DNA from: Weeksella massiliensis
GTDB taxonomy: Bacteria > Bacteroidota > Bacteroidia > Flavobacteriales > Weeksellaceae
DNA length: 64,000 bases
Direction of reading: 5' to 3'
Assembly (NCBI GenBank): GCA_000751595.1
Contig: CCMH01000016.1
Location: 1-64,000 of the forward strand
The stretch's first letter is position 1. The number at the start of each line of letters is the position of its first letter. The notes below the pieces were generated by a model that ran no database searches, had not been told where the DNA came from, and worked only from the letters and a program-made list of their open reading frames with translations. Positions 1-64,000 of this stretch are shown here, in pieces. The position numbers and the translations under genes were made by a program.

Positions 1-290
1 TTTTTCGGAAGCCTTAACTCCACTTCCTTAACTCCTAATCCTCTATTTCAAATCCCATAAACACTACTCTTCTTTCGTATTGGGAGTGCAAATATAAGTA
101 CTCTATTTCCAATTAAACAAATAAAAAATAACCTTTTTTTAAAGTTTTATCCATCTTCCCTAAACATCAAACACTTACACCCTGAAATATTTTTTACTAA
201 ACCCTTTTTTCATCCTACCTAGAAAAGTTCTTACAATTCCCTTGTAACCTTTTGCAACTTCTTGCATCTTATAATTAGAAACAACAAAGC
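1..290. other. Non-coding left edge, no gene recognised
   Basis: This 290-base AT-rich stretch precedes the sigma-factor gene and holds no convincing ORF, tRNA or other RNA gene. Two copies of CCTTAACTCC lie at 12-21 and 26-35. One CATCCTACC copy of the window-wide motif lies at 211-219. I could not find a clear TAnnTTTG promoter element for the downstream gene here. Confidence 0.5.
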
Positions 291-854
291 GTGAATTTAC
301 TGAAGCGACATAATAATAAAGAAGCAAAACAAGTTGCAGGCCTGAAAACCGGAAGTGCAAAAGCACAGAAAGAGGTTTTTGAGTTGTATTCACCCAAAAT
401 GCTAAGTATTTGCAAGGCGTACATCAGCGATTTGCATTATGCAGAAGATTGTTTGTTGAATGGATTTTGCAAAGTATTCAATAGAATCGAGCAGTTTCAG
501 GAGAAAGGAAGTTTCGAAGGTTGGATAAGGAAAATAATCGTCAACGAATGTTTGTCCTTTATAAGAAGCAATCAGACGTTGATTTTTTTGGACGAAAGTT
601 TTTTACCTCCGATCAGTGAAACTATAGATGATGAAGAAATTTTTGAGTTTGATGTTCATCAACTTTTGGCACAACTGGATCATCCGTATCGATTGGTTTT
701 TAATCTGTATGTGCTCGAGGATTATTCTCATCAAGAAATTGCAGACCAACTCAACATCACGGTAAACACGAGCAAAACCCAGTTACATCGCGCGAAAGCT
801 AAACTAAAAGAAATCGTTACACACCTCAACTACATTCGTCATGAAAAAGGATAA
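291..854 (+). CDS. ECF-type RNA polymerase sigma factor
   Basis: This 187-residue protein has the two-domain layout of extracytoplasmic-function sigma factors. Region 2 (about residues 30-95) carries the YAEDCLLNGFCKVF and GWIRKI motifs used for core binding and -10 recognition. Region 4 (about 125-178) carries the helix-turn-helix segment around HQEIADQLNITVNTSKTQLH. Region 3 is absent, as usual for the family. The start is GTG at 291; no better upstream start is visible. The stop overlaps the start of the next gene by 14 bp, implying translational coupling with a membrane protein that is probably its regulator. The target regulon cannot be read from the sequence. Confidence 0.9.
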   Translation: MNLLKRHNNKEAKQVAGLKTGSAKAQKEVFELYSPKMLSICKAYISDLHYAEDCLLNGFCKVFNRIEQFQEKGSFEGWIRKIIVNECLSFIRSNQTLIFLDESFLPPISETIDDEEIFEFDVHQLLAQLDHPYRLVFNLYVLEDYSHQEIADQLNITVNTSKTQLHRAKAKLKEIVTHLNYIRHEKG

Positions 855-1488
855 ATTAGACCTATATATAAAGAAGCAACTAGAAGAAACCACCATTGAG
901 CCCAGCAAAACTGCTTGGAATCGATTGGAAGCGAGAATGGAAAACACAACCAAAACGACCCAAAATTTTTCTATGGTTTGGATGAGCGCCGCTGCGGTAA
1001 TTCTTTTTGGAGTGATGATTGGATTTTTTTGGATGAATAAACAATCCGAAATCCAGCCGATGGAACTTGCCCAAAAGAAGAAAACAAACGAAAGCATCAA
1101 CAATAGCGAAACAAAACCTACAGAAAAACAAGTTTTTCATCCTACCGAAAACTTTATCAGTTCGACTGAAAAAAGCGAGCCGAAAGAAAACACACATCCG
1201 AATCTAAAACAAAAACCAGAAGAGGAAGTATTGCTTTCGACCACCACCGAGCCACATGAACAAAGCAAAGATTCGTCGAACACCAAAATAGAAGTCAGAA
1301 AAGAACAAGAAAAACTTTTGGCGCATTCGCCGAGTGAGCAATCGTCTAGCGAGAATCCTCAGAAAGAAAAAAAGAAAAATTATGTCGACCCAGAAATGCT
1401 TTTGTATTCGATAGAAAACAAACAAAACATCGAAAAAAGCACAACACAAAGCGGGAATGCGTTCATGATTTACGACTTCAACCGATAA
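841..1488 (+). CDS. Putative membrane-anchored anti-sigma factor / sigma-associated protein
   Basis: This 215-residue protein has a cytoplasmic N-terminal segment of about 40 residues, one transmembrane helix at about 42-65 (around MSAAAVILFGVMIGFFWM) and a long, charged, Lys/Glu/Ser-rich C-terminal region that should lie in the periplasm. It overlaps the upstream ECF sigma gene by 14 bp. The topology and position are those of an anti-sigma factor, and in Bacteroidota such proteins often lack a recognisable zinc anti-sigma motif; none is visible here. The low-complexity periplasmic part may sense or bind an envelope component. The anti-sigma role is inferred from context only. One motif copy lies at 1138-1146 inside the gene. 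Confidence 0.65.
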   Translation: MKKDKLDLYIKKQLEETTIEPSKTAWNRLEARMENTTKTTQNFSMVWMSAAAVILFGVMIGFFWMNKQSEIQPMELAQKKKTNESINNSETKPTEKQVFHPTENFISSTEKSEPKENTHPNLKQKPEEEVLLSTTTEPHEQSKDSSNTKIEVRKEQEKLLAHSPSEQSSSENPQKEKKKNYVDPEMLLYSIENKQNIEKSTTQSGNAFMIYDFNR

Positions 1489-1529
1489 AAGAAAAATCAC
1501 TAATAAATAGAAAAAATAAACCCAAGAAT

Positions 1530-2585
1530 ATGATAAAAAAATTTATTGTACTGAGCATGCTGTGTCTTTATGGTATGCAAGTAAATGCGCAAAGAATTTC
1601 GATTGACCTGAACAATGAAAAGGTGTACGATGAAAAAGTGAGTCCGAAAGTGAAAGAAGAAATCGAAGGATTTTCTACACAAATCAAAGATATTGTGAAT
1701 GAAGAGAAAGTGAGAATGGATGAAGAAATTGCAAAAGTAAATCTGCAATTATCGGAAAAGAAAATCACGGAAATCCAAGCAGACGAAGAAAAAAAAGCTA
1801 TTGCCGAACGTTATGCAGAACAAATCAATACCAAAATTACTTCTTTAGGATTTGACTTGGACGATGTGATAAAAAAGCAAGTGAATTACGCGATCATGGG
1901 AAAAACAGAACCTTTGAGCGAAAAAACAATTTCTAATCTGAAAAAGAAATATCGTCCGGTAAACGAACTCAACGGTTATATGTCTTGGGGAATTATGAGT
2001 TTTGCTAACAATGACAACGAAAAACTCAACCAACATCTTGGCTTCTCGAGCAACTTAGAAGCTGGTTTGGTGTATCATCGACAGTTCAACCGTACGTCTC
2101 CTTTCGAACTATTGACAGGTTTGGTCATGTCTTGGCGAACAATGCGTTTTGATGATGATCGTTACCTCACAAGAGAAGCGGACGGAAATGTAGATTTAAT
2201 AGCTTCGACCGAATCGTTGGACAAAAGTAAATTACGCGCAACTTACCTTATGGTGCCTATCGGTGTAAAATACCACATGACAAGTAAATTGAAAACCATT
2301 GGCGATGATTTTCAATACCGAAACATCAACAAAGGACTTGCGGTAGGATTTAATCTTTATGGTGGCGCGAAAATTTCTAACAATAATATCGTGAAAAGCG
2401 ACCTGATAAAACAACGAGATAAAGACACCAACTACAACGTGAATCCTTTTGTTTACGGAGCTCAAGTAACGCTTACCTTAAATTCGGTTAATATTTTTGC
2501 TCGTCAAGATTTCAGTTCATATTTCAAAGATAATACTTTCGATGACCGTAGAATGCTTCAATTTGGTTTGAATTTCGGTTTTTAG
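1530..2585 (+). CDS. Outer-membrane beta-barrel protein with N-terminal helical region
   Basis: This 351-residue protein begins with a signal peptide ending near NAQ, so Gln is the probable first mature residue. Residues about 30-130 are Lys/Glu-rich and look like helical or coiled-coil periplasmic sequence. From about 140 onward alternating aromatic/hydrophobic strands are visible (NGYMSWGIMSFANN, LEAGLVYHRQF, ATYLMVPIGVKYHM), and the chain ends LNFGF with a C-terminal Phe, typical of outer-membrane barrels. It lies 41 bp after the putative anti-sigma gene on the same strand, suggesting a sigma/anti-sigma/envelope-protein unit. I do not recognise a named family beyond this. A strong terminator follows. 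Confidence 0.65.
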   Translation: MIKKFIVLSMLCLYGMQVNAQRISIDLNNEKVYDEKVSPKVKEEIEGFSTQIKDIVNEEKVRMDEEIAKVNLQLSEKKITEIQADEEKKAIAERYAEQINTKITSLGFDLDDVIKKQVNYAIMGKTEPLSEKTISNLKKKYRPVNELNGYMSWGIMSFANNDNEKLNQHLGFSSNLEAGLVYHRQFNRTSPFELLTGLVMSWRTMRFDDDRYLTREADGNVDLIASTESLDKSKLRATYLMVPIGVKYHMTSKLKTIGDDFQYRNINKGLAVGFNLYGGAKISNNNIVKSDLIKQRDKDTNYNVNPFVYGAQVTLTLNSVNIFARQDFSSYFKDNTFDDRRMLQFGLNFGF

Positions 2586-2605
2586 AAAAATTCGTTTTTA
2601 ATCAA

Positions 2606-2635
2606 AAAAAGTTCTTCATCTCTGAAGAACTTTTT
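2606..2635. terminator. Bidirectional intrinsic terminator
   Basis: A 13-bp perfect stem (AAAAAGTTCTTCA, loop TCTC, TGAAGAACTTTTT) lies between the converging OMP gene and the minus-strand membrane protein. A-tract and T-tract flanks allow it to work in both directions. Confidence 0.85.
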
Positions 2636-2642
2636 GCTTTTA

Positions 2643-2918
2643 TTATTTTTTCTGATTTTTCATTATCAATAATATATTCTGGATCAACAATACCGAACCC
2701 ACACACAGCAAGAGCGTGAAGCCGGTATAAATCACAATGATTTTAAAATCTGATCCGATTTGGTTGAACAATATCCACCCCACCACAGTTCCTATAATTT
2801 GCATCACAGCACTTTGTAGGCCAATCGAATTTAATTGCTTTCTTTCTTTGGCTCGAAATCCCATAAAAAGCTGATACAGCACCGGGAGAAGTAAAAATAC
2901 AAAAACGAGTATATTCAT
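2643..2918 (-). CDS. Small hypothetical membrane protein
   Basis: This 91-residue protein has three probable transmembrane helices: residues about 2-20, 38-52 and 60-85. A short basic loop (RAKERKQ) sits between the first two. There is no signal peptide or catalytic motif. It follows the YkgJ-type gene on the minus strand after a 29-bp gap and may be the last gene of that small operon, ending at the terminator at 2606-2635. I do not recognise the family and assign no function. Confidence 0.55.
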   Translation of the reverse strand: MNILVFVFLLLPVLYQLFMGFRAKERKQLNSIGLQSAVMQIIGTVVGWILFNQIGSDFKIIVIYTGFTLLLCVGSVLLIQNILLIMKNQKK

Positions 2919-2947
2919 TTAAAATGTTATTTTTTTTGATTGTTTTT

Positions 2948-3445
2948 TTATTTGATTTCTTTTATCATTTGCTCAACAACTTCGTAGGTTGCTGGACAAA
3001 TCAAGGTATTTTTGATGGTTAAATGATTGATTTGATGAAACTTCTTGCGGTCTGTATGCGGATATTCTTTACACGCTTTCGGTCGATCTTCGTACACCAA
3101 ACAATAGTTTTCTGAATCTAAAAACGGACAAGGCAATTGTTGCAATACATAATCATTTTCTTCATCTATTCTAAGATATTTCTCGATGAATTGACTTGGT
3201 TTCAATCGAAAAACTTTTGCCAAACGTTCGATATCTTTTTGGGTAAAAAGCGGTCCCGTTGTTTTACAGCAATTTGCACAAGACAAACAATCTATCCGAT
3301 CGAAAACGTCATGATGAATCTCTTCCATTTTCTGATCCAGATTTTTGGGTGGTTTCTTCTTCAGTTTTGCCAAAAAAGCTTTGTGTTCGTTTTGCTTCTG
3401 ACGCGCTTTCTGATAGTATTCTTCTAAATTTATGTGATTTCCCAT
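2948..3445 (-). CDS. YkgJ family cysteine cluster protein
   Basis: This 165-residue protein carries the cysteine pattern of the YkgJ/UPF0153 (CxxCxxCC) family. CLSCANCC is near residues 53-60, followed by CPFLDSENYCLVYEDRPKAC with its spaced cysteines and a later cysteine in TLICPATYE. The cysteines probably bind zinc or an Fe-S cluster. The biochemical role of the family is not established. The N-terminal 50 residues are basic and helical. The start overlaps the end of the upstream endonuclease-V-like gene by 16 bp, so the two are probably translated from one message. Confidence 0.85.
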   Translation of the reverse strand: MGNHINLEEYYQKARQKQNEHKAFLAKLKKKPPKNLDQKMEEIHHDVFDRIDCLSCANCCKTTGPLFTQKDIERLAKVFRLKPSQFIEKYLRIDEENDYVLQQLPCPFLDSENYCLVYEDRPKACKEYPHTDRKKFHQINHLTIKNTLICPATYEVVEQMIKEIK

Positions 3446-3858
3446 TCGGCAATTTCTCCTTCTATCACCTCGAACATCTCCAAGGTTTCATAAAAATTTA
3501 CAAGTTGATTTTTTCTATACTTCTCCTCATCTCTCATCGCCAACTTTCGCATCAAATGTTCCCATTCGTAGGCCAATTGCCCTTGGGTAACCTGCATTTT
3601 TATCGGATGAAAATCATACCTTATCTTAGACTGATCAAACCGATAACATCTTCTGTTGGCTTCTTGCCAAACCTCATCTAAATACTGATTGATTGCCAAA
3701 ACCGGATTTTCAACTTCCTTGAAACGCTTCAATTGTGGATGCTGCGTATATCCTTTTGTATTGCCTTCGAGAACTTTTTTCGCAAGCAATGTTTCGCGCC
3801 ACAGCGCAACCAATCCTTTAGCATCGAGATATTGCGGATGTAATGACCAAATTCTCAT
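3430..3858 (-). CDS. Pyrimidine dimer DNA glycosylase/endonuclease V-like protein
   Basis: This 142-residue protein begins MRIWSLHPQYLDAKGLVALW and contains WRETLLAKKVLEG, matching the family of short bacterial proteins annotated as pyrimidine dimer DNA glycosylase (PF03013). The Glu of the WRE motif would match the catalytic Glu of T4 endonuclease V. In T4 the attacking nucleophile is the amino group of an N-terminal Thr exposed by Met removal; here residue 2 is Arg, which does not favour Met removal, so the activity is uncertain. It overlaps the YkgJ-type gene by 16 bp and lies 45 bp after mvaA on the same strand. Confidence 0.7.
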   Translation of the reverse strand: MRIWSLHPQYLDAKGLVALWRETLLAKKVLEGNTKGYTQHPQLKRFKEVENPVLAINQYLDEVWQEANRRCYRFDQSKIRYDFHPIKMQVTQGQLAYEWEHLMRKLAMRDEEKYRKNQLVNFYETLEMFEVIEGEIAEWEIT

Positions 3859-3893
3859 AAGCTATTTTCTCTAATATTTACTTTTATTTTTTT

Positions 3894-3902
3894 GGTAGGA
3901 TG
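3894..3902. repeat. Intergenic copy of the GGTAGGATG motif
   Basis: The copy lies in the 45-bp gap between the mvaA stop and the endonuclease-V-like start. The + strand shows a T-rich tract from 3882 followed by GGTAGGATGATT. The same 24-base arrangement recurs, almost identical, at 21707-21730. Confidence 0.7.
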
Positions 3903-3903
3903 A

Positions 3904-5259
3904 TTAGTTGGCTTTTTTTATTTCGTTAGGATGATTTACACCTCTCAATCGACAAAACTCATTGATTACCGCATGATGAGAAACCGTTTTATCTTTGAAA
4001 TAATTCACAAAATAATGCTTCTCTTCTTCGGTTGCTTCTAATTGATTAAGGATATTCATCAAATGCATTTTCATATGTCCTTTTTGAATTCCTGTTGTTA
4101 CCAATGAACGAAGCGCCCCAAAATTCTGAGCCAAACCTGCAACAGCAATAAAGCCCATCAATTCTTTGGCATTTGGTTTTCCCAAAATATCCAACGCTAA
4201 TTTCACCAACGGATGCAAAGAAGTTAATCCACCAATTGTACCAACAGCAATAGGCAAATCGATCCAAAACCTAAAAATTCCATCTTTCACTTCGCAATGT
4301 GTCAAAGAAGAATATTTTCCATCTTTTGCAGCGTATGTATGCGCACAAGCTTCCACCGCTCGAAAATCGTTTCCGGTTGCAATCACCACCGCATCACAAC
4401 CATTCATTATTCCTTTATTATGCGTTGTTGCACGGTAAGGTTCTATTTCTGCAATGCGAACTGCTCGGGTAAATTTCTCGACAAACTCTTCGGCCGAAAC
4501 ATTTCCGTCTTTTAATTCTTCTACCGGACAAGAAACTTCTGCACGCACAATGCAATCGGGTGTGTAGTTAGACAGAATACACATCACAACTTGTAGAGAA
4601 TCTTTTTCTTCGCTGGTAAATTCGGTTGCCAAATCCATTTCGTTTTCCATGGTTTTAGCAAATTGCTCTAAGCACGAATTGATGAAATTAGCGCCCATAG
4701 AATCGACCGTTTCAAAAGATGCTTTGAGTTGGAAATAATCTTCTAATTCATCTGTTTTATCGATCAATTCAATCGAAACAATTCCTCCACCACGAGCGCG
4801 CATATTCTGGGTAATCTCGTTGGTTTCTTCGATAAGTTTTTCTCGTAAATGCCCTTCGAAAAAGGTTGATAATTTTTTCTTATCTCCCGAGAACATAAAA
4901 TGTACATGCCCTAATTTTATGGTGGACAACACTTCGGTTTTGAATCCACCACGATCCAACCAAAACTTAGCCGCTTTTGAGGCAGCAGCAACGACAGAAG
5001 ACTCTTCAATCGCCATCGGAATTGTGTACAACCGATTATTGATAAGAAAATTAGGCGCAAGACCAAAAGGCATATAAAAATTAGAAACGGTATTTTCTGA
5101 AAACTCGTCGTGCAACTGCTGCAAATCTTCGTCTGTATTCCAATATTGCTTAATGGTTTCGATGGCTTTTTTTTCTCCTTGAAGAAATTCATTTGCCAAC
5201 CATTCTATTTTTCCTTCTTTAGAAAGTTTCGAGAAACCTTCGATCGGTTGTTTGTTCAT
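3904..5259 (-). CDS. mvaA: Hydroxymethylglutaryl-CoA reductase, class II
   Basis: This 451-residue protein is a class II (bacterial, soluble) HMG-CoA reductase, which interconverts HMG-CoA and mevalonate using a nicotinamide cofactor. Visible signatures are PMAIEESSVVAAAS near 81-94 with the candidate catalytic Glu, DSMGANFIN near 187, HNKGIMNG with catalytic-type Lys282, TGND with Asp298, and a C-terminal GHMKMHL region whose histidines (395/399) sit where the family places its general acid. No transmembrane anchor is present. The likely role is supplying mevalonate for isoprenoids, although class II enzymes can also work in mevalonate catabolism. No other mevalonate-pathway gene is in the window. 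It is transcribed away from the DPP-IV gene. Confidence 0.93.
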   Translation of the reverse strand: MNKQPIEGFSKLSKEGKIEWLANEFLQGEKKAIETIKQYWNTDEDLQQLHDEFSENTVSNFYMPFGLAPNFLINNRLYTIPMAIEESSVVAAASKAAKFWLDRGGFKTEVLSTIKLGHVHFMFSGDKKKLSTFFEGHLREKLIEETNEITQNMRARGGGIVSIELIDKTDELEDYFQLKASFETVDSMGANFINSCLEQFAKTMENEMDLATEFTSEEKDSLQVVMCILSNYTPDCIVRAEVSCPVEELKDGNVSAEEFVEKFTRAVRIAEIEPYRATTHNKGIMNGCDAVVIATGNDFRAVEACAHTYAAKDGKYSSLTHCEVKDGIFRFWIDLPIAVGTIGGLTSLHPLVKLALDILGKPNAKELMGFIAVAGLAQNFGALRSLVTTGIQKGHMKMHLMNILNQLEATEEEKHYFVNYFKDKTVSHHAVINEFCRLRGVNHPNEIKKAN

Positions 5260-5275
5260 AAGGGTACATTTTTTA

Positions 5276-5283
5276 CAAAATTA
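5276..5283 (-). promoter_or_regulatory. Candidate -7 promoter element for mvaA
   Basis: The minus strand reads TAATTTTG, an exact match to the Bacteroidota TAnnTTTG -7 consensus, 16 bp upstream of the mvaA start. No clear TTG -33 element lies at the expected spacing, so the call rests on one box. Confidence 0.4.
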
Positions 5284-5358
5284 AGAAGTCTCTTTCAATT
5301 AGATCGAAACTATAAACTTAATTTCTATCAAATCCTATGCTAAAATTAGAACATTAAA

Positions 5359-5376
5359 CCATGATATCCATGATAT
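5359..5376 (+). repeat. Perfect tandem 9-bp repeat upstream of the DPP-IV gene
   Basis: CCATGATAT occurs twice head to tail with no spacer. It sits where the -33 region should be relative to the -7 box at 5382, so it could be a regulator binding site. Function is inferred from position only. Confidence 0.45.
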
Positions 5377-5381
5377 TTTTA

Positions 5382-5389
5382 TATATTTG
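5382..5389 (+). promoter_or_regulatory. Candidate -7 promoter element for the DPP-IV/POT block
   Basis: TATATTTG matches TAnnTTTG exactly, 29 bp before the peptidase start codon at 5418. No TTG element is found at the usual spacing; the tandem repeat at 5359-5376 occupies that position. Confidence 0.45.
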
Positions 5390-5417
5390 ATAGTTTCTAA
5401 AGAATTTGTTAAGATAA

Positions 5418-7577
5418 ATGATGAAAAATATTTTGACCAAATTTTGTTTGGTTTCTGCGAGCTTATATGCTTACGGACAAACAATTACCGTAGATAAGAT
5501 TTACACAGGTCGGTACTCTGAGAAAGGATTATACAGCATTTCGCCGATGCAAAATGGAGAAGATTACACAACGCTAACTTCGCAAGGAATCCTGAAAAAT
5601 GCTTACTCGAAGGTGGCAAACAATTCTTCTGCGACCTATGAAGTTACCGGAAAATACGATAATTACACTTATTCTAAAGACGAAAGGTACATCCTTTTAC
5701 AAAGCAATACACAGCCAATTTACCGAAGATCGTTTACTGCAACGTTCGAAGTGTATGATAAACAAAGTCAGAAAAAAGTAAAAGTTTTCGGAGGAAAACC
5801 TATTCAAGAACCGCTTTTATCGCCCGACAACAGCAAGGTTGCTTTTGTGTACGAAAATAATCTATACTACCAGAATCTCGATAATTTACAAACAACTCAA
5901 ATTACGCAAGACGGAGAAAAAAATAAAATTATCAATGGGATAAATGATTGGGTTTGGGAAGAAGAGTTTGGATTTGTTCGCAATTTCGATTGGAATAGTG
6001 ACGCTTCTGCTTTGGCTTTTGTTCGTTTGGATGAGCAAAAAGTAAAAGAAGTTTTCTTACCGATTTATTACAACAACTTGTATCCGCAAGAAATGCGTTT
6101 CAAATACCCGAAAGCGGGAGAGGATAATTCATTAGCAAGTTTGCACGTATATCAATTATCGGATAAAAAAACAACGAATGTTGATCTTTCTTCGGTAGAA
6201 AATTATTATCTCCCAAAAATAAAATTTACTCCTCAAAAAGATGTGCTTTCGGTAGTGAGCAGTAATCGTCATCAGAACAAAGTCGATATTTCGCTGTATT
6301 CGTTAAAAGACAATAAAATCCAAAAATTATTTACCGAAACCGATAATGCATGGATAGAAACCGATCAACTCGACTTAGAGTTTTTGGCCGACAATTCTTT
6401 TATTTGGGCATCTGAGCGCGACGGAAATCGTCATTATTATTGGTATGATGCCAAAGGAAAACTCCTCAATCAAATTACCAAAGGAGATTGGGAAGTGACG
6501 GATTTTTATGGTTTTGATGAAAAAAGCAAAACGTTGTATTTTCAGGCAAATGCTTTCAACGGAAAAAGAACTTCTACCGAAAGACAAATTTATTCGGTTG
6601 GTCTGAATGGGAAAAACCTAAAAATGCTTTCGAAAGAAGCCGGAACAAACTCGGCTCGTTTCAGTGCAGATTATCGTTATTTCATTCAAACTTTTTCATC
6701 GGTAAATCAACCAAAAATCATTGCACTTATCGAAACCAAAAGCGGTAAAAACTTAGGAACAATTATCGATAACTCTTCGGTGAAAAACGTGTATGCATCC
6801 GACAATGCGGGTAGCAAAGAACTTTTTACTTTGACAGCCGCTAATGGACAAGAACTCAATGCGTATATCATCAAACCAAAAGATTTCGATCCTACCAAAA
6901 AATACCCTGTTCTTATGTATCAATACAGTGGGCCGGGCTCGCAGACAATCGCAAATACATGGCACAACGCCAACGATCAGTGGCACATGCTTTTGGCACA
7001 GAAAGGTTATTTGGTGGTGGCTGTCGATGGTCGAGGAACTGGATTTAGAGGAGCGAAATTCAAAAAACAAACCTATTTACAATTAGGAAAATACGAAGTA
7101 GAAGACCAGATTGCGTCGGCAAAAGCTTTGGCAAAATTGCCGTATGTAGATGCTTCGCGTATCGGAATTTGGGGTTGGAGTTATGGTGGTTTTATGGCAT
7201 CGAATGTATTGTTCAAAGGCAATGATACCTTCAAGATGGCTATTGCTGTTGCTCCGGTGACCAATTGGCGTTTCTATGACAGTGTATACACAGAGCGTTT
7301 TATGAGAACTCCGCAAGAAAATGCTGATGGTTATGATGATAACTCACCGATAAATCATGTGGATAAATTCCAAAAAGGAAACTTACTTTTGGTGCATGGA
7401 ACGGCCGATGACAATGTGCATGTACAGAACACGTACGAGCTTGCAGAAGCTTTGACGCAAGCCAATAAACAATTTAGAATGCAAATTTATACCGATAAAA
7501 ATCATGGAATTTATGGTGGAAAAACGCGTATACAATTATATGATATGATGACCAACTATATCCTCGAAAACTTATGA
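5418..7577 (+). CDS. Dipeptidyl peptidase IV-type serine peptidase (S9B)
   Basis: This 719-residue exported protein removes N-terminal dipeptides, typically X-Pro or X-Ala, from peptides. A signal peptide ends near YAYGQ, leaving Gln first. Residues about 35-480 form the DPP-IV N-terminal beta-propeller and include NDWVWEEEFG (Glu181-183), the double-Glu motif that anchors the substrate amino terminus. The C-terminal alpha/beta hydrolase domain carries GWSYGG (nucleophile Ser588), HGTADDN (Asp664) and NHG (His696). Length matches the bacterial family. Its stop overlaps the start of the first POT transporter by 4 bp (ATGA), tying dipeptide release to uptake. No type IX C-terminal signal is visible, so it is probably periplasmic. 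Confidence 0.95.
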   Translation: MMKNILTKFCLVSASLYAYGQTITVDKIYTGRYSEKGLYSISPMQNGEDYTTLTSQGILKNAYSKVANNSSATYEVTGKYDNYTYSKDERYILLQSNTQPIYRRSFTATFEVYDKQSQKKVKVFGGKPIQEPLLSPDNSKVAFVYENNLYYQNLDNLQTTQITQDGEKNKIINGINDWVWEEEFGFVRNFDWNSDASALAFVRLDEQKVKEVFLPIYYNNLYPQEMRFKYPKAGEDNSLASLHVYQLSDKKTTNVDLSSVENYYLPKIKFTPQKDVLSVVSSNRHQNKVDISLYSLKDNKIQKLFTETDNAWIETDQLDLEFLADNSFIWASERDGNRHYYWYDAKGKLLNQITKGDWEVTDFYGFDEKSKTLYFQANAFNGKRTSTERQIYSVGLNGKNLKMLSKEAGTNSARFSADYRYFIQTFSSVNQPKIIALIETKSGKNLGTIIDNSSVKNVYASDNAGSKELFTLTAANGQELNAYIIKPKDFDPTKKYPVLMYQYSGPGSQTIANTWHNANDQWHMLLAQKGYLVVAVDGRGTGFRGAKFKKQTYLQLGKYEVEDQIASAKALAKLPYVDASRIGIWGWSYGGFMASNVLFKGNDTFKMAIAVAPVTNWRFYDSVYTERFMRTPQENADGYDDNSPINHVDKFQKGNLLLVHGTADDNVHVQNTYELAEALTQANKQFRMQIYTDKNHGIYGGKTRIQLYDMMTNYILENL

Positions 7578-9070
7578 GTTCTTCGCACAAAAACTCACCC
7601 CTTACTTTAGAAGAAATTCAAAATTTCGAAGGGAAATATCCAAAACAACTTTGGTCGCTTTTCACGATAGAAATGTGGGAGCGTTTTTGTTTCTATGGAA
7701 TGCGTGGCGTTTTGGTCATCTTCATGACCGACCAATTGGGTTTGTTCGAGAAAGATGCCAACCTGAAATACGGAACAATACAGGCATTTATCTATGCTTT
7801 TACTTTCATCGGCGGAATCTTTGCTGATAAAATTTTAGGATTCAAAAAATCGCTTGTTTTCGGTGGATTGGTTATGGTTTTGGGAAACCTCATCATTGCG
7901 TACGATCCTCATAGTTTTTTCTACATAGGAATTACTTGCTCGATTATCGGAACGGGATTCTTCAAACCCAACGTTTCTTCGATGGTTGGCGAACTCTACA
8001 AAGAAGGCGATGTTCGGCGAGATGCTGGTTACGGAATGTTCTATGCCGGGATCAATATCGGTGGATTTTTGGGCGGCGCGCTGTGTATTTATTTGGGTAA
8101 AAACTATTCGTGGAACTTATGTTTCTTGGCTGCAGCAATTGTGATGGTTATTGGTCTGATAACGTATTTCTTTACCAGAAAATCCTTGGCGCCGATTGGG
8201 AATACTCCACTCGAAACTCAAACTAAAAAACAACGAACCACCAAAGAAATTTTGGTTTATGTGGGAGCTATTGTCATCCTACCAATCATTTACTTTTTAA
8301 TACACCGACAAGATCTTACCGATTTTTTCATGTATTCTATCGGAGTTTTGGCATTATTATATTTAGGATATGAAGTCACAAAACTGAACACAAGTTACAA
8401 GAAAAAAATAACAGCCGCTTTTATTTTCATCGTTATGTATTTGATATTCAACATCATTTACGAACAAAGTGGTGGATCACTTTCTTTGTTTGCCAAAGAC
8501 AATTTGGTCGATAACTTATTGTTTTTCAAGATAGACCCTAACATTATCAACAATAGTTCGAATTCGTTTTTCATCATCATTTTCAGTCCATTAGTTGGTT
8601 TAGCGTGGATTGCACTTGCCAAAAGAAAACTCGAACCCAATACTGTCCTGAAATTCGGAATCGGTTTCCTTTTCCTTGCTTTAGGATTTTTCCTTTTCTA
8701 TTCATTGCGCTTTTTTGCCAACGATGCCGGAAAATCTTCCCTCAACCTCTTTACCTTTACATGGTTAGTTATCACTTTGGGTGAACTTTGCCTTGGACCA
8801 ATCGGAATGTCTATTATTACCAAACTTTCTCCTCAACGTCTTTTTGGGATGATGATGGGAATGTGGTTTTTGGCCAGCTCTTTCGGACAATTCTTCGCCG
8901 GAAAAATTGGCGCAGGCATGTCAGAATCCAATACCGGAGGAACCCTAATGTCGAAACTAATTGCGTATACCGACGGCTATTTACATTTATCTATTTATGC
9001 GCTTATTGCAGGCGTACTCTTAATAGCTTTTTCTCCCTTGATCAGAAAATTAATGCAAGACGTAAAATAA
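7574..9070 (+). CDS. POT/PTR2 family proton-dependent oligopeptide transporter (copy 1)
   Basis: This 498-residue inner-membrane protein of the major facilitator superfamily imports di- and tripeptides with protons. The family ExxERFxxYG motif appears as EMWERFCFYG near residue 32, and the second signature as FYAGINIGGFLGG in TM5. Further family motifs include FFKPNVSSMVGELY. About a dozen or more hydrophobic helices span the chain. The ATG lies within the last codons of the DPP-IV gene (4-bp overlap), so the two are translationally coupled. One ATCCTACC motif copy falls at 8276-8283, encoding Ile-Leu-Pro with the CTA codon. Confidence 0.95.
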   Translation: MSSSHKNSPLTLEEIQNFEGKYPKQLWSLFTIEMWERFCFYGMRGVLVIFMTDQLGLFEKDANLKYGTIQAFIYAFTFIGGIFADKILGFKKSLVFGGLVMVLGNLIIAYDPHSFFYIGITCSIIGTGFFKPNVSSMVGELYKEGDVRRDAGYGMFYAGINIGGFLGGALCIYLGKNYSWNLCFLAAAIVMVIGLITYFFTRKSLAPIGNTPLETQTKKQRTTKEILVYVGAIVILPIIYFLIHRQDLTDFFMYSIGVLALLYLGYEVTKLNTSYKKKITAAFIFIVMYLIFNIIYEQSGGSLSLFAKDNLVDNLLFFKIDPNIINNSSNSFFIIIFSPLVGLAWIALAKRKLEPNTVLKFGIGFLFLALGFFLFYSLRFFANDAGKSSLNLFTFTWLVITLGELCLGPIGMSIITKLSPQRLFGMMMGMWFLASSFGQFFAGKIGAGMSESNTGGTLMSKLIAYTDGYLHLSIYALIAGVLLIAFSPLIRKLMQDVK

Positions 9071-9097
9071 TCAAATCAATAAAATAAATTTAACATA

Positions 9098-10684
9098 ATG
9101 AATGAGGATAAGAATTTAATTAGCCATTTACACAAACTGGGAATGGACGAGAAAATGGTTAACGGCCACCCAGCTGGTTTATTTGTGTTATTCTTCACCG
9201 AGATGTGGGAACGCTTTAGTTATTATGGGATGCGCGCTTTGCTCACCCTTTTTCTTATTAGTACCATTGCAGAAGGCGGATGGGAATGGACACGTGAAGA
9301 TGCCATGCATCTCTACGGTTGGTACACCGGACTTGTTTATCTTACTCCACTGATTGGAGGAATGATTGCAGACCGATTAACAGGAGCCAAAAAAGCAATC
9401 TTGCTTGGAGCGCTCATCATGACACTCGGACACGCTTCAATGGCCCTCGAAGGTGTAGCCAACTCCTTTTTCTATATCGGTTTGGCGCTGATGATTTTAG
9501 GAAACGGACTTTTCAAACCAAATATTTCGTCTATGGTCGGAAACTTATATCCTGACAATAGCCCGAAAAAAGATGCCGGTTACACAATTTTCTACATGGG
9601 AATCAATGCAGGTGCTTTTATCGGAATGATGCTTTGTGGCTATATCGGTGAAAAAGTTGGATGGCATTATGGTTTCGGTCTTGCTGGTATTTTTATGTTT
9701 TTTGGTATGATGCAATTCTACTTCGGACAAAAAATATTCGGAATCACCGGAGAATCTCCTGCCGAAGTTAAAAAATTCCACGAACAAAAAATTGCTAACC
9801 ACGAAGAAGAAGCTGAAGTTCCTACACCAGCCAATGTTGTTCGCGATCGATTAATAGTTATTGTTGTACTAATGTTAGCAAGTATCGTTTTCTTCCTTGC
9901 CTTTGAGCAAGCCGGAGGTTCGATGTCTATTTTCGCCAAAGATTATACGCAACGCGTACTCGACGGCCACGCCGCAACCACCTTCAAATGGGTCGATGCG
10001 ATTCTCACAATTCTACCAATCGCTATTGTTACCGTAGTTCTGAGCGCATTAGCAAAGAAAATATACAAAGAATATCCATTAACTATTATTTTCACAGGTA
10101 TCTCTTTTGCCATTATCTGGGCATTAGGTTTATGGAAAATTTGGAGAGAATTCGGAGCAGAACAAACCGAAGTTGCTGCATCGTGGTTCCAAATCCTAAA
10201 CTCATTATTCATCATTACTTTAGCCTCTAGCTTTGGAAAGTTCTGGGAAAAAGTTTGGAATCCTTCAGGACCTATAAAATTCGCCTTAGGACTTTTATTA
10301 GTCGGAATTGGTTTTGCGATTTTAGCCTACGGTTCAATGTCAATTCCGCAAGGTGCCAAAACAGCTTCTGTTAGCATGCTTTGGTTGATTATCGCCTACT
10401 TCTTCCATACCTCAGGAGAATTGTGTTTATCTCCGGTAGGATTATCGTATGTATCAAAACTATCTCCTAAAAAATTACTTGGTTTATTATTCGGTTGTTG
10501 GTTCGGAGCTTCGGCGATTGCCAATTTCATTGCAGGACTTTTAGGTTCAACGATTGATAAAATCACGGCAGAACATTCGATGTCATTTTTCTTCATGATT
10601 TTTGCCATCGTACCAGCTATTACCGCCTTGATATTGGTTTTACTCAATCCGATGTTGAAACGCATGATGCACGGAATTAACTAA
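9098..10684 (+). CDS. POT/PTR2 family oligopeptide transporter (copy 2)
   Basis: This 528-residue protein has EMWERFSYYG, LFKPNISSMVGNLY and IFYMGINAGAFIG, all POT signatures that coordinate proton coupling and peptide binding. It begins 27 bp after copy 1 and is probably co-transcribed with it. It is most like copy 4 (12543-14297): both contain GHPSG or GHPAG followed by LFVLFFTEMWERF at the N terminus, and the tract encoding LCLSPVGLSYVSKL is shared at DNA level. A charged cytoplasmic loop rich in Glu separates the two six-helix halves. A terminator follows. Confidence 0.95.
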   Translation: MNEDKNLISHLHKLGMDEKMVNGHPAGLFVLFFTEMWERFSYYGMRALLTLFLISTIAEGGWEWTREDAMHLYGWYTGLVYLTPLIGGMIADRLTGAKKAILLGALIMTLGHASMALEGVANSFFYIGLALMILGNGLFKPNISSMVGNLYPDNSPKKDAGYTIFYMGINAGAFIGMMLCGYIGEKVGWHYGFGLAGIFMFFGMMQFYFGQKIFGITGESPAEVKKFHEQKIANHEEEAEVPTPANVVRDRLIVIVVLMLASIVFFLAFEQAGGSMSIFAKDYTQRVLDGHAATTFKWVDAILTILPIAIVTVVLSALAKKIYKEYPLTIIFTGISFAIIWALGLWKIWREFGAEQTEVAASWFQILNSLFIITLASSFGKFWEKVWNPSGPIKFALGLLLVGIGFAILAYGSMSIPQGAKTASVSMLWLIIAYFFHTSGELCLSPVGLSYVSKLSPKKLLGLLFGCWFGASAIANFIAGLLGSTIDKITAEHSMSFFFMIFAIVPAITALILVLLNPMLKRMMHGIN

Positions 10685-10700
10685 TCAAAATACTTCTCAC

Positions 10701-10730
10701 AAAAAAGCCTCTTTCGAAGAGGCTTTTTTT
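10701..10730 (+). terminator. Intrinsic terminator after POT copy 2
   Basis: A perfect 13-bp stem (AAAAAAGCCTCTT, loop TCG, AAGAGGCTTTTTT) with a T run closes the DPP-IV/POT1/POT2 unit 17 bp after the stop codon. Confidence 0.88.
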
Positions 10731-10782
10731 GTATAACCGCTAAAATTTCACTTAATTTGGCAGCATTAACATCAATAAAAAT

Positions 10783-12423
10783 ATGGAAGAAAAAAAAACT
10801 ATTTGGGGGACCTTAGGTTCTTTCAATAATAACTTCTGGACAGCGAGCTTCATGGAACTTATGGAACGCTGGGCTTGGTACGGAATCTATACCCTTTTCG
10901 GTTTATATTTGGTCGGATCAACCGACGATGGAGCTTTAGGGTTTAATCATATCCAAAAAGGAAGCATCATGGGAAATATTGTAGGAATTCTCTACTTTCT
11001 TCCACTAATTTTTGGAGTTATTGCCGATAGAATTGGCTACAAACTATCGCTGATTATCGCGTATGTCATCATGATTATCGGGTATTATTTGCTCGGAGAA
11101 GTTACTTCGTACTGGAGTGTGTATATGGTTTTCTTGTTGGTTGCGGTAGGAGCAGCTTTCTTCAAACCTGTAGCCTCAGCTATTGTAGCGAGAAATACCA
11201 ACGAAGTTACCGGAACCATGGGATTCGGAATTTTTTATATGATGGTGAATATCGGAGGGTTTATCGGACCTTCTATGTCGTCCTACCTAAGAACAACTTA
11301 TGGTTGGAAGTTAATCTTCATCCAGGCTGCTATCGTAATCGGAATCAATCTTTTAGTTGTATTATTTTATTATAAAGAACCGAAAGTAGAAAGGCCAAAA
11401 GAATCCATCGGGAAAGCGATAAAAGATTCTATTCTCAATATTTTCTTAGCCTTAAAAGATAAAAAACTAAGTATTCTTTTAGTCTTGATGATTGGCTTCT
11501 GGACGATGTTTAATCAACTCTTCAATACATTACCGAACTTCATCGAAGATTGGGTAAATTCGAGTGTTATCAGTCATTGGATCAATACGAACTTACCAAG
11601 TTTAGCCAATACATTTACCGAAAACGGACAAGTAAAACCCGAATGGTTTACCAATATCGACTCGTTTATGATTATCATGCTACAAGTGAGCATCTCGTTT
11701 TTGGTTATCAAAATGAGCCATTTGCACGCCATGATTCGTGGGGCAATTATTGCCTCTATCGGGGTTGGATTAACGTTCTATACGCACAATGTTTGGTTTA
11801 CAATTATTGGTACGATGATTTTCTCGATTGGAGAAATGATGTCGAGTCCAACTTTGTCCTCTTTCATTGCGCTGATTACCCCAAAAGGAAAAGAAGGATT
11901 ATACCAAGGAACCTATTTCTTACCAGTGGCAGCGAGTTATTTCGTTACCAAATTTATCTCTGGAGATCTTTACCAAGCTTGGTCGGATAAACTTTCTCTT
12001 CTACAACGAGAAATGAAACAACGCAACATCGATATGCCCAATGTGGTGAGCAAAGAAGAATACATAGAATCGGGTGCAAAAGCCCTCAACATGCCCATTA
12101 CGGATTTCGAAAATACCTTCGGGCTCAAGGAAAACAATTTAGATTGGACTTCGATCGGACAAAAAGTAAATGAGTTCGCTTTGCAAAAAGGAATCGATGT
12201 AAGTCATCTACAATTGCCTTTCACTAAAAATGAATATTTTACCTTGGCCGAACAAAAATTAGGAATGGATCATTGGCAAGTAGTCGATATGTTGTGGACG
12301 ACTTATCAACCCAATAAAATTTGGATGGTTATTTTTGGGATAGGAATTTTCTCGGTAATTTCTTTAACAATCTACGATCGTTTAGTCATTAAACCAACCG
12401 AAAAAAATAGTCAAACAAACTAA
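10783..12423 (+). CDS. Divergent POT-like MFS transporter (copy 3)
   Basis: This 546-residue membrane protein belongs to the POT-like MFS group but departs from its three neighbours. The N-terminal signature reads ELMERWAWYG instead of EMWERFxxYG, and the TM5 motif is IFYMMVNIGGFIGPSMS. A hydrophilic stretch of roughly 110 residues (about 395-505) is inserted before the final transmembrane helix. It has its own terminators on both sides, so it is a separate transcription unit between copies 2 and 4. The substrate may differ from di/tripeptides; that is an inference from the changed motif. Confidence 0.85.
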   Translation: MEEKKTIWGTLGSFNNNFWTASFMELMERWAWYGIYTLFGLYLVGSTDDGALGFNHIQKGSIMGNIVGILYFLPLIFGVIADRIGYKLSLIIAYVIMIIGYYLLGEVTSYWSVYMVFLLVAVGAAFFKPVASAIVARNTNEVTGTMGFGIFYMMVNIGGFIGPSMSSYLRTTYGWKLIFIQAAIVIGINLLVVLFYYKEPKVERPKESIGKAIKDSILNIFLALKDKKLSILLVLMIGFWTMFNQLFNTLPNFIEDWVNSSVISHWINTNLPSLANTFTENGQVKPEWFTNIDSFMIIMLQVSISFLVIKMSHLHAMIRGAIIASIGVGLTFYTHNVWFTIIGTMIFSIGEMMSSPTLSSFIALITPKGKEGLYQGTYFLPVAASYFVTKFISGDLYQAWSDKLSLLQREMKQRNIDMPNVVSKEEYIESGAKALNMPITDFENTFGLKENNLDWTSIGQKVNEFALQKGIDVSHLQLPFTKNEYFTLAEQKLGMDHWQVVDMLWTTYQPNKIWMVIFGIGIFSVISLTIYDRLVIKPTEKNSQTN

Positions 12424-12452
12424 AAAGTAAATAGAATTTATTCATAATCGAC

Positions 12453-12490
12453 AAATAACTCACATGTTTTTTCATGTGAGTTATTTTTTT
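12453..12490 (+). terminator. Intrinsic terminator after POT copy 3
   Basis: A 14-bp perfect stem (AAATAACTCACATG, six-T loop, CATGTGAGTTATTT) is followed by a T run, 29 bp after the stop codon. Confidence 0.85.
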
Positions 12491-12542
12491 ACAAAAAATC
12501 TTCCTATTTTCGAACATTCAAAAAAAATTTAGAACGAATAAA

Positions 12543-14297
12543 ATGAATGTTGCTAAAGAACAGAACTTTTTCGACTCGAAAGTTCTCGGTCATCCCTCGG
12601 GCTTATTTGTCCTTTTCTTCACCGAAATGTGGGAGCGCTTCTCTTTCTACGGGATGCGTGTTTTATTAATACAATTTTTAACTGCTGCTGTTTTAGGATC
12701 TAATCCTGGTCATGGTTGGTCTATCGAAAGTGCTACAGCCCTTTATGGTACCTACGCAATGTTGCTCTATATCACCCCTATTTTTGGTGGGATTATTGCC
12801 GATAAATATATCGGTTATCGCTGGGCTGTTGTGGTAGGGTCGATCATCATGACGCTCGGACACGCTTTTATGGCTTTCGAAGGAATTAATTTTCTCTATC
12901 TCGGACTTGCTTGTTTGGTGATTGGTACTGGTTTCTTCAAACCCAATATGACGTCTATCCTATCAGAAATGTACAAAAATTTCCCAGAGAAAAAAGATGG
13001 TGCTTATACCATTTTCTATATGGGAGTGAATGCAGGTGCGTTTTTTGGTATGATGTTGTGCGGATACTTGGCAGAAAAAGTAGGCTGGCATTGGGGCTTC
13101 GGATTAGCCGGAATCTTTATGCTTTTAGGAACTTTACAGTTCTGGTTTGCAAAACCACTTTTTGGTCATATCGGCGAAGTACCTTCTAAAAACAAAGAAG
13201 AAGACAAAGACGATATGCCACTCTATGGCGAAGACGAAAAACCTAATCCATTTACTACCGTGGAAATCATCTTGATTGCGATCATGACGGTGTGCGGTTT
13301 GGGGTATGCTTTTAGTGATCCTTTACGAGAAATTGCCGGTATAGATTTGTTCCATGCCTTGTCGATTGGCAAAGTTGCCGGACAAAATGTTGTGGCACTT
13401 TTGGCCTTGGTTCTTTTCTTTTTTGTCGTAATCAAACGTTTGGCTAAATACACCAAAATTGTTCGAGATCGAATGATTGCCGTAATTATCTTCGCGATTT
13501 TTGTGGTTTTCTTTTGGATGTCTTTCGAACAAGGAGCATCGTCTTTAGTGATCTTTGCACGCGATAATATCGATCGTTCTTTAGAAGGAAATACAAAAAC
13601 TATTTTCGATATTGTCAATGTTTGTCTAACGATTATTCCTCTTATCATCATAACCTATGTTTTGGTAAAATTAAAAATCAAAACTTGGTCGGTAATTCCT
13701 TTTTCTAATATCGTTTTAGCGATTTGTTTCTTAGGAATTTGGGGAGTAGCAATTTGGATGTTGAACCGTGAGTTACAATCAGAAACTTCAGAAATTACGG
13801 TTTCTTTCTTCAGTACTTTGAACTCTTTTTTCATCATTACCTTAGCTTCTTTTGTATCGAAAATTTGGGATTCTAAATACAATCCCCCAGCAACCGTTAA
13901 ATACGGAATGGGCTTGATTATTATGGCTTTAGGATTCGGAACTTTATATATCGGGACGCACGGTGTTGCAGACGGCGTGAAAATTAGTTTCATGTTCCTT
14001 GTCGTAGCTTACCTTTTCCACACCTTGGGAGAACTCTGTTTATCTCCGGTAGGATTATCGTATGTGTCGAAATTAGTACCGGCAAGAATGATTGCTTTCA
14101 TGTTCGGAATGTGGTATTTAGCAGTCGCAATCGGAAATAAATTAGCGGCCTTATTAGGAGGACAAATCGAAAATATTACCAAACAATATTCTCTATCGAC
14201 ATTCTTCCTTATCTTTACGGTTGTGCCAATCGTAGCCGGATTATTGGTTATGGCCCTCAATCCATTGTTAAAAAGATTAATGCACGGCATCAAATAA
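12543..14297 (+). CDS. POT/PTR2 family oligopeptide transporter (copy 4)
   Basis: This 584-residue protein carries EMWERFSFYG, FFKPNMTSILSEMY and IFYMGVNAGAFFG, so it is a standard proton-coupled peptide transporter. It is the longest of the four because of an extended central cytoplasmic/TM region (about 215-300) with two extra hydrophobic segments. It resembles copy 2 most closely, suggesting tandem duplication. The upstream region contains TATTTTCG, one base from the TAnnTTTG consensus. The exported thioredoxin gene follows after 11 bp and is probably in the same operon. Confidence 0.95.
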   Translation: MNVAKEQNFFDSKVLGHPSGLFVLFFTEMWERFSFYGMRVLLIQFLTAAVLGSNPGHGWSIESATALYGTYAMLLYITPIFGGIIADKYIGYRWAVVVGSIIMTLGHAFMAFEGINFLYLGLACLVIGTGFFKPNMTSILSEMYKNFPEKKDGAYTIFYMGVNAGAFFGMMLCGYLAEKVGWHWGFGLAGIFMLLGTLQFWFAKPLFGHIGEVPSKNKEEDKDDMPLYGEDEKPNPFTTVEIILIAIMTVCGLGYAFSDPLREIAGIDLFHALSIGKVAGQNVVALLALVLFFFVVIKRLAKYTKIVRDRMIAVIIFAIFVVFFWMSFEQGASSLVIFARDNIDRSLEGNTKTIFDIVNVCLTIIPLIIITYVLVKLKIKTWSVIPFSNIVLAICFLGIWGVAIWMLNRELQSETSEITVSFFSTLNSFFIITLASFVSKIWDSKYNPPATVKYGMGLIIMALGFGTLYIGTHGVADGVKISFMFLVVAYLFHTLGELCLSPVGLSYVSKLVPARMIAFMFGMWYLAVAIGNKLAALLGGQIENITKQYSLSTFFLIFTVVPIVAGLLVMALNPLLKRLMHGIK

Positions 14298-14308
14298 ACC
14301 AATGTAGT

Positions 14309-14758
14309 ATGAGAACAATTGTAATCTTAGCCCTCTTAGTATGGGGAAGCATTAGCCAAGCACAAAGCGTGAATTGGAAAACTTTTCAGGAAGCCAATGA
14401 ATTGAGCAAAAAGAATCCAGAAAAACCAATTCTCCTTTATATCTATGCAGATTGGTGCGGCTTCTGCAAAAAAATGAATACCGAAACGTTTGTCGATTCA
14501 GAAACGGTAAATTATATCAACTCGACCTATATCCCTGTAAAATTTAATGGCGAATCGGACGAGAAAATTAACTTTTTAGGATATAATTATTCCTATATCC
14601 CGAAAGGAAAAATCAATAGTTTAGCTTTCTTTTTCCTCAACGGACGAGTAAGTTATCCTGGAGTTGTTGTACTGAACAACGAAGGGCAAACCAAAAACTT
14701 TTTATTGGGTTATATGAAGCCAACAGATTTTGTTGAGCGACTTAAAAACCCAGCTTAA
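14309..14758 (+). CDS. Exported thioredoxin-like protein (WCGFC)
   Basis: This 149-residue protein has a signal peptide (about 1-18, cleavage before Gln19) and a thioredoxin fold with the redox motif WCGFC (Cys50 and Cys53), preceded by YIYAD. SYPGVVVLNNEG provides the cis-Pro strand. It resembles the DUF255/thioredoxin-7 type of periplasmic thiol-disulfide proteins. It sits 11 bp after POT copy 4. Its last 17 bp overlap the 3' end of comEC on the other strand. Whether it reduces or oxidises its partners cannot be told from sequence. Confidence 0.85.
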   Translation: MRTIVILALLVWGSISQAQSVNWKTFQEANELSKKNPEKPILLYIYADWCGFCKKMNTETFVDSETVNYINSTYIPVKFNGESDEKINFLGYNYSYIPKGKINSLAFFFLNGRVSYPGVVVLNNEGQTKNFLLGYMKPTDFVERLKNPA

Positions 14759-16790
14759 AATATCCATCACGAGCCGTTTGCCAAAGCGGCTCGTTTTTAT
14801 TTTCGATCAATTCTACCTCTATATTTTCTACAACATTTGGATAATTACTTCCATCGGCAATAATTTTCTTACTCGAAAGTTGAGCCAAATTTTCTCCTTT
14901 TTCTTCGTTGTTTCTTATCAAATAATAATCGGTAGGATGAAGAACTGATTGGTTTAATTTTTGCCAACTTAACGTAGATTTTCCGACAATTATTTGCTGA
15001 TCATTCTTACGAATATCCTCAAACCGAAAATTCGTAGTCCAATCAAAATAATATATATTTTTGATGCGCTGATGATTTGCATACGGTTCGATGATAAACT
15101 TTTTCCATTGCGAACTATCCGCATAAGCAGTACTAAAAACCACTAAGTTTTTTCCTTTTTTCACCGAAATGGTACTTTCTCGATAATGCTGATAAATAAT
15201 CAATTCGTTCAGTTTATCTTTCTGATGAATATCGACCAATCGATGCGAAAGGTTGCCCACCAAAGCAAAAAGACAAACGATGAGCGCGATTTTAGATCTT
15301 TGTACAAACACAATCCGAACAGAAACCAAAGCCACAATCAACAAAAAAGACGTGAACGGACTAATGTATAAATTCCTCCAAACCAATTTATCCCAACTCG
15401 CTAACCAACCGATGTATGCATTAATTTGCCGGATAAAAAAGTTATTTGCATCGACAAAAAATGTTGGGACAAAATCTACTCCAACCAAAAAAATACTGAT
15501 GATTCCTACTATCATCAACCCATAAGCTGCCGGAATCAAGACGATATTTCCGAACAAAAACAACCACGTAAATTGATTGAAATAAAAACTTGCAAAAGGC
15601 ATTGTCCCCAATTGTGCCGCAGTACTTGTTGTCAATAAACCCTTGAAAGATTGAGATAAAACAGAACCTCTTCTCACCCACTTTACCGTAATTTCATTCA
15701 ACCAAATAATGAAAAAAACAGCAGAAAAACTCAGTTGAAAACCCACATCAAACAAATCGTTCGGACGAAAAAGAAGAATGAGAAATGCGCTGAGCGCTAA
15801 AGCATGAAAAATATAGGGTTTCCGTTTGAGCAACAAAGCAAAATAGAAAAGGGTAATCATGAGCGAAGCACGAAAAACCGGCGGCCTCAATTCTACATAA
15901 AAAGCATACAACCAAATAAATAGCAGACAAAAAATGATACGAATTATTTTTCCGTTAGGTAGTTTTAGAAAGATTTTAGTCAACCACATCATCGTACCAA
16001 AAAGCATCATCACATGCAAACCAGAAATAGCCAAAATATGCACAACCCCAGAATTGACATACGATTGATAGATGTCTTGGTCGAGCTCGGAGTGCGTCCC
16101 AAGCAACATTGCGCCGATGAGCCCGATACTCTCTGCGCTAAATTGATGTTGTTTTAATTGTTCTAAAAGATGAATTTTCGATTTGGAAACGGCATGATAA
16201 AAACCAGAACCTTCTTTCCTGAACGTGGAAGATTGTGCAAATAGTTGAGCCGAAATCCCTTTACGCTCCAAAAAAGCACCATAATCAAACTGATATGGAT
16301 TTACTTTTTTAGGCAAAGGCAAAAGCTTTCCATAAACGAGAAGTTGATCGTTTGGGTGATAATTTACGGTATCTTTTGGGAGATAGACAAGTATTTTGTA
16401 GGATGAAAACTGATCTGGATAAATAATTTTTGCTTGGTATTTTTGATACTTTTCACTCGACTTGAAACTTCGCTCAACCGACACTAAATAGGCTGTTTCT
16501 GTTGTCGGTTCTTCAATGGTTTTCAGTTGATTATCGGTATGAAATTTCAGGGCAATTCCGAACGAGAAAAAGAAAATTAGCAGTGTATTAATAAAAATTG
16601 CCGTATTTTTGTAAACGAAAATTAGGATACAAAAGAGGATAATTGGCAAAAGATAAAGTCCATTATTCGACCATGAAAAATACATTTGCGCTACAATTCC
16701 CAACGCAAAAGCACAAAGAATAAAAGCAAACAAATGATTTTTCATACGAATGTGATTTGCGATTACTTCTGTTAATTTATTAATTTTCAA
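14742..16790 (-). CDS. comEC: ComEC/Rec2 family DNA-uptake channel protein
   Basis: This 682-residue inner-membrane protein is the ComEC/Rec2 channel that moves single-stranded DNA into the cytoplasm during natural transformation. Two or three N-terminal helices lead into a DUF4131-type soluble region (about 100-210). The Competence domain follows, with the hallmark GVVHILAISGLHVMMLFG near 250 and a series of helices to about 515. The C-terminal 170 residues sit where many ComEC proteins have a metallo-beta-lactamase domain, but I see no HxHxDH motif, so that domain is degenerate or absent. The gene contains a CATCCTACC motif copy (14931-14939). It starts 12 bp from the divergent DUF2141 gene. 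Confidence 0.9.
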   Translation of the reverse strand: MKINKLTEVIANHIRMKNHLFAFILCAFALGIVAQMYFSWSNNGLYLLPIILFCILIFVYKNTAIFINTLLIFFFSFGIALKFHTDNQLKTIEEPTTETAYLVSVERSFKSSEKYQKYQAKIIYPDQFSSYKILVYLPKDTVNYHPNDQLLVYGKLLPLPKKVNPYQFDYGAFLERKGISAQLFAQSSTFRKEGSGFYHAVSKSKIHLLEQLKQHQFSAESIGLIGAMLLGTHSELDQDIYQSYVNSGVVHILAISGLHVMMLFGTMMWLTKIFLKLPNGKIIRIIFCLLFIWLYAFYVELRPPVFRASLMITLFYFALLLKRKPYIFHALALSAFLILLFRPNDLFDVGFQLSFSAVFFIIWLNEITVKWVRRGSVLSQSFKGLLTTSTAAQLGTMPFASFYFNQFTWLFLFGNIVLIPAAYGLMIVGIISIFLVGVDFVPTFFVDANNFFIRQINAYIGWLASWDKLVWRNLYISPFTSFLLIVALVSVRIVFVQRSKIALIVCLFALVGNLSHRLVDIHQKDKLNELIIYQHYRESTISVKKGKNLVVFSTAYADSSQWKKFIIEPYANHQRIKNIYYFDWTTNFRFEDIRKNDQQIIVGKSTLSWQKLNQSVLHPTDYYLIRNNEEKGENLAQLSSKKIIADGSNYPNVVENIEVELIENKNEPLWQTARDGYFKLGF
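14770..14798 (+). terminator. Intrinsic terminator embedded in the comEC 3' end
   Basis: CGAGCCG (14770-14776) pairs with CGGCTCG (14787-14793), followed by TTTTTATTTT on the + strand. It would terminate the thioredoxin transcript 12 bp after its stop while lying inside the coding sequence of the converging comEC. Confidence 0.75.
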
Positions 16791-16802
16791 ACATATATCA
16801 AA

Positions 16803-17231
16803 ATGAAAAAAATAATTTATTTCTTTACATTTCTATTTTGTTCATTGGTTTTTGCTCAAACGCAACCCAAAGAATTTACCTTAAATATCGAAAACTTGAA
16901 AGGAGCTGACGGCTTTCTAAAGATTGATATTTACCGAAATGTTGAAAATTATACGCGCGGCGTAAATGCCTATAAATCGTTTTATATTCGGGTAGATGAC
17001 AAAGAAAAGTACCAATTGAGTATTAAGGATTTTCCGAATAATTATTACGCAATCAAAGTGTTTTTAGATACCAATCAGAACAAAGTTTTGGACAAAACTT
17101 GGATTGGGATTCGCAAAGAACCTTATGCTTTTTCTGGTGAAACGAAACCGTATTTCAGAGAACCAACTTTCGAAGAAGCCAAGATTTTAATCGACGATGA
17201 CAACCGCGAAATTACCTTGAAATTAAAATAA
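16803..17231 (+). CDS. DUF2141 domain-containing exported protein
   Basis: This 142-residue protein has a signal peptide ending at VFAQ (Gln first in the mature chain). The DUF2141 domain contains the family pattern LKGADGFLKIDIYRN, then FPNNYYAIKVFLDTNQNKVLD and a GIRKEPYAFS segment. The D-x-N-x-N-x-x-L-D stretch resembles an EF-hand-like calcium loop. The function of the family is unknown. It is transcribed divergently from comEC and converges on lpxB with a 24-bp gap. No terminator hairpin is obvious between them. Confidence 0.85.
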   Translation: MKKIIYFFTFLFCSLVFAQTQPKEFTLNIENLKGADGFLKIDIYRNVENYTRGVNAYKSFYIRVDDKEKYQLSIKDFPNNYYAIKVFLDTNQNKVLDKTWIGIRKEPYAFSGETKPYFREPTFEEAKILIDDDNREITLKLK

Positions 17232-17251
17232 TTTTTCTACACTCTGCGACT

Positions 17252-17260
17252 CATCCTACC
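17252..17260. repeat. CATCCTACC motif copy at the lpxB stop codon
   Basis: On the minus strand the copy reads GGTAGGATG and its TAG is the lpxB stop codon. It lies in the short gap between converging DUF2141 and lpxB genes. Confidence 0.65.
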
Positions 17261-18383
17261 GTGAAATTTTCGCATGCAAATCGTCTACAATAAGTTTTGC
17301 AGTTCGTATAGAAGCTCCTTCACCGCCGAGTTTTTCTCGTAATACACGATAATTTTCTAAAACTTGTGAACGATAAGGATCGGTGAGAATTTTGTGCAAT
17401 TCTGCCCGTAAATTTTCGGTGGTCAATTCTTGTTGGATCAACTCTTTCACCACTTCTTTATCCATAATCAGATTGACCAAAGAAATGTAGGAAATATGTT
17501 TCACTAATCTTTTTCCGATTTCGTAAGAAATCCTACTTCCCTTATAACAAACCACTTCTGGAATGTTGAGTAATGCAGTTTCTAAGGTCGCCGTACCCGA
17601 AGTTACCAAGGCCGCCGTAGCATTATTCAGCAAATTATAAGTATCATTACTAATCACCTTTACACTATATTGATGTAAGAATTTTTGGTAATCCTCTAAA
17701 GATTGCGAAGGCGCGCCTGCAACCACAAATTGATAGTTCGGAAAATCGGACATCACCGAAAGCATAATCGGTAATTTGGCTTTAATTTCTTGATTTCGAC
17801 TACCCGGCAACAAGGCAATAATCGGTCGATCATCTAACTGATATTTCTGCAAAAAATCGTCTTTGGATAAAAACTCTCTTGTTTTCAGCGCATCTAACAA
17901 TGGATGCCCAACAAAATCGACTTCCATTTCATATTTTCGGTAGAAATCTTTTTCGAATGGTAGGATGACAAACATCCGATCGACAACTTTTTTTATCTGA
18001 TGAACTCGCCCTGTTTTCCAAGCCCAAATTTGAGGTGAAATATAATAATAAACCTTGATTCCTAAATCTTTGACAAATTTAGCCACACGAAGATTAAAAC
18101 CTGGATAATCTATCAAAATCACCGCATCTGGTTTATATGCTTCGATATCTTTTTTGGCAATTTCTATATTTCTAAGAATTGTACGCAGATTCATAATCAC
18201 CTCAACAAAGCCCATAAAAGCAAGTTCTTTGTAGTGTTTGACACAAGTTCCGCCAACTTCTTGCATCAAATCGCCTCCCCAAAACCGAAATTCGGCTTGC
18301 GGATCTTGTATTTTCAAAGCTTTCATCAAGTTAGAACCATGCAAATCTCCCGACGCTTCTCCCGAAATAAGATAATATTTCAC
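17256..18383 (-). CDS. lpxB: Lipid-A-disaccharide synthase
   Basis: LpxB condenses UDP-2,3-diacylglucosamine with lipid X to form the lipid A disaccharide at the cytoplasmic face of the inner membrane. The family start YYLISGEASGDLHGSNLM is intact. Other family landmarks are FRFWGGDLMQEVGG, AVILIDYPGFNLRVAK, YYISPQIWAWKTGRV, ILPFEKDFY, GHPLLD and ALLPGSRNQEI. I place the start at the GTG of 18383 (375 residues), because the only in-frame upstream start is a TTG at 18413 that would add ten residues not typical of the family. It diverges from the DUF2480 gene. No other lpx gene is adjacent. Confidence 0.93.
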   Translation of the reverse strand: MKYYLISGEASGDLHGSNLMKALKIQDPQAEFRFWGGDLMQEVGGTCVKHYKELAFMGFVEVIMNLRTILRNIEIAKKDIEAYKPDAVILIDYPGFNLRVAKFVKDLGIKVYYYISPQIWAWKTGRVHQIKKVVDRMFVILPFEKDFYRKYEMEVDFVGHPLLDALKTREFLSKDDFLQKYQLDDRPIIALLPGSRNQEIKAKLPIMLSVMSDFPNYQFVVAGAPSQSLEDYQKFLHQYSVKVISNDTYNLLNNATAALVTSGTATLETALLNIPEVVCYKGSRISYEIGKRLVKHISYISLVNLIMDKEVVKELIQQELTTENLRAELHKILTDPYRSQVLENYRVLREKLGGEGASIRTAKLIVDDLHAKISR

Positions 18384-18445
18384 ACTTAAATTTTTAGAGA
18401 AACAAAGATACAATAACCTTCGGGGCTAATTTGTCGAAATATGCG

Positions 18446-18453
18446 TAAATTTG
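18446..18453 (+). promoter_or_regulatory. Candidate -7 promoter element for the DUF2480 gene
   Basis: TAAATTTG matches TAnnTTTG and lies 17 bp before the ATG at 18471. A TTTG at 18430-18433 is too close (12 bp) to be a normal -33 element. Confidence 0.4.
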
Positions 18454-18470
18454 TATAAGATATTTTTAGT

Positions 18471-18974
18471 ATGGATGAAATTGTCAATAAAATAGCAAAA
18501 AGCGGATTGGTAAATATCGATTTAGAAGAATGGTATCCTACCGAAAAACGCATTCTTTTTGATGTTAAAGATTGGTTGTATGAAGAACTGATTTTGAGAG
18601 AAAAAGATTTTAGAGAAAACTTAAAAAACCACGATTGGGAGCAATATGATAATTGTTTGGTCGCAATAAATTGCACGGCAGATGCCATTGTTCCATCTTG
18701 GGCTTACATGCTTATTATCACTTACTTACAACCGATTGCGAAAAAAGTTGTTTTTGGAGATTTTCATGAGTTAGATTTGATACTTTATCATGATATAATA
18801 GAAAAACTAGACATTGAACCCTTTGTAGATCAGCGAATTATTATCAAAGGATGCAGCCATAAACCTGTTCCGGAGAATGCTTACTTAGAACTGATAAATC
18901 GACTACAACCCGTAGCAAAATCGTTAATGTTCGGTGAAGCGTGCAGTACGGTTCCTTTGTACAAAAAGAAATAA
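18471..18974 (+). CDS. DUF2480 family protein with an internal repeat
   Basis: This 167-residue soluble protein matches the DUF2480 family of Bacteroidota; function unknown. The start MDEIVNKIAKSGLVNIDLEE and the DVKDWLYEELILREKDFR helix are family-typical. Two halves align to each other by eye. Residues about 62-97 (cysteine at 68, then VPSWAYMLIITYLQPIAKK and FGD) and about 121-156 (cysteine at 128, then VPENAYLELINRLQPVAKS and FGE) share the order C, VP, AY, LQP-AK, FG. The domain therefore seems to be an ancient duplication. No signal peptide or membrane segment is present. A strong terminator follows. Confidence 0.85.
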   Translation: MDEIVNKIAKSGLVNIDLEEWYPTEKRILFDVKDWLYEELILREKDFRENLKNHDWEQYDNCLVAINCTADAIVPSWAYMLIITYLQPIAKKVVFGDFHELDLILYHDIIEKLDIEPFVDQRIIIKGCSHKPVPENAYLELINRLQPVAKSLMFGEACSTVPLYKKK

Positions 18975-19000
18975 AAAAAGTGGCAAAAGCCACTTTTTTT
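18973..19000. terminator. Bidirectional intrinsic terminator
   Basis: AAAAAAAGTGGC, loop AAAA, GCCACTTTTTTT forms a perfect 12-bp stem between the converging DUF2480 and glutaminyl cyclase genes. It overlaps the DUF2480 stop codon. Confidence 0.85.
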
Positions 19001-19027
19001 ATTTCTTTTTAGTTATGATTCAACCCT

Positions 19028-20047
19028 CTATTTTTTGATAGTCACTTCGTAAATTTTGTTCCAAAGTTTACCTGTTACCAACATATTTTCTCCTTTGAAG
19101 GCAATACCATTCAAAACATCAGTATCTGCAGCTTGTTCAGCTTTGAAGGCTTCAAAATTCATTTTTCCGATCACAGCTCCACTTGAGGGATCCACAGCTA
19201 CAATAATATTTTGTTGATAAACATTTATATACAACAAACCATTATGGTATTCCAACTCATTGAGGTTGCTGTAAGCTTGTTTATCATCAACCGCTTGTAT
19301 TGTTCTTTTATAATTAAAATCTTTATCAAAGAAATGGATTTTCTGTGAACCATCAGTAATGACCAATTCTTGTCCCATTGTGGTAATTCCCCAACCTTCT
19401 CTAATTTCACCGGGCATGGTAATTTCTCGCAATAACTTAAAATTCTGATCATATTCATAAATCAATCTGTTTTGCCAAGTCAGTTGATAAATCACCCCAT
19501 TTAATTCGGTTATTCCTTCGCCAAAAGAAGTTTTTTCTACTTCACCGGTTAACTCCTCGGTTGAGCTTCCTAAACGATATTTCACCAATCTCGACTGTCC
19601 GGTAAGTCCCGTACCTTCGAAAATAAAACCATCTTTATAATAAAAACCTTGGGTAAAATCTTGAGGATTGTGCGGATAGGTATTCACCAAATCGTACCCC
19701 CATTCTTGCGCGGGTTGATCTGCAAAAACTAAGATATTAAATTCGCGTGTAGCTGATAATTCCGAACCATTAAAAAATTTCACGCTCACATTATGTTGTC
19801 CTAAACCAACATTTTCTAAGGTTATTTTTCCTGGGTTTGGAAAATCTTTTCCGTCAATTTCTACTTTTACTTCGCTAATATTGGTCAATCCTTCTATCGA
19901 AATTTCTAGAGAATCCCCTATTTTATACTGTTTTTCTTCTATAGCAGAAACTTGTTGCGTGATTATCGGGTTATTAACCGATGCATCGTCTTTACAAGCT
20001 GTAACACTTAATACTAAAAATCCGAAAAGGATATAAAAACGTTTCAT
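19028..20047 (-). CDS. Glutaminyl-peptide cyclotransferase lipoprotein (type I, beta-propeller)
   Basis: This 339-residue protein converts N-terminal Gln of exported proteins to pyroglutamate. The signal peptide ends in a lipobox (VTAC, Cys at about 18), so it is a lipoprotein. Residues about 30-108 look like an Ig-like or beta-sandwich domain. The PF05096 glutamine cyclotransferase propeller follows, with NTYPHNPQDFTQGFYYKDG, FEGTGLTGQSRL, FGEGITEL, LTWQNRLIYEYD and GWGITT. Every signal-peptidase-I protein in this window begins with Gln after the predicted cleavage site, so it has local substrates. It converges on the terminator at 18973. Confidence 0.9.
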   Translation of the reverse strand: MKRFYILFGFLVLSVTACKDDASVNNPIITQQVSAIEEKQYKIGDSLEISIEGLTNISEVKVEIDGKDFPNPGKITLENVGLGQHNVSVKFFNGSELSATREFNILVFADQPAQEWGYDLVNTYPHNPQDFTQGFYYKDGFIFEGTGLTGQSRLVKYRLGSSTEELTGEVEKTSFGEGITELNGVIYQLTWQNRLIYEYDQNFKLLREITMPGEIREGWGITTMGQELVITDGSQKIHFFDKDFNYKRTIQAVDDKQAYSNLNELEYHNGLLYINVYQQNIIVAVDPSSGAVIGKMNFEAFKAEQAADTDVLNGIAFKGENMLVTGKLWNKIYEVTIKK

Positions 20048-20278
20048 GATTTAGATAATTTGCTAACAAATATGAGAAAATTTTATTAGAACTGATCTTT
20101 TCTACTGCTATTTTTCCTATCAAGGAAAAGATATAAACGAATATCATTTGGTTAAAATCACTAAAAAATTTTGTTTGGTATATTTTTTGACAATAGAAGA
20201 AAATTGCTCGCTAAGAGTGAAAATATAATACCTAAACCACTATTTAAAACAACAAAAACCTATAAAAAAGAAACATTA
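20048..20278. other. Intergenic region between divergent genes
   Basis: This 231-base AT-rich gap separates the divergent glutaminyl cyclase and CpsB-like genes. An in-frame TTG at 20171 could extend the CpsB-like ORF, but the added sequence does not look like protein. I see no RNA gene or exact TAnnTTTG element. Confidence 0.4.
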
Positions 20279-21037
20279 ATGATATCACTTTTCAGAAGTT
20301 CGAAAAAGAAAGAGGAAAAAAATCCTTACCAATTTCCGGTTCAGTTTATTGATATACATTCTCATCTACTGCCTGGAATTGATGATGGATCGAAATCTAC
20401 CGAAGAATCAATAGAAATGTTAATCGACATGAAAGCTTTAGGCGTCGAACATTTTGTCTTTACTCCTCACGTTATACAAGGAGTCTGGGAAAATTCTACT
20501 GAATCTATCTTGGCTAGAAAGAAAGAATTTTTAGACGAAATTCGTTCGATTCCCGAATTGCAAAATATCACTATTCGTGTGGCTGCTGAATATATGATGG
20601 ACGAACATTTCAAGAATGTACTTATCCCGAACAAAGATTTGTTAACAATCAAAGACAACAAAGTTTTGGTAGAAATGTCTTACATGGCGCCGCCGATACA
20701 TCTTTACGAAACCTTGGCTGAGTTACAAGTTGCGGGATATCGCCCTATTTTAGCGCATCCAGAGCGATACAGAGCTTTTCATAATGATTTTTCCGAGTAT
20801 CAAAAACTTAAAGATGCTGGTTGCGAATTTCAGATAAATTTGCTTTCGCTCACCAATTATTATGGTGTGAATGTGCACGAAGCTGCGGTAAAATTGCTTA
20901 CCGAAAACATGATAGATTATTGCGGGTCGGATACACACAACGATCGTCATATCAAAACCTTCGAAACGTTTTCTTCTCGAAAAGAAATGATGAAATTGAT
21001 GTCGCCTATTTTCGAAAACAACAAAAATTTAATTTAA
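20279..21037 (+). CDS. CpsB/YwqE-type PHP-domain tyrosine phosphatase
   Basis: This 252-residue protein is a metal-dependent protein-tyrosine phosphatase of the PHP superfamily, a group that dephosphorylates bacterial tyrosine kinases controlling polysaccharide export. Visible metal-binding motifs are IDIHSHLLPGIDDGSK, FTPHV, the conserved Glu of AAEYMMDEHF, LAHPERY and CGSDTHN. I place the start at ATG 20279, which gives MISLFRSSKKKEEKN; the longer frame would need a TTG at 20171. No kinase or polysaccharide gene is adjacent, so the substrate here is unknown. A terminator follows the gene. Confidence 0.88.
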   Translation: MISLFRSSKKKEEKNPYQFPVQFIDIHSHLLPGIDDGSKSTEESIEMLIDMKALGVEHFVFTPHVIQGVWENSTESILARKKEFLDEIRSIPELQNITIRVAAEYMMDEHFKNVLIPNKDLLTIKDNKVLVEMSYMAPPIHLYETLAELQVAGYRPILAHPERYRAFHNDFSEYQKLKDAGCEFQINLLSLTNYYGVNVHEAAVKLLTENMIDYCGSDTHNDRHIKTFETFSSRKEMMKLMSPIFENNKNLI

Positions 21038-21070
21038 AATTATTCCTAGAATCAACCCAACTACAAACCA

Positions 21071-21107
21071 AAAAGTGCTTTGAAGAAATCTTCAAAGCAC
21101 TTTTTTT
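21071..21107. terminator. Bidirectional intrinsic terminator
   Basis: AAAAGTGCTTTGAAG (21071-21085) pairs perfectly with CTTCAAAGCACTTTT (21090-21104), with loop AAAT and a T run. It serves the converging CpsB-like and ruvC genes. Confidence 0.87.
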
Positions 21108-21151
21108 ATAAGGTTCATTTTCTATTCTAAAAACTTGATTTGGGTTTTATT

Positions 21152-21700
21152 TTATCCCAACCGATTCGGATTATCTTTGAGGAATGCGCCCCAACCCGAA
21201 TAACTTTTTTGCGCGCCACCAACCGGATTCATATTCAAATAATGACAAACCGCCGCCGCCAAACCATCGGTTGCGTCTAATCTTTTCGGAATTTCTTTCA
21301 GCCCCAAAAGATTTTGCAGCATGCCGGCAACCATTTCTTTCGAGGCATTTCCGTTTCCGGTAATCGCCATTTTTATTTTTTTGGGCGAATATTCTGTGAT
21401 CGGAACTTCACGATACAAACCCGCTGCCATAGCCACGCCTTGTGCACGACCAAGTTTCAGCATCGATTGTACATTCTTCCCAAAAAAAGGCGCTTCTATC
21501 GCCAATTCATCGGGATGATATTGATCGATTATAGCCAAAGTTTTCTCGAAAATACGTTTCAATTTCATTTCGTGATTCGGCAGTTTATGCAACAACAATT
21601 CATCGAGTGTGATGAGTTTCATTTGTTTTTTTTCTATCGCAATCAGCCCAAATCCCATCACCGTAGTTCCGGGATCTATCCCTAAAATTATCTTTTCCAT
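21152..21700 (-). CDS. ruvC: Crossover junction endodeoxyribonuclease RuvC
   Basis: This 182-residue nuclease cuts Holliday junctions symmetrically during recombination, working with RuvAB. The four acidic catalytic positions are all present: Asp9 in GIDPGTT, Glu69 in LAIEAPFFGKN, and Asp142 and Asp145 in LDATDGLAAAVCH. Length is normal for the family. The gene follows the GH3-like gene after 46 bp on the same strand and is probably co-transcribed. ruvA is elsewhere in the window (55067-55648), so the ruv genes are dispersed. Confidence 0.95.
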   Translation of the reverse strand: MEKIILGIDPGTTVMGFGLIAIEKKQMKLITLDELLLHKLPNHEMKLKRIFEKTLAIIDQYHPDELAIEAPFFGKNVQSMLKLGRAQGVAMAAGLYREVPITEYSPKKIKMAITGNGNASKEMVAGMLQNLLGLKEIPKRLDATDGLAAAVCHYLNMNPVGGAQKSYSGWGAFLKDNPNRLG

Positions 21701-21718
21701 GCTGGGTTTTTATTTTTT

Positions 21719-21727
21719 GGTAGGATG
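21719..21727. repeat. Intergenic copy of the GGTAGGATG motif
   Basis: The copy lies in the 46-bp gap between the GH3-like stop and the ruvC start. With its preceding T-rich tract (from 21707) it is nearly identical over 24 bases to 3882-3905. Confidence 0.7.
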
Positions 21728-21746
21728 ATTTAATATATCCTATCCA

Positions 21747-23264
21747 TTAATTTTCTTGCGATTTATTGAGTTCGATCAGCGGTTCGATATATTCTCGAGA
21801 GTTCGACAATCTCGGGATTTTATTTTGACCGCCCAATTTCCCTCTCGATTTCATCCAATCGATAAACAAACCTTTCCTTGCCTTGTGTACGATTGGTCGA
21901 TTGAGTGTCATATTATTATAACGTTTGGCTTCATAATCAGAATTGATGGCTTGTAATCCCAAATCGAGTTCATCAATAAACGTTTCGAAATCGGTAGGAT
22001 CCTTCGAAAACTCGATCATCCATTCATGTGCTCCTTTTTCTTTTCCGACCATAAAAATAGGCGCAGCCGAATATTCTGCTACAATTGCATTGGTTTTCTC
22101 ACAAGCACGTTTTAGCGCTTCTTCTGCATTTTCGATCATCAATTCTTCGCCAAAAGCATTGATATGATGTTTCGTGCGCCCAGTAATCACAATTCTGTGA
22201 GGCGATGTAGATGTAAAACGAATGGTATCGCCGATGATATAGCGCCACAAACCGCCGTTGGTTGTGATAACTAAAGCATAATTTTTCCCGATTTCTACTT
22301 GATCGATTGTGAGACATTTCGGATTTTCTTCTCCGAAATTTTCCATTTCTATGAATTCATAAAAAATTCCATTATCCAACAAAAGCAACAATTCTTTTTT
22401 ATTCAACTGATCTTGAATAGCAAAAAAACCTTCGGATGCGTTGTAAAGCTCAAAGAAATTAAGTTGTTTTTGGGTGATATTTCGATAGTTTTCTTCGTAC
22501 GGTTTGAAACTTATCCCACCATGAAAAAAGACTTCGACATTGGGCCATAATTCATCGATATAGGTAGAATTGGTTTCGGTCAACATTTTATTGAGCACGA
22601 CCAACATCCAAGACGGGACACCGGTTAGCGAGCCAACATCTTCTTTTTTTGTCGCTTGGATGATGGCATCCATTTTCAGATTCCAATCGGCCATCAACGA
22701 AATTTCTTTGTTGGGAATGTTTTTTAGTTCAGCATAAAACGGAAGATTCTCTATCAATATAGCCGATAAATCTCCGAATTGAGTTTGATAATGTTGATAC
22801 AATTCACTGCTTCCGCCGATTCTTAGATTTTTATGCAAGAAGATTTCCGTTTCTGGATACGCATTGAGATATAGCGCAAACATGGTTTTACCTGCCGAAT
22901 AATGGCAATCTTCTAAAGACTCTTTACTGATTGGGATAAATTTACTTTTTGCATTTGTGGTACCTGACGATTTTGCAAACCAACGAATTTTCCCTTGCCA
23001 CGTAACATCTTTTTCACCTTTTCTTGCTAATTCGATATATGGTTCAAACTCTTCGTAAGTTACCAAAGGAACTCGCTGCTGAAAATGTTCTATATTTTTT
23101 ATTTCATCAAACCCAAACTCTTTTCCATAGATGGTATTTTTGGCAATTTCTATATTGGATAAAAGCACATTAAGCTGAGTAATAAAAGGATGTTTGATGC
23201 TTTCTTCGATCGCTTTCATTCGACTACGCATCATAATTTCCATCACTTTATTCACAATTCCCAT
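21747..23264 (-). CDS. GH3-like acyl-adenylate-forming protein
   Basis: This 505-residue protein belongs to the GH3 superfamily (named for plant auxin-responsive GH3 amido synthetases), part of the firefly-luciferase adenylating fold. The ATP-binding loop reads WFAKSSGTTNAKSKFIPIS near 110. Other family segments are GVPSWM, ELYNASEGFFAIQ and RYIIGDTIRFTS, followed by a C-terminal domain with HINAFGEELM. Bacterial substrates are unknown; the plant family joins amino acids to acyl acids. It lies upstream of ruvC on the same strand and diverges from the DUF2797 gene. Confidence 0.88.
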   Translation of the reverse strand: MGIVNKVMEIMMRSRMKAIEESIKHPFITQLNVLLSNIEIAKNTIYGKEFGFDEIKNIEHFQQRVPLVTYEEFEPYIELARKGEKDVTWQGKIRWFAKSSGTTNAKSKFIPISKESLEDCHYSAGKTMFALYLNAYPETEIFLHKNLRIGGSSELYQHYQTQFGDLSAILIENLPFYAELKNIPNKEISLMADWNLKMDAIIQATKKEDVGSLTGVPSWMLVVLNKMLTETNSTYIDELWPNVEVFFHGGISFKPYEENYRNITQKQLNFFELYNASEGFFAIQDQLNKKELLLLLDNGIFYEFIEMENFGEENPKCLTIDQVEIGKNYALVITTNGGLWRYIIGDTIRFTSTSPHRIVITGRTKHHINAFGEELMIENAEEALKRACEKTNAIVAEYSAAPIFMVGKEKGAHEWMIEFSKDPTDFETFIDELDLGLQAINSDYEAKRYNNMTLNRPIVHKARKGLFIDWMKSRGKLGGQNKIPRLSNSREYIEPLIELNKSQEN

Positions 23265-23289
23265 TCGTGTATTTTTTGTAGATTTAGCA

Positions 23290-23297
23290 CAAATTTA
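23290..23297 (-). promoter_or_regulatory. Candidate -7 promoter element for the GH3-like/ruvC unit
   Basis: The minus strand reads TAAATTTG, an exact TAnnTTTG match 25 bp upstream of the GH3-like start. I do not see a TTG at the expected -33 distance. Confidence 0.4.
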
Positions 23298-23315
23298 TAA
23301 AAAGAAAACGCAACT

Positions 23316-24107
23316 ATGCTCTTCCAAGGTCAAATCCGTAAAATGATTTCTGAAAATGGAAATCCAATTCAGTATTATCTTAATTTTTCTGATGATTTTT
23401 TATCAATGAATCAGTTAATAAACCGTACAATCCGAATTTCATTCGATCATTACGAATGTTTAGGTTGTCATCAAGACGTAGAAATCTACCGAATGGGATA
23501 TTGTAGGAATTGCTTTTTCACGCTTCCACAAGCCAATGAAAGCATCATCAGACCAGAACTTTCTACCGCACATTTAGGAATTGAAAAACGCGACCTGAAA
23601 TGGGAACAAGATTTCGAACTTCAACCCCATATTGTCTATTTATCGAATACTTCTGGCGTGAAGGTTGGCGTTACCCGCGCTGCCCAACTCCCAACCCGAT
23701 GGATAGATCAGGGTGCTACCGAAGCCATGATTATTGCGCGCACAGAAAATCGTTATCAGGCTGGGATGATAGAAGTTGCCCTCAAAGAGCATTTGGCCGA
23801 CAAAACCAACTATCAACGCATGTTGAAAAACGAGCAAGTGGATGATGATTTACAGGATGTTTGGCAAAGTGTTCGAAGTTTTGTGGGTGAAGAACAACAA
23901 CCTTTTTTAGTAGAAGAACAAGAAGTGTATCGTTTCGATTATCCAGTTACGGAATATCCTACCAAAATAAAAGTCATCAACCTCAGCAAAGAACCTTCTT
24001 TCGAAGGAAAATTGCTCGGTATAAAAGGACAATATTTAATTTTTGATGAGAATCGAGTTTTCAATGTCCGCAACCATGAAGGGTTTTATTTACAATTTTC
24101 GGTATAA
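23316..24107 (+). CDS. DUF2797 domain-containing protein
   Basis: This 263-residue soluble protein matches DUF2797, a family of unknown function. A zinc-ribbon-like set of cysteines is visible at CLGCHQ and YCRNCF (about residues 47-70). The segment VYLSNTSGVKVGVTRAAQLPTRWIDQGA resembles GIY-YIG-type nuclease sequence, with an Arg in TRAAQLPTRW; this similarity is my reading and not a firm assignment. No signal peptide is present. It is divergent from the GH3-like gene with a 51-bp gap. Confidence 0.8.
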   Translation: MLFQGQIRKMISENGNPIQYYLNFSDDFLSMNQLINRTIRISFDHYECLGCHQDVEIYRMGYCRNCFFTLPQANESIIRPELSTAHLGIEKRDLKWEQDFELQPHIVYLSNTSGVKVGVTRAAQLPTRWIDQGATEAMIIARTENRYQAGMIEVALKEHLADKTNYQRMLKNEQVDDDLQDVWQSVRSFVGEEQQPFLVEEQEVYRFDYPVTEYPTKIKVINLSKEPSFEGKLLGIKGQYLIFDENRVFNVRNHEGFYLQFSV

Positions 24108-24237
24108 TTATTTTCAGATTGCCAAATTTAAGCATCATCCACTCATCAGATTGATAATAATTTTATATATTTTTTAACAATATTAATTTTTTATTGTATA
24201 TTGGTTGAGTAAATGTTTAAAAAAAAATGGCTGTCTT

Positions 24238-24669
24238 ATGAAAACTTCACATCTTACCATTATTTGCACAATAGGCTTATCGTTTCTGGCATGTACCGAC
24301 GCTGGGAAACTACCACAATACAAAGTAGAATCTGCTGTGCAACATGCTTATCGTTATCGAACAATGAATTTACAAGATTCTTTGGCGAAATATGTTAATA
24401 ATTTTGATGATAAAGAATTTCAGGCAACACAGTCCGAATTTGGAGAAGTAAAAGTGTACAACCTCGACAACGTAAAAGAAGAAGGCAACGGTAATAATCT
24501 CACTTACATTGCTACTTACAATGTAGAATATCCGACGGCAGAAGGAAAAGAAATCTTCCATGTGAAGTCGATAGATAAACTACCTAAAATTGTAAGTTAT
24601 TCTCGCGATTTGCAAGCTATTTCTGTACCAACAGATAGCACAAACATACACACTGACAGTCTTCGGTAA
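24238..24669 (+). CDS. Small hypothetical lipoprotein
   Basis: From ATG 24238 the product is 143 residues. A signal peptide with lipobox ends at FLAC (Cys about 19), followed by TDAGKL. The mature part is polar with no recognised motif and ends with a Ser/Thr/Asp-rich tail. The frame is open back to a TTG at 24205, but starting there would put charged residues before the signal peptide, so the ATG is preferred. TATATTGG upstream is one base from the -7 consensus. I do not recognise the family. Confidence 0.65.
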   Translation: MKTSHLTIICTIGLSFLACTDAGKLPQYKVESAVQHAYRYRTMNLQDSLAKYVNNFDDKEFQATQSEFGEVKVYNLDNVKEEGNGNNLTYIATYNVEYPTAEGKEIFHVKSIDKLPKIVSYSRDLQAISVPTDSTNIHTDSLR

Positions 24670-24703
24670 AAAGGAGACGAGAGTAAATTTTTCATTTTTT
24701 TCG

Positions 24704-24736
24704 ATCACCAAAGTTTTCTTTGGTGATTTTTTTTTG
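24704..24736 (+). terminator. Intrinsic terminator after the small lipoprotein
   Basis: ATCACCAAAG, loop TTTT, CTTTGGTGAT forms a perfect 10-bp stem (24704-24727) followed by a run of nine or more T residues. Confidence 0.88.
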
Positions 24737-24786
24737 ATCAGAAATTTTCTCTCCTACTAGGTGAAAAACATTTTTAACAAATTCAT

Positions 24787-24794
24787 TATCTTTG
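24787..24794 (+). promoter_or_regulatory. Candidate -7 promoter element for mfd
   Basis: TATCTTTG matches TAnnTTTG exactly. A transcript starting about six bases downstream would make the TTG at 24802 nearly leaderless, which supports the ATG at 24829 as the mfd start. Confidence 0.45.
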
Positions 24795-24828
24795 TCTTGT
24801 TTTGGAACAAAAGACTTTAGACAACGTA

Positions 24829-27800
24829 ATGAACCTTTACCAAACCTCGGGTTTTGTAAAGGATTTGGTGGCTTATAGCCAAAAAGAAGAAAAACAAAAA
24901 ATCCATATCAAAGGATTTTTAGGTTCGGCGCTGAGTGTGGCAATCGCACAACTGCATTTGCACACCCATCGCCCTATTTTGGTATTAACGGATGACAAAG
25001 AAGAAGCTGCTTATTGGCTAAATGACCTCGAAGCTTTGCTCGATCAGGAGAAGGTTCTCTTCTACCCGAGCGCTTACCGAACGCCGTACCAAATAGAGGA
25101 AACCAACAATGCCAATGTGGTGATCCGTACCGAAGTTCTCAATAAATTAGCTTCGCATACATCTCCAAAAATTATTGTTGCGTATGCCGATGCGCTCACC
25201 GAAAAAGTTGTTACCAAAAAAGCACTTTCTACCAATACTCTAAAAGTAAAAGTTGGAACCGAACTTGGTTTGGATTTTATCCGAGAGATGTTGTTTTCGT
25301 ATCATTTTCGGCAAGTAGATTTTGTCAATGAACCTGGAGAATTTTCTATTCGTGGAGGAATCATCGATGTTTTTTCTTTTGCAGACGAGCATCCGTATAG
25401 GATTTCTATGTTTGGGGACGAGGTAGAAACAATCCGTTCTTTTGATACCGAAACACAACTTTCAATTTCGACAACCAAAGAAATCAAAATCATTCCGAAT
25501 TTAGAAGACAAACGCATGGATGAGAAACGCGTAAGTTTTTTAGATTATCTCCACAAAGACACTTTGATTGTCGCCAAAAGTTTGGGCGTTATTTCATCGA
25601 AATTAGAAAATAATTACACGTTAGCAGAAGATGCTTTTGCCAATCTTTCTGGTGAAGTACATCGTTTGGCTCCGGCCGATTTATTTTTCAGTTCGGAAAA
25701 ATTTCAGGAACAGCTCGAACATTTTACCGTCTACGAAACGTCATCGACTTCTCATTTTTCTAAATATCATACCCTAGAATCTCCTTACAAACCGCAACCT
25801 TCCTTCAATAAACAATTCGAATTTCTGATCGAAGATCTCAATTATCATACCCAACAAGGCTACAAAAATGCACTGGTTTGTTCTAATGAAACGCAGGTAA
25901 AACGATTTGCAGAAATTTTTGAAGATATAGGGAAAGAAGTCAATTATATCCCTGTTATCGGTTCTTTGCATCAAGGTTTTATTGACGAAGAACTGAAAAT
26001 CACTTGCTATACAGATCATCAGATTTTCGAGCGTTATCATAAATTCAATCTAAGAAATTCATTTTCGAAAAAAGAAGCGATAACTCTCAAAGAAATCAAC
26101 TCTTTGCAGATTGGTGATTATGTGACGCATATCGATTACGGAATCGGGAAATTTGCAGGTTTAGTTAGGATAGAAAACAACGGTGTGCAACAAGAAAGCA
26201 TCAAATTATTCTATCAAAATAATGATATTTTATATGTCAATATCCATTCTTTGCACAAGATTTCTAAGTTTAGAGGAAAAGATGGAGCCGAACCAAAAAT
26301 TAGTAAATTAGGTTCACCTGCTTGGAAAAATCTAAAAAATAAAACCAAATCGAAAGTTAAAGAAATTGCTTTTGATTTGATAAAATTATACGCCAAAAGA
26401 CGCACCCAAAAAGGTTTTGCGTTTTCACCGGATACTTATTTACAAAATGAGCTCGAAGCTTCTTTTATTTATGAGGATACGCCCGACCAAGAAAAAGCTA
26501 CGCTAGACGTGAAAAATGATATGGAGTCTGAACGCTCGATGGATAGATTGGTATGTGGCGATGTAGGATTCGGGAAAACAGAAGTCGCTATCAGAGCAGC
26601 TTTCAAGGCTGCAGTGGACGGCAAACAAGTTGCTGTTTTGGTTCCGACAACCATATTAGCTTTTCAACATTTCAAGACGTTTACCGAACGATTAAAAGAA
26701 TTTCCGGTACAGATAGAATACCTCAATCGCTTTACGACAACCAAAAAGAAAAATGCCATTCTCGCAGATTTAGAAGCCGGAAAAGTCGATATCATTATCG
26801 GGACGCATCAATTGGTTAATCCTAAAGTAAAATACAAAGATTTGGGACTTTTGATTATTGATGAAGAACACAAATTTGGGGTGAGCGTAAAAGATAAATT
26901 AAAAACATTAAGAGCAAATATCGACACACTAACCCTTACAGCTACACCGATTCCGCGTACTTTGCAATTTTCGCTTATGGCTGCTCGCGATTTATCCGTT
27001 ATCAAAACGCCACCGCCGAACAGACAGCCTGTTGATACCAATTTGATTGGCTTCAATGAAGAAGCAATTCGCGATGCGATTTCGTATGAATTACAACGCG
27101 GCGGACAAGTTTTCTTTATCCATAATCGCGTACAGAGTCTTAAAGAAATCGCCGGAATGGTTCAACGGTTGGTTCCTGATGCTCGCATTGCGACCGGCCA
27201 TGGACAAATGGACGGAAAACAGCTCGAAGCTACGATGCTCGATTTTATCGACGGACAATACGACGTTCTTATTTCGACCACCATTATCGAATCTGGTTTA
27301 GATGTACCGAATGCAAATACAATCCTAATCAACGATGCACAAAACTTTGGTTTAGCCGATTTGCATCAGATGCGTGGACGTGTTGGACGAAGCAACCGAA
27401 AAGCTTTTTGTTATCTGATTGCTCCTCCAATTTCTGTTTTGACCAATGAAGCAAGAAAACGTTTACAAGCCATCGAACAATTTTCTGATTTGGGTTCTGG
27501 ATTTAATATCGCCATGAAAGACTTAGAAATTCGAGGCGCAGGAAATCTTTTGGGTGCCGAACAAACTGGTTTTATGATGGAAATTGGATTTGAAACATAT
27601 CAGAAAATCCTCAACGAAGCAATTGAAGAATTGAAAGAAACCGATTTCAAAGATCTATTCGAGCACGAAAAGAAACCTGGTTTGGTAGAATACGTTAAAG
27701 ATGTACAAATCGACACCGACTTAGAGATTCTGATTCCAGACGAATATGTGAACAATGTAGAAGAACGTTTAGCCTTGTACAATGAACTTGCCACAATAGA

Positions 27801-28173
27801 AACGCCAGAAGCTCTCACGAAATTTGAAAATAATCTCATCGATCGATTTGGTCCTTTGCCTTTGCCGGTTGAGAATTTACTTCAATCAATTGAACTCAAA
27901 TGGAAAGGTCGAGAACTTGGCATGGAACGTTTGGTCTTGAAAAACGGTAAACTAACCGCGTATTTTGTCAATAAACCCAACAGTGATTATTACCAATCTG
28001 AGAAATTTAGATTGATTTTAAATTATGTTCAATCTTATCCTCAAAATGTTAATTTCAAAGAAAAACCTGCAAAAAATTCGGATGAATTACCAAGTTTACT
28101 TCTAAAGATTGACCATGTGAAAAATGTAAGTATTGCACTAAAACACTTCGAAAAGATGTTAAATCAACAATAA
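24829..28173 (+). CDS. mfd: Transcription-repair coupling factor Mfd
   Basis: This 1,114-residue ATPase removes RNA polymerase stalled at DNA lesions and recruits UvrA. Domains in order are: UvrB-like N-terminal region (PSAYRTPYQIEE, REMLFSYHFRQVDFV, EFSIRGGIIDVF); CarD-like polymerase-binding domain (GDYVTHIDYGIGKFAGL); RecG-like motor with Walker A (GDVGFGKTEVAIRAAFKA), Walker B (LLIIDEEHKFGV), TATPIPRTL and the QMRGRVGRS motif; and the C-terminal TRCF domain. Length is typical. I chose ATG 24829; an in-frame TTG at 24802 would add nine residues. Terminators or gaps on both sides suggest a single-gene unit. Confidence 0.95.
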   Translation: MNLYQTSGFVKDLVAYSQKEEKQKIHIKGFLGSALSVAIAQLHLHTHRPILVLTDDKEEAAYWLNDLEALLDQEKVLFYPSAYRTPYQIEETNNANVVIRTEVLNKLASHTSPKIIVAYADALTEKVVTKKALSTNTLKVKVGTELGLDFIREMLFSYHFRQVDFVNEPGEFSIRGGIIDVFSFADEHPYRISMFGDEVETIRSFDTETQLSISTTKEIKIIPNLEDKRMDEKRVSFLDYLHKDTLIVAKSLGVISSKLENNYTLAEDAFANLSGEVHRLAPADLFFSSEKFQEQLEHFTVYETSSTSHFSKYHTLESPYKPQPSFNKQFEFLIEDLNYHTQQGYKNALVCSNETQVKRFAEIFEDIGKEVNYIPVIGSLHQGFIDEELKITCYTDHQIFERYHKFNLRNSFSKKEAITLKEINSLQIGDYVTHIDYGIGKFAGLVRIENNGVQQESIKLFYQNNDILYVNIHSLHKISKFRGKDGAEPKISKLGSPAWKNLKNKTKSKVKEIAFDLIKLYAKRRTQKGFAFSPDTYLQNELEASFIYEDTPDQEKATLDVKNDMESERSMDRLVCGDVGFGKTEVAIRAAFKAAVDGKQVAVLVPTTILAFQHFKTFTERLKEFPVQIEYLNRFTTTKKKNAILADLEAGKVDIIIGTHQLVNPKVKYKDLGLLIIDEEHKFGVSVKDKLKTLRANIDTLTLTATPIPRTLQFSLMAARDLSVIKTPPPNRQPVDTNLIGFNEEAIRDAISYELQRGGQVFFIHNRVQSLKEIAGMVQRLVPDARIATGHGQMDGKQLEATMLDFIDGQYDVLISTTIIESGLDVPNANTILINDAQNFGLADLHQMRGRVGRSNRKAFCYLIAPPISVLTNEARKRLQAIEQFSDLGSGFNIAMKDLEIRGAGNLLGAEQTGFMMEIGFETYQKILNEAIEELKETDFKDLFEHEKKPGLVEYVKDVQIDTDLEILIPDEYVNNVEERLALYNELATIETPEALTKFENNLIDRFGPLPLPVENLLQSIELKWKGRELGMERLVLKNGKLTAYFVNKPNSDYYQSEKFRLILNYVQSYPQNVNFKEKPAKNSDELPSLLLKIDHVKNVSIALKHFEKMLNQQ

Positions 28174-28226
28174 ATATCAAGAATATTTAAAATTTGTTAA
28201 ACTATTTAACATTTTAAGAAATAACG

Positions 28227-28292
28227 AAATTACTTTTTCCTTTTTCGGATAAGAAGTTGGAATCGAAAAAGAAATCCGTTAAGAAGTAATTT
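28227..28292 (+). repeat. Nested inverted repeat upstream of nuoA
   Basis: AAATTACTT (28227-28235) pairs with AAGTAATTT (28284-28292), and within it CTTTTTCG (28240-28247) pairs with CGAAAAAG (28264-28271). There is no T run after the outer arm, so it is not a standard terminator. It lies in the 212-base mfd-nuoA gap and may be part of a nuo leader or a protein-binding site. The rest of that gap shows no other feature. Confidence 0.45.
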
Positions 28293-28385
28293 TAGCTTAC
28301 GTCAAATGCATTAGAATTAGGTAGAAAAGTAATTATTTTCTATTTTTACCTGTTGAAAATTAGCGTGTGTAAAATTTAAGAAATT

Positions 28386-28751
28386 ATGGAAACTTCTTAT
28401 AGTTATATTCCCATTTTAATATTGTTTTTGGTGGCTGCCGGATTTGTCGGCTTCACTATTGTGGCGACTCATTTATTGGGACCGTCGAGAAAAACAGATG
28501 AAAAATTAGAAAACTTCGAGTCGGGAATAGAAAAAGTTGGGAACGCACGACAACCCTTTGCTATTAAATATTTCTTGGTAGCAATCTTATTTGTGTTGTT
28601 CGATGTGGAAGTTATTTTCTTCTATCCGTATGCGGCCAATTTCAAGGCCTTAGGATGGGAAGGATTTGCAGCAGTAGTCACTTTTATTGGCTTATTTCTG
28701 GTGATGTATATGTATGCCCGCAAAAAGGGCGCTTTCCGTTGGGAGAAATAA
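28386..28751 (+). CDS. nuoA: NADH-quinone oxidoreductase subunit A
   Basis: This 121-residue membrane subunit of complex I has three transmembrane helices (about 8-30, 60-80 and 90-112). The family core is present: GPSRKTDEKLENFESG followed by the basic-aromatic segment RQPFAIKYFLVAILFVLFDVE, ending in Phe-Tyr-Pro-Tyr. NuoA sits at the junction of the membrane arm and the quinone site. It opens a colinear 14-gene nuo operon running to 41334 in the order A-N. It is preceded by a 212-base gap with a nested inverted repeat. Confidence 0.96.
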   Translation: METSYSYIPILILFLVAAGFVGFTIVATHLLGPSRKTDEKLENFESGIEKVGNARQPFAIKYFLVAILFVLFDVEVIFFYPYAANFKALGWEGFAAVVTFIGLFLVMYMYARKKGAFRWEK

Positions 28752-28795
28752 ACGAGAAAGCAACTTTAGCAATAATTTAAATATTCTATCAAAAA

Positions 28796-29371
28796 ATGAT
28801 TCATAATAAAAGACCCGTTACCCACAACACCAATGTAAAGGTAATCGACGAACTACCAGAAGGTTATCAAGGTGAAGGGTTTATGGCGATGCAACTCTCT
28901 AAAGTAGTTGGATTGGCAAGAAAAAATTCGATTTGGCCTCTTCCGTTCGCAACTTCTTGTTGTGGGATAGAATTCATGGCAACCATGGGTTCTAAATATG
29001 ATTTGGCTCGTTTTGGATCGGAGAGATTAGCTTTCACTCCTCGTCAATGTGATTTATTGATGGTGATGGGAACAATCTCAAAGAAAATGGCGCCTGTCTT
29101 GAAGCAAGTTTATATCCAAATGGCCGAACCTCGTTGGGTTATTGCGGTAGGAGCTTGTGCTAGTTCGGGAGGAATTTTCGATACTTATTCTGTACTGCAA
29201 GGAATCGATGAAGTTATTCCGGTTGATGTGTACGTCCCAGGATGTCCACCAAGACCAGAAGGAATTATCGAAGGAGTAATGCGTATTCAAGAGCTGATAG
29301 AAACCGAAAGTGTTCGTAGAAGAAGCAGCGAAGAATACCAAGCATTGTTAGCAAGTTACGGAATACAATAA
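28796..29371 (+). CDS. nuoB: NADH-quinone oxidoreductase subunit B
   Basis: This 191-residue peripheral subunit carries iron-sulfur cluster N2, the final electron donor to quinone. The ligating cysteines are seen in FATSCCGIEFMA (tandem Cys), GACASSGG and PGCPPRPE. The length is normal for the family. It follows nuoA after 44 bp and precedes nuoC by 15 bp. Confidence 0.97.
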   Translation: MIHNKRPVTHNTNVKVIDELPEGYQGEGFMAMQLSKVVGLARKNSIWPLPFATSCCGIEFMATMGSKYDLARFGSERLAFTPRQCDLLMVMGTISKKMAPVLKQVYIQMAEPRWVIAVGACASSGGIFDTYSVLQGIDEVIPVDVYVPGCPPRPEGIIEGVMRIQELIETESVRRRSSEEYQALLASYGIQ

Positions 29372-29386
29372 AGGAGAAAACGAATC

Positions 29387-29923
29387 ATGGATAACACAAA
29401 AATACAACAACTTCTATCTCAGAAGTTCGAGGATAAAATATATGGATTCGAAGAACATTTTGGAGTTCTGAAAGTCTATGCTGATAAAAACATCAACCTA
29501 AAATTGATGCAATTTTTGTACGATCATGAAGAATTGGCTTTCCGATTTCTTACCGATCTTACAGCAGTTCACTACCCAAAACAAAAAGGAGGTGAAATCG
29601 AGGTTACTTACCTTATGTACAACATGTACACCAATCAATCGATTCGACTAAATTTTGCAATCGACATCAAACAACCCGATATTTTTACTGCCACAAAACT
29701 ATTCGAAACTGCCAATTGGTTAGAGCGCGAATGTTACGATTTCTTTGGCGTTAATTTCATCGGACATCCAAATCTTATCCGCATCATGAATGTAGAAGAA
29801 ATGGATTATTTCCCGTTGCGCAAAGAGTTTCCATTAGAAGATCAAACCCGAAAAGATAAAGACGATGAGATGTTTGGTCGTGGAGATAATTTCAATTACG
29901 GTTCAATGAATATTAAAGGTTAA
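29387..29923 (+). CDS. nuoC: NADH-quinone oxidoreductase subunit C
   Basis: This 178-residue 30-kDa-type subunit belongs to the peripheral arm. The family signature is intact near the C terminus: NWLERECYDFFGVNFIGHPN followed by RIMNVEEMDYFPLRKEFPLE. It is separate from NuoD here, unlike the NuoCD fusion of enterobacteria. The gap to nuoD is 3 bp. Confidence 0.96.
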   Translation: MDNTKIQQLLSQKFEDKIYGFEEHFGVLKVYADKNINLKLMQFLYDHEELAFRFLTDLTAVHYPKQKGGEIEVTYLMYNMYTNQSIRLNFAIDIKQPDIFTATKLFETANWLERECYDFFGVNFIGHPNLIRIMNVEEMDYFPLRKEFPLEDQTRKDKDDEMFGRGDNFNYGSMNIKG

Positions 29924-29926
29924 GTT

Positions 29927-31168
29927 ATGGGAAAAGTAAAAACTAAAAAACATCACAACATCAACTTGCCAGAAGGTTCACTCGAGAAGAAAACCGTTAC
30001 CCTGAATTTAGGGCCAACGCACCCGGCAACACATGGTGTTTTCCAGAATATATTAGAGATGGATGGTGAAATTGTGAAATCTGCAGTTCCTACTGTAGGC
30101 TATATTCACCGCGCTTTCGAAAAAATCGCCGAGCGCCGTCCATTGTATCAAATCACCCCTCTCACCGACCGTTTGAACTATTGTTCTGCACCACTCAACA
30201 ATTTGGGTTGGCACATGACGGTTGAGAAATTTATGGGAATCGAAGTTCCGAAAAGAACCTCGTACCTACGCGTTATCATCATGGAACTTGCCAGAATTGC
30301 AGACCATATCGTTTGTAACTCGATCATGGGAGTCGATACTGGTGCGTTTACCGGTTTCTTATATATGATGCGTTACCGCGAATTGATTTATGAAATCTAT
30401 GAAGAAATTTGTGGTTCTCGTCTTACTACTAATATTGGTAGGATAGGAGGATTCGAACGCGATTTTACTCCTGCCGCTTGGTCGAAAATCCACCAATTTG
30501 TTAAAGAATTTCCGGATGTATTAACGGAGTTCGAAAATCTTTTTGTGCGCAACCGTATTTTTATGGACCGTACGCAAGGAATTGGAGGAATCACCGCAGA
30601 ACGCGCCATGAGTTACGGTTTTACAGGACCAAATCTTCGTGCAGCTGGGGTAGATTATGATGTCCGCGTAGCCAAACCTTATTCGCGATACGAAGAATTT
30701 ACCTTCGATATCCCAGTAGGAACCACCGGAGATTGCTACGATCGTTTCCAAGTAAGAGCCCAAGAAATGTGGCAAAGTTTGAGCATCATTCGACAAGCAC
30801 TCGAAAAAATCGATGCGCTCGAAGGCGAAGAAGCAACCCTTTACCATGCCGATGCGCCCGACTTCTACTTGCCGCTAAAAAAAGATGTGTACACCAAAAT
30901 GGAGGCACTCATCTATCACTTTAAAATTATCATGGGAGAATTAGAAATCCCTGAAGGGGAAATCTACAATTCGATAGAAGGTGCAAATGGTGAATTAGGT
31001 TATTACCTAATTTCTGATGGTGGACGTTCACCATACCGTTTACATTTCCGTAGACCATGTTTCATATACTATCAAGCATATCCAGAACTTATTGTCGGGT
31101 CGATGTTATCCGATGCAATTATCACAATGAGTAGTCTGAATTTGATTGCTGGAGAATTAGACGCTTAA
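29927..31168 (+). CDS. nuoD: NADH-quinone oxidoreductase subunit D
   Basis: This 413-residue 49-kDa-type subunit forms the quinone-binding cavity with NuoB. LNLGPTHPATHGVF carries the quinone-site His, and the family segments VGYIHRAFEKIAERR, SIMGVDTGAFTG, IGRIGGFERDF and the C-terminal IEGANGELGYYLISDGG are all present. The last residues end GELDA, similar to the family's usual GEVDR ending. One motif copy (30437-30444) falls here and uses an AGG Arg codon. The spacing to nuoE is 21 bp. Confidence 0.97.
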   Translation: MGKVKTKKHHNINLPEGSLEKKTVTLNLGPTHPATHGVFQNILEMDGEIVKSAVPTVGYIHRAFEKIAERRPLYQITPLTDRLNYCSAPLNNLGWHMTVEKFMGIEVPKRTSYLRVIIMELARIADHIVCNSIMGVDTGAFTGFLYMMRYRELIYEIYEEICGSRLTTNIGRIGGFERDFTPAAWSKIHQFVKEFPDVLTEFENLFVRNRIFMDRTQGIGGITAERAMSYGFTGPNLRAAGVDYDVRVAKPYSRYEEFTFDIPVGTTGDCYDRFQVRAQEMWQSLSIIRQALEKIDALEGEEATLYHADAPDFYLPLKKDVYTKMEALIYHFKIIMGELEIPEGEIYNSIEGANGELGYYLISDGGRSPYRLHFRRPCFIYYQAYPELIVGSMLSDAIITMSSLNLIAGELDA

Positions 31169-31189
31169 CACTTAAGTTTTAAAAAAGAA

Positions 31190-31681
31190 ATGGAAATTCA
31201 ATTTTCAGAAGCAACCCAACAAAAAGTGAATCAAATTGTTGCACGTTATCCAGAAGGAAAACAAAAAAGTGCTTTGATTCCGGTGTTGCATATTGCACAA
31301 GAAGAATTTGGTGGTTGGTTAGATGTTCCACATCTAGACTATGTTGCCAAAGTTTTAGACCTTTTACCGGTAGAAGTTTATGAAGTTGCATCGTTTTATA
31401 CCATGTTTCAACTCAACCCGGTTGGTAAATATGTTTTACAAGTTTGTCAGACCGGACCTTGTATGATAAAAGGTTCTGATCACATCATCCAACATATCAA
31501 AAATAAACTCAATATCGAGGTTGGAGGAACAACCGAAGACGGACTTTTTACCCTACAAGCTGTGGAATGTTTAGGAGCCTGCGGTTATGCACCTATGTTG
31601 CAACTCGGGAAAACCTATCGCGAATTTCTTACCACAGAAAAAGTAGATGAATTAATAGATGAACTGAAAAAATTAGCCTAA
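31190..31681 (+). CDS. nuoE: NADH-quinone oxidoreductase subunit E
   Basis: This 163-residue subunit of the NADH dehydrogenase module holds the [2Fe-2S] cluster N1a in a thioredoxin-like fold. The four ligands are visible as VCQTGPC (Cys-x4-Cys) and CLGAC (Cys-x3-Cys). The stop codon overlaps the nuoF start (TAATG), implying coupled translation of the E/F pair. Confidence 0.96.
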   Translation: MEIQFSEATQQKVNQIVARYPEGKQKSALIPVLHIAQEEFGGWLDVPHLDYVAKVLDLLPVEVYEVASFYTMFQLNPVGKYVLQVCQTGPCMIKGSDHIIQHIKNKLNIEVGGTTEDGLFTLQAVECLGACGYAPMLQLGKTYREFLTTEKVDELIDELKKLA

Positions 31682-33042
31682 TGGGACAAAAACTATTGTT
31701 GAAAAATATTGATGTTCCTGGGATAAGACACTACCAAGTGTACCGCGAAAACGGAGGATATTCTAATGCCGAAAAAGCATTGAAAATGAAAGAAGAAGAA
31801 ATCCTCGAAGAAGTAAAAACTTCTGGTTTACGTGGTCGTGGTGGAGCAGGTTTCCCGACCGGAATGAAATGGAGTTTCTTGGCAAAGCCAGAAGGGGTTC
31901 CTCGTCACTTAGTAGTTAATGCAGACGAATCAGAACCAGGAACTTTCAAGGATCGTTACCTGATGGAGTTTATTCCGCACCTTTTAATAGAAGGTATTTT
32001 GATCTCTTCTTTTTGTTTAGGATCAAATACTTCTTTTATCTATATCCGTGGTGAATATGCATGGGTTGCCGATATATTAGAAGAAGCCATCGACGAAGCA
32101 AAAGCTGCAGGATGGTTAGGAAAAAATATTCAAGGAACAGGATTCGACCTCGAAGTTTACGTACAACGCGGAGCTGGAGCCTATATCTGTGGAGAAGAAA
32201 CAGCCTTGCTAGAATCATTAGAAGGTAAACGTGGAAATCCTCGTATCAAACCTCCTTTCCCTGCCGTTAAAGGTCTTTGGGATAGACCAACGGTGGTAAA
32301 CAACGTAGAAACAATCGCAAGTGTTGTTCCGATTATCGAAATCGGAGGCGAAGCTTACTCGAAAATTGGGGTAGGACGTTCTACTGGTACAAAATTAATT
32401 TCTGCTTGCGGAAATATAAATAAACCTGGCGTGTATGAAATTGACATGACCATCACGGTAGAAGAATTTATTTATTCGGATGAATATTGTGGTGGGATTG
32501 CCAACGGAAAACGCCTAAAAGCATGTATTCCTGGCGGAAGCTCGGTACCTATAGTTCCTGCAAACTTATTGTTGAGAACGGCCGACGGACAACCGCGATA
32601 TATGAATTACGAAAGTTTAGCCGAAGGTGGTTTCCAGTCGGGAACTATGATGGGTTCCGGTGGATTTATCGTGTTAGATGAAGACCAAGATATTGTCTAT
32701 CACACCTATACCCTTGCCCGTTTCTATCGTCACGAATCGTGCGGACAATGTTCGCCGTGTAGAGAAGGAACCGGTTGGATGGAAAAACTTCTGAAACGTA
32801 TCGACGAAGGAAAAGGAAAAATGAGCGATATAGAATTGCTTTGGGATATTCAGCGAAAAATAGAAGGCAATACCATTTGCCCATTAGGAGATGCAGCAGC
32901 TTGGCCAGTAGCAGCAGCAATTCGTCATTTCCGTGATGAATTCGAGTGGCATATCAATCATCCAGAAGAATGCTTAACGCGTAATTATGGCTTGGCTCAT
33001 TATGCTGATCCTATCGAACCAAAAGTAGAAACTGCAAATTAG
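31681..33042 (+). CDS. nuoF: NADH-quinone oxidoreductase subunit F
   Basis: This 453-residue subunit binds NADH and FMN and carries cluster N3. GLRGRGGAGFPTGMKW is the NADH-binding glycine-rich segment, and GAGAYICGEETALLESLEG is part of the FMN site. The [4Fe-4S] ligands are in ESCGQCSPCREGT and the later NTICPLGD. It starts on the nuoE stop codon and lies 6 bp before nuoG. Confidence 0.97.
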   Translation: MGQKLLLKNIDVPGIRHYQVYRENGGYSNAEKALKMKEEEILEEVKTSGLRGRGGAGFPTGMKWSFLAKPEGVPRHLVVNADESEPGTFKDRYLMEFIPHLLIEGILISSFCLGSNTSFIYIRGEYAWVADILEEAIDEAKAAGWLGKNIQGTGFDLEVYVQRGAGAYICGEETALLESLEGKRGNPRIKPPFPAVKGLWDRPTVVNNVETIASVVPIIEIGGEAYSKIGVGRSTGTKLISACGNINKPGVYEIDMTITVEEFIYSDEYCGGIANGKRLKACIPGGSSVPIVPANLLLRTADGQPRYMNYESLAEGGFQSGTMMGSGGFIVLDEDQDIVYHTYTLARFYRHESCGQCSPCREGTGWMEKLLKRIDEGKGKMSDIELLWDIQRKIEGNTICPLGDAAAWPVAAAIRHFRDEFEWHINHPEECLTRNYGLAHYADPIEPKVETAN

Positions 33043-33048
33043 AATCAT

Positions 33049-34137
33049 ATGGCAGAAGAAAATAAACCACAATTGTTTACCGTAACAATTGACGGACATA
33101 CCACTCAAGTACCGGCAGGAACAACCATCTTACAAGCTGCTCGCAGCCTAGGAAAAGAAGTTGCGCCACCTGCTATGTGCTATTATGGTAAATTAGAAAA
33201 TACCGGAGGAAATTGTAGAACTTGTATGGTCGAAGTTACCAAAGGAAGTGATGCCGATCCACGACCAATGCCCAAATTAGTTGCTTCTTGTAGAACAACA
33301 GTTATGGACGGAATGGTGGTAGGAAACAAATCTTCTGAGCGCGCAGTAGAAGCTCGTAAAGGAGTTGTAGAATTTCTATTGATCAATCACCCACTCGATT
33401 GCCCAGTTTGTGATCAGGCAGGGGAATGTAAATTACAAGATTTAGGCTACGAACACGGGAAAGAAGAAACACGTTACGAATTCGAGCGAAGAACTTTTGC
33501 ACCTGAAGATTTAGGTCCGAATATTCAATTGCATATGAATCGTTGTATCCTTTGTTACCGCTGTGTGAAAACCGCTGACCAAATTACCGGTTGTCGTGAG
33601 CATGGCGTAATGTTCAGAGGAGATCATGCCGAGATTTCTACCTACCTCAACAAGTCACTCGATAATGAATTTATTGGGAATGTGATCGATGTTTGCCCTG
33701 TTGGTGCCTTGACCGATAAAACTTTCCGATTCAAAAATCGTGTTTGGTTCCTGAATCCGGTCGATGCTCATCGCGATTGCCCAACTTGTTCGGGTAAAGC
33801 ACAAATCTGGTTCCGTGGGAAAGAAGTTTTCCGGGTAACAGCGCGTAAAAATGAGTGGAACGAAGTCGAAGATTGGATTTGTAACACTTGTCGATTCGAT
33901 AAAAAAGACATCAATGATTGGGTGCTCGAACAACCATCAGACGTAGCCAAAGACTCTGTGATTCGTGCAAATCATTATACCAAAAACAAAGTAGAACCGA
34001 AAGAAACTTTACCAAAAGTTATTCATAGAGACCCGAAAGTTTTGTTAGACATCCATACCGTGAGTGAGGTAAACGAACCGAACCGCGACTTGTCGAAAAT
34101 TCCTGGTCCTGCAACTAGTAAAGATTTTAAAGATTAA
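33049..34137 (+). CDS. nuoG: NADH-quinone oxidoreductase subunit G, short form
   Basis: This 362-residue protein is the iron-sulfur part of NuoG. The N-terminal ferredoxin-like [2Fe-2S] set is seen in MCYYGKLENTGGNCRTCMVE and LVASCRTTV. The His-Cys [4Fe-4S] site is in HPLDCPVCDQAGEC. A further cluster is in CILCYRCVKTADQ and VCPVGALTD, and an extra cysteine set follows in CPTCSGKAQIW and ICNTCRF. The molybdopterin-type domain that brings E. coli NuoG to about 900 residues is absent, and nuoH starts 23 bp later, so no missing piece lies downstream. Short NuoG proteins are, to my knowledge, usual in flavobacteria. Confidence 0.92.
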   Translation: MAEENKPQLFTVTIDGHTTQVPAGTTILQAARSLGKEVAPPAMCYYGKLENTGGNCRTCMVEVTKGSDADPRPMPKLVASCRTTVMDGMVVGNKSSERAVEARKGVVEFLLINHPLDCPVCDQAGECKLQDLGYEHGKEETRYEFERRTFAPEDLGPNIQLHMNRCILCYRCVKTADQITGCREHGVMFRGDHAEISTYLNKSLDNEFIGNVIDVCPVGALTDKTFRFKNRVWFLNPVDAHRDCPTCSGKAQIWFRGKEVFRVTARKNEWNEVEDWICNTCRFDKKDINDWVLEQPSDVAKDSVIRANHYTKNKVEPKETLPKVIHRDPKVLLDIHTVSEVNEPNRDLSKIPGPATSKDFKD

Positions 34138-34160
34138 TAACGACGTTATAACTATACACA

Positions 34161-35210
34161 ATGACGGAAGAATTTATTGCAGACGCACTCGAAAAATTAG
34201 CTTTGGTAGGAATATTAATCGGTTTGGCTTTGGCCGTAGCTGCATATTCTACTTGGGCAGAACGTAAGGTTGCTGCATTTTTACAAGACCGTTTAGGTCC
34301 GAACAGAGCTGGTATTTTTGGTTTGTTACAACCTTTAGCAGATGGTCTAAAACTATTTTCGAAAGAAGAAATTGTCCCAAAAGATGCCAACAAATTCCTA
34401 TTCATCATGGGGCCTGCAATGGCTATGTTGGTCGCTTGTATGACGGGTGCCGTGATCCCTTGGAGTAGTAGCTTCAGCTGGGGAGATCGTATTATTGTGC
34501 CGCAAATTGCCGACATCAATATTGGTTTCCTATATATTTTAGGGGTATTGAGTTTAGGAGTTTACGGTATGATGATTGGTGCTTGGGCATCGAACAACAA
34601 ATACTCGTTGATGGGAGGTTTGCGTGCAGCATCACAAATCATCTCTTATGAGTTACCAATGGGACTTGCACTGATTACGGTATTGATGATGACCGGATCG
34701 CTAAAACTAAACGATATCGTCCACTATCAACAAGATAGTTATTGGCTGGTAATCTTACAACCATTAGGGTTTATGATATTCTTGATTTGTTCTTTTGCAG
34801 AAACAAACCGAACACCTTTCGATTTACCAGAAGCAGAAAACGAATTAATTGGAGGATATCACTCAGAATACTCATCAATGAAAATGGGCTTCTTTTTATT
34901 CGCTGAATATGTTAATATGTTTATCAGTTCGGCCATCTTAGCCACCTTATTTTTCGGTGGATACGATATCCCATTTGTTAATGATGTGAAATTAGGAGAA
35001 AGTATTGGGATGAATTGGCTTTCGGCAATCCATTTTGCTGTATTGTTTGCCAAAACTTGTTTCTTTATTTTCTTTTATATGTGGGTACGATGGACGATTC
35101 CACGTTTCCGATATGACCAATTGATGAATCTTGGTTGGAAAACTTTATTACCATTGGCCCTTTTTAATATGTTAGTTACGGGATTGTTCATCTTACTTTT
35201 TAATAATTAA
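34161..35210 (+). CDS. nuoH: NADH-quinone oxidoreductase subunit H
   Basis: This 349-residue membrane subunit has about eight transmembrane helices and links the quinone cavity to the proton-pumping arm. Family motifs are WAERKVAAFLQDRLGPNRAG in the first loop, GLLQPLADGLKLFSKEE, and the conserved acidic loop AETNRTPFDLPEAENELIGG. The start ATG at 34161 gives MTEEFIADALEK. Confidence 0.97.
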   Translation: MTEEFIADALEKLALVGILIGLALAVAAYSTWAERKVAAFLQDRLGPNRAGIFGLLQPLADGLKLFSKEEIVPKDANKFLFIMGPAMAMLVACMTGAVIPWSSSFSWGDRIIVPQIADINIGFLYILGVLSLGVYGMMIGAWASNNKYSLMGGLRAASQIISYELPMGLALITVLMMTGSLKLNDIVHYQQDSYWLVILQPLGFMIFLICSFAETNRTPFDLPEAENELIGGYHSEYSSMKMGFFLFAEYVNMFISSAILATLFFGGYDIPFVNDVKLGESIGMNWLSAIHFAVLFAKTCFFIFFYMWVRWTIPRFRYDQLMNLGWKTLLPLALFNMLVTGLFILLFNN

Positions 35211-35228
35211 TCCCATTAGAAAAGAATT

Positions 35229-35729
35229 ATGAAAGCACTTACCAATAGAGCAAAAACCGTAGATAGACGTCCCATGAATTTCTGGGAAAAAATCTATTTG
35301 GTTGCGATTTTCAAAGGTTTAATGATTACGATCAAACACTTCTTCATGAAGAAACAAACCATCAATTATCCAGAAGAGAAAAGACCTTTCAGTCCGGTGT
35401 TTAGAGGTTTGCATATCTTAAACCGAGATGAAGAAGGAAGAGAAAATTGTACTGCTTGTGGACTTTGCGCCTTGGCCTGCCCAGCAGAAGCAATTACGAT
35501 GGAAGCTGCAGAACGCTTACCGGGTGAAGAACACTTATACCGTGAAGAAAAATATGCAGCAAAATACGAAATCAATATGTTGCGTTGTATTTTTTGTGGT
35601 TTCTGCGAAGAAGCTTGTCCTAAAGATGCGGTTTATCTTTCGCAAACTGTTCCACCACCAAGTTTTGATAGAAAAAACTTCGTGTACGGCAAACAAGATT
35701 TATTAATTCCGCATCCGAAAAATAAATAA
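35229..35729 (+). CDS. nuoI: NADH-quinone oxidoreductase subunit I
   Basis: This 166-residue peripheral subunit carries two [4Fe-4S] clusters (N6a and N6b) in a ferredoxin fold: CTACGLCALACP and CIFCGFCEEACP, each a full CxxCxxCxxxCP motif. An N-terminal amphipathic region (about 15-45) contacts the membrane. It lies 18 bp after nuoH and 2 bp before nuoJ. Confidence 0.97.
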   Translation: MKALTNRAKTVDRRPMNFWEKIYLVAIFKGLMITIKHFFMKKQTINYPEEKRPFSPVFRGLHILNRDEEGRENCTACGLCALACPAEAITMEAAERLPGEEHLYREEKYAAKYEINMLRCIFCGFCEEACPKDAVYLSQTVPPPSFDRKNFVYGKQDLLIPHPKNK

Positions 35730-35731
35730 CT

Positions 35732-36247
35732 ATGACTATAGAAGAAATTTTATTTTATGTCTTGGCAGGATTAACGGTTCTTAGTGCCTTGTTAATGGTT
35801 TTTAGCCGAAATCCGATCCATTCTATTTTATATCTTATCATCACCTTTTTCTGCATCAGCGGACATTATATCTTACTCAATGCTCAATTCTTGGCTGTGG
35901 TAAACATCATTGTCTATGCAGGTGCAATTATGGTTCTCTTCCTTTTTGTGGTCATGTTGATGAATCTCAATTCGGAAAAGAAATCCTTTGGTACACCGAT
36001 AAAAATTACTGTTGCTAGTTTGGTTTCGCTCTTGTTTATCATCCTTACTATTGGGATTATTACCGAGAATGGAGCACCACAAACTCAAGTAGAAATGGCC
36101 ACAGGTGAGATTGGACTTATCCATAACCTTGGAAAAATTTTGTACTCTGAATATGTTTTACCCTTCGAGTTGAGTTCTATTCTCTTTATCTCGGCCATGA
36201 TTGGTGCGGTAATCCTATCGAAAAAAGACAAAGAATTACTAGATTAA
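35732..36247 (+). CDS. nuoJ: NADH-quinone oxidoreductase subunit J
   Basis: This 171-residue membrane subunit has five predicted helices. NPIHSILYLIITFFCISGHY and the TM3 segment VVNIIVYAGAIMVLFLFVVM, where the family has its pi-bulge, are clearly recognisable. It is 2 bp after nuoI and 22 bp before nuoK. Confidence 0.95.
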   Translation: MTIEEILFYVLAGLTVLSALLMVFSRNPIHSILYLIITFFCISGHYILLNAQFLAVVNIIVYAGAIMVLFLFVVMLMNLNSEKKSFGTPIKITVASLVSLLFIILTIGIITENGAPQTQVEMATGEIGLIHNLGKILYSEYVLPFELSSILFISAMIGAVILSKKDKELLD

Positions 36248-36269
36248 TATAGCCTCGAAAAATTAATTC

Positions 36270-36596
36270 ATGTTACCGATCAGTTATTATATTATTTTCG
36301 CATTAATCCTTTTCACCATTGGGGTTTTGGGCGTTACTATTCGCCGAAATGCCATCGTTATTTTTATGTGTGTAGAGCTAATGTTGAATTCTGTGAATTT
36401 ACTCTTGGTGGCGTTTTCTAAAATGCACCACCAACTAAATCCAGCTTCCGCTTCTGGGACAGATGCCCAGCTGTTGGTTTTTTTCATCATGGTCGTGGCC
36501 GCAGCCGAAGTTTCGGTAGGTCTTTCGGTCATTATCCTCTTGTTTAGAAAAGTTTATAATGTGGATATCAATTTGTTAAACCGTTTAAAGAATTAA
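36270..36596 (+). CDS. nuoK: NADH-quinone oxidoreductase subunit K
   Basis: This 108-residue subunit with three helices resembles MrpC. The conserved membrane glutamates are present in [18 protein letters not shown] and [14 protein letters not shown], positions implicated in proton transfer. It precedes nuoL by 4 bp. Confidence 0.96.
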
Positions 36597-36600
36597 GAAT

Positions 36601-38499
36601 ATGGCACAGTATATTTGGTTAATCCCACTTCTTCCGCTTATCGGATTCTTTATTAATGGTTTAGGACGTAACTTCCTACCCAAAAGCCTCATTGCCTCGA
36701 TTGGCTCTTTGAGTGTCTTGGGAAGTTTTATTCTTTCGTTGATTGTTTTCTTGACAATCCCTTCGGGAGAAAATGCCCAACCTCTTATTTTTAAAGCTTT
36801 TGATTTAATTAATATCCCAACCTTCCATGTTCCGTTTGCATTCCAAATCGATGCATTAACCAGTTTATTTTTACTGATTATTACCGGAATCGGATTCCTA
36901 ATCCACATCTATAGTGCAGCGTATATGCTGACCGACAAAGGATACGGCAAATACTTTGCCTACCTCAACCTCTTTATTTTCTTCATGCTTTTATTGGTGA
37001 TGGGAAATAATTTAGTGGTGATGTTTATCGGATGGGAAGGCGTTGGTCTTTGCTCGTTTTTATTGATTGGCTTTTGGTTCACCAACCCAAGCTATATCGC
37101 AGCAGCCAAAAAAGCATTTATCATGAACCGTATTGGTGATGTTGGCTTTTTGTTGGCAATGTTCTGGATCTATAAAGAATTCAACACTTTCGAATACCAA
37201 GGAATCGCGCAAGCGGTAAGCAGCTTCGTAGCAACTACAGATGCCTATACGGTACAAATAGTTTTGGTAGGAATCACCTTATTGCTTTTCTTGGCAGCAA
37301 CAGGTAAATCGGCACAATTGCCTTTGTTTACTTGGCTTCCGGATGCGATGGCTGGTCCTACTCCAGTTTCGGCTCTTATCCACGCAGCTACGATGGTGAC
37401 GGCTGGTATTTTTATGATTACTCGTCTCAACTTCTTATTCGATTTAGCACCAATCACCATGACGGTTATTCAATGGGTAGGAATTATTACTGCGCTGGTA
37501 ACTGCTTCGATTGCGTTGAAACAAAACGATATTAAAAAAGTATTGGCTTATTCTACCGTATCACAGTTAGGACTTATGTTCGCTGCAATTGGTTCGGGTG
37601 CCTATATCGCCGCAGTTTTCCACGTATTGACTCACGCTTTCTTCAAAGCCTTATTGTTCTTAGGTGCTGGTTCTGTTATTCACGGAATGCATGACGAACA
37701 AGATATGAGCAAAATGGGCGGACTGAAAAAGTATATGCCAATTACTAATGCAACAATGCTTATCGGATGTTTAGCTATTTCAGGGATTCCAGGTTTATCT
37801 GGTTTCTTCTCGAAAGATGAAATGTTAGTAGCCATGTTTGCCTCAAATAAGGCAGTTTATGTTCTCGGGTTCATTGTTTCGGTGATGACAACTTTTTATA
37901 TGTTCCGTATGTATGCCTTGACTTTCTTGGGCGATTTACGTTCAGAAAATATTAAACCGCACGAAAGTCCAATCCCGATGACTTTGCCGCTGATTATTTT
38001 AGCCATTCTTTCTATCGTTGGAGGATACATTGGTATTCCGGCAATATTTGCAGACAATGCGCATTCACTCAATACATTTTTGGCGGGTGTAGTTCATCCT
38101 ACCGAAATCCACATATCGCATACGACAGAGTATATGATGATGGGAACGCTTTTGGTTGGCGTTCTGATTGCGATTTATTTTGCTGTGAAAATGTATACCA
38201 ATCGTCCTGAAAAAGAATTTACAGGAATTGGCAAATCAATGGCTGATAAGTGGTATTTCGATGAGCTTTACCAAATGGCAATTGTTACTCCACTTTTCCA
38301 ATTAGGAGATATGCTATATACCTATATGGAAAAAGCTGGATTGCAAAAATTTGTTTCGGGGATCGGAAGTTTGAGTAATAAACAGGCATCTTACATACGC
38401 GCTCTACAAAACGGAAACGTTGGTTTCTATATCGTTTGTATGGTGATCGGATTTATTGCATCAATCGGAATCTTTTTTATTGGCACTTTATTAAAATAA
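36601..38499 (+). CDS. nuoL: NADH-quinone oxidoreductase subunit L
   Basis: This 632-residue antiporter-like subunit is at the distal end of the membrane arm. Family motifs are GWEGVGLCSFLLIGFWF (with the conserved Glu), GKSAQLPLFTWLPDAMAGPT, SALIHAATMVTAGI and KKVLAYSTVSQLG. The long lateral helix region and final helix of NuoL are represented by residues about 500-632. Length is typical. Confidence 0.97.
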   Translation: MAQYIWLIPLLPLIGFFINGLGRNFLPKSLIASIGSLSVLGSFILSLIVFLTIPSGENAQPLIFKAFDLINIPTFHVPFAFQIDALTSLFLLIITGIGFLIHIYSAAYMLTDKGYGKYFAYLNLFIFFMLLLVMGNNLVVMFIGWEGVGLCSFLLIGFWFTNPSYIAAAKKAFIMNRIGDVGFLLAMFWIYKEFNTFEYQGIAQAVSSFVATTDAYTVQIVLVGITLLLFLAATGKSAQLPLFTWLPDAMAGPTPVSALIHAATMVTAGIFMITRLNFLFDLAPITMTVIQWVGIITALVTASIALKQNDIKKVLAYSTVSQLGLMFAAIGSGAYIAAVFHVLTHAFFKALLFLGAGSVIHGMHDEQDMSKMGGLKKYMPITNATMLIGCLAISGIPGLSGFFSKDEMLVAMFASNKAVYVLGFIVSVMTTFYMFRMYALTFLGDLRSENIKPHESPIPMTLPLIILAILSIVGGYIGIPAIFADNAHSLNTFLAGVVHPTEIHISHTTEYMMMGTLLVGVLIAIYFAVKMYTNRPEKEFTGIGKSMADKWYFDELYQMAIVTPLFQLGDMLYTYMEKAGLQKFVSGIGSLSNKQASYIRALQNGNVGFYIVCMVIGFIASIGIFFIGTLLK

Positions 38500-38505
38500 C
38501 GAAAA

Positions 38506-39924
38506 ATGGTTTTATCATTATTTATCCTATTACCGGCACTCGTTGGTTTACTGCTTTTACTAATGAAGCAACAAAAGCCTTTCGTTTGGCTGGGTGCTAT
38601 TCTTAGTGGTTTTCTTTTAGGATTAATGACCTATCTCTTTTATAGAGGTGGATCGAACGAATTACAATACACCGTTGAGTGGTTCAATTTCAACCAACTC
38701 AAAACTTATTATGCATTAGATGCAACCAACTTGGGTGGACTTATGGTCTTTTTATCGACCTTGGTATATACCTTGTTGTTTATTTATATGGCTTCGACCA
38801 AACAAAAATATTCGAATGTTTTTTATGGTTTGATGCTCATCACACTCGCCGGACTCAATGGAGTTTTCTTGGCGCAAGATCTTATTTTGTTCTACTTCTT
38901 TTGGGAACTTGTCCTTATCCCAACCTATTTCTTGATCGGTATTTGGGGCAAAGGCAACAACAAAATTAGAGCAAATATGACCTTCTTTTTGTACACCGTT
39001 TTTGGTTCGATGTTGATGCTCGCTGGGATTATTTTTATCGGATTCCATTTGCAACCCACCTCATTCCATTTTCAAGATGTGCAGGCAGTAACAGCACAAC
39101 ACTATTGTGCAACAAGTTTATTGGCACTTTTATTTTTAATAGCATTCGTTATTAAAATTCCAATTTTCCCTTTCCATACATGGCAACCGACCATTTACAA
39201 AACCTCTCCTACTCCCGTAACCGTTGTATTGAGTGCGTTGATGGCGAAAATGGGACTTTTTGCAGTTGTCAATTGGTACATCGGTTTGTTCCCGATGGCA
39301 TCAGAATATTTACCATATTTCTTGATTCCGGCCCTTATCGGGATTCTCTACGCTTCACTTATTGCGCTAAGTGCAAACAATGTGAAAAAAATTGTAGCTT
39401 ATAGTTCGATTGCACACTTGGCGTTAATTTTCATATCCTTATTTACCAACGAGCCTACAGGCTTCACCGCTGCATTCTTCCAAATGTTTTCGCACGGTTT
39501 AGTTGTTTTAGGTTTATGGTTGATTGTTGATATTATGGAAAGACGTTATCAAGTAACCAATCTAAAATCATTAAGCGGCATAGCAGCAGTAAATCCTACC
39601 ATTGCTATATTCTTCATGGTATTTTCCATGGCCAATATCGCTTTACCACTCACTTCATCGTTTATTGGTGAGTTTATGATGTTGTCTGCGTTATTCAAAT
39701 ACAACATGGTTTGGGCAATTATTGCTTCATTAGGCGTTATCTTATCTGCCGTATATACTTTACGCATGATGAGCGCTCTTTTGTTCGGTAAAACAACACA
39801 TCGATACGAAGGAAAACATCATACCGAAAATGCAGGTGTGATAGTTGTTCTTAGTATTATCACAATTTTGATTATTTATTTTGGCGTACATCCAAATGCC
39901 ATTTTTTCATTATTAGCACACTAA
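38506..39924 (+). CDS. nuoM: NADH-quinone oxidoreductase subunit M
   Basis: This 472-residue antiporter-like subunit contains FFWELVLIPTYFLIGIWG (conserved Glu of helix 5), VIKIPIFPFHTWQPTIYKTS, AKMGLFAVVNW and NVKKIVAYSSIAHLAL. About 14 helices are visible. In place of the common H-W-L-P-D-A stretch it has HTWQPTIY, a form I associate with Bacteroidota NuoM. It follows nuoL by 6 bp. Confidence 0.96.
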   Translation: MVLSLFILLPALVGLLLLLMKQQKPFVWLGAILSGFLLGLMTYLFYRGGSNELQYTVEWFNFNQLKTYYALDATNLGGLMVFLSTLVYTLLFIYMASTKQKYSNVFYGLMLITLAGLNGVFLAQDLILFYFFWELVLIPTYFLIGIWGKGNNKIRANMTFFLYTVFGSMLMLAGIIFIGFHLQPTSFHFQDVQAVTAQHYCATSLLALLFLIAFVIKIPIFPFHTWQPTIYKTSPTPVTVVLSALMAKMGLFAVVNWYIGLFPMASEYLPYFLIPALIGILYASLIALSANNVKKIVAYSSIAHLALIFISLFTNEPTGFTAAFFQMFSHGLVVLGLWLIVDIMERRYQVTNLKSLSGIAAVNPTIAIFFMVFSMANIALPLTSSFIGEFMMLSALFKYNMVWAIIASLGVILSAVYTLRMMSALLFGKTTHRYEGKHHTENAGVIVVLSIITILIIYFGVHPNAIFSLLAH

Positions 39925-39945
39925 ATCCTATAGAAATAATTTGAT

Positions 39946-41334
39946 ATGAATATTATAATATTATCAGCACTTTCCGGGATCATCCTCATGTTTAGTGGAT
40001 TCTACATCAAGAATCACCGAGCACTAAACCTCTTGTCGGTTGTTCTTCTTTTGGGAATGGTAATCGGTGGAATTTGCCAATTGGCAGGCTACGAAATATT
40101 AGCTGGTCGTTATAGCAACATGATAAAACCATCTCCATATGGCGTTACATTTTTCTGCATTTTGGCTGGATTAGCAATTTTGTATATGCTCATCAATCAA
40201 AATCAGTTTCAGAAAGTCGGGAAACATTTAGGAGAATATTATGCCTTGCTTTTCTTCTCTTTTGTTGGGATTTCGGTATTGGCGCAATTTGCGAATTTAG
40301 TTACCATGTTCTTGGCAATCGAATTGCTTTCGATCCCCATGTATCTCATCGCCGGAACGGCAAAGAAAAGTTTGAAAAGTACAGAAGCTTCAGTGAAATA
40401 TTTCTTGATGGGAGCCTTCTCTACAGGGATCTTATTGTTAGGTATTGCTTTTGTGTACGGATCAACCGGAACGTTTCTTATCCAAAATATTCAAACCTTC
40501 CTACCCGAATTCCAAAATTTATATTATATCGGTTGGGTATTGATTTTCACCGCTTTTTGTTTCAAAGTTGGTGCAGCTCCTTTCCATTTTTGGGTTCCGG
40601 ATGTTTATTCGGGTACACCAACAGTTTTCACGTCGTACATGGCAACAATTGTAAAAGGGGGATCTTTTTTAGGATTTATCCTTATCATGCAATACTTCCC
40701 ATTTAACGATGAAAATTATGTTTATTTCCGTTACTTATTAACCGTTATTATTTTCCTAACATTATTTATCGGAAACTACGGAGCATTAAGTCAACGCTCT
40801 GTTAAGAAAATGATGGCCTATTCGTCGATTGCGCAAGCAGGTTTCATGTTGTTTGTTCTTTTCAACATCAACTCGGTTGCCAAAGAAGCGTTGATGTATT
40901 ATACCATTTCCTATAGTTTGGCGTCGTTCATTATTTTCTACGCAATAACCAATTTGGGGAAAGGAAATTATGCAGATTTTGCCGGACTCGGAAAAGCGAA
41001 TCCTATCTTGGCCTTTAGCGTTACCATTGCCCTTATTTCATTGGCCGGAATTCCACTTACTGCAGGTTTCATTGCTAAGTTTATGACCTTGAGTATTGGT
41101 GCAATGGACGAAAACAATTTAGCAATTATTATTCTTGGTCTGATGATGGCCGTGATGGGAATGTTTTACTATTTCAAAGTAATTGTACAAATGTACTTCG
41201 AGAAAGGGAATCCGAAACAAAAACATCAAGATGGCTTGACCAATTTCTTATTGATTGTGTCGGTTATTCTCATCATAGTTTTGGGTGTTGTCCCAGATCT
41301 TTTAACGCGTTGCCTCAATACACCAATGTGGTAA
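39946..41334 (+). CDS. nuoN: NADH-quinone oxidoreductase subunit N
   Basis: This 462-residue antiporter-like subunit closes the operon. Motifs are FLAIELLSIPMYLIAGTAKK with the conserved Glu, FKVGAAPFHFWVPDVYSGTP, TYMATIVKGGSFLGF-type sequence, and VKKMMAYSSIAQAGFML. It is followed after 19 bp by a strong terminator, so nuoA-N is one transcription unit ending here. Confidence 0.96.
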   Translation: MNIIILSALSGIILMFSGFYIKNHRALNLLSVVLLLGMVIGGICQLAGYEILAGRYSNMIKPSPYGVTFFCILAGLAILYMLINQNQFQKVGKHLGEYYALLFFSFVGISVLAQFANLVTMFLAIELLSIPMYLIAGTAKKSLKSTEASVKYFLMGAFSTGILLLGIAFVYGSTGTFLIQNIQTFLPEFQNLYYIGWVLIFTAFCFKVGAAPFHFWVPDVYSGTPTVFTSYMATIVKGGSFLGFILIMQYFPFNDENYVYFRYLLTVIIFLTLFIGNYGALSQRSVKKMMAYSSIAQAGFMLFVLFNINSVAKEALMYYTISYSLASFIIFYAITNLGKGNYADFAGLGKANPILAFSVTIALISLAGIPLTAGFIAKFMTLSIGAMDENNLAIIILGLMMAVMGMFYYFKVIVQMYFEKGNPKQKHQDGLTNFLLIVSVILIIVLGVVPDLLTRCLNTPMW

Positions 41335-41353
41335 AAAAATATACTTTATCTCA

Positions 41354-41390
41354 AAAAAAATCCGAAAGCGAATACCTTTCGGATTTTTTT
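41354..41390 (+). terminator. Intrinsic terminator of the nuo operon
   Basis: AAAAAAATCCGAAAG (41354-41368) pairs perfectly with CTTTCGGATTTTTTT (41376-41390) around a 7-base loop. Confidence 0.9.
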
Positions 41391-41458
41391 ATTCATATTT
41401 TACGAGCTCGGTAATCGAATAAGCACTTCTCTATGGCGCGATTAAACTCAGTTTTTTG

Positions 41459-41466
41459 TATGTTTG
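41459..41466 (+). promoter_or_regulatory. Candidate -7 promoter element for the M1 peptidase/coaX unit
   Basis: TATGTTTG matches TAnnTTTG exactly, 29 bp before the start codon at 41496. No convincing -33 TTG is seen. Confidence 0.45.
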
Positions 41467-41495
41467 AAAAACAATTCTAAAAAAAAATAGTAACA

Positions 41496-43343
41496 ATGAG
41501 ATCGATTATCTTTTTGCTAACATTTTTTGTTTTGCAATATTCAAATGCACAACGAAAAGGCTATTGGCAACAACAAGTAGATTACCAAATTCAGGTAGAT
41601 GTTAACGAAAAAAATTATCAGTACGATGGGAAAATGCAATTGAAATATACCAACAATTCAGGTGATGATTTGCAAAAAGTATATTTCCATTTGTATTTCA
41701 ATGCATTTCAACCAGGCAGTATGATGGATTATCGCCTAGCGAATATCAAAGATCCAGACAGAAGAATGGTGGTCAATAAAGGAACCAAAGAAAAACCAGT
41801 TCTCGAAAGTAGAATTGCTCGATTACAACCCAACGAAATTGGTTATCAGAAAATAAATTCTATTACCTATAACGGTACAAAAGCCAACTATATGGTCGAT
41901 GGAACGATCTTAGAAGTTACGTTGCCCACTCCTCTAAAAGCAGGTACTTCGGCAACTTTCCAACTCGATTGGCAAGCACAAGTTCCGGCACAAATTCGCC
42001 GTTCTGGTCGTCAATCTTCTGAAGGAGTAGAATTTTCGATGACGCAATGGTATCCTAAAATGGCTCATTATGATGAGTTTGGATGGCATTTAGACGAATA
42101 TGTCGGACGCGAATTTGTTGCGCCTTTTGGTAATTTCGATGTGCAAATCAATATCCAAAAAGATTATGTGGTTGGTGCTTCAGGTGTTTTACAAAACCCG
42201 AACGATGTAAAAGGTTATGTGAAAAATGCTAAACCAAAAGTAAAAAACGGAAAAGTAAATTGGCATTACAAAGCAGAAAACATTCATGATTTTGCTTGGG
42301 GTGCCGATCCAGATTATATCGTAGAAAAAGGTCAATCAAAAGGTGGTGTTGACTTATTTTTTGTGTATCAACCAGGACCAAAAACTACTCAAAATTGGCA
42401 AAAAGCAATAGGGATTACCGCTGATTTTTTCGATTTTGTCGGAGATCGTTTCGGAGCTTATCCTTGGCCAACCTACACGATTGTACAAGGGGGTGATGGT
42501 GGAATGGAATATGGGACGGCGACACTCATTACAGGAGAACGCAGTTTGGATAGTCTAGTTGGTGTAATTTTCCACGAAGCTGCGCATTCTTGGTATCAAC
42601 ATCTTTTCGGAATCAATGAAACTCATGACGAATGGTTTGACGAAGGTTTCACTTCTTATATCGAGCAACTTGGCTCATTGAATTGGAAGAAAGAAGCTAT
42701 CCTACCGAACCCAAATCCAGGAGCATACGAAGGCTATTTTAATTTGGCAAAATCGGGCTTAGAAGAGCCAGCAAGCTTATTGGCCGATTATTATAACACC
42801 AATTTCGCGTATAGCTTACAAGCGTATTACAAAGGACAAGTAATGGCGATTCAGTTGGGTTATATTATTGGTGACGATGCACTAAAAGAGACTTTCAAAC
42901 AATTTTACAAAGAATGGAAATTCAAACATCCAACGCCAAATGACTTCAAAAGAGTTGCAGAAAACGTTTCGGGAATCAATCTGAAATGGTATTTTAATTT
43001 GTTTGTAAACACGACGCGTTTTGTAGATTATGGAATTGAAAAAGTAAACAACAAGGAACTAAAAATCAACAATCTTTCTGATTTTGCTATGCCGATAGAT
43101 GTTTTGGTAGAATACCAAGATGGTAGCAAAGAGTTATTTTATGTTCCGTTACGCGAGATGCGAGGTGAGAAGAAAGCAGAAACTTTTGCACCTTATCAAA
43201 ACGTAAAACGAACAGTGCTTACCGATTGGTTTTGGACAAATCCTACCTATATCATCAAAACAGAAAAAAATATTAAAAAAGCAGAAATCGACCCGACCAA
43301 GCGTTTGGCCGATGTTAACCCTACAAACAACATCGCACTCTAA
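41496..43343 (+). CDS. Exported M1 family zinc metallopeptidase
   Basis: This 615-residue protein has a signal peptide ending at SNAQ. The gluzincin active site is intact: HEAAHSWYQ (about residues 360-368) and, 18 residues on, the third zinc ligand in EWFDEGFTSYIEQ. The upstream GGDGGMEYGTATLI is the M1 exopeptidase (GxMEN-like) motif in a variant form. Residues about 20-250 are the beta-rich N-terminal domain of M1 aminopeptidases. It is likely a periplasmic or surface aminopeptidase that feeds peptide use. Its stop codon shares a base with the start of coaX (TAATG), so the two are coupled although functionally unrelated. Confidence 0.92.
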   Translation: MRSIIFLLTFFVLQYSNAQRKGYWQQQVDYQIQVDVNEKNYQYDGKMQLKYTNNSGDDLQKVYFHLYFNAFQPGSMMDYRLANIKDPDRRMVVNKGTKEKPVLESRIARLQPNEIGYQKINSITYNGTKANYMVDGTILEVTLPTPLKAGTSATFQLDWQAQVPAQIRRSGRQSSEGVEFSMTQWYPKMAHYDEFGWHLDEYVGREFVAPFGNFDVQINIQKDYVVGASGVLQNPNDVKGYVKNAKPKVKNGKVNWHYKAENIHDFAWGADPDYIVEKGQSKGGVDLFFVYQPGPKTTQNWQKAIGITADFFDFVGDRFGAYPWPTYTIVQGGDGGMEYGTATLITGERSLDSLVGVIFHEAAHSWYQHLFGINETHDEWFDEGFTSYIEQLGSLNWKKEAILPNPNPGAYEGYFNLAKSGLEEPASLLADYYNTNFAYSLQAYYKGQVMAIQLGYIIGDDALKETFKQFYKEWKFKHPTPNDFKRVAENVSGINLKWYFNLFVNTTRFVDYGIEKVNNKELKINNLSDFAMPIDVLVEYQDGSKELFYVPLREMRGEKKAETFAPYQNVKRTVLTDWFWTNPTYIIKTEKNIKKAEIDPTKRLADVNPTNNIAL

Positions 43344-44101
43344 TGCTATTAGCCGTAAACATAGGAAACTCTAACATGCGCTTTGCCGTTTTTGATGGAG
43401 AACAACAACTGAGAACTTGGACAATCAATAGTAAACCGTACCGAACAGAAGACGAACTGTTTGCTAAATTTAGCAGTATGTACAAGCCTTTCGGGATCGA
43501 TTATAAACAAATTACCGACATCGTTATTGGGTCGGTTGTTCCGGTTCTCACCTTGCGTATTCAGGGCGCTTTGAGAGATATTCATGGTTTCGAGCCGATG
43601 ATTGTCGATCGCAATACGCCTTCTTCCGTTCAGCACAAATCGAACCAAATGGGAACCGATTTGTATGCCAATGCCGTTGCTGCACATTATGGGAATTATC
43701 CTGCTTATAAGATTATTATCGACTTTGGTACAGCCCTAACTTTTTTAGGCATAGATTCGGTAGGAGAAGTAGGCGGCGTAGTAATTTCACCCGGTATCAA
43801 TACTGCGATGAAATCATTGGTAGGAGAAACAGCTCAACTACCCGAAATAGAACTCATCCGACCCAAAAAAGTCTTAGGACTCGACACCGTTAGCTGCATG
43901 CAAAGCGGAATGGTTTATGGTTATCTGAGTATGATCGAAGGAATGATAGACCGCATAAACAGAGAAGTTGGTAGCGATGCGTTTGTGATTTCTACCGGTG
44001 GTTTGGGCGGAATTTTTTCACCGCTCACAACTAAAATTCAGGTCGATGATCGACTTCATACCATAAAAGGTTTAAAGAAACTTTACGAATTGAACCGATA
44101 A
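43343..44101 (+). CDS. coaX: Type III pantothenate kinase
   Basis: This 252-residue enzyme phosphorylates pantothenate, the first step of coenzyme A synthesis. The ASKHA-fold phosphate-1 motif reads LLAVNIGNSNMRFAVF; the residue usually described as catalytic Asp in DxGNT is Asn6 here. The second motif KIIIDFGTALTF, the GGVVISPG segment and the adenosine-motif ISTGGLGG are normal. It starts on the stop codon of the M1 peptidase gene. The Asn variant may be normal in this clade. A terminator follows directly after the stop. Confidence 0.93.
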   Translation: MLLAVNIGNSNMRFAVFDGEQQLRTWTINSKPYRTEDELFAKFSSMYKPFGIDYKQITDIVIGSVVPVLTLRIQGALRDIHGFEPMIVDRNTPSSVQHKSNQMGTDLYANAVAAHYGNYPAYKIIIDFGTALTFLGIDSVGEVGGVVISPGINTAMKSLVGETAQLPEIELIRPKKVLGLDTVSCMQSGMVYGYLSMIEGMIDRINREVGSDAFVISTGGLGGIFSPLTTKIQVDDRLHTIKGLKKLYELNR

Positions 44102-44102
44102 T

Positions 44103-44138
44103 AAAAAAGCAACTTTAGAAATCTAAAGTTGCTTTTTT
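44103..44138. terminator. Bidirectional intrinsic terminator
   Basis: AAAAAAGCAACTTTAG and CTAAAGTTGCTTTTTT form a perfect 16-bp stem between the converging coaX and hutU genes. Confidence 0.88.
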
Positions 44139-44172
44139 TATAACATTGTATCTTATATTTTTAACCTAAAAT

Positions 44173-46158
44173 TTATTGCCCAAATAATGCATCATCTACT
44201 TTGTTTGGCAAAGTAACCTTCAGTAATGGTTCGGTTTCCATTGCTCTTTTTATCGCAAAAATAGCTTCATCATTTCTTGCCCACGAACGACGAGCGATAC
44301 CGTTATTCACATCCCAATGCAACATCATTTTCAGACGTTTTCCGGCTTCTTCTGTTCCATCGAGTAACATTCCGAATCCGCCATTGATAACTTCACCCCA
44401 GCCTACTCCACCGCCGTTGTGAATAGAAACCCACGTTGCACCTCGGAAACTATCACCGATTACATTTTGGATCGCCATATCTGCGGTGAACTGAGAACCG
44501 TCGTAAATATTAGACGTTTCTCTAAACGGCGAATCTGTTCCCGAAACATCGTGATGATCACGTCCTAAAACAACTTCACCAATTTCTCTTTTGGCAATCG
44601 CTTCATTGAAGGCTTGTGCTATTTTTATCCGACCTTCTGCATCTGCATAAAGAATTCGAGCTTGAGAACCAACCACCAATTTATTTTCTTGTGCACCTTT
44701 TATCCAAGTGATATTATCTTGCATTTGTTGCTTGATTTCTTCAGGAGAATGTTGCATGATTTCTTCTAAAACTCGACAAGCAATTTCGTCTGTTTTCTGT
44801 AAATCTTCTTCTTTACCCGAAGTACAAACCCAACGGAATGGTCCGAAACCAAAATCGAAACACATCGGTCCCATAATATCCTGAACATAAGATGGGTATT
44901 TGAAATCGATTCCATTTTCGGCCATAACATCCGCTCCGGCGCGAGAAGCTTCTAACAAAAAGGCATTTCCGTAATCGAAGAAATATGTTCCTTTTGCAGT
45001 ATGTTTATTGATAGCAGCTGCATGACGACGTAAACTTTCTTGCACTTTTTGATGAAACATTTCGGGATCTTCTGCCATCATAATATTGGCTTCTTCGATG
45101 CTCATTCCGGCAGGATAATATCCTCCCGCCCATGGATTGTGCAAAGAAGTTTGATCGGATCCTAAATCGATATAAACATTTTCTTCATCAAATTTTTCCC
45201 AAACATCGACTACATTTCCGTCATAAGCAATCGACACAACTTCTTGACTTTCTTTAGCTTTTTTTACACGTGCAACTAATTCATCCAAATCTTTGATGAC
45301 CTCATCGACCCATCCTTGCTCGTATCGTTTATAGGTTGCCTCTGGATTGACTTCTGCCGTAACCGAGATAACTCCTGCAATATTTCCGGCTTTCGGTTGA
45401 GCACCCGACATACCACCAAGACCAGCAGTTACAAATAATTTTCCAGCTGTTCCTTTATCATCGATCTTACGAGATCCATTTAAAACCGTGATTGTAGTTC
45501 CGTGAACAATTCCTTGTGGACCGATATACATATAACTTCCGGCTGTCATTTGTCCATATTGGGTTACGCCTAAAGCATTGTATTTTTCCCAATCATCTTG
45601 TTTCGAGTAATTAGGAATCATCATTCCATTGGTAACCACCACGCGCGGTGCGTTTTTGTGCGAAGGAAAAAGTCCCATCGGATGACCCGAATACATCACC
45701 AAGGTTTGTTCGTCGGTCATTTCTGAAAGATATTTCATGGTAAGACGATATTGAGCCCAGTTTTGGAAAACAGCCCCATTCCCACCATAGGTAATTAATT
45801 CTTCTGGATGTTGAGCAACCGCAGGATCGAGGTTGTTTTGGATCATCAATTGAATGGCTTTTGCTTGGTCTGATTTTCCTGGATATTGGTCCAATGGACG
45901 AGCAAACATTTCATAATCGGGCATCAAGCGATACATATAAATCCGACCGAATTTTTCTAATTCTTCTCTAAATTCTGGTAATAATGTCGGATGATCTTTT
46001 GGATCGAAATAACGTAAGGCATTGCGCAAGGCCAATTCGATTTCGGTATTCGAAAGAATTTCTTTGCGTTTGGGTGCATGCGAAAATTCTGGATTTCTTT
46101 TTTTAGGTTGAGGAAGTTGAGTCGGAATTCCGGATTGTATTTGTTCTTGGAATGTCAT
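44173..46158 (-). CDS. hutU: Urocanate hydratase
   Basis: This 661-residue enzyme converts urocanate to imidazolonepropionate, the second step of histidine breakdown. It uses tightly bound NAD as an electrophile. Family segments are YGGNGAVFQNWAQYR near 125, LYVMYSGHPMGLFPSH-like sequence (TLVMYSGHPMGLFPSH), GLGGMSGAQPKAGNIAGV and the C-terminal NGGGVGWGEVINGGFGM. At 661 residues it belongs to the longer urocanase group with an N-terminal extension. No hutH, hutI or hutG is in the window, so the pathway genes are dispersed. Transcription converges on coaX. Confidence 0.95.
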   Translation of the reverse strand: MTFQEQIQSGIPTQLPQPKKRNPEFSHAPKRKEILSNTEIELALRNALRYFDPKDHPTLLPEFREELEKFGRIYMYRLMPDYEMFARPLDQYPGKSDQAKAIQLMIQNNLDPAVAQHPEELITYGGNGAVFQNWAQYRLTMKYLSEMTDEQTLVMYSGHPMGLFPSHKNAPRVVVTNGMMIPNYSKQDDWEKYNALGVTQYGQMTAGSYMYIGPQGIVHGTTITVLNGSRKIDDKGTAGKLFVTAGLGGMSGAQPKAGNIAGVISVTAEVNPEATYKRYEQGWVDEVIKDLDELVARVKKAKESQEVVSIAYDGNVVDVWEKFDEENVYIDLGSDQTSLHNPWAGGYYPAGMSIEEANIMMAEDPEMFHQKVQESLRRHAAAINKHTAKGTYFFDYGNAFLLEASRAGADVMAENGIDFKYPSYVQDIMGPMCFDFGFGPFRWVCTSGKEEDLQKTDEIACRVLEEIMQHSPEEIKQQMQDNITWIKGAQENKLVVGSQARILYADAEGRIKIAQAFNEAIAKREIGEVVLGRDHHDVSGTDSPFRETSNIYDGSQFTADMAIQNVIGDSFRGATWVSIHNGGGVGWGEVINGGFGMLLDGTEEAGKRLKMMLHWDVNNGIARRSWARNDEAIFAIKRAMETEPLLKVTLPNKVDDALFGQ

Positions 46159-46323
46159 GATTTTTGCAATTTTTCGATTCGAAATTAATCATTTCTTGTC
46201 GAAATAGGAAATCATTGTACGACGAGTTATCAAGATTATCCTTCAGGTATGGTTGGATACAATTCTTTCTCGTTGAGATGATTTATTGTTTTGGGCGAAT
46301 AAATTCTCAAATCCGAAGTATCA

Positions 46324-46332
46324 CATCCTACC
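46324..46332. repeat. Intergenic CATCCTACC motif copy
   Basis: One of ten full 9-mer copies in the window. It lies 15 bp upstream of the FNR/CRP-type palindrome and is followed by AAAAA, as are other intergenic copies. Confidence 0.65.
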
Positions 46333-46347
46333 AAAAACGTTTTGATA

Positions 46348-46361
46348 TTGATCTACATCAA
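46348..46361. promoter_or_regulatory. FNR/CRP-type operator, TTGAT-N4-ATCAA
   Basis: TTGATCTACATCAA is a perfect match to the palindrome used by FNR and related CRP/FNR family regulators. Its centre (46354.5) lies about 41-42 bp upstream of the transcription start inferred from the TACCTTTG box at 46384-46391. That is the classic class II activator position. The binding protein is not known. Confidence 0.55.
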
Positions 46362-46383
46362 AAATAAAAACATGGATAATAAG

Positions 46384-46391
46384 TACCTTTG
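46384..46391 (+). promoter_or_regulatory. Candidate -7 promoter element for the ygiD-like gene
   Basis: TACCTTTG matches TAnnTTTG, 20 bp before the start codon at 46412. No TTG lies at the normal -33 distance, which fits an activator-dependent promoter using the upstream palindrome. Confidence 0.5.
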
Positions 46392-46411
46392 AATCATTAA
46401 GTAGATAGAAA

Positions 46412-47242
46412 ATGAATTTAAGAGATCTTGCGAATCTGACGAAAGAATTTGCGAATACGCCGACGATGCCGGTTCTTTTTATGGGACATGGAAGTCCGAT
46501 GAATGCGATAGAAGAAAATTCTTTTGTACAAGAAATGCGTGAAGTTGCAAAGAAAATTCCGACTCCGAAACTTATTTTGTGTATTTCTGCACATTGGGAA
46601 ACGCTAGGTACAAAAGTTACAGCAATGGAGAAACCACCGACCATTCATGATTTTGGTGGATTTCCGCAAGCCTTGTTTGACGTGCAATATCCTGCGCCCG
46701 GATCGAGAGAATGGGCTACTTATATAAAAGATTTGGTGCAAGCAACTCCGGTGCGTTTGGACGAGGATTGGGGTTTGGATCACGGTGCGTGGTCGGTGAT
46801 AAAACATTTGTATCCTGAGGCGAATATTCCGGTGATCGAGCTAAGTCTTGATTATAGAAAATCGGCAAAAGAACATTATGAATTAGCAAAAGATTTACAA
46901 AGTTTGCGCAACAAAGGAGTGCTTATTTTGGGTAGTGGAAATAATGTGCACAATTTACGTGCGATAGAATGGAGAAAAATCAATGATTATTTTGCGTTTG
47001 ATTGGGCGATTGAAGCTAATGAAAAAATGAAGGAATTTATGGTGAAACACGAACACGAAAAATTGATTAATTTTTCTGCTCAAGGAATGGCTTTTCAGTT
47101 ATCGATTCCGACTCCGGAACATTATCTTCCTATGCTCTATGCTTTGAGTTTGCAAAATGAAAACGACCAATTATCATTTTTTAATGATGCGCCGGTTGGG
47201 GGTTCGTTGTTTATGACTTCTGTGATTTTGGAAGCTTCTTGA
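46412..47242 (+). CDS. ygiD: 4,5-DOPA dioxygenase extradiol family protein (YgiD-like)
   Basis: This 276-residue protein belongs to the class III extradiol ring-cleavage dioxygenase family (LigB superfamily) typified by E. coli YgiD. Metal-ligand and active-site histidines are visible in MGHGSPMNA, LCISAHWET, IHDFGGFP, LDHGAWSVIKHLYP and GSGNNVHNLR. The physiological substrate in most bacteria is unknown; YgiD acts on catechols such as DOPA in vitro. The upstream region has a -7 box and an FNR/CRP-type palindrome. The 3' end overlaps the converging VanZ-like gene by 32 bp. Confidence 0.9.
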   Translation: MNLRDLANLTKEFANTPTMPVLFMGHGSPMNAIEENSFVQEMREVAKKIPTPKLILCISAHWETLGTKVTAMEKPPTIHDFGGFPQALFDVQYPAPGSREWATYIKDLVQATPVRLDEDWGLDHGAWSVIKHLYPEANIPVIELSLDYRKSAKEHYELAKDLQSLRNKGVLILGSGNNVHNLRAIEWRKINDYFAFDWAIEANEKMKEFMVKHEHEKLINFSAQGMAFQLSIPTPEHYLPMLYALSLQNENDQLSFFNDAPVGGSLFMTSVILEAS

Positions 47243-47636
47243 TCGGATAGAATAACCACAAGACAATAATTGCGGTGAGTGTTCCGAGTGCATTTGCCAA
47301 CAAATCGAACCAATCGAAACTACGGCCGAAAGGCAGTAAGTGTTGAGCAACTTCGACTAAAAAGCTAACCGAAAACGTAAAGATAAAAACCAGCAAAAAG
47401 CGTAATCTATACGCATAATAGACCAAGATTGCCAAGCAAAAGAATAAGAAGAAATGGACAATCTTATCGGTATATTTAAAAGTAAAAAAAGGTTTGAAAA
47501 ACGATATTTTACTGATACTTCCTGCAGATTTTGATGGCATTTGGGTCACCAAAATAAGAAAGGCTAGGTAACAATAAAATATCGTTTTGGGGTAGATTTT
47601 GTTATGCGCCAACCAACTCTTTGTAAGCATCGGCAT
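47211..47636 (-). CDS. VanZ family membrane protein
   Basis: This 141-residue protein has four predicted helices and the VanZ-like segments [36 protein letters not shown] and [13 protein letters not shown]. VanZ-like proteins are of uncertain function; the founding member gives low-level teicoplanin resistance. The ATG at 47636 (or 47630) overlaps the gcvH 3' end by about 30 bp, so it is translationally linked to gcvH. Its 3' end overlaps the ygiD-like gene by 32 bp tail to tail. Confidence 0.85.
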
Positions 47637-47982
47637 CCATTAAATCGTTCAGTTCATCTGCATTTTCGATTTTCACTTTGATAATCCAACCTTCACCGTA
47701 AGGATCTGTATTGATATTTTCTGGTGAAGACTCTAAATCTGCATTGAAAGAAACTACTTCTCCACTGATAGGCATAAACAAATCAGAAACAGTTTTTACC
47801 GCTTCTACGGTACCAAAAACTTCTTCTCTGCTTAGGGTTTCGCCTTCTGTTTCTACGTCAACATAAACGATGTCTCCTAATTCACCTTGTGCAAAAGCGG
47901 TGATCCCAATTGTTGCAACATCTCCTTCAACAGCCACCCATTCGTGGTCTTTACTGTACTTTAAATTTGATGGAAAACTCAT
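47602..47982 (-). CDS. gcvH: Glycine cleavage system H protein
   Basis: This 126-residue protein shuttles the aminomethyl group in glycine cleavage on a lipoylated lysine. The lipoylation site is Lys63 in [16 protein letters not shown]. Family start KYSKDHEWV and [17 protein letters not shown] are intact. The other gcv genes (T and P) are not in the window. It lies 32 bp after sprA on the same strand, an arrangement I know from other flavobacteria. Confidence 0.96.
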
Positions 47983-48014
47983 ACTATTTTTTTGTTTTGT
48001 TAATATTTGGTTTG

Positions 48015-51000
48015 TTAATTTCCGAAGGTAAAGGTAGCACTTAATCCGGTACGAATCGTAGAAATTGGATAGGCGGTTGAAAGTTTATACTTCGAAATGT
48101 TCTGATCCCAATAGAATTTGATATTCAAGTTTTGACTTAAATTATAATCTGCCGAGAACATAAACTTCATAATTTTCTGTCCACCAACAATTTGCGAATC
48201 TTCGTTTCCGAAGCTGAATTTACGCAATCTACTTTCGTTATCTCGTACCGAAAAATCACCACGAACATTCAAATCTCCTCGTACTGTTTTGGTTCTACCT
48301 TGGTAACGCATCTTGAATTTTAAATCCTTAAAGATATAGCCAAATCCGGCGATGATTTCGTTTCCGTAATCTTCGTTGATTGTATAGCTATCAAAATTAA
48401 GCTGTAGCATACGATCGCGGTTATATTGCGCTCTGAACTGGAAGTTGTTACGCAAAGTAACATCTACACCAATCAATGGGTTGAAAGCTTCTACCATAGC
48501 CACCGAAGTAAATAAATAAGGTGATGTACTATTAGCCGACGGTAAATCTAACGACGGATTATTGTAGAAAATATTCGATTGTACTCCAGTTACTGTGTAC
48601 GATGATTGGTAACTATGCGAGATTTCTACCTGATCGAACCATTTGCTGATAATCGGCATATTGGTAAGTCCTGTGTACGCAATTCGCCAATTGGGCGCTG
48701 GGATTTTTCGGTTCCAATCTTTGCTTTGTTTACTCGCCGATTTTCCTTCTACGGCAGATACAAATGCTGGTAGGATAACATCATACCTAGAAAAAGATTC
48801 TTCGTTATCTCCACCCCCGATAGTTACTACATTATCGCGGAAGTTTTGGTACATCTCATCGCGGTTCGTGAAAGCGGTTCTCACACTGATATTACTAATG
48901 TTAAGGTTCGCCATCTCGTTGACAAATCCATTGTATTCGCTACCCAAAAGGTTGAAGCCCGAATGATAATTGCGGTAATCTTTGTTGCGTTTCACATCCA
49001 AATCGATACGGAAATCTGGCATCGGTTCGATGAGTGCTGTCGCCGTAAAATTACTCGATTTCATTACTTGATAAGGTTCTAACATCAACTCGTCATTGGT
49101 AATATATCCACGTTCTACGAAATTACGTTTGATATCGAAATCGGTTCCGTACACAAATCCGAAACCTGGCATATCAGACGCCATACCAAAGAAACCTGGC
49201 TCACCGTATAGCCCCGGAACTACCGCTCCGTTGTTTTGACTATAATTGAATTGTGCTTTCTTCAACGATCCTAAAACCATCCAAGCAATATCTTTCATTC
49301 GATATTGATTTTTGAATTTGAATTTTTGATTATTAAGTCTTCGTCTGAATTTAGAATTCGCTCGTTCTGCATTGGCATTATTGATTGAATCTATTTCGCT
49401 TTGTTTTCCTTTTCGGATCGAATCGTATGCACGATAACCTTTGAATTCTGGATAGAATTTCTGGAAATCGAAATCTCCTAACAATGAAATCGTATTCGAG
49501 TTTTGCGCCGTACCATTCCCTAAGTTTCTCATTCGACCATTCTCATCTTCGAACTGACTCAAACCGCGAGAATATGCACGCCAATTATACGATGATGTGA
49601 AACCGAATTCCATATTCACCCAATTGGCATACGGCAAGAAACGGAAAGGTAATTTATAATTCAATTGCAATTGTTGATCGTAATTAACAGGTCTGCCGAC
49701 TGAGAACATATTTTGCCAAATCAGGTTTTGATCTAATTTGTAAAAAGCCGTTCCATCGTTCAAGGTTTGCGTAGAAGATGTGAGATCGACACGCAACGAG
49801 CGAGTAAGATCAAACCCAAGATTATATTGCCATCCGAACAAGAAATTACTACTGTACATTGCTGGCATCAATAAGCTATTTCCTCCGGTATAAGAACTAA
49901 GATCACGGTATTGATTCTCGGTATAGGTACGATTGATATCGGTACGGAAAGAGAAACGAGTTGGCACAGGATTGATGTTGAACTCTTTGACAAACCGTAG
50001 ATATTTAGCCGATTTTGCTGTGTCTTGCACCGCATGCCAATTCTTAAATGGCTCTATCGACTTGAATCGGAATCCGTAGTTATAGTTCAACGAAGCACGT
50101 AAGTTCTGATTGATATTATATTTGGTATAAATATCTCGGTAATATTCGTCTGCATACGAGAAAGATAACGCAAAGTTCGATGGATCGTAGAAACGCTGTG
50201 GTTGACGATTGTTCGGGTTACGAATCTTTCTAATGTTGCTAAACGAGTAACTCTTGTATCGAGTATATTGACGAACCGTTTTGGCTAACTCTTTTTTGTT
50301 CGGCGCTTCATTCATCAAAATATCATTATCCAAAGGATTGTATTTCGGGTCGATGAAACTTTCCATCATGGTAAAGTTAAACGGCACTTCCATATTCCAT
50401 TTCTTCGGCATCAACTTATCCAACTTAGCATCTACATTCACCGAATATTCTTTGATATCTTCTTGGCTACGTTCGATTGGTCCTTGATCAACCGCTCCGA
50501 AACCATTCGACATTACACGACCGGTTAATTGTACATTGGCAAAATCACCCAAGTTAAAGGTAAGACTTGCATTGGCTGCATAACCTCCTTTGTTGTCGAT
50601 ATCACTCAAACGCAACTCATTTACCCAAACCAAAACTTCTTTTTCTGCAGCTCCTCCGCCAGAACGTAAACCGATCATCAAAGAAGAAACATTTCCTAAA
50701 GTCGGACGACCTTTTACATAAATAATCTTATTCGGATTTGCCTCATCTACCGTATAAGCAAAACGTTGATTGTTGACAAAGTTTTCGGTATCACGAAGTT
50801 TTTTGGCATCGGTAAAATAATCCGATAATAAAGAGATAAAGTTTTCTTCTGGCCAAATATCATTCACAGAAGTTGCTGATCTTGGTGTGTATTTCAACGG
50901 AATCTCGTACTCGTAATAGTTGTCTGCATAATCAGAACCGAAACGGATAAATAATTTAGTAGTTTCATCCAACTGATTGCTTGTAACGTCTAAAAGGTTC

Positions 51001-54000
51001 TGAGCAGAAACAAACATTTCTATTTTTTTGTATCGACGTAAATCTAAGTTTACATTCTTGATCACTCCTTTTGCAGAACTTGGTCCTCTGAATTTTGTTT
51101 TGATGGTCATCGAAGACTCATTCATATTCTGATAACCTGTTGCACCTTGCAAATGCTCACGAGATACTCCTGGAGGCAACGTATAGCGCGGTTGAGAATT
51201 ACTATTTTGCTCTAAGTTCACTTCTCCGATTTCTAAATCGGATACAAAACTATCTTCTGCTTGTCCTTCTGAACCAGCAATCCCCTGATCGGGATAAATA
51301 TTTTTGGTATAACGTCTCCATTCGCTTCGTACCATATCAAAAGTACCAAAACGCAAAGTTGTTTCTTCTTGGAAACCACGCATCACCATTCTCATATATC
51401 GAGCAGAAGTAAGAACACTTTGTGCCTGATCGATATTGTCTTGCGAAATATCATCTACCCCATCATTGTCCACATCAAGATCAAAACCATCTACCGGAAT
51501 CCGAACTTGGTACCATTTTACTGTAGAATCTTTTCCGTTGGCGAAACGAACATTTACTTCTTTTCGGGCAACAATTTTCGAGTTGGTAGGATCTTCTAAA
51601 TCTTGACGATTAATTTTTAAAGTGTATTGAAGATAATTTTCGGTCTGATCCAAATTAAAATCCTCATTAATATCTTCCGTGTCCGGACGCAAACTCGAAG
51701 CATGCATCGCATTGTCGGTAGATGAGTTTCCTTGCGGATTTCTATAATATTGATAACGACCTTGTATCGTTTTCCCAATCTGATGCCCATCATATCGTTT
51801 ATCTAAAAAGAAAAGATAGTTATCGTTCGCCGGGTCGAGTTCTCCGGTAATCGGATTTGTGTCGGTGAAATTATATTTCGTTGCTTCTTCGGCATCCGTT
51901 AAACCATTGAAACCTAAATCTTGCATTTTTCTGTTGGCTCCTTCCGTTTCGAAAGTATAAAGAAGCGGCGTCGATTTTGGCGTTTTACCCCACGAAGTTT
52001 CTTCAGCTTCATACGAACTTCCCGGGAATGGCATTCCGTTCTCGAAAGCCAATTCACCATCTTTTAGAATATCTTCGGATACGCTTCCTAAATGAATCAA
52101 TAATTCACCATCGCCACCATTTCCGTCTGCATACGGGTCCATCATCCAAAACTCTAAATATTCTACATTATTTTCTACAAGGTTAGAAACCGTCAAAGCA
52201 CGCATCGTTGCTCCCCAATTCTCGGTATCATTTTGGTTCGGATTGATGTTGTACGGACCACGAAGTTGTGGATAAAACGTCATATCAAAAGTACTTAGGT
52301 AGGATTGAGTTCCTGCCATGATATCGCGCTGATCGAAAAGTTCTTTCATTTCTACACGACGAGAACGGTGATTCGAAATATCATTATCCGAAAGAGGTGA
52401 CGTGCCTCCCATCCCATAAAAACGAGGATCGATCGTGTACCAAGACAACATTTTTCGACCATTGTTGAAGGCTAAATTATCGGTTTGATTTCCATGCGGA
52501 AAATATGGATGTATATTCATATTCACTCCGGCAGGTCTTCCTGGTGTACTGGCAAACTTCCAGCTGTTAGGATCCATCAAACTAATATTGGTTTGTGCGT
52601 CCTCAAAATCATCAATATACGAGTAACCTTCTGTTGCTTTATTGATGCCCGGCAACAAATAGGCTCCTTCTGCATTGAAGGTAATATTCGACGGATCTTC
52701 TGTTTGCACTCCCGGCAAATAATTCGCCATTCTGGTCAACCATTCGCTTTGAGTATTGATCTGGGTATTTACTCCAAAAATTGTATTGTTAACAGCTTCG
52801 CTACCAAATTGTGTTTTTTGGGTTACTGGTCTTTCTTGATAATTGACCATCGTTGCTCCCACCACAAATTTTTCTGAGAAGTGATGTTCGGCATTCAAAC
52901 CAATAAAACGTTTTTTCTGCAAGTTGAACGTCGCTTGATTTTCCATACTAATATTGATCGGCGTACCAGAATCTTTCAATTGTTGGTTGATGATTTTCAC
53001 TCGACCTAATTGGTAATCCACCGTATAATCTACCCCTTCTGTTAGGGTTTGTCCGTTCGCGGTTACCACCACCGAACCTTGTGGCACGTTGAAAGCACCT
53101 AATGCTACCCCATCGCCAACGGTTCCTTTGTATCGACCAGTAAGACTATATCGATTGGCCAATTTTTCTTGAATCAATGTGGCGGGTAATTTCGTATAAA
53201 TCCCATCAAAAACATATTGATCGGCAATTCCCGGATCGAGTTGTTGGCGAAGATAATCACCAAAAGGTTCAACCGTAGTAAAGATAATTGCGCCACGCTG
53301 CACATCGACAGTAATTCCACTTACAAAGTCGAATTTACCATCTCCGTACGTAGTGGTCGTTCCGTCTCTATTTTCTTGCGGTTGCCCAGATTGGTTCAGG
53401 CGGTCCATATGCAAAGCTTGCAAAAGCGTCTGATCTGCAATATTGGTATTTGGTAAATAGTTAACCGTACCCGAAGAATTTTGTCCATTATCTTTGAACA
53501 TGATATTCATCGTAAAATCCTGAGGATCTAATCCATACGCATTCAACGAGTAAATATTTTTCATCATCAAATCCCAGGTTGGCGATTTGGTATTGATTAC
53601 AGCATTTGGCTTGATGAGCTTGGTAATCAAAGTATTACTTCCACCATCTGACATATCTCCGACACTGTACACCTGATTTCCTACTTGGTATTGATAAGAA
53701 ATCGCTAATAAATCGTCTCCATCTACCAAAGGCGAATTCAATGAAATATACCCCAATTGTGGATAAAAAGTATATTCACTTGGGTCTAATTTTCTAACAT
53801 TCTCATTGATTGCATAATGCTCACCATCGACAAAAGTTTGTCCGTTATACGAATAACCATTGAGTAAATTTCGAGCATTACTGATATTTCTATCGGTACC
53901 GATAAGCGAAGAAACCGAATTATAAATCGCTCCATTTACTGGGTAAGAAGCTGCATTATCTTCCCCTAAATCGCGAAGCGCAATAATCGAACGTCTGTTA

Positions 54001-55070
54001 TTTACATTTCCACCAGAGCGGTCGATTTTCCAAACTTCGACACGAGTAATGTTGGTTTGACTTGAAATACCTGGATAATTTTTCAGGGCGCGATCATAGT
54101 TATTTCTAAAATAATGTCCTAAAAAGAAGTGTTTATTGTATTCGTAATTTTCTGCAAAAATATTAAACTCGCTCATCACACCACCGCCTTGTACGGTAAT
54201 GCTTTTACCTTCTGATCGTTGTTCAGAAAAAACAGCGGTTACGTTGGTGTTCCCGAATTTCAGGTCGGTTCTTACCCCAAACAAAGATTGCGAACCTTTG
54301 ATCAAAGAGTTTGTCAACGGCATCGAAATATTCCCCAACTCTACATTTTGTAAAATATCATCGTCACCTGCAAACGGATCTAATTTGTTTGCAACAGCTT
54401 TGCGCCATTGTAATTTGGTTTGATTTTCGAACGCAAAACCCGATTGTGTATCGTAGTTCATTTTGAGCTGTAAATTTTCTCCTACTTTACCCAAAACACT
54501 AAGTTGCATTCTTTGCTGAAGATCGATTGTTAGCGTATTTCTATTTTGCGGCAACAACATCGGGTTGTCTATTTTCTGTAAGAAAACTCCCAAATCGATG
54601 TTGGCATACCCTTGCGGAGTAAGCGAAATTTCACTTCCGCCGAAAATAGATTCAAATGCTTTTGATTTTATCTGAAACGTCGGAATGATATTCGCTAACT
54701 TATCTTGTTCTTTATCTCCGAATTGTAATTCGCGATAATATTGATCGTTTGTTTGTGATTTGATTCGATAATATTTATTGATTTCTTGACTTTGTACCAA
54801 GTCTAAATATTCTTTTCTCGATAAATAAATCGGTTCGGCAACCAAAGAAGTTCCGATCATCGGATATAAAATATATCGACCATATACGGCATCATATTCT
54901 ACCGTATATTCGATTTGATTTTCTAAAAATAATCCTCCCGATTGATGATTAAACGGGAATTTTAGGGTGTCTTGTTCTTGCGCATTTGCTACATTACATA
55001 AGCCAAAAAAGACGAGTAATGTTTGCAGAACAAAGGCGGTAGAGTATATATTTTGTCTCAAACTGATCAA
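48015..55070 (-). CDS. sprA: Type IX secretion outer-membrane translocon SprA
   Basis: This 2,351-residue protein is SprA (Sov in Porphyromonas), the giant outer-membrane barrel through which type IX secretion substrates, including gliding adhesins, leave the cell. A signal peptide ends at NVANAQ, with Gln first in the mature chain. Repeated beta-strand segments run throughout, for example [24 protein letters not shown] near the N terminus and [11 protein letters not shown] near the end, and the chain closes with LSATFTFGN. Length is normal for SprA. Three motif copies (48769, 51585, 52298) lie inside it. It overlaps the upstream ruvA by 4 bp. No other T9SS component or CTD-bearing cargo is in this window. 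Confidence 0.96.
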
Positions 55071-55648
55071 AGATTTTTTAGGGTTTCTTTTACTAAAGTT
55101 TCAACGGTTACATCCGCATTTTTGCTCAACACTTGATCAATGGTTTTTTCGGCCATCTTGCGCGGAATTCCTAAAACTTCTAATGCAGATAACGCTTCGA
55201 TGCGTGTTTTATTTTTGGCTGGTAAAGAATTAACATCTTCTAGGTTGATTTCTTCTAACTTATCTTTCAGATCAATAATAATTCTTTGAGCAGTTTTGGC
55301 GCCTATACCTTTCACGGTTTGCAACAACTTTGCATCTTCTGTATGAATTGCAACTTGTATTTCTTTTGGCGACAAAGTCGACAACATCATCATCGCAGAA
55401 GCAGGTCCTACTCCGTTGACACTAATAAGTTTCAGGAAAATAGAACGTTCTTCTTTGGTATTGAAACCATATAATAGGTGCGCATCGTCGCGAATTATTT
55501 GTTGGGTGTAGAGCGTAATCAATTCATCGATTACCAAACCAGAATATGTGTTTAGGGATATGTTTACCCAATAGCCAACTCCATTACAATCAACAACTGC
55601 ATAGGAAGGATGAACTTCTACAAGTCGCCCTCTAAGTTGTGTTATCAT
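55067..55648 (-). CDS. ruvA: Holliday junction DNA helicase subunit RuvA
   Basis: This 193-residue protein binds four-way junctions and loads the RuvB motor. It has the N-terminal OB fold starting MITQLRGRLVEVHPSYAVVDCNGVGYWV. The two helix-hairpin-helix segments follow (LISVNGVGPASAMMMLS and LLQTVKGIGAKTAQRIIIDLKDKL), and then a C-terminal RuvB-binding domain (ALEVLGIPRKMAEKTI). Its end overlaps the start of sprA by 4 bp. Confidence 0.96.
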   Translation of the reverse strand: MITQLRGRLVEVHPSYAVVDCNGVGYWVNISLNTYSGLVIDELITLYTQQIIRDDAHLLYGFNTKEERSIFLKLISVNGVGPASAMMMLSTLSPKEIQVAIHTEDAKLLQTVKGIGAKTAQRIIIDLKDKLEEINLEDVNSLPAKNKTRIEALSALEVLGIPRKMAEKTIDQVLSKNADVTVETLVKETLKNL

Positions 55649-55683
55649 CCGAATAAATTTATATCTAAGGTGTTAATGAAATC

Positions 55684-55691
55684 CAAAAATA
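55684..55691 (-). promoter_or_regulatory. Candidate -7 promoter element for ruvA-sprA
   Basis: The minus strand reads TATTTTTG, an exact TAnnTTTG match 36 bp upstream of the ruvA start, in the 81-bp gap after the SafE-like gene. No -33 TTG is seen. Confidence 0.4.
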
Positions 55692-55729
55692 CAATTTATT
55701 TAATGATTAGAAAATATTTATCTTTTTGA

Positions 55730-56443
55730 TTATAGGCAATACTCTGCTGCATCGATTTGCAAAACTTCTTTGCTCGGTGAAATGTAGGGAATGTTGAGTT
55801 CTAATCCACGTAGAATAAACAGAATTCCTAAGATTAGGGTGATGATTGGTAGGATTTTAAGAATTTTTTGACGCCATTCTAAACTGATAAAATTCCCAAA
55901 CAAAACTGTAAGAAACATCAGCGGAATTGTTCCTAATCCGAAAAAAAACATAAACAGCGCACTTTGCTTGAAAGACCCCACGCCGATTGCAGCGGTAAGT
56001 GCAGCATATACAGCTCCACAAGGTAATAAACCATTGAGTAAGCCGGTAGTATAAAGTGAAGAGAAATCTTGTCGTCTCAAATAACGACCAAGACCTATTT
56101 TTACTTTTAGTAGGATGGCTTGTAAAGGTTTCGCATTGATGCTTTGATTATCGAAAAATTTTGGAATCAATACCATAATAATCATCAATACACCAATTGC
56201 GATACTAAGATAATTTTGGAATCCTACCAAGCTAAAACCTTCACCTATCAATCCAAGGGTAAGCCCCAAAAGGGTGTACGTTGTTACACGCCCGAATTGA
56301 TAGGTGAGATTTTTTAGGGTAAATTTTAATTTATTTTTAGCACTCAACCCGATAGAAAGGGCAATCGGGCCACACATTCCTACACAATGTAGGCTTGTAG
56401 CAAAGCCTAATCCGAGTGCTAAAAGAATTAACGTTTGTGCCAT
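55730..56443 (-). CDS. Sulfite exporter TauE/SafE-like (DsbD_2-type) membrane protein of the cbb3 cluster
   Basis: This 237-residue protein has about six transmembrane helices. The first contains LHCVGMCGPIALSIGL with a Cys-x4-Cys pair, and the second half has TGLLNGLLPCGAVYAALTAA with the Pro-Cys pattern of DsbD-type membrane domains. It is the last gene of the cco cluster and overlaps ccoH by 16 bp. Such proteins are routinely found next to ccoG/ccoH in Bacteroidota and are thought to help copper or thiol supply for oxidase assembly; the exact role is unproven. Confidence 0.82.
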   Translation of the reverse strand: MAQTLILLALGLGFATSLHCVGMCGPIALSIGLSAKNKLKFTLKNLTYQFGRVTTYTLLGLTLGLIGEGFSLVGFQNYLSIAIGVLMIIMVLIPKFFDNQSINAKPLQAILLKVKIGLGRYLRRQDFSSLYTTGLLNGLLPCGAVYAALTAAIGVGSFKQSALFMFFFGLGTIPLMFLTVLFGNFISLEWRQKILKILPIITLILGILFILRGLELNIPYISPSKEVLQIDAAEYCL

Positions 56444-56874
56444 CTAAGTGGTTTTTTCAACAAATACTTTTCGCCATTCATTTCCCATGAAAGAGCCAAA
56501 TCGTATTCGCCTGGAACCAAATTTACTGAGGAGATTAACATTTCTTTTCTTCCGTTTAGTTTTAGCGGTTTCAGATAATCTAATTCTTGATTATTTGGAC
56601 GCAAAAGATAAACAGTTCCTTCGGTTATGGTATAATCTTCTGGAAAGATAAGTTTGAAACCGTTGGCTTGTTCTACAACTTCTGGATGAGTTGCCAAAAG
56701 ATTAGCGCGCGATTCGGCTTCTATATCTTTCTCGAAAGTTAACGATTTTTCGTAATAATTATCGGTAACTAATTCGCCAACATCACCGGCCATAAAAAGT
56801 AAGCTTAAGATAAAAATCATAAACATACCAAGGGCAACGGCTATACCGTGTGCCCAAGTGAATTTAAACTTCAT
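56428..56874 (-). CDS. ccoH: FixH/CcoH family cbb3 assembly protein
   Basis: This 148-residue protein has one N-terminal transmembrane helix (about 7-30, GIAVALGMFMIFILSLLFM) followed by DNYYEKSLTFEKDIEAESRA, the FixH signature. A beta-rich periplasmic domain follows (LPGEYDLALSWEMNGEKY-like segment near the end). CcoH is needed for cbb3 oxidase assembly or stability. It lies 5 bp after ccoG and overlaps the next gene by 16 bp. Confidence 0.88.
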   Translation of the reverse strand: MKFKFTWAHGIAVALGMFMIFILSLLFMAGDVGELVTDNYYEKSLTFEKDIEAESRANLLATHPEVVEQANGFKLIFPEDYTITEGTVYLLRPNNQELDYLKPLKLNGRKEMLISSVNLVPGEYDLALSWEMNGEKYLLKKPLRWHKR

Positions 56875-56879
56875 ATAAA

Positions 56880-58334
56880 TTAATATTTAAAAGGAGCCGA
56901 GAAACTTGTTTTGTATTTATCGATTATCTCTCCTTTGTCATTAACCAATCCGATTGTTATTCTTTCTTTGTACGATGTAACTTCGTTTTTAGGAATTTTT
57001 AATTTGAATTTACCTTGTACAATTCCACCTTTTTCCAATTGGATATGGTTGGCACCTTGGTACATTTCCACCACCGATTGGTCATGTGATAACAATTTAA
57101 TTTTTACTTCCTGTGTTTTATTGGTTTTGTTGGTTAGTGTATATTCATATTGGTTGACATAATATTGTCCTTCTTCAACATAATCCGATCCAACAACTTT
57201 TAGATACTTAGATTCTACCATTGGACGGTTAATTATAAAGGTAGTCATTACCCCTAAAAGAGCAATCAGAGCTACTGTGTACGCCATCATTCGTTTATTG
57301 AAATGGAAAGGCTCACCTTTTTTGATGTTATCCTCTGATGCATAACGAATCAATCCAGTTGGAAGATTTACTTTCTCCATTACCTCGTCACATGCATCGA
57401 TACAAGCAGTACAGTTTACACATTCTAATTGGATTCCGTTACGGATATCAATTCCTGTAGGACATACCACCACACATTGTCCACAATCGATACAATCACC
57501 TTTACCTTCAGCTTTTCGGTCTTCATTTTTTCTAAATTTTGCACGACCTACTCTTCCTTCACCACGGCGATAATCGTATGCAACATTGATCGTGTGCGAA
57601 TCAATCAATACCCCTTGGAAACGTCCGTAAGGACACACCAAAGTACAGGCTTGTTCTCTAAACCAAGAGAAAACGAAATAGAATAAACTAGTAAAAATAA
57701 CTAAACCAATAAAGGTTGACGCATGTTCGATTGGTCCTTCTTTCACTAAGTCAATCAACGCATCTGCTCCGATGATATAAGCCAAGAAAACGTTTGCAAT
57801 CAAAAAAGATAAAATGGCAAAAATGGTCCATTTCATTAGTTTTTTTCTAATCTTTTCTTCGTCCCATTCTTGTTTATCCAATCGGATTTGTTTTGGCCGA
57901 TCACCTTCTATCAAATATTCAATCGGACGGAAAACCATTTCTAAAAAGATGGTTTGCGGACAAACCCAACCACAAAATAATCGACCATATACCATTGTAA
58001 AAAGGACGATAAAAATAATGGTTGTAATCATTCCGATTGCTAAAAGGAAGAAATCGGAGGTGAAAAACGGGAATCCGAATAGAATAAATTCACGACTTAA
58101 AATATCAAATTTAAACAATGGATTACCATTCGGTAATTTTACAAACGGAGTTACCACGAGAAAAGTTAGGAGAATGTAGGCAACTATCTTTCGGCGCGTA
58201 GTAAATTTTCCGCTCGGTTTTTTAGGATACACCCACTTTCTTTTACCGGACTTTTCCATTGTCCCGATCGACGAGCGTACCGATTCATCCATTTGTTGGA
58301 ATTCTTCTTCTTTATTTTTTTTTATATTGCTCAT
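56880..58334 (-). CDS. ccoG: Cytochrome c oxidase accessory protein CcoG (FixG family)
   Basis: This 484-residue inner-membrane iron-sulfur protein supports copper delivery to cbb3 oxidase. Four or five helices in the N-terminal half include the NapH/PSI-type segment GRLFCGWVCPQTIFLEMVFR. A ferredoxin-like cluster pair lies mid-chain at CIDCGQCVVVCPTGIDIR and CVNCTACIDACDEVM. The last 120 residues form the Ig-like FixG C-terminal domain. The CxxxCP in ACTLVCPYGRFQG is also conserved. It is separated from ccoP by a 104-bp gap containing a stem-loop. Confidence 0.94.
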   Translation of the reverse strand: MSNIKKNKEEEFQQMDESVRSSIGTMEKSGKRKWVYPKKPSGKFTTRRKIVAYILLTFLVVTPFVKLPNGNPLFKFDILSREFILFGFPFFTSDFFLLAIGMITTIIFIVLFTMVYGRLFCGWVCPQTIFLEMVFRPIEYLIEGDRPKQIRLDKQEWDEEKIRKKLMKWTIFAILSFLIANVFLAYIIGADALIDLVKEGPIEHASTFIGLVIFTSLFYFVFSWFREQACTLVCPYGRFQGVLIDSHTINVAYDYRRGEGRVGRAKFRKNEDRKAEGKGDCIDCGQCVVVCPTGIDIRNGIQLECVNCTACIDACDEVMEKVNLPTGLIRYASEDNIKKGEPFHFNKRMMAYTVALIALLGVMTTFIINRPMVESKYLKVVGSDYVEEGQYYVNQYEYTLTNKTNKTQEVKIKLLSHDQSVVEMYQGANHIQLEKGGIVQGKFKLKIPKNEVTSYKERITIGLVNDKGEIIDKYKTSFSAPFKY

Positions 58335-58364
58335 GGTACCTTATAATTGTTTTGTTCTTATACG

Positions 58365-58401
58365 ACAAAGAGAGAAAACCATGCCAGTTCCCTCTCTTTG
58401 T
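58365..58401 (-). repeat. Stem-loop between ccoP and ccoG
   Basis: ACAAAGAGAG (58365-58374) and CTCTCTTTGT (58392-58401) form a perfect 10-bp inverted repeat with a 17-base spacer in the ccoP-ccoG gap. No T run follows on the minus strand, so it is more likely an mRNA stability or processing element than a terminator. Confidence 0.5.
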
Positions 58402-58438
58402 TTATGATATATGTATGTTAAGATTTGGGTTAGAAATC

Positions 58439-59389
58439 TTATTTTTTAGCTTTCCAAGCTTCTACCAATTCTCCTTGTGGAGCGGCAGCACCATCTGCAG
58501 GCGTTAATGTTTTTTCTACTTGATTAATGTAGTATACATATGACGCTACTTTTTCGATGTTCAATCCTGATAATTCACCACGTTGACCGAATGCTCTCAT
58601 CTGAGGGTTTGTAGGAGATCCGTCATAAATAATGGCATAAATGTTATAGAATAAACTGTCATTTACTTGATTTACCCAATAGTCGTCGGTTAAGTTCGGC
58701 CCAATTCCTCCTTTTCCTCCTTCCATGTGACAAAGCGTACATTGTGTATTGAAAATTAATTTACCTTGTTCTACAACAGCAGGATCATTAAACTTATTTA
58801 CTGCACCATCAATCGTAATATCATTTTCTACTGCCCAGATTGAATCTTTGATATTTAGGATTTTTTCTTCTTGCGCATATTCTACTTCTGCATGAGCAAA
58901 ATCTGTAAACCCATAGGCTAATAAATATACAACACAGAATACAATTCCGAACCAGAATAACGATAACCACCATTGTGGTAAAGCGTTATCCAACTCTTTG
59001 ATTCCATCAAAACCGTGGTCGATAATAATTGCTTCTTCTTCTTCTTTGGTTTGACGTTGATTAGCAGAACTCACAAGGTTTTTCATATAACCCTTTTTCT
59101 TTTTCGCTAAATATTCTGCTTTATCTTCTTCTGTTAATTGCTGAAACTTTTGTGATTCAACTAATTTATTAATTGCATTAATAATCAATAACATCACCAA
59201 AGAGATTCCCATTACTGCCCAAACGATTCCTTGTTTTAGTGCAGCAACAATGTGTGCAATTGAGTTATCAATCATCCCTTTGAAACCAGGTTCTACGATA
59301 TTTTCTACCGGAGTCACCATCGCAAATGCCAGCAATACAGCTAACAAGGTCAGCGGAATAAAGATGTAGGCGGGTGTACGTAATTTCAT
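58439..59389 (-). CDS. ccoP: cbb3-type cytochrome c oxidase subunit III (mono-haem)
   Basis: This 316-residue subunit delivers electrons to the oxidase core. It has three hydrophobic segments (about 7-25, 55-73 and 142-160; the last after WWLSLFWFG) and one cytochrome c domain with CTLCH at 217-221, GIGPNLTDDYWV and a Met-ligand region near NPQMRAFG. Proteobacterial CcoP has two CxxCH motifs; only one is present here. The extra N-terminal helices compared with proteobacterial CcoP are, to my knowledge, common in Bacteroidota. It follows ccoQ by 6 bp. Confidence 0.93.
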   Translation of the reverse strand: MKLRTPAYIFIPLTLLAVLLAFAMVTPVENIVEPGFKGMIDNSIAHIVAALKQGIVWAVMGISLVMLLIINAINKLVESQKFQQLTEEDKAEYLAKKKKGYMKNLVSSANQRQTKEEEEAIIIDHGFDGIKELDNALPQWWLSLFWFGIVFCVVYLLAYGFTDFAHAEVEYAQEEKILNIKDSIWAVENDITIDGAVNKFNDPAVVEQGKLIFNTQCTLCHMEGGKGGIGPNLTDDYWVNQVNDSLFYNIYAIIYDGSPTNPQMRAFGQRGELSGLNIEKVASYVYYINQVEKTLTPADGAAAPQGELVEAWKAKK

Positions 59390-59395
59390 AGTGTT

Positions 59396-59584
59396 TTAAA
59401 TTTTGTCTTCTGTATCATCGTCTTCTAAAGGTAGATTCTCTACTTCTTCGTAGGATTTCTTGGGTTTTTTCCATACCAAATAAAACGTTCCGAGGAAGAA
59501 TATCACAAACAACAACAGCGAGATGGTCTGTAATATCGATGAAAAATCATAGCTAGAGAACGACTCTTTGAAATATTTTAACAT
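59396..59584 (-). CDS. ccoQ: cbb3-type oxidase subunit CcoQ
   Basis: This 62-residue protein has one transmembrane helix (about 17-38, ISLLLFVIFFLGTFYLVW) followed by KKPKKSYEEVENLPLEDDD, the basic-then-acidic pattern of CcoQ/FixQ. It stabilises the CcoP interaction in other species. Its start codon overlaps the ccoNO stop (TAATG), and ccoP follows after 6 bp. Confidence 0.88.
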   Translation of the reverse strand: MLKYFKESFSSYDFSSILQTISLLLFVIFFLGTFYLVWKKPKKSYEEVENLPLEDDDTEDKI

Positions 59585-61842
59585 TAGTTACTGGCTGTTT
59601 GTGTTTCTTGTGCTTTGATATCGGTACCTAAACGTTGTAGGTAAGCGATAAGTGCAACAATTTCTCGATCACGAAGCGGGACAAATTTGTCTCCTTCTTC
59701 TTTCTCACGTTTAGCCCATAAATCTTTCAAGTCAGCTGCATCGTTGAAAATACTTTTCTCAATTGCAATTGCTTGTTTTTGCATAGAAACTTTCATGCTA
59801 TCAAAATCTTCTTCTGAATATGGCACACCCAAGGCTGCAAGGGTACGCATTTTGTCTGCAGTAAGAGTTACGTCCAATACATTTTCGATAATCCATGGGT
59901 AGCGCGGCATAATAGAACCTTCTGAGGTTGCTCTTGGATTCCACATGTGTTTGTAATGCCATGCGTCTGGGTTTTTCCCTCCTTCTCTATGTAAATCAGG
60001 ACCGGTACGTTTTGATCCCCATAAGAATGGATGGTCATAAACAAATTCTCCAGCTTTAGAATACTCTCCATAACGTTTTACCTCGTCACGGAACGGACGA
60101 ATCATTTGGGTATGACAAGCATTACATCCTTCTCTTATATAGATATCACGACCTTCTACTTCTAATGGTGTATATGGTTTTACACTTGAAATAGTTGGTA
60201 CGTTTGATTTTACAACAATTGTTGGTACAATTTCTACCAAGCCTCCGATTGCTAAAGCAACAAAAGCTAAAACAGTTAATAATTTCGGAGTTCTTTCGAT
60301 CCAACCGTGAACTTCTTCACCTTGCTGACGAGCAGCCGATTTTTTAGGCAATGCAGGTGCCTGAACTTCTTCATCACGAATGAATGAACCAGAACGAGCA
60401 GTTTTCCATACGTTGATAATCATTAAGATTGTTCCTAATAAATATAATGTACCTCCGAATGCACGCAATGGGTATAACCATTGTTTAAGGATTGTTACTG
60501 TTTGTAGGAAGTTCGGGTAAGCTAAAGTACCGTCTTCTGCAAATTGTTTCCACATTAAACCTTGTGTCCAACCAGCAACATACATTGGGATTACCCAGAA
60601 TAAAATACCAAAAGTAGCAATCCAGAAATGGGCATTTGCCATTTTGATTGAGGCTAATTTTGTATTGAAAAGTTTTGGTACGATATAATAAATAATACCG
60701 AAAGCCATGAAACCATTCCAACCTAAAGTTCCTACGTGTACGTGAGCTGGTACCCAGTCGGTAAAGTGTCCAATTTTATTTAACGTTTTAGTTGCCAAAA
60801 GCGGTCCTTCGAAAGTCGCCATACCATAACAAGTAAGTGCTACCACGAAGAATTTAAGGATAGGATTTTCACGAACTTTATCCCAAGATCCACGAAGGGT
60901 TAATAAACCATTCAACATTCCTCCCCAAGACGGTGCAATCAACATAATCGAGAAACCTGTTCCTAATGCTTGTGCCCAACCTGGTAAAGCGGTGTAAATA
61001 AGGTGGTGAGGACCAGCCCAAATATACACGAAGATCAAAGACCAGAAGTGAATAATCGACAATTTATACGAGAAGATAGGACGATTTGCTGCTTTTGGCA
61101 CGAAGTAATACATCATCCCAAGAACTGGCGTTGTCAAGAAGAATGCAACCGCATTGTGACCGTACCACCATTGTACTAACGCATCCTGAACTCCCGAATA
61201 AATTGAATATGATTTAGGTGCCATTAAATTAAAATGCACCGGTAATTCTAAGTTATTAAAAACGTGCAACATGGTAATCCCTGCCCACGTACCGATATAG
61301 AACCAAATAGCTACATATAAGTGACGCACGCGACGTTTACCAATCGTTAAGAACATTTGAACCCCAAACAACACCCACGTAAGCGCAATCAAAATATCGA
61401 TTGGCCACTCGTGTTCTGCATATTCTTTGGTTGTATTGTACCCTAAGATAAAGGTAACAAAAGATGAAACGATAAATAATTGCCACCCCCAGAAAACGGT
61501 CCAACTCATTACATCGCTATACATTCTTGTTTTGAGTAAGCGTTGCAACGAGTAATAAGCTCCAGAGAAGAAGCTGTTTCCTACGAAAGCAAAAATTGCG
61601 AATGTGGTATGAATCATCCGTAGACGACCAAAACCTAAGGTTCCTTGAGAATTAATGAGGCCTTGAATATTTCCTCCGATTGTATTATCATCAGACCCGA
61701 AAAGGTATTCTGGTAATTCAGGGAAGAACAACAAAGTTGCTACTAAAATTCCAAAAAAGAATGCCATCACACCCCAAAAGAGTGTAGCATAAACAAAGTA
61801 CTTTACGATTTTATTATCGTAACTAAACGTCTGCATTTGCAT
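59584..61842 (-). CDS. ccoNO: Fused cbb3-type cytochrome c oxidase subunits I and II
   Basis: This 752-residue protein joins the haem-copper catalytic subunit CcoN (about 1-490) to the mono-haem subunit CcoO (about 520-752). The CcoN part has 12 or more helices and its haem/copper ligand segments WYGHNAVAFFLTTPVLGMMY, AGPHHLIYTALPGW and VPAHVHVGTLGWNGF. The CcoO part has one anchor helix followed by IREGCNACHTQMIRPF, with CxxCH at 573-577, and RTGPDLHREGGKNP. The fusion is an established Bacteroidota form and I see no frameshift. It is a high-affinity terminal oxidase for low oxygen. The start overlaps the ccoS stop (TAATG). Confidence 0.96.
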   Translation of the reverse strand: MQMQTFSYDNKIVKYFVYATLFWGVMAFFFGILVATLLFFPELPEYLFGSDDNTIGGNIQGLINSQGTLGFGRLRMIHTTFAIFAFVGNSFFSGAYYSLQRLLKTRMYSDVMSWTVFWGWQLFIVSSFVTFILGYNTTKEYAEHEWPIDILIALTWVLFGVQMFLTIGKRRVRHLYVAIWFYIGTWAGITMLHVFNNLELPVHFNLMAPKSYSIYSGVQDALVQWWYGHNAVAFFLTTPVLGMMYYFVPKAANRPIFSYKLSIIHFWSLIFVYIWAGPHHLIYTALPGWAQALGTGFSIMLIAPSWGGMLNGLLTLRGSWDKVRENPILKFFVVALTCYGMATFEGPLLATKTLNKIGHFTDWVPAHVHVGTLGWNGFMAFGIIYYIVPKLFNTKLASIKMANAHFWIATFGILFWVIPMYVAGWTQGLMWKQFAEDGTLAYPNFLQTVTILKQWLYPLRAFGGTLYLLGTILMIINVWKTARSGSFIRDEEVQAPALPKKSAARQQGEEVHGWIERTPKLLTVLAFVALAIGGLVEIVPTIVVKSNVPTISSVKPYTPLEVEGRDIYIREGCNACHTQMIRPFRDEVKRYGEYSKAGEFVYDHPFLWGSKRTGPDLHREGGKNPDAWHYKHMWNPRATSEGSIMPRYPWIIENVLDVTLTADKMRTLAALGVPYSEEDFDSMKVSMQKQAIAIEKSIFNDAADLKDLWAKREKEEGDKFVPLRDREIVALIAYLQRLGTDIKAQETQTASN

Positions 61843-62015
61843 TATGTGTCAATTTTATCTTTATCTTTATTAACTTTCTTATCGTCTTTCAACATTCGCA
61901 CCGCTGGCGATTCATCTTCATCAAATTGGCCTGTTTTATATCCTAAAAAAAACAAACTCAAAAACAAAATCCCTAAACAGAGACTCATCACTATGGTCAA
62001 TATAATTACTCCCAT
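61842..62015 (-). CDS. ccoS: cbb3-type oxidase assembly protein CcoS
   Basis: This 57-residue protein was found by translating the gap upstream of ccoNO. It starts MGVIILTIVMSLCLGILF, has one transmembrane helix (about 3-24), then the family-typical GYKTGQFDEDESPAVRML and a Lys/Asp-rich tail. CcoS is required for cofactor insertion into cbb3 oxidase. Its TAA overlaps the ccoNO ATG by one base. It lies between ccoI and ccoNO, the standard ccoI-S-N order. The upstream -7 box ends only about 9 bp before the ATG, so the transcript would have almost no leader. Confidence 0.88.
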   Translation of the reverse strand: MGVIILTIVMSLCLGILFLSLFFLGYKTGQFDEDESPAVRMLKDDKKVNKDKDKIDT

Positions 62016-62023
62016 AACTCTTG

Positions 62024-62054
62024 CAAAATTACAAACCGCAATAAGATTTCACAA
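62024..62054 (-). promoter_or_regulatory. Candidate full promoter for the ccoS-ccoNO-Q-P unit
   Basis: On the minus strand TTG (62054-62052) is separated by 20 bp from TAATTTTG (62031-62024), fitting the Bacteroidota TTG-N(19-21)-TAnnTTTG pattern. It lies in the 91-bp ccoI-ccoS gap. It would give a nearly leaderless ccoS message, which lowers confidence. Confidence 0.45.
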
Positions 62055-62106
62055 TGATTTTCTTCATCACAAAAGAAATCTTTTCAATTTATAATCATTC
62101 TAAATA

Positions 62107-64000
62107 TTATCGAACAATTTTAGCGGTTATTCTCGACCCGAAGGTAGCAAATAAAATGACAGAAGCCGAACTTATTGGCATTAATATCGCTGCTACAACT
62201 GGTTCTAAATATCCTGTTACCGCGAAAGATAATCCGATTACATTGTACAAAAACGAGATAATAAACGCCGCTACCACAAGGCGCATTGTGTATTTTGACA
62301 TTTTCATAAACCAAGGAATTCGTTGAAATTCTTTCGCATCCAAAATCCCATCACATGATGGTGAAAAGCTATTCATACTTTCGGAGATTGCCACACCCAC
62401 ATCGCTCTGTTTTAGAGCTCCAGCATCATTAAGACCATCTCCAAGCATCATCACTTTTTTTCCTTCTTTTTGTAATTTCTCAATATACACCAATTTATCA
62501 TTTGGCGATTGATTGAAATTCAAGATAGATCCTTCCGGAAATATTTCTGCAAGATACGCTCTTTCTGCATCATTATCACCCGAAAGTACATGTAATTTAT
62601 AAGCGTGCAATTTTTCTAACACTGTATGCAAACCTGCACGATATGTGCTGGTATAAATATATCTACCCAAGACTTCGTCATCTATTTTAATATAAACAAC
62701 CGTCTGATTGATTGCATTTTCCTTCGTTGCTTGCACAAAATCTCTCGAACCGATTTGCACCAATTTCCCATCGACAACTCCTTGTTGTCCTTTTCCGATT
62801 ATCTGTACATAATCTTGTACTTTTGCCGAAGTTTCTACATCTAACATCGCGTACAAAGAACGCGACAAAGGGTGATTCGAATTTCGAAGAACAACTTTCA
62901 CCATCTTTTTCTGCTCGTCTGACAACTCTGTGCCTTCGTACAAAATCTGATCGACTTCGCTTACGGTAATCGTTCCGGTTTTATCAAGAACAACATCGGT
63001 TACTTCGGCCATTTTTTCGATGGTTGATGTATTTTTGATATAAAAATCTTTGTTTCCGAAAATGCGCATCATATTTCCCAACGTAAACGGCGAAGAAAGT
63101 CCGAGTGCACAAGGACAAGCAATAATCAGAATTGCGGCAACCACATCGAGAACACGAGAAGAATCAACGATATACCAATAAATTCCGGCCACTAAACAAA
63201 GTGCCAAAATAATATAGGTAAAATATTCTGCTACGTAGTTTGTTAGAATATTGAGTTCTGAATCGTTTTTCTTGAACGCGTCATTGTTCCACAACTGTGT
63301 AAGGTAACTTTGTTTAATGTCGGCAATCACTTCCAACTCTACAGCTGGCCCAGAAATTCTGCCTCCAGCAAAAATTTTATCACCTGCTTTTTTCTGAATC
63401 AATCGAGATTCTCCGGTCACAAAACTGTTGTCCACCATCGCATCTCCTTTCATCAGAATTACATCGGCAGGAATTAATTCTTCATCACGAATAAGAATTC
63501 TATCACCTTTTTTTAGGTCAGATAATAAAATAGGAACTTCTTTATTATCAACAATTTTGGCAACGGCAATCGGATAGAATGATTTATAATCTCGATCGAA
63601 TGCCAAAGTATTGATGGTTTGTTGTTGAAACCATTTTCCGGTCAACATCAGAAATATCAAACTTGCCAATGTATCGAAATAACCCGGACTTAAATCAAAA
63701 ATAATATCATACGTACTTTTGAAGAAAATCACAAAAATCCCTAAAGTAATCGGTACATCGAGGTTAACGATTCCGTTTTTCAGTCCTTGCCAAGCTGATT
63801 TATAATAATCGGTCGCCGAATATAAAAATACCGGCAACGCCAACAAGAACATTCCCCAACGGAAAACTTCTTTATTTTCTTCTAACCAAGATTCTTTTAC
63901 GCTTCCGAAAAATTCTACATATTCTGGAAAAGACAACAACATGATGTTTCCGAAACAAAAACCGGCAACCACCAATTTTGCGACCAAAGAACGATCGACT
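62107..64000 (-). CDS. ccoI: Copper-translocating P-type ATPase CcoI, partial (N terminus beyond window)
   Basis: The frame stays open to the right edge, giving at least 630 residues of a P1B-type ATPase that supplies copper to cbb3 oxidase. Visible landmarks are the CPx helix (IIACPCALGLSSPFTLG), the A-domain VTGES, phosphorylation site DKTGT, nucleotide-domain HP pair (SNHPLSRSL) and MMLGDGLNDAGAL. Upstream residues include VAGFCFGNIMLLSFPEY, typical of the CcoI subgroup. The TTG at 63987 is not the true start, because coding sequence continues past it; the N-terminal metal-binding domain should lie outside the window. The ccoS gene follows after 91 bp. Confidence 0.93.
   Translation of the reverse strand, partial: VDRSLVAKLVVAGFCFGNIMLLSFPEYVEFFGSVKESWLEENKEVFRWGMFLLALPVFLYSATDYYKSAWQGLKNGIVNLDVPITLGIFVIFFKSTYDIIFDLSPGYFDTLASLIFLMLTGKWFQQQTINTLAFDRDYKSFYPIAVAKIVDNKEVPILLSDLKKGDRILIRDEELIPADVILMKGDAMVDNSFVTGESRLIQKKAGDKIFAGGRISGPAVELEVIADIKQSYLTQLWNNDAFKKNDSELNILTNYVAEYFTYIILALCLVAGIYWYIVDSSRVLDVVAAILIIACPCALGLSSPFTLGNMMRIFGNKDFYIKNTSTIEKMAEVTDVVLDKTGTITVSEVDQILYEGTELSDEQKKMVKVVLRNSNHPLSRSLYAMLDVETSAKVQDYVQIIGKGQQGVVDGKLVQIGSRDFVQATKENAINQTVVYIKIDDEVLGRYIYTSTYRAGLHTVLEKLHAYKLHVLSGDNDAERAYLAEIFPEGSILNFNQSPNDKLVYIEKLQKEGKKVMMLGDGLNDAGALKQSDVGVAISESMNSFSPSCDGILDAKEFQRIPWFMKMSKYTMRLVVAAFIISFLYNVIGLSFAVTGYLEPVVAAILMPISSASVILFATFGSRITAKIVR

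What the first reader, a model, noticed from the sequence alone, without database searches (positions are those of the whole stretch)
19028..20047. Glutaminyl cyclase lipoprotein together with Gln-first mature exported proteins
All six proteins here with a predicted signal peptidase I site have Gln right after it: the barrel protein (1530), DPP-IV (5418), thioredoxin (14309), DUF2141 (16803), M1 peptidase (41496) and SprA (48015). This matches the Bacteroidetes Q-rule linking signal cleavage to pyroglutamate formation. The cyclase here is a beta-propeller (type I) lipoprotein, unlike the zinc type II enzymes studied in Porphyromonas.
Basis: partly seen in the sequence, partly recalled or inferred. 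Interest (0 to 1): 0.5.

Follow-up and report, generated by a model that had tools for sequence, protein, structure and literature searches.

The report
Glutamine-capping enzyme for exported proteins
This gene encodes the plant-type enzyme that most likely caps the front end of exported proteins in this bacterium; the link between such enzymes and a leading glutamine is already published, but some relatives appear to keep the glutamine without a recognised enzyme, which makes the reason for the rule testable.

Summary
19028-20047(-) encodes a type I (beta-propeller) glutaminyl cyclase (QC) lipoprotein with the four catalytic residues of papaya QC. A signal-peptide predictor blind to position +1 gave Gln at +1 in 68 of 100 predicted signal peptidase I substrates from 34% of the genome (62 of 94 without the window), against 4.1% after similar motifs inside proteins and 3 of 28 in E. 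coli. No second type I and no type II QC was found in this genome. Sampled genomes of its order agree (type I in 54 of 54, type II in 0 of 54).

This is the published "Bacteroidetes Q-rule"; plant-type lipoprotein QCs in Flavobacteriia are already reported (PMC5837995). So: a new member of a known kind.

Added here: (1) QCs of three families, this one included, carry an unnamed Ig-like domain between lipid anchor and propeller; (2) this QC and its Faecalibacter relative start C-K-D-D, resembling a surface-export signal, but few other relatives do; (3) QC and Q-rule are not tightly coupled: two genera of this family lack both QC types, and six Bacteroidota families sampled with neither type show Gln at +1 in 23 of 47 candidates. 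The last point is the one worth following.

The parts
19028..20047 (-). Type I glutaminyl cyclase lipoprotein, 339 aa
   Evidence: PF05096 E 1.4e-76; only PF05096 match in the genome; PDB 3nol E 2.8e-42; propeller model Z 24.7, rmsd 2.7, 212 aligned to 3mbr
19997..20047 (-). Signal peptide, residues 1-17
   Evidence: sequence and predictor call SPII
19985..19996 (-). Lipidated Cys18 and the following K-D-D (residues 18-21), resembling a lipoprotein export signal
   Evidence: CKDD shared with Faecalibacter rhinopitheci L259; the three SusD matches of the genome start CSDDYL, CSDDRL, CMDNYL; signal described in PMC5080379 (passages)
19718..19969 (-). Ig-like beta-sandwich domain, about residues 27-110, between anchor and propeller
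   Evidence: model of residues 27-113: mean pLDDT 80.4; best Z 7.3, many Ig/PKD/FnIII-like folds; no Pfam match at E <= 1; aligns across families f1-f3
19031..19714 (-). Propeller catalytic domain, residues 112-339
19649..19651 (-). Gln133 = papaya QC Gln24
   Evidence: alignment to 2faw
19517..19519 (-). Glu177 = papaya QC Glu69 (proton shuttle)
   Evidence: invariant in 14 QCs
19259..19261 (-). Asn263 = papaya QC Asn155
   Evidence: invariant in 14 QCs
19067..19069 (-). Lys327 = papaya QC Lys225
   Evidence: invariant in 14 QCs
1530..2585 (+). Likely substrate: barrel protein, ...MQVNA|QRIS
   Evidence: PF13568
5418..7577 (+). Possible substrate: DPP-IV, ...YAYG|QTIT
   Evidence: by eye only, not called; PF00930 and PF00326
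14309..14758 (+). Likely substrate: thioredoxin-like, ...SISQA|QSVN
   Evidence: PF13098
16803..17231 (+). Likely substrate: DUF2141, ...SLVFA|QTQP
   Evidence: PF09912
41496..43343 (+). Likely substrate: M1 peptidase, ...YSNA|QRKG
   Evidence: PF01433
48015..55070 (-). Likely substrate: SprA, ...NVANA|QEQD
   Evidence: PF14349 E 3.2e-159

Best explanation
The gene encodes the organism's single recognised glutaminyl cyclase. Exported proteins are cut by signal peptidase I just before a glutamine (shown statistically). The lipid-anchored propeller enzyme, held off the membrane by an Ig-like domain (inferred), then cyclises that glutamine to pyroglutamate in the periplasm (inferred from family and catalytic residues). 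The blocked N-terminus protects periplasmic, outer-membrane and secreted proteins from aminopeptidases (inferred from P. gingivalis work). In Flavobacteriales a type I propeller enzyme does the job that a zinc type II enzyme does in Porphyromonas.
For: Type I family and fold; four catalytic residues present; lipobox; Gln at +1 in 68 of 100 SPI candidates and 62 of 94 outside the window, against 255 of 6214 background and 3 of 28 in E. coli; no other PF05096 and no type II QC found in the genome; type I in 54 of 54 and type II in 0 of 54 sampled genomes of the order; type I in 112 of 119 of the family. Published: pyroglutamate seen by mass spectrometry in five Bacteroidetes, Cytophaga hutchinsonii among them (PMC5837995, abstract and section 11 part 3); PgQC essential and protein-stabilising (PMC10653852, abstract and passages).
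Against: No direct evidence of pyroglutamate or activity in this organism. Two genera of the same family (3 of 3 and 4 of 4 sampled genomes) have no type I and no type II match, so QC is not universal in the family. A type I genome, G059, shows only 1 of 7 Gln at +1, and six families without a recognised QC show 23 of 47, so QC presence and the Q-rule look separable. C-K-D-D suggests possible surface export, an odd place for an enzyme serving periplasmic proteins.
Confidence: 0.87

Rival explanations
1. The enzyme sits on the outer face of the outer membrane and acts mainly on surface and secreted proteins or peptides, not on the general periplasmic pool.
For: CKDD directly after the lipid anchor, conserved with Faecalibacter at 53% overall identity while only 2 of the first 17 residues agree; 8 of 51 lipoproteins called in the sampled genome have an acidic pair at +3 to +6, and the three SusD matches start C-[SM]-D-[DN]; BamD of this genome lacks it.
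Against: Acidic pair at +3 to +6 in 4 of 12 QCs of the family, 3 of 21 in f2, 2 of 4 in f3 (read), so not conserved. Surface lipoproteins presumably still pass the periplasm (inference). [quoted passage not shown]
Confidence: 0.2
2. Glutamine at +1 is kept for signal peptidase recognition or other reasons; cyclisation is secondary or spontaneous, and the QC serves other peptides.
For: High Gln at +1 in six families without a recognised QC (23 of 47; profile searches); no QC in two genera of the own family; QC present with little Gln at +1 in G059.
Against: PgQC is essential through its activity, and Gln-to-Asn changes lower protein abundance (PMC10653852, abstract and passages). Samples per genome are small (4 to 11), and a diverged or third cyclase is not excluded.
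Confidence: 0.1
3. The +1 Gln is a predictor artefact.
For: The predictor is home-made and includes false positives; in the small E. coli control another position, +4, had Gln in 6 of 28.
Against: It does not read +1; the Gln share rises with stricter thresholds (62 of 94 to 8 of 10); E. coli +1 is 3 of 28.
Confidence: 0.02

Closest known systems
Plant-type (type I) QCs of Flavobacteriia in the Bacteroidetes Q-rule (PMC5837995)
   Same: Fold family, catalytic residues, lipoprotein form, lineage, high +1 Gln
   Different: A term search of that paper's main text found no 'immunoglobulin' or 'N-terminal domain'; the Ig-like domain and the C-K-D-D start were not met in the parts read
Type I QCs of papaya, Zymomonas, Xanthomonas, Myxococcus (2faw/2iwa, 3nol, 3mbr, 3nok)
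   Same: Propeller and active site
   Different: The match starts at about residue 112; anchor and Ig-like domain are extra
Type II PgQC of Porphyromonas (PMC7948796 and PMC10653852, passages)
   Same: Presumed task; lipoprotein
   Different: Unrelated zinc fold; not found in this genome

Membership tests
Type I glutaminyl cyclase | PF05096 homology over the propeller | tested here: met
   257.7 bits against cut-off 22.3
Type I glutaminyl cyclase | Propeller matching solved type I QCs | tested here: met
   Z 22.2 to 24.7 to five QC entries; model weak at residues 212-262
Type I glutaminyl cyclase | Catalytic Q/E24, E69, N155, K225 (papaya numbering) | tested here: met
   roles from PMC5837995 (section 11 part 3)
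Type I glutaminyl cyclase | Glutaminyl cyclase activity | not testable with these tools
   needs an enzyme assay
Type II glutaminyl cyclase | M28-like zinc fold with QC-specific similarity | tested here: not met
   this protein is PF05096; the genome's best hit to a type II QC is E 4.6e-4; 0 of 119 family genomes at E <= 1e-25
Bacteroidetes Q-rule organism | Majority of SPI substrates have Gln at +1 | tested here: met
   68 of 100 in 34% of the genome; 62 of 94 without the window
Bacteroidetes Q-rule organism | Mature N-termini are pyroglutamate | not testable with these tools
   needs N-terminal proteomics
LES surface lipoprotein | Acidic pair near +3 to +6 after a polar or basic residue | tested here: inconclusive
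   C-K-D-D present, but K is at +2 and not at the optimal +3 (PMC5080379, passages), and the motif is missing in most relatives

The most novel reading that the evidence does not exclude
Gln-first export does not depend on either known glutaminyl cyclase: several Bacteroidota lineages keep the Q-rule with neither enzyme, using an unrecognised third cyclase or none, and two genera of this window's own family have no QC of either type, a natural experiment on why the rule exists.
Probability: 0.35. Interest if true: 0.7.

Novelty: new member of a known kind. Interest (0 to 1): 0.33.

Why it matters
The gene is a clear, single-copy type I QC in a genome where no type II enzyme was found, so deleting its counterpart in a laboratory Flavobacterium would test whether QC is needed outside Porphyromonas. 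The QC-less sister genera and the QC-less families with Gln at +1 could show whether the glutamine is there to be cyclised at all. Inhibitors being developed against zinc QCs (PMC7948796, passages; PMC12702893, search listing) would not be expected to hit this enzyme class (inference).

Tried and rejected
Type II QC in the genome: seven M28 matches. Two of the seven (L002, L006) were compared with solved structures and match aminopeptidases best; the other five were not. A type II reference, confirmed against solved bacterial QCs, finds only E 4.6e-4 in the genome. Rejected.

Surface signal as a family trait: rejected, since few relatives have it.

Hidden QC in 'neither' genomes: of 392 genomes, 110 have a type I match (each best E 1.1e-73 or lower), 123 a type II match at E <= 1e-25, and 168 neither. 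Four genomes with weak PF05096 matches (G009, G017, G190, G278; E 7.6e-5 to 8.2e-4) were not counted as type I; G009 and G278 fall among the 168. A relaxed single-protein search covered 80 of the 168; 41 had something at E <= 0.1, best E 5.8e-7. Profile searches covered 26. Type II profile: 23 of 26 have a match at E <= 0.01, best 4.4e-13, none in G005, G075 and G052. Most matches are short M28-like stretches, but some span most of the profile (for example G070, G019, G035; G132 in an 804-aa frame), so a diverged type II QC is not excluded there. Of the six genomes high in Gln, five have such weak matches and G005 has none. Type I profile: best E 0.034.

In Q-rule counts, candidates with two or more further membrane segments were dropped (19 of 119 in the own genome).

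Named relatives: the genome-contig scan gave one locus. The Ig-like domain's best Z of 7.3 may mean only a common arrangement. The tree does not show a single origin of that domain: f1 falls apart from f2 and f3 under midpoint rooting.

Literature: searches, in an open-licence library; their listings showed no paper on the Ig-like domain or on Q-rule lineages without QC, which is not proof of absence. My notebook says 55 genomes for the order; the recount is 54 (9 of f1, 45 of f2).

Full report
What is there. The open frame 19028-20047 on the minus strand encodes 339 residues matching PF05096 and solved type I glutaminyl cyclases. Residues equivalent to papaya Q24, E69, N155 and K225 are Q133, E177, N263 and K327 (read from the alignment); E, N and K are invariant in 14 diverse type I QCs. 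An AlphaFold model from two sequences (mean pLDDT 69.0, weak at 212-262) matches five QC entries at Z 22.2-24.7 over residues 112-339. The start, MKRFYILFGFLVLSVTA|CKDD, is a lipoprotein signal. Neighbours are a DUF2480 protein, LpxB and a CpsB/CapC-like protein; nothing in them suggests an operon with QC (inference).

Is Gln at +1 real? I wrote a predictor that uses only residues before the cleavage site. On 864 kb (the window plus 40 stretches from 7 of 54 contigs; 34% of 2.56 Mb) it kept 100 SPI candidates, 68 with Gln at +1. No other position from -6 to +9 exceeds 16%. In 200 kb of E. coli K-12 it gave 3 of 28 at +1 (and 6 of 28 at +4). Inside proteins of this genome, A-X-A-like motifs are followed by Gln in 255 of 6214 cases. 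Excluding the window: 62 of 94, and 8 of 10 at the strictest threshold. This agrees with the published mean of 71% for Bacteroidetes (PMC5837995, section 11 part 2).

Which cyclase? The genome has one PF05096 match and seven M28 matches. Two of the seven were compared with solved structures and are nearest to aminopeptidases; a confirmed type II QC finds nothing better than E 4.6e-4 in the genome. Across 392 genomes of the phylum, 110 have strong type I and 123 type II, 9 have both (Fisher odds ratio 0.13, not corrected for kinship). In the window's order 54 of 54 have type I and 0 of 54 type II; that none of the order lacks type I is inferred from the kinship order of a capped no-match list. 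This repeats, on another genome set, the published split (574 and 507 species, 63 with both; PMC5837995).

Architecture. In families f1, f2 and f3 the distance from the lipidated Cys to the propeller is 98-111 residues in the 34 of 37 QCs where my motif measured it (12 of 12 f1, 18 of 21 f2, 4 of 4 f3). In 14 QCs of seven other families it is 22-48; for one of these (L012) the Cys may not be a lipobox, and L011, L015 and L098 could not be measured. The extra part aligns across f1-f3, has no Pfam match, and folds alone as an Ig-like sandwich (mean pLDDT 80.4; best Z 7.3). I infer a spacer or docking arm. In the propeller tree of 53 rows, f1 (100/100), f2 (100/97), f3, f8, f25 and f48 each hold together, but the two f33 rows do not.

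Where does it sit? PMC5837995 (section 21) says the membrane of other Bacteroidetes QCs cannot be predicted but considers the inner membrane likely. Here C-K-D-D resembles a lipoprotein export signal (PMC5080379, passages read). The only named relative found, Faecalibacter rhinopitheci, has C-K-D-D too. But the acidic pair is in only 4 of 12 QCs of the family, 3 of 21 in f2 and 2 of 4 in f3 (read). I give surface display 0.2.

How tight is the coupling? In 4 x 20 kb per genome: five type I genomes, pooled 18 of 36 Gln at +1; five type II genomes 18 of 48; ten with neither 24 of 62. So the pooled groups differ little. Among the ten, G003 6/11, G124 5/10, G005 3/7, G132 3/7, G147 4/8 and G001 2/4 are high (23 of 47; Fisher p 0.0009 against E. 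coli; this grouping was made after seeing the data), while G075 0/3, G052 0/3, G112 0/5 and G030 1/4 are low. Against a simple link: type I G059 1/7, type II G073 0/8 and G043 3/14; by eye, several non-Gln calls in G043 and G073 look like false positives or misplaced sites. Profile searches found no convincing QC in the six high 'neither' genomes: no type I match below E 0.03, and weak M28-like type II matches in five of six (G132 the strongest, E 4.4e-13), none in G005. A diverged QC is therefore not excluded. PMC5837995 reports high Q-values for Chloroherpeton and Ignavibacterium, with no QC named for them in the parts read; that G005 may be Chloroherpeton rests on my recall of its genome size and is unverified.

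In the own family, 112 of 119 genomes have type I; the seven without are two whole genera, 3 of 3 and 4 of 4 sampled. Type II gives nothing at E <= 1e-25 in any of the 119 (the tool warns that an empty search needs a positive control: a single-protein search with one of the same rows matched 123 of 392 genomes).

Verdict. A confirmed, well-explained member of a published system. The useful new lead is the loose coupling between cyclase and Gln-first export.

Noticed in passing
G405, G425, G441 (genus g193) and G413, G432, G445, G455 (genus g200): Two genera of the window's family have no type I match and no type II match at E <= 1e-25, two single-contig genomes among them; whether they keep Gln at +1 is unknown.
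   Followed up: partly
L153-L164, L173-L184 (G003, G124, G005, G132, G147, G001): Six families without a recognised QC show Gln at +1 in 23 of 47 predicted SPI substrates.
   Followed up: partly
L221-L224 (G059, family f25): A type I QC genome with little Gln at +1 (1 of 7): the enzyme alone may not bring the rule.
   Followed up: partly
L080, L083 and genomes G478, G482, G490, G498: Neighbouring pairs of type I QC genes in some family members.
   Followed up: no
window 7574-14297: Next to DPP-IV lie four similar long membrane proteins that look like POT peptide transporters (motif recalled, not tested), suggesting a peptide-use cluster.
   Followed up: no
L098 (G041, family f6): A type I QC with an apparent membrane-anchor start in place of a lipobox, yet with an N-terminal region that aligns with the extra domain.
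   Followed up: no
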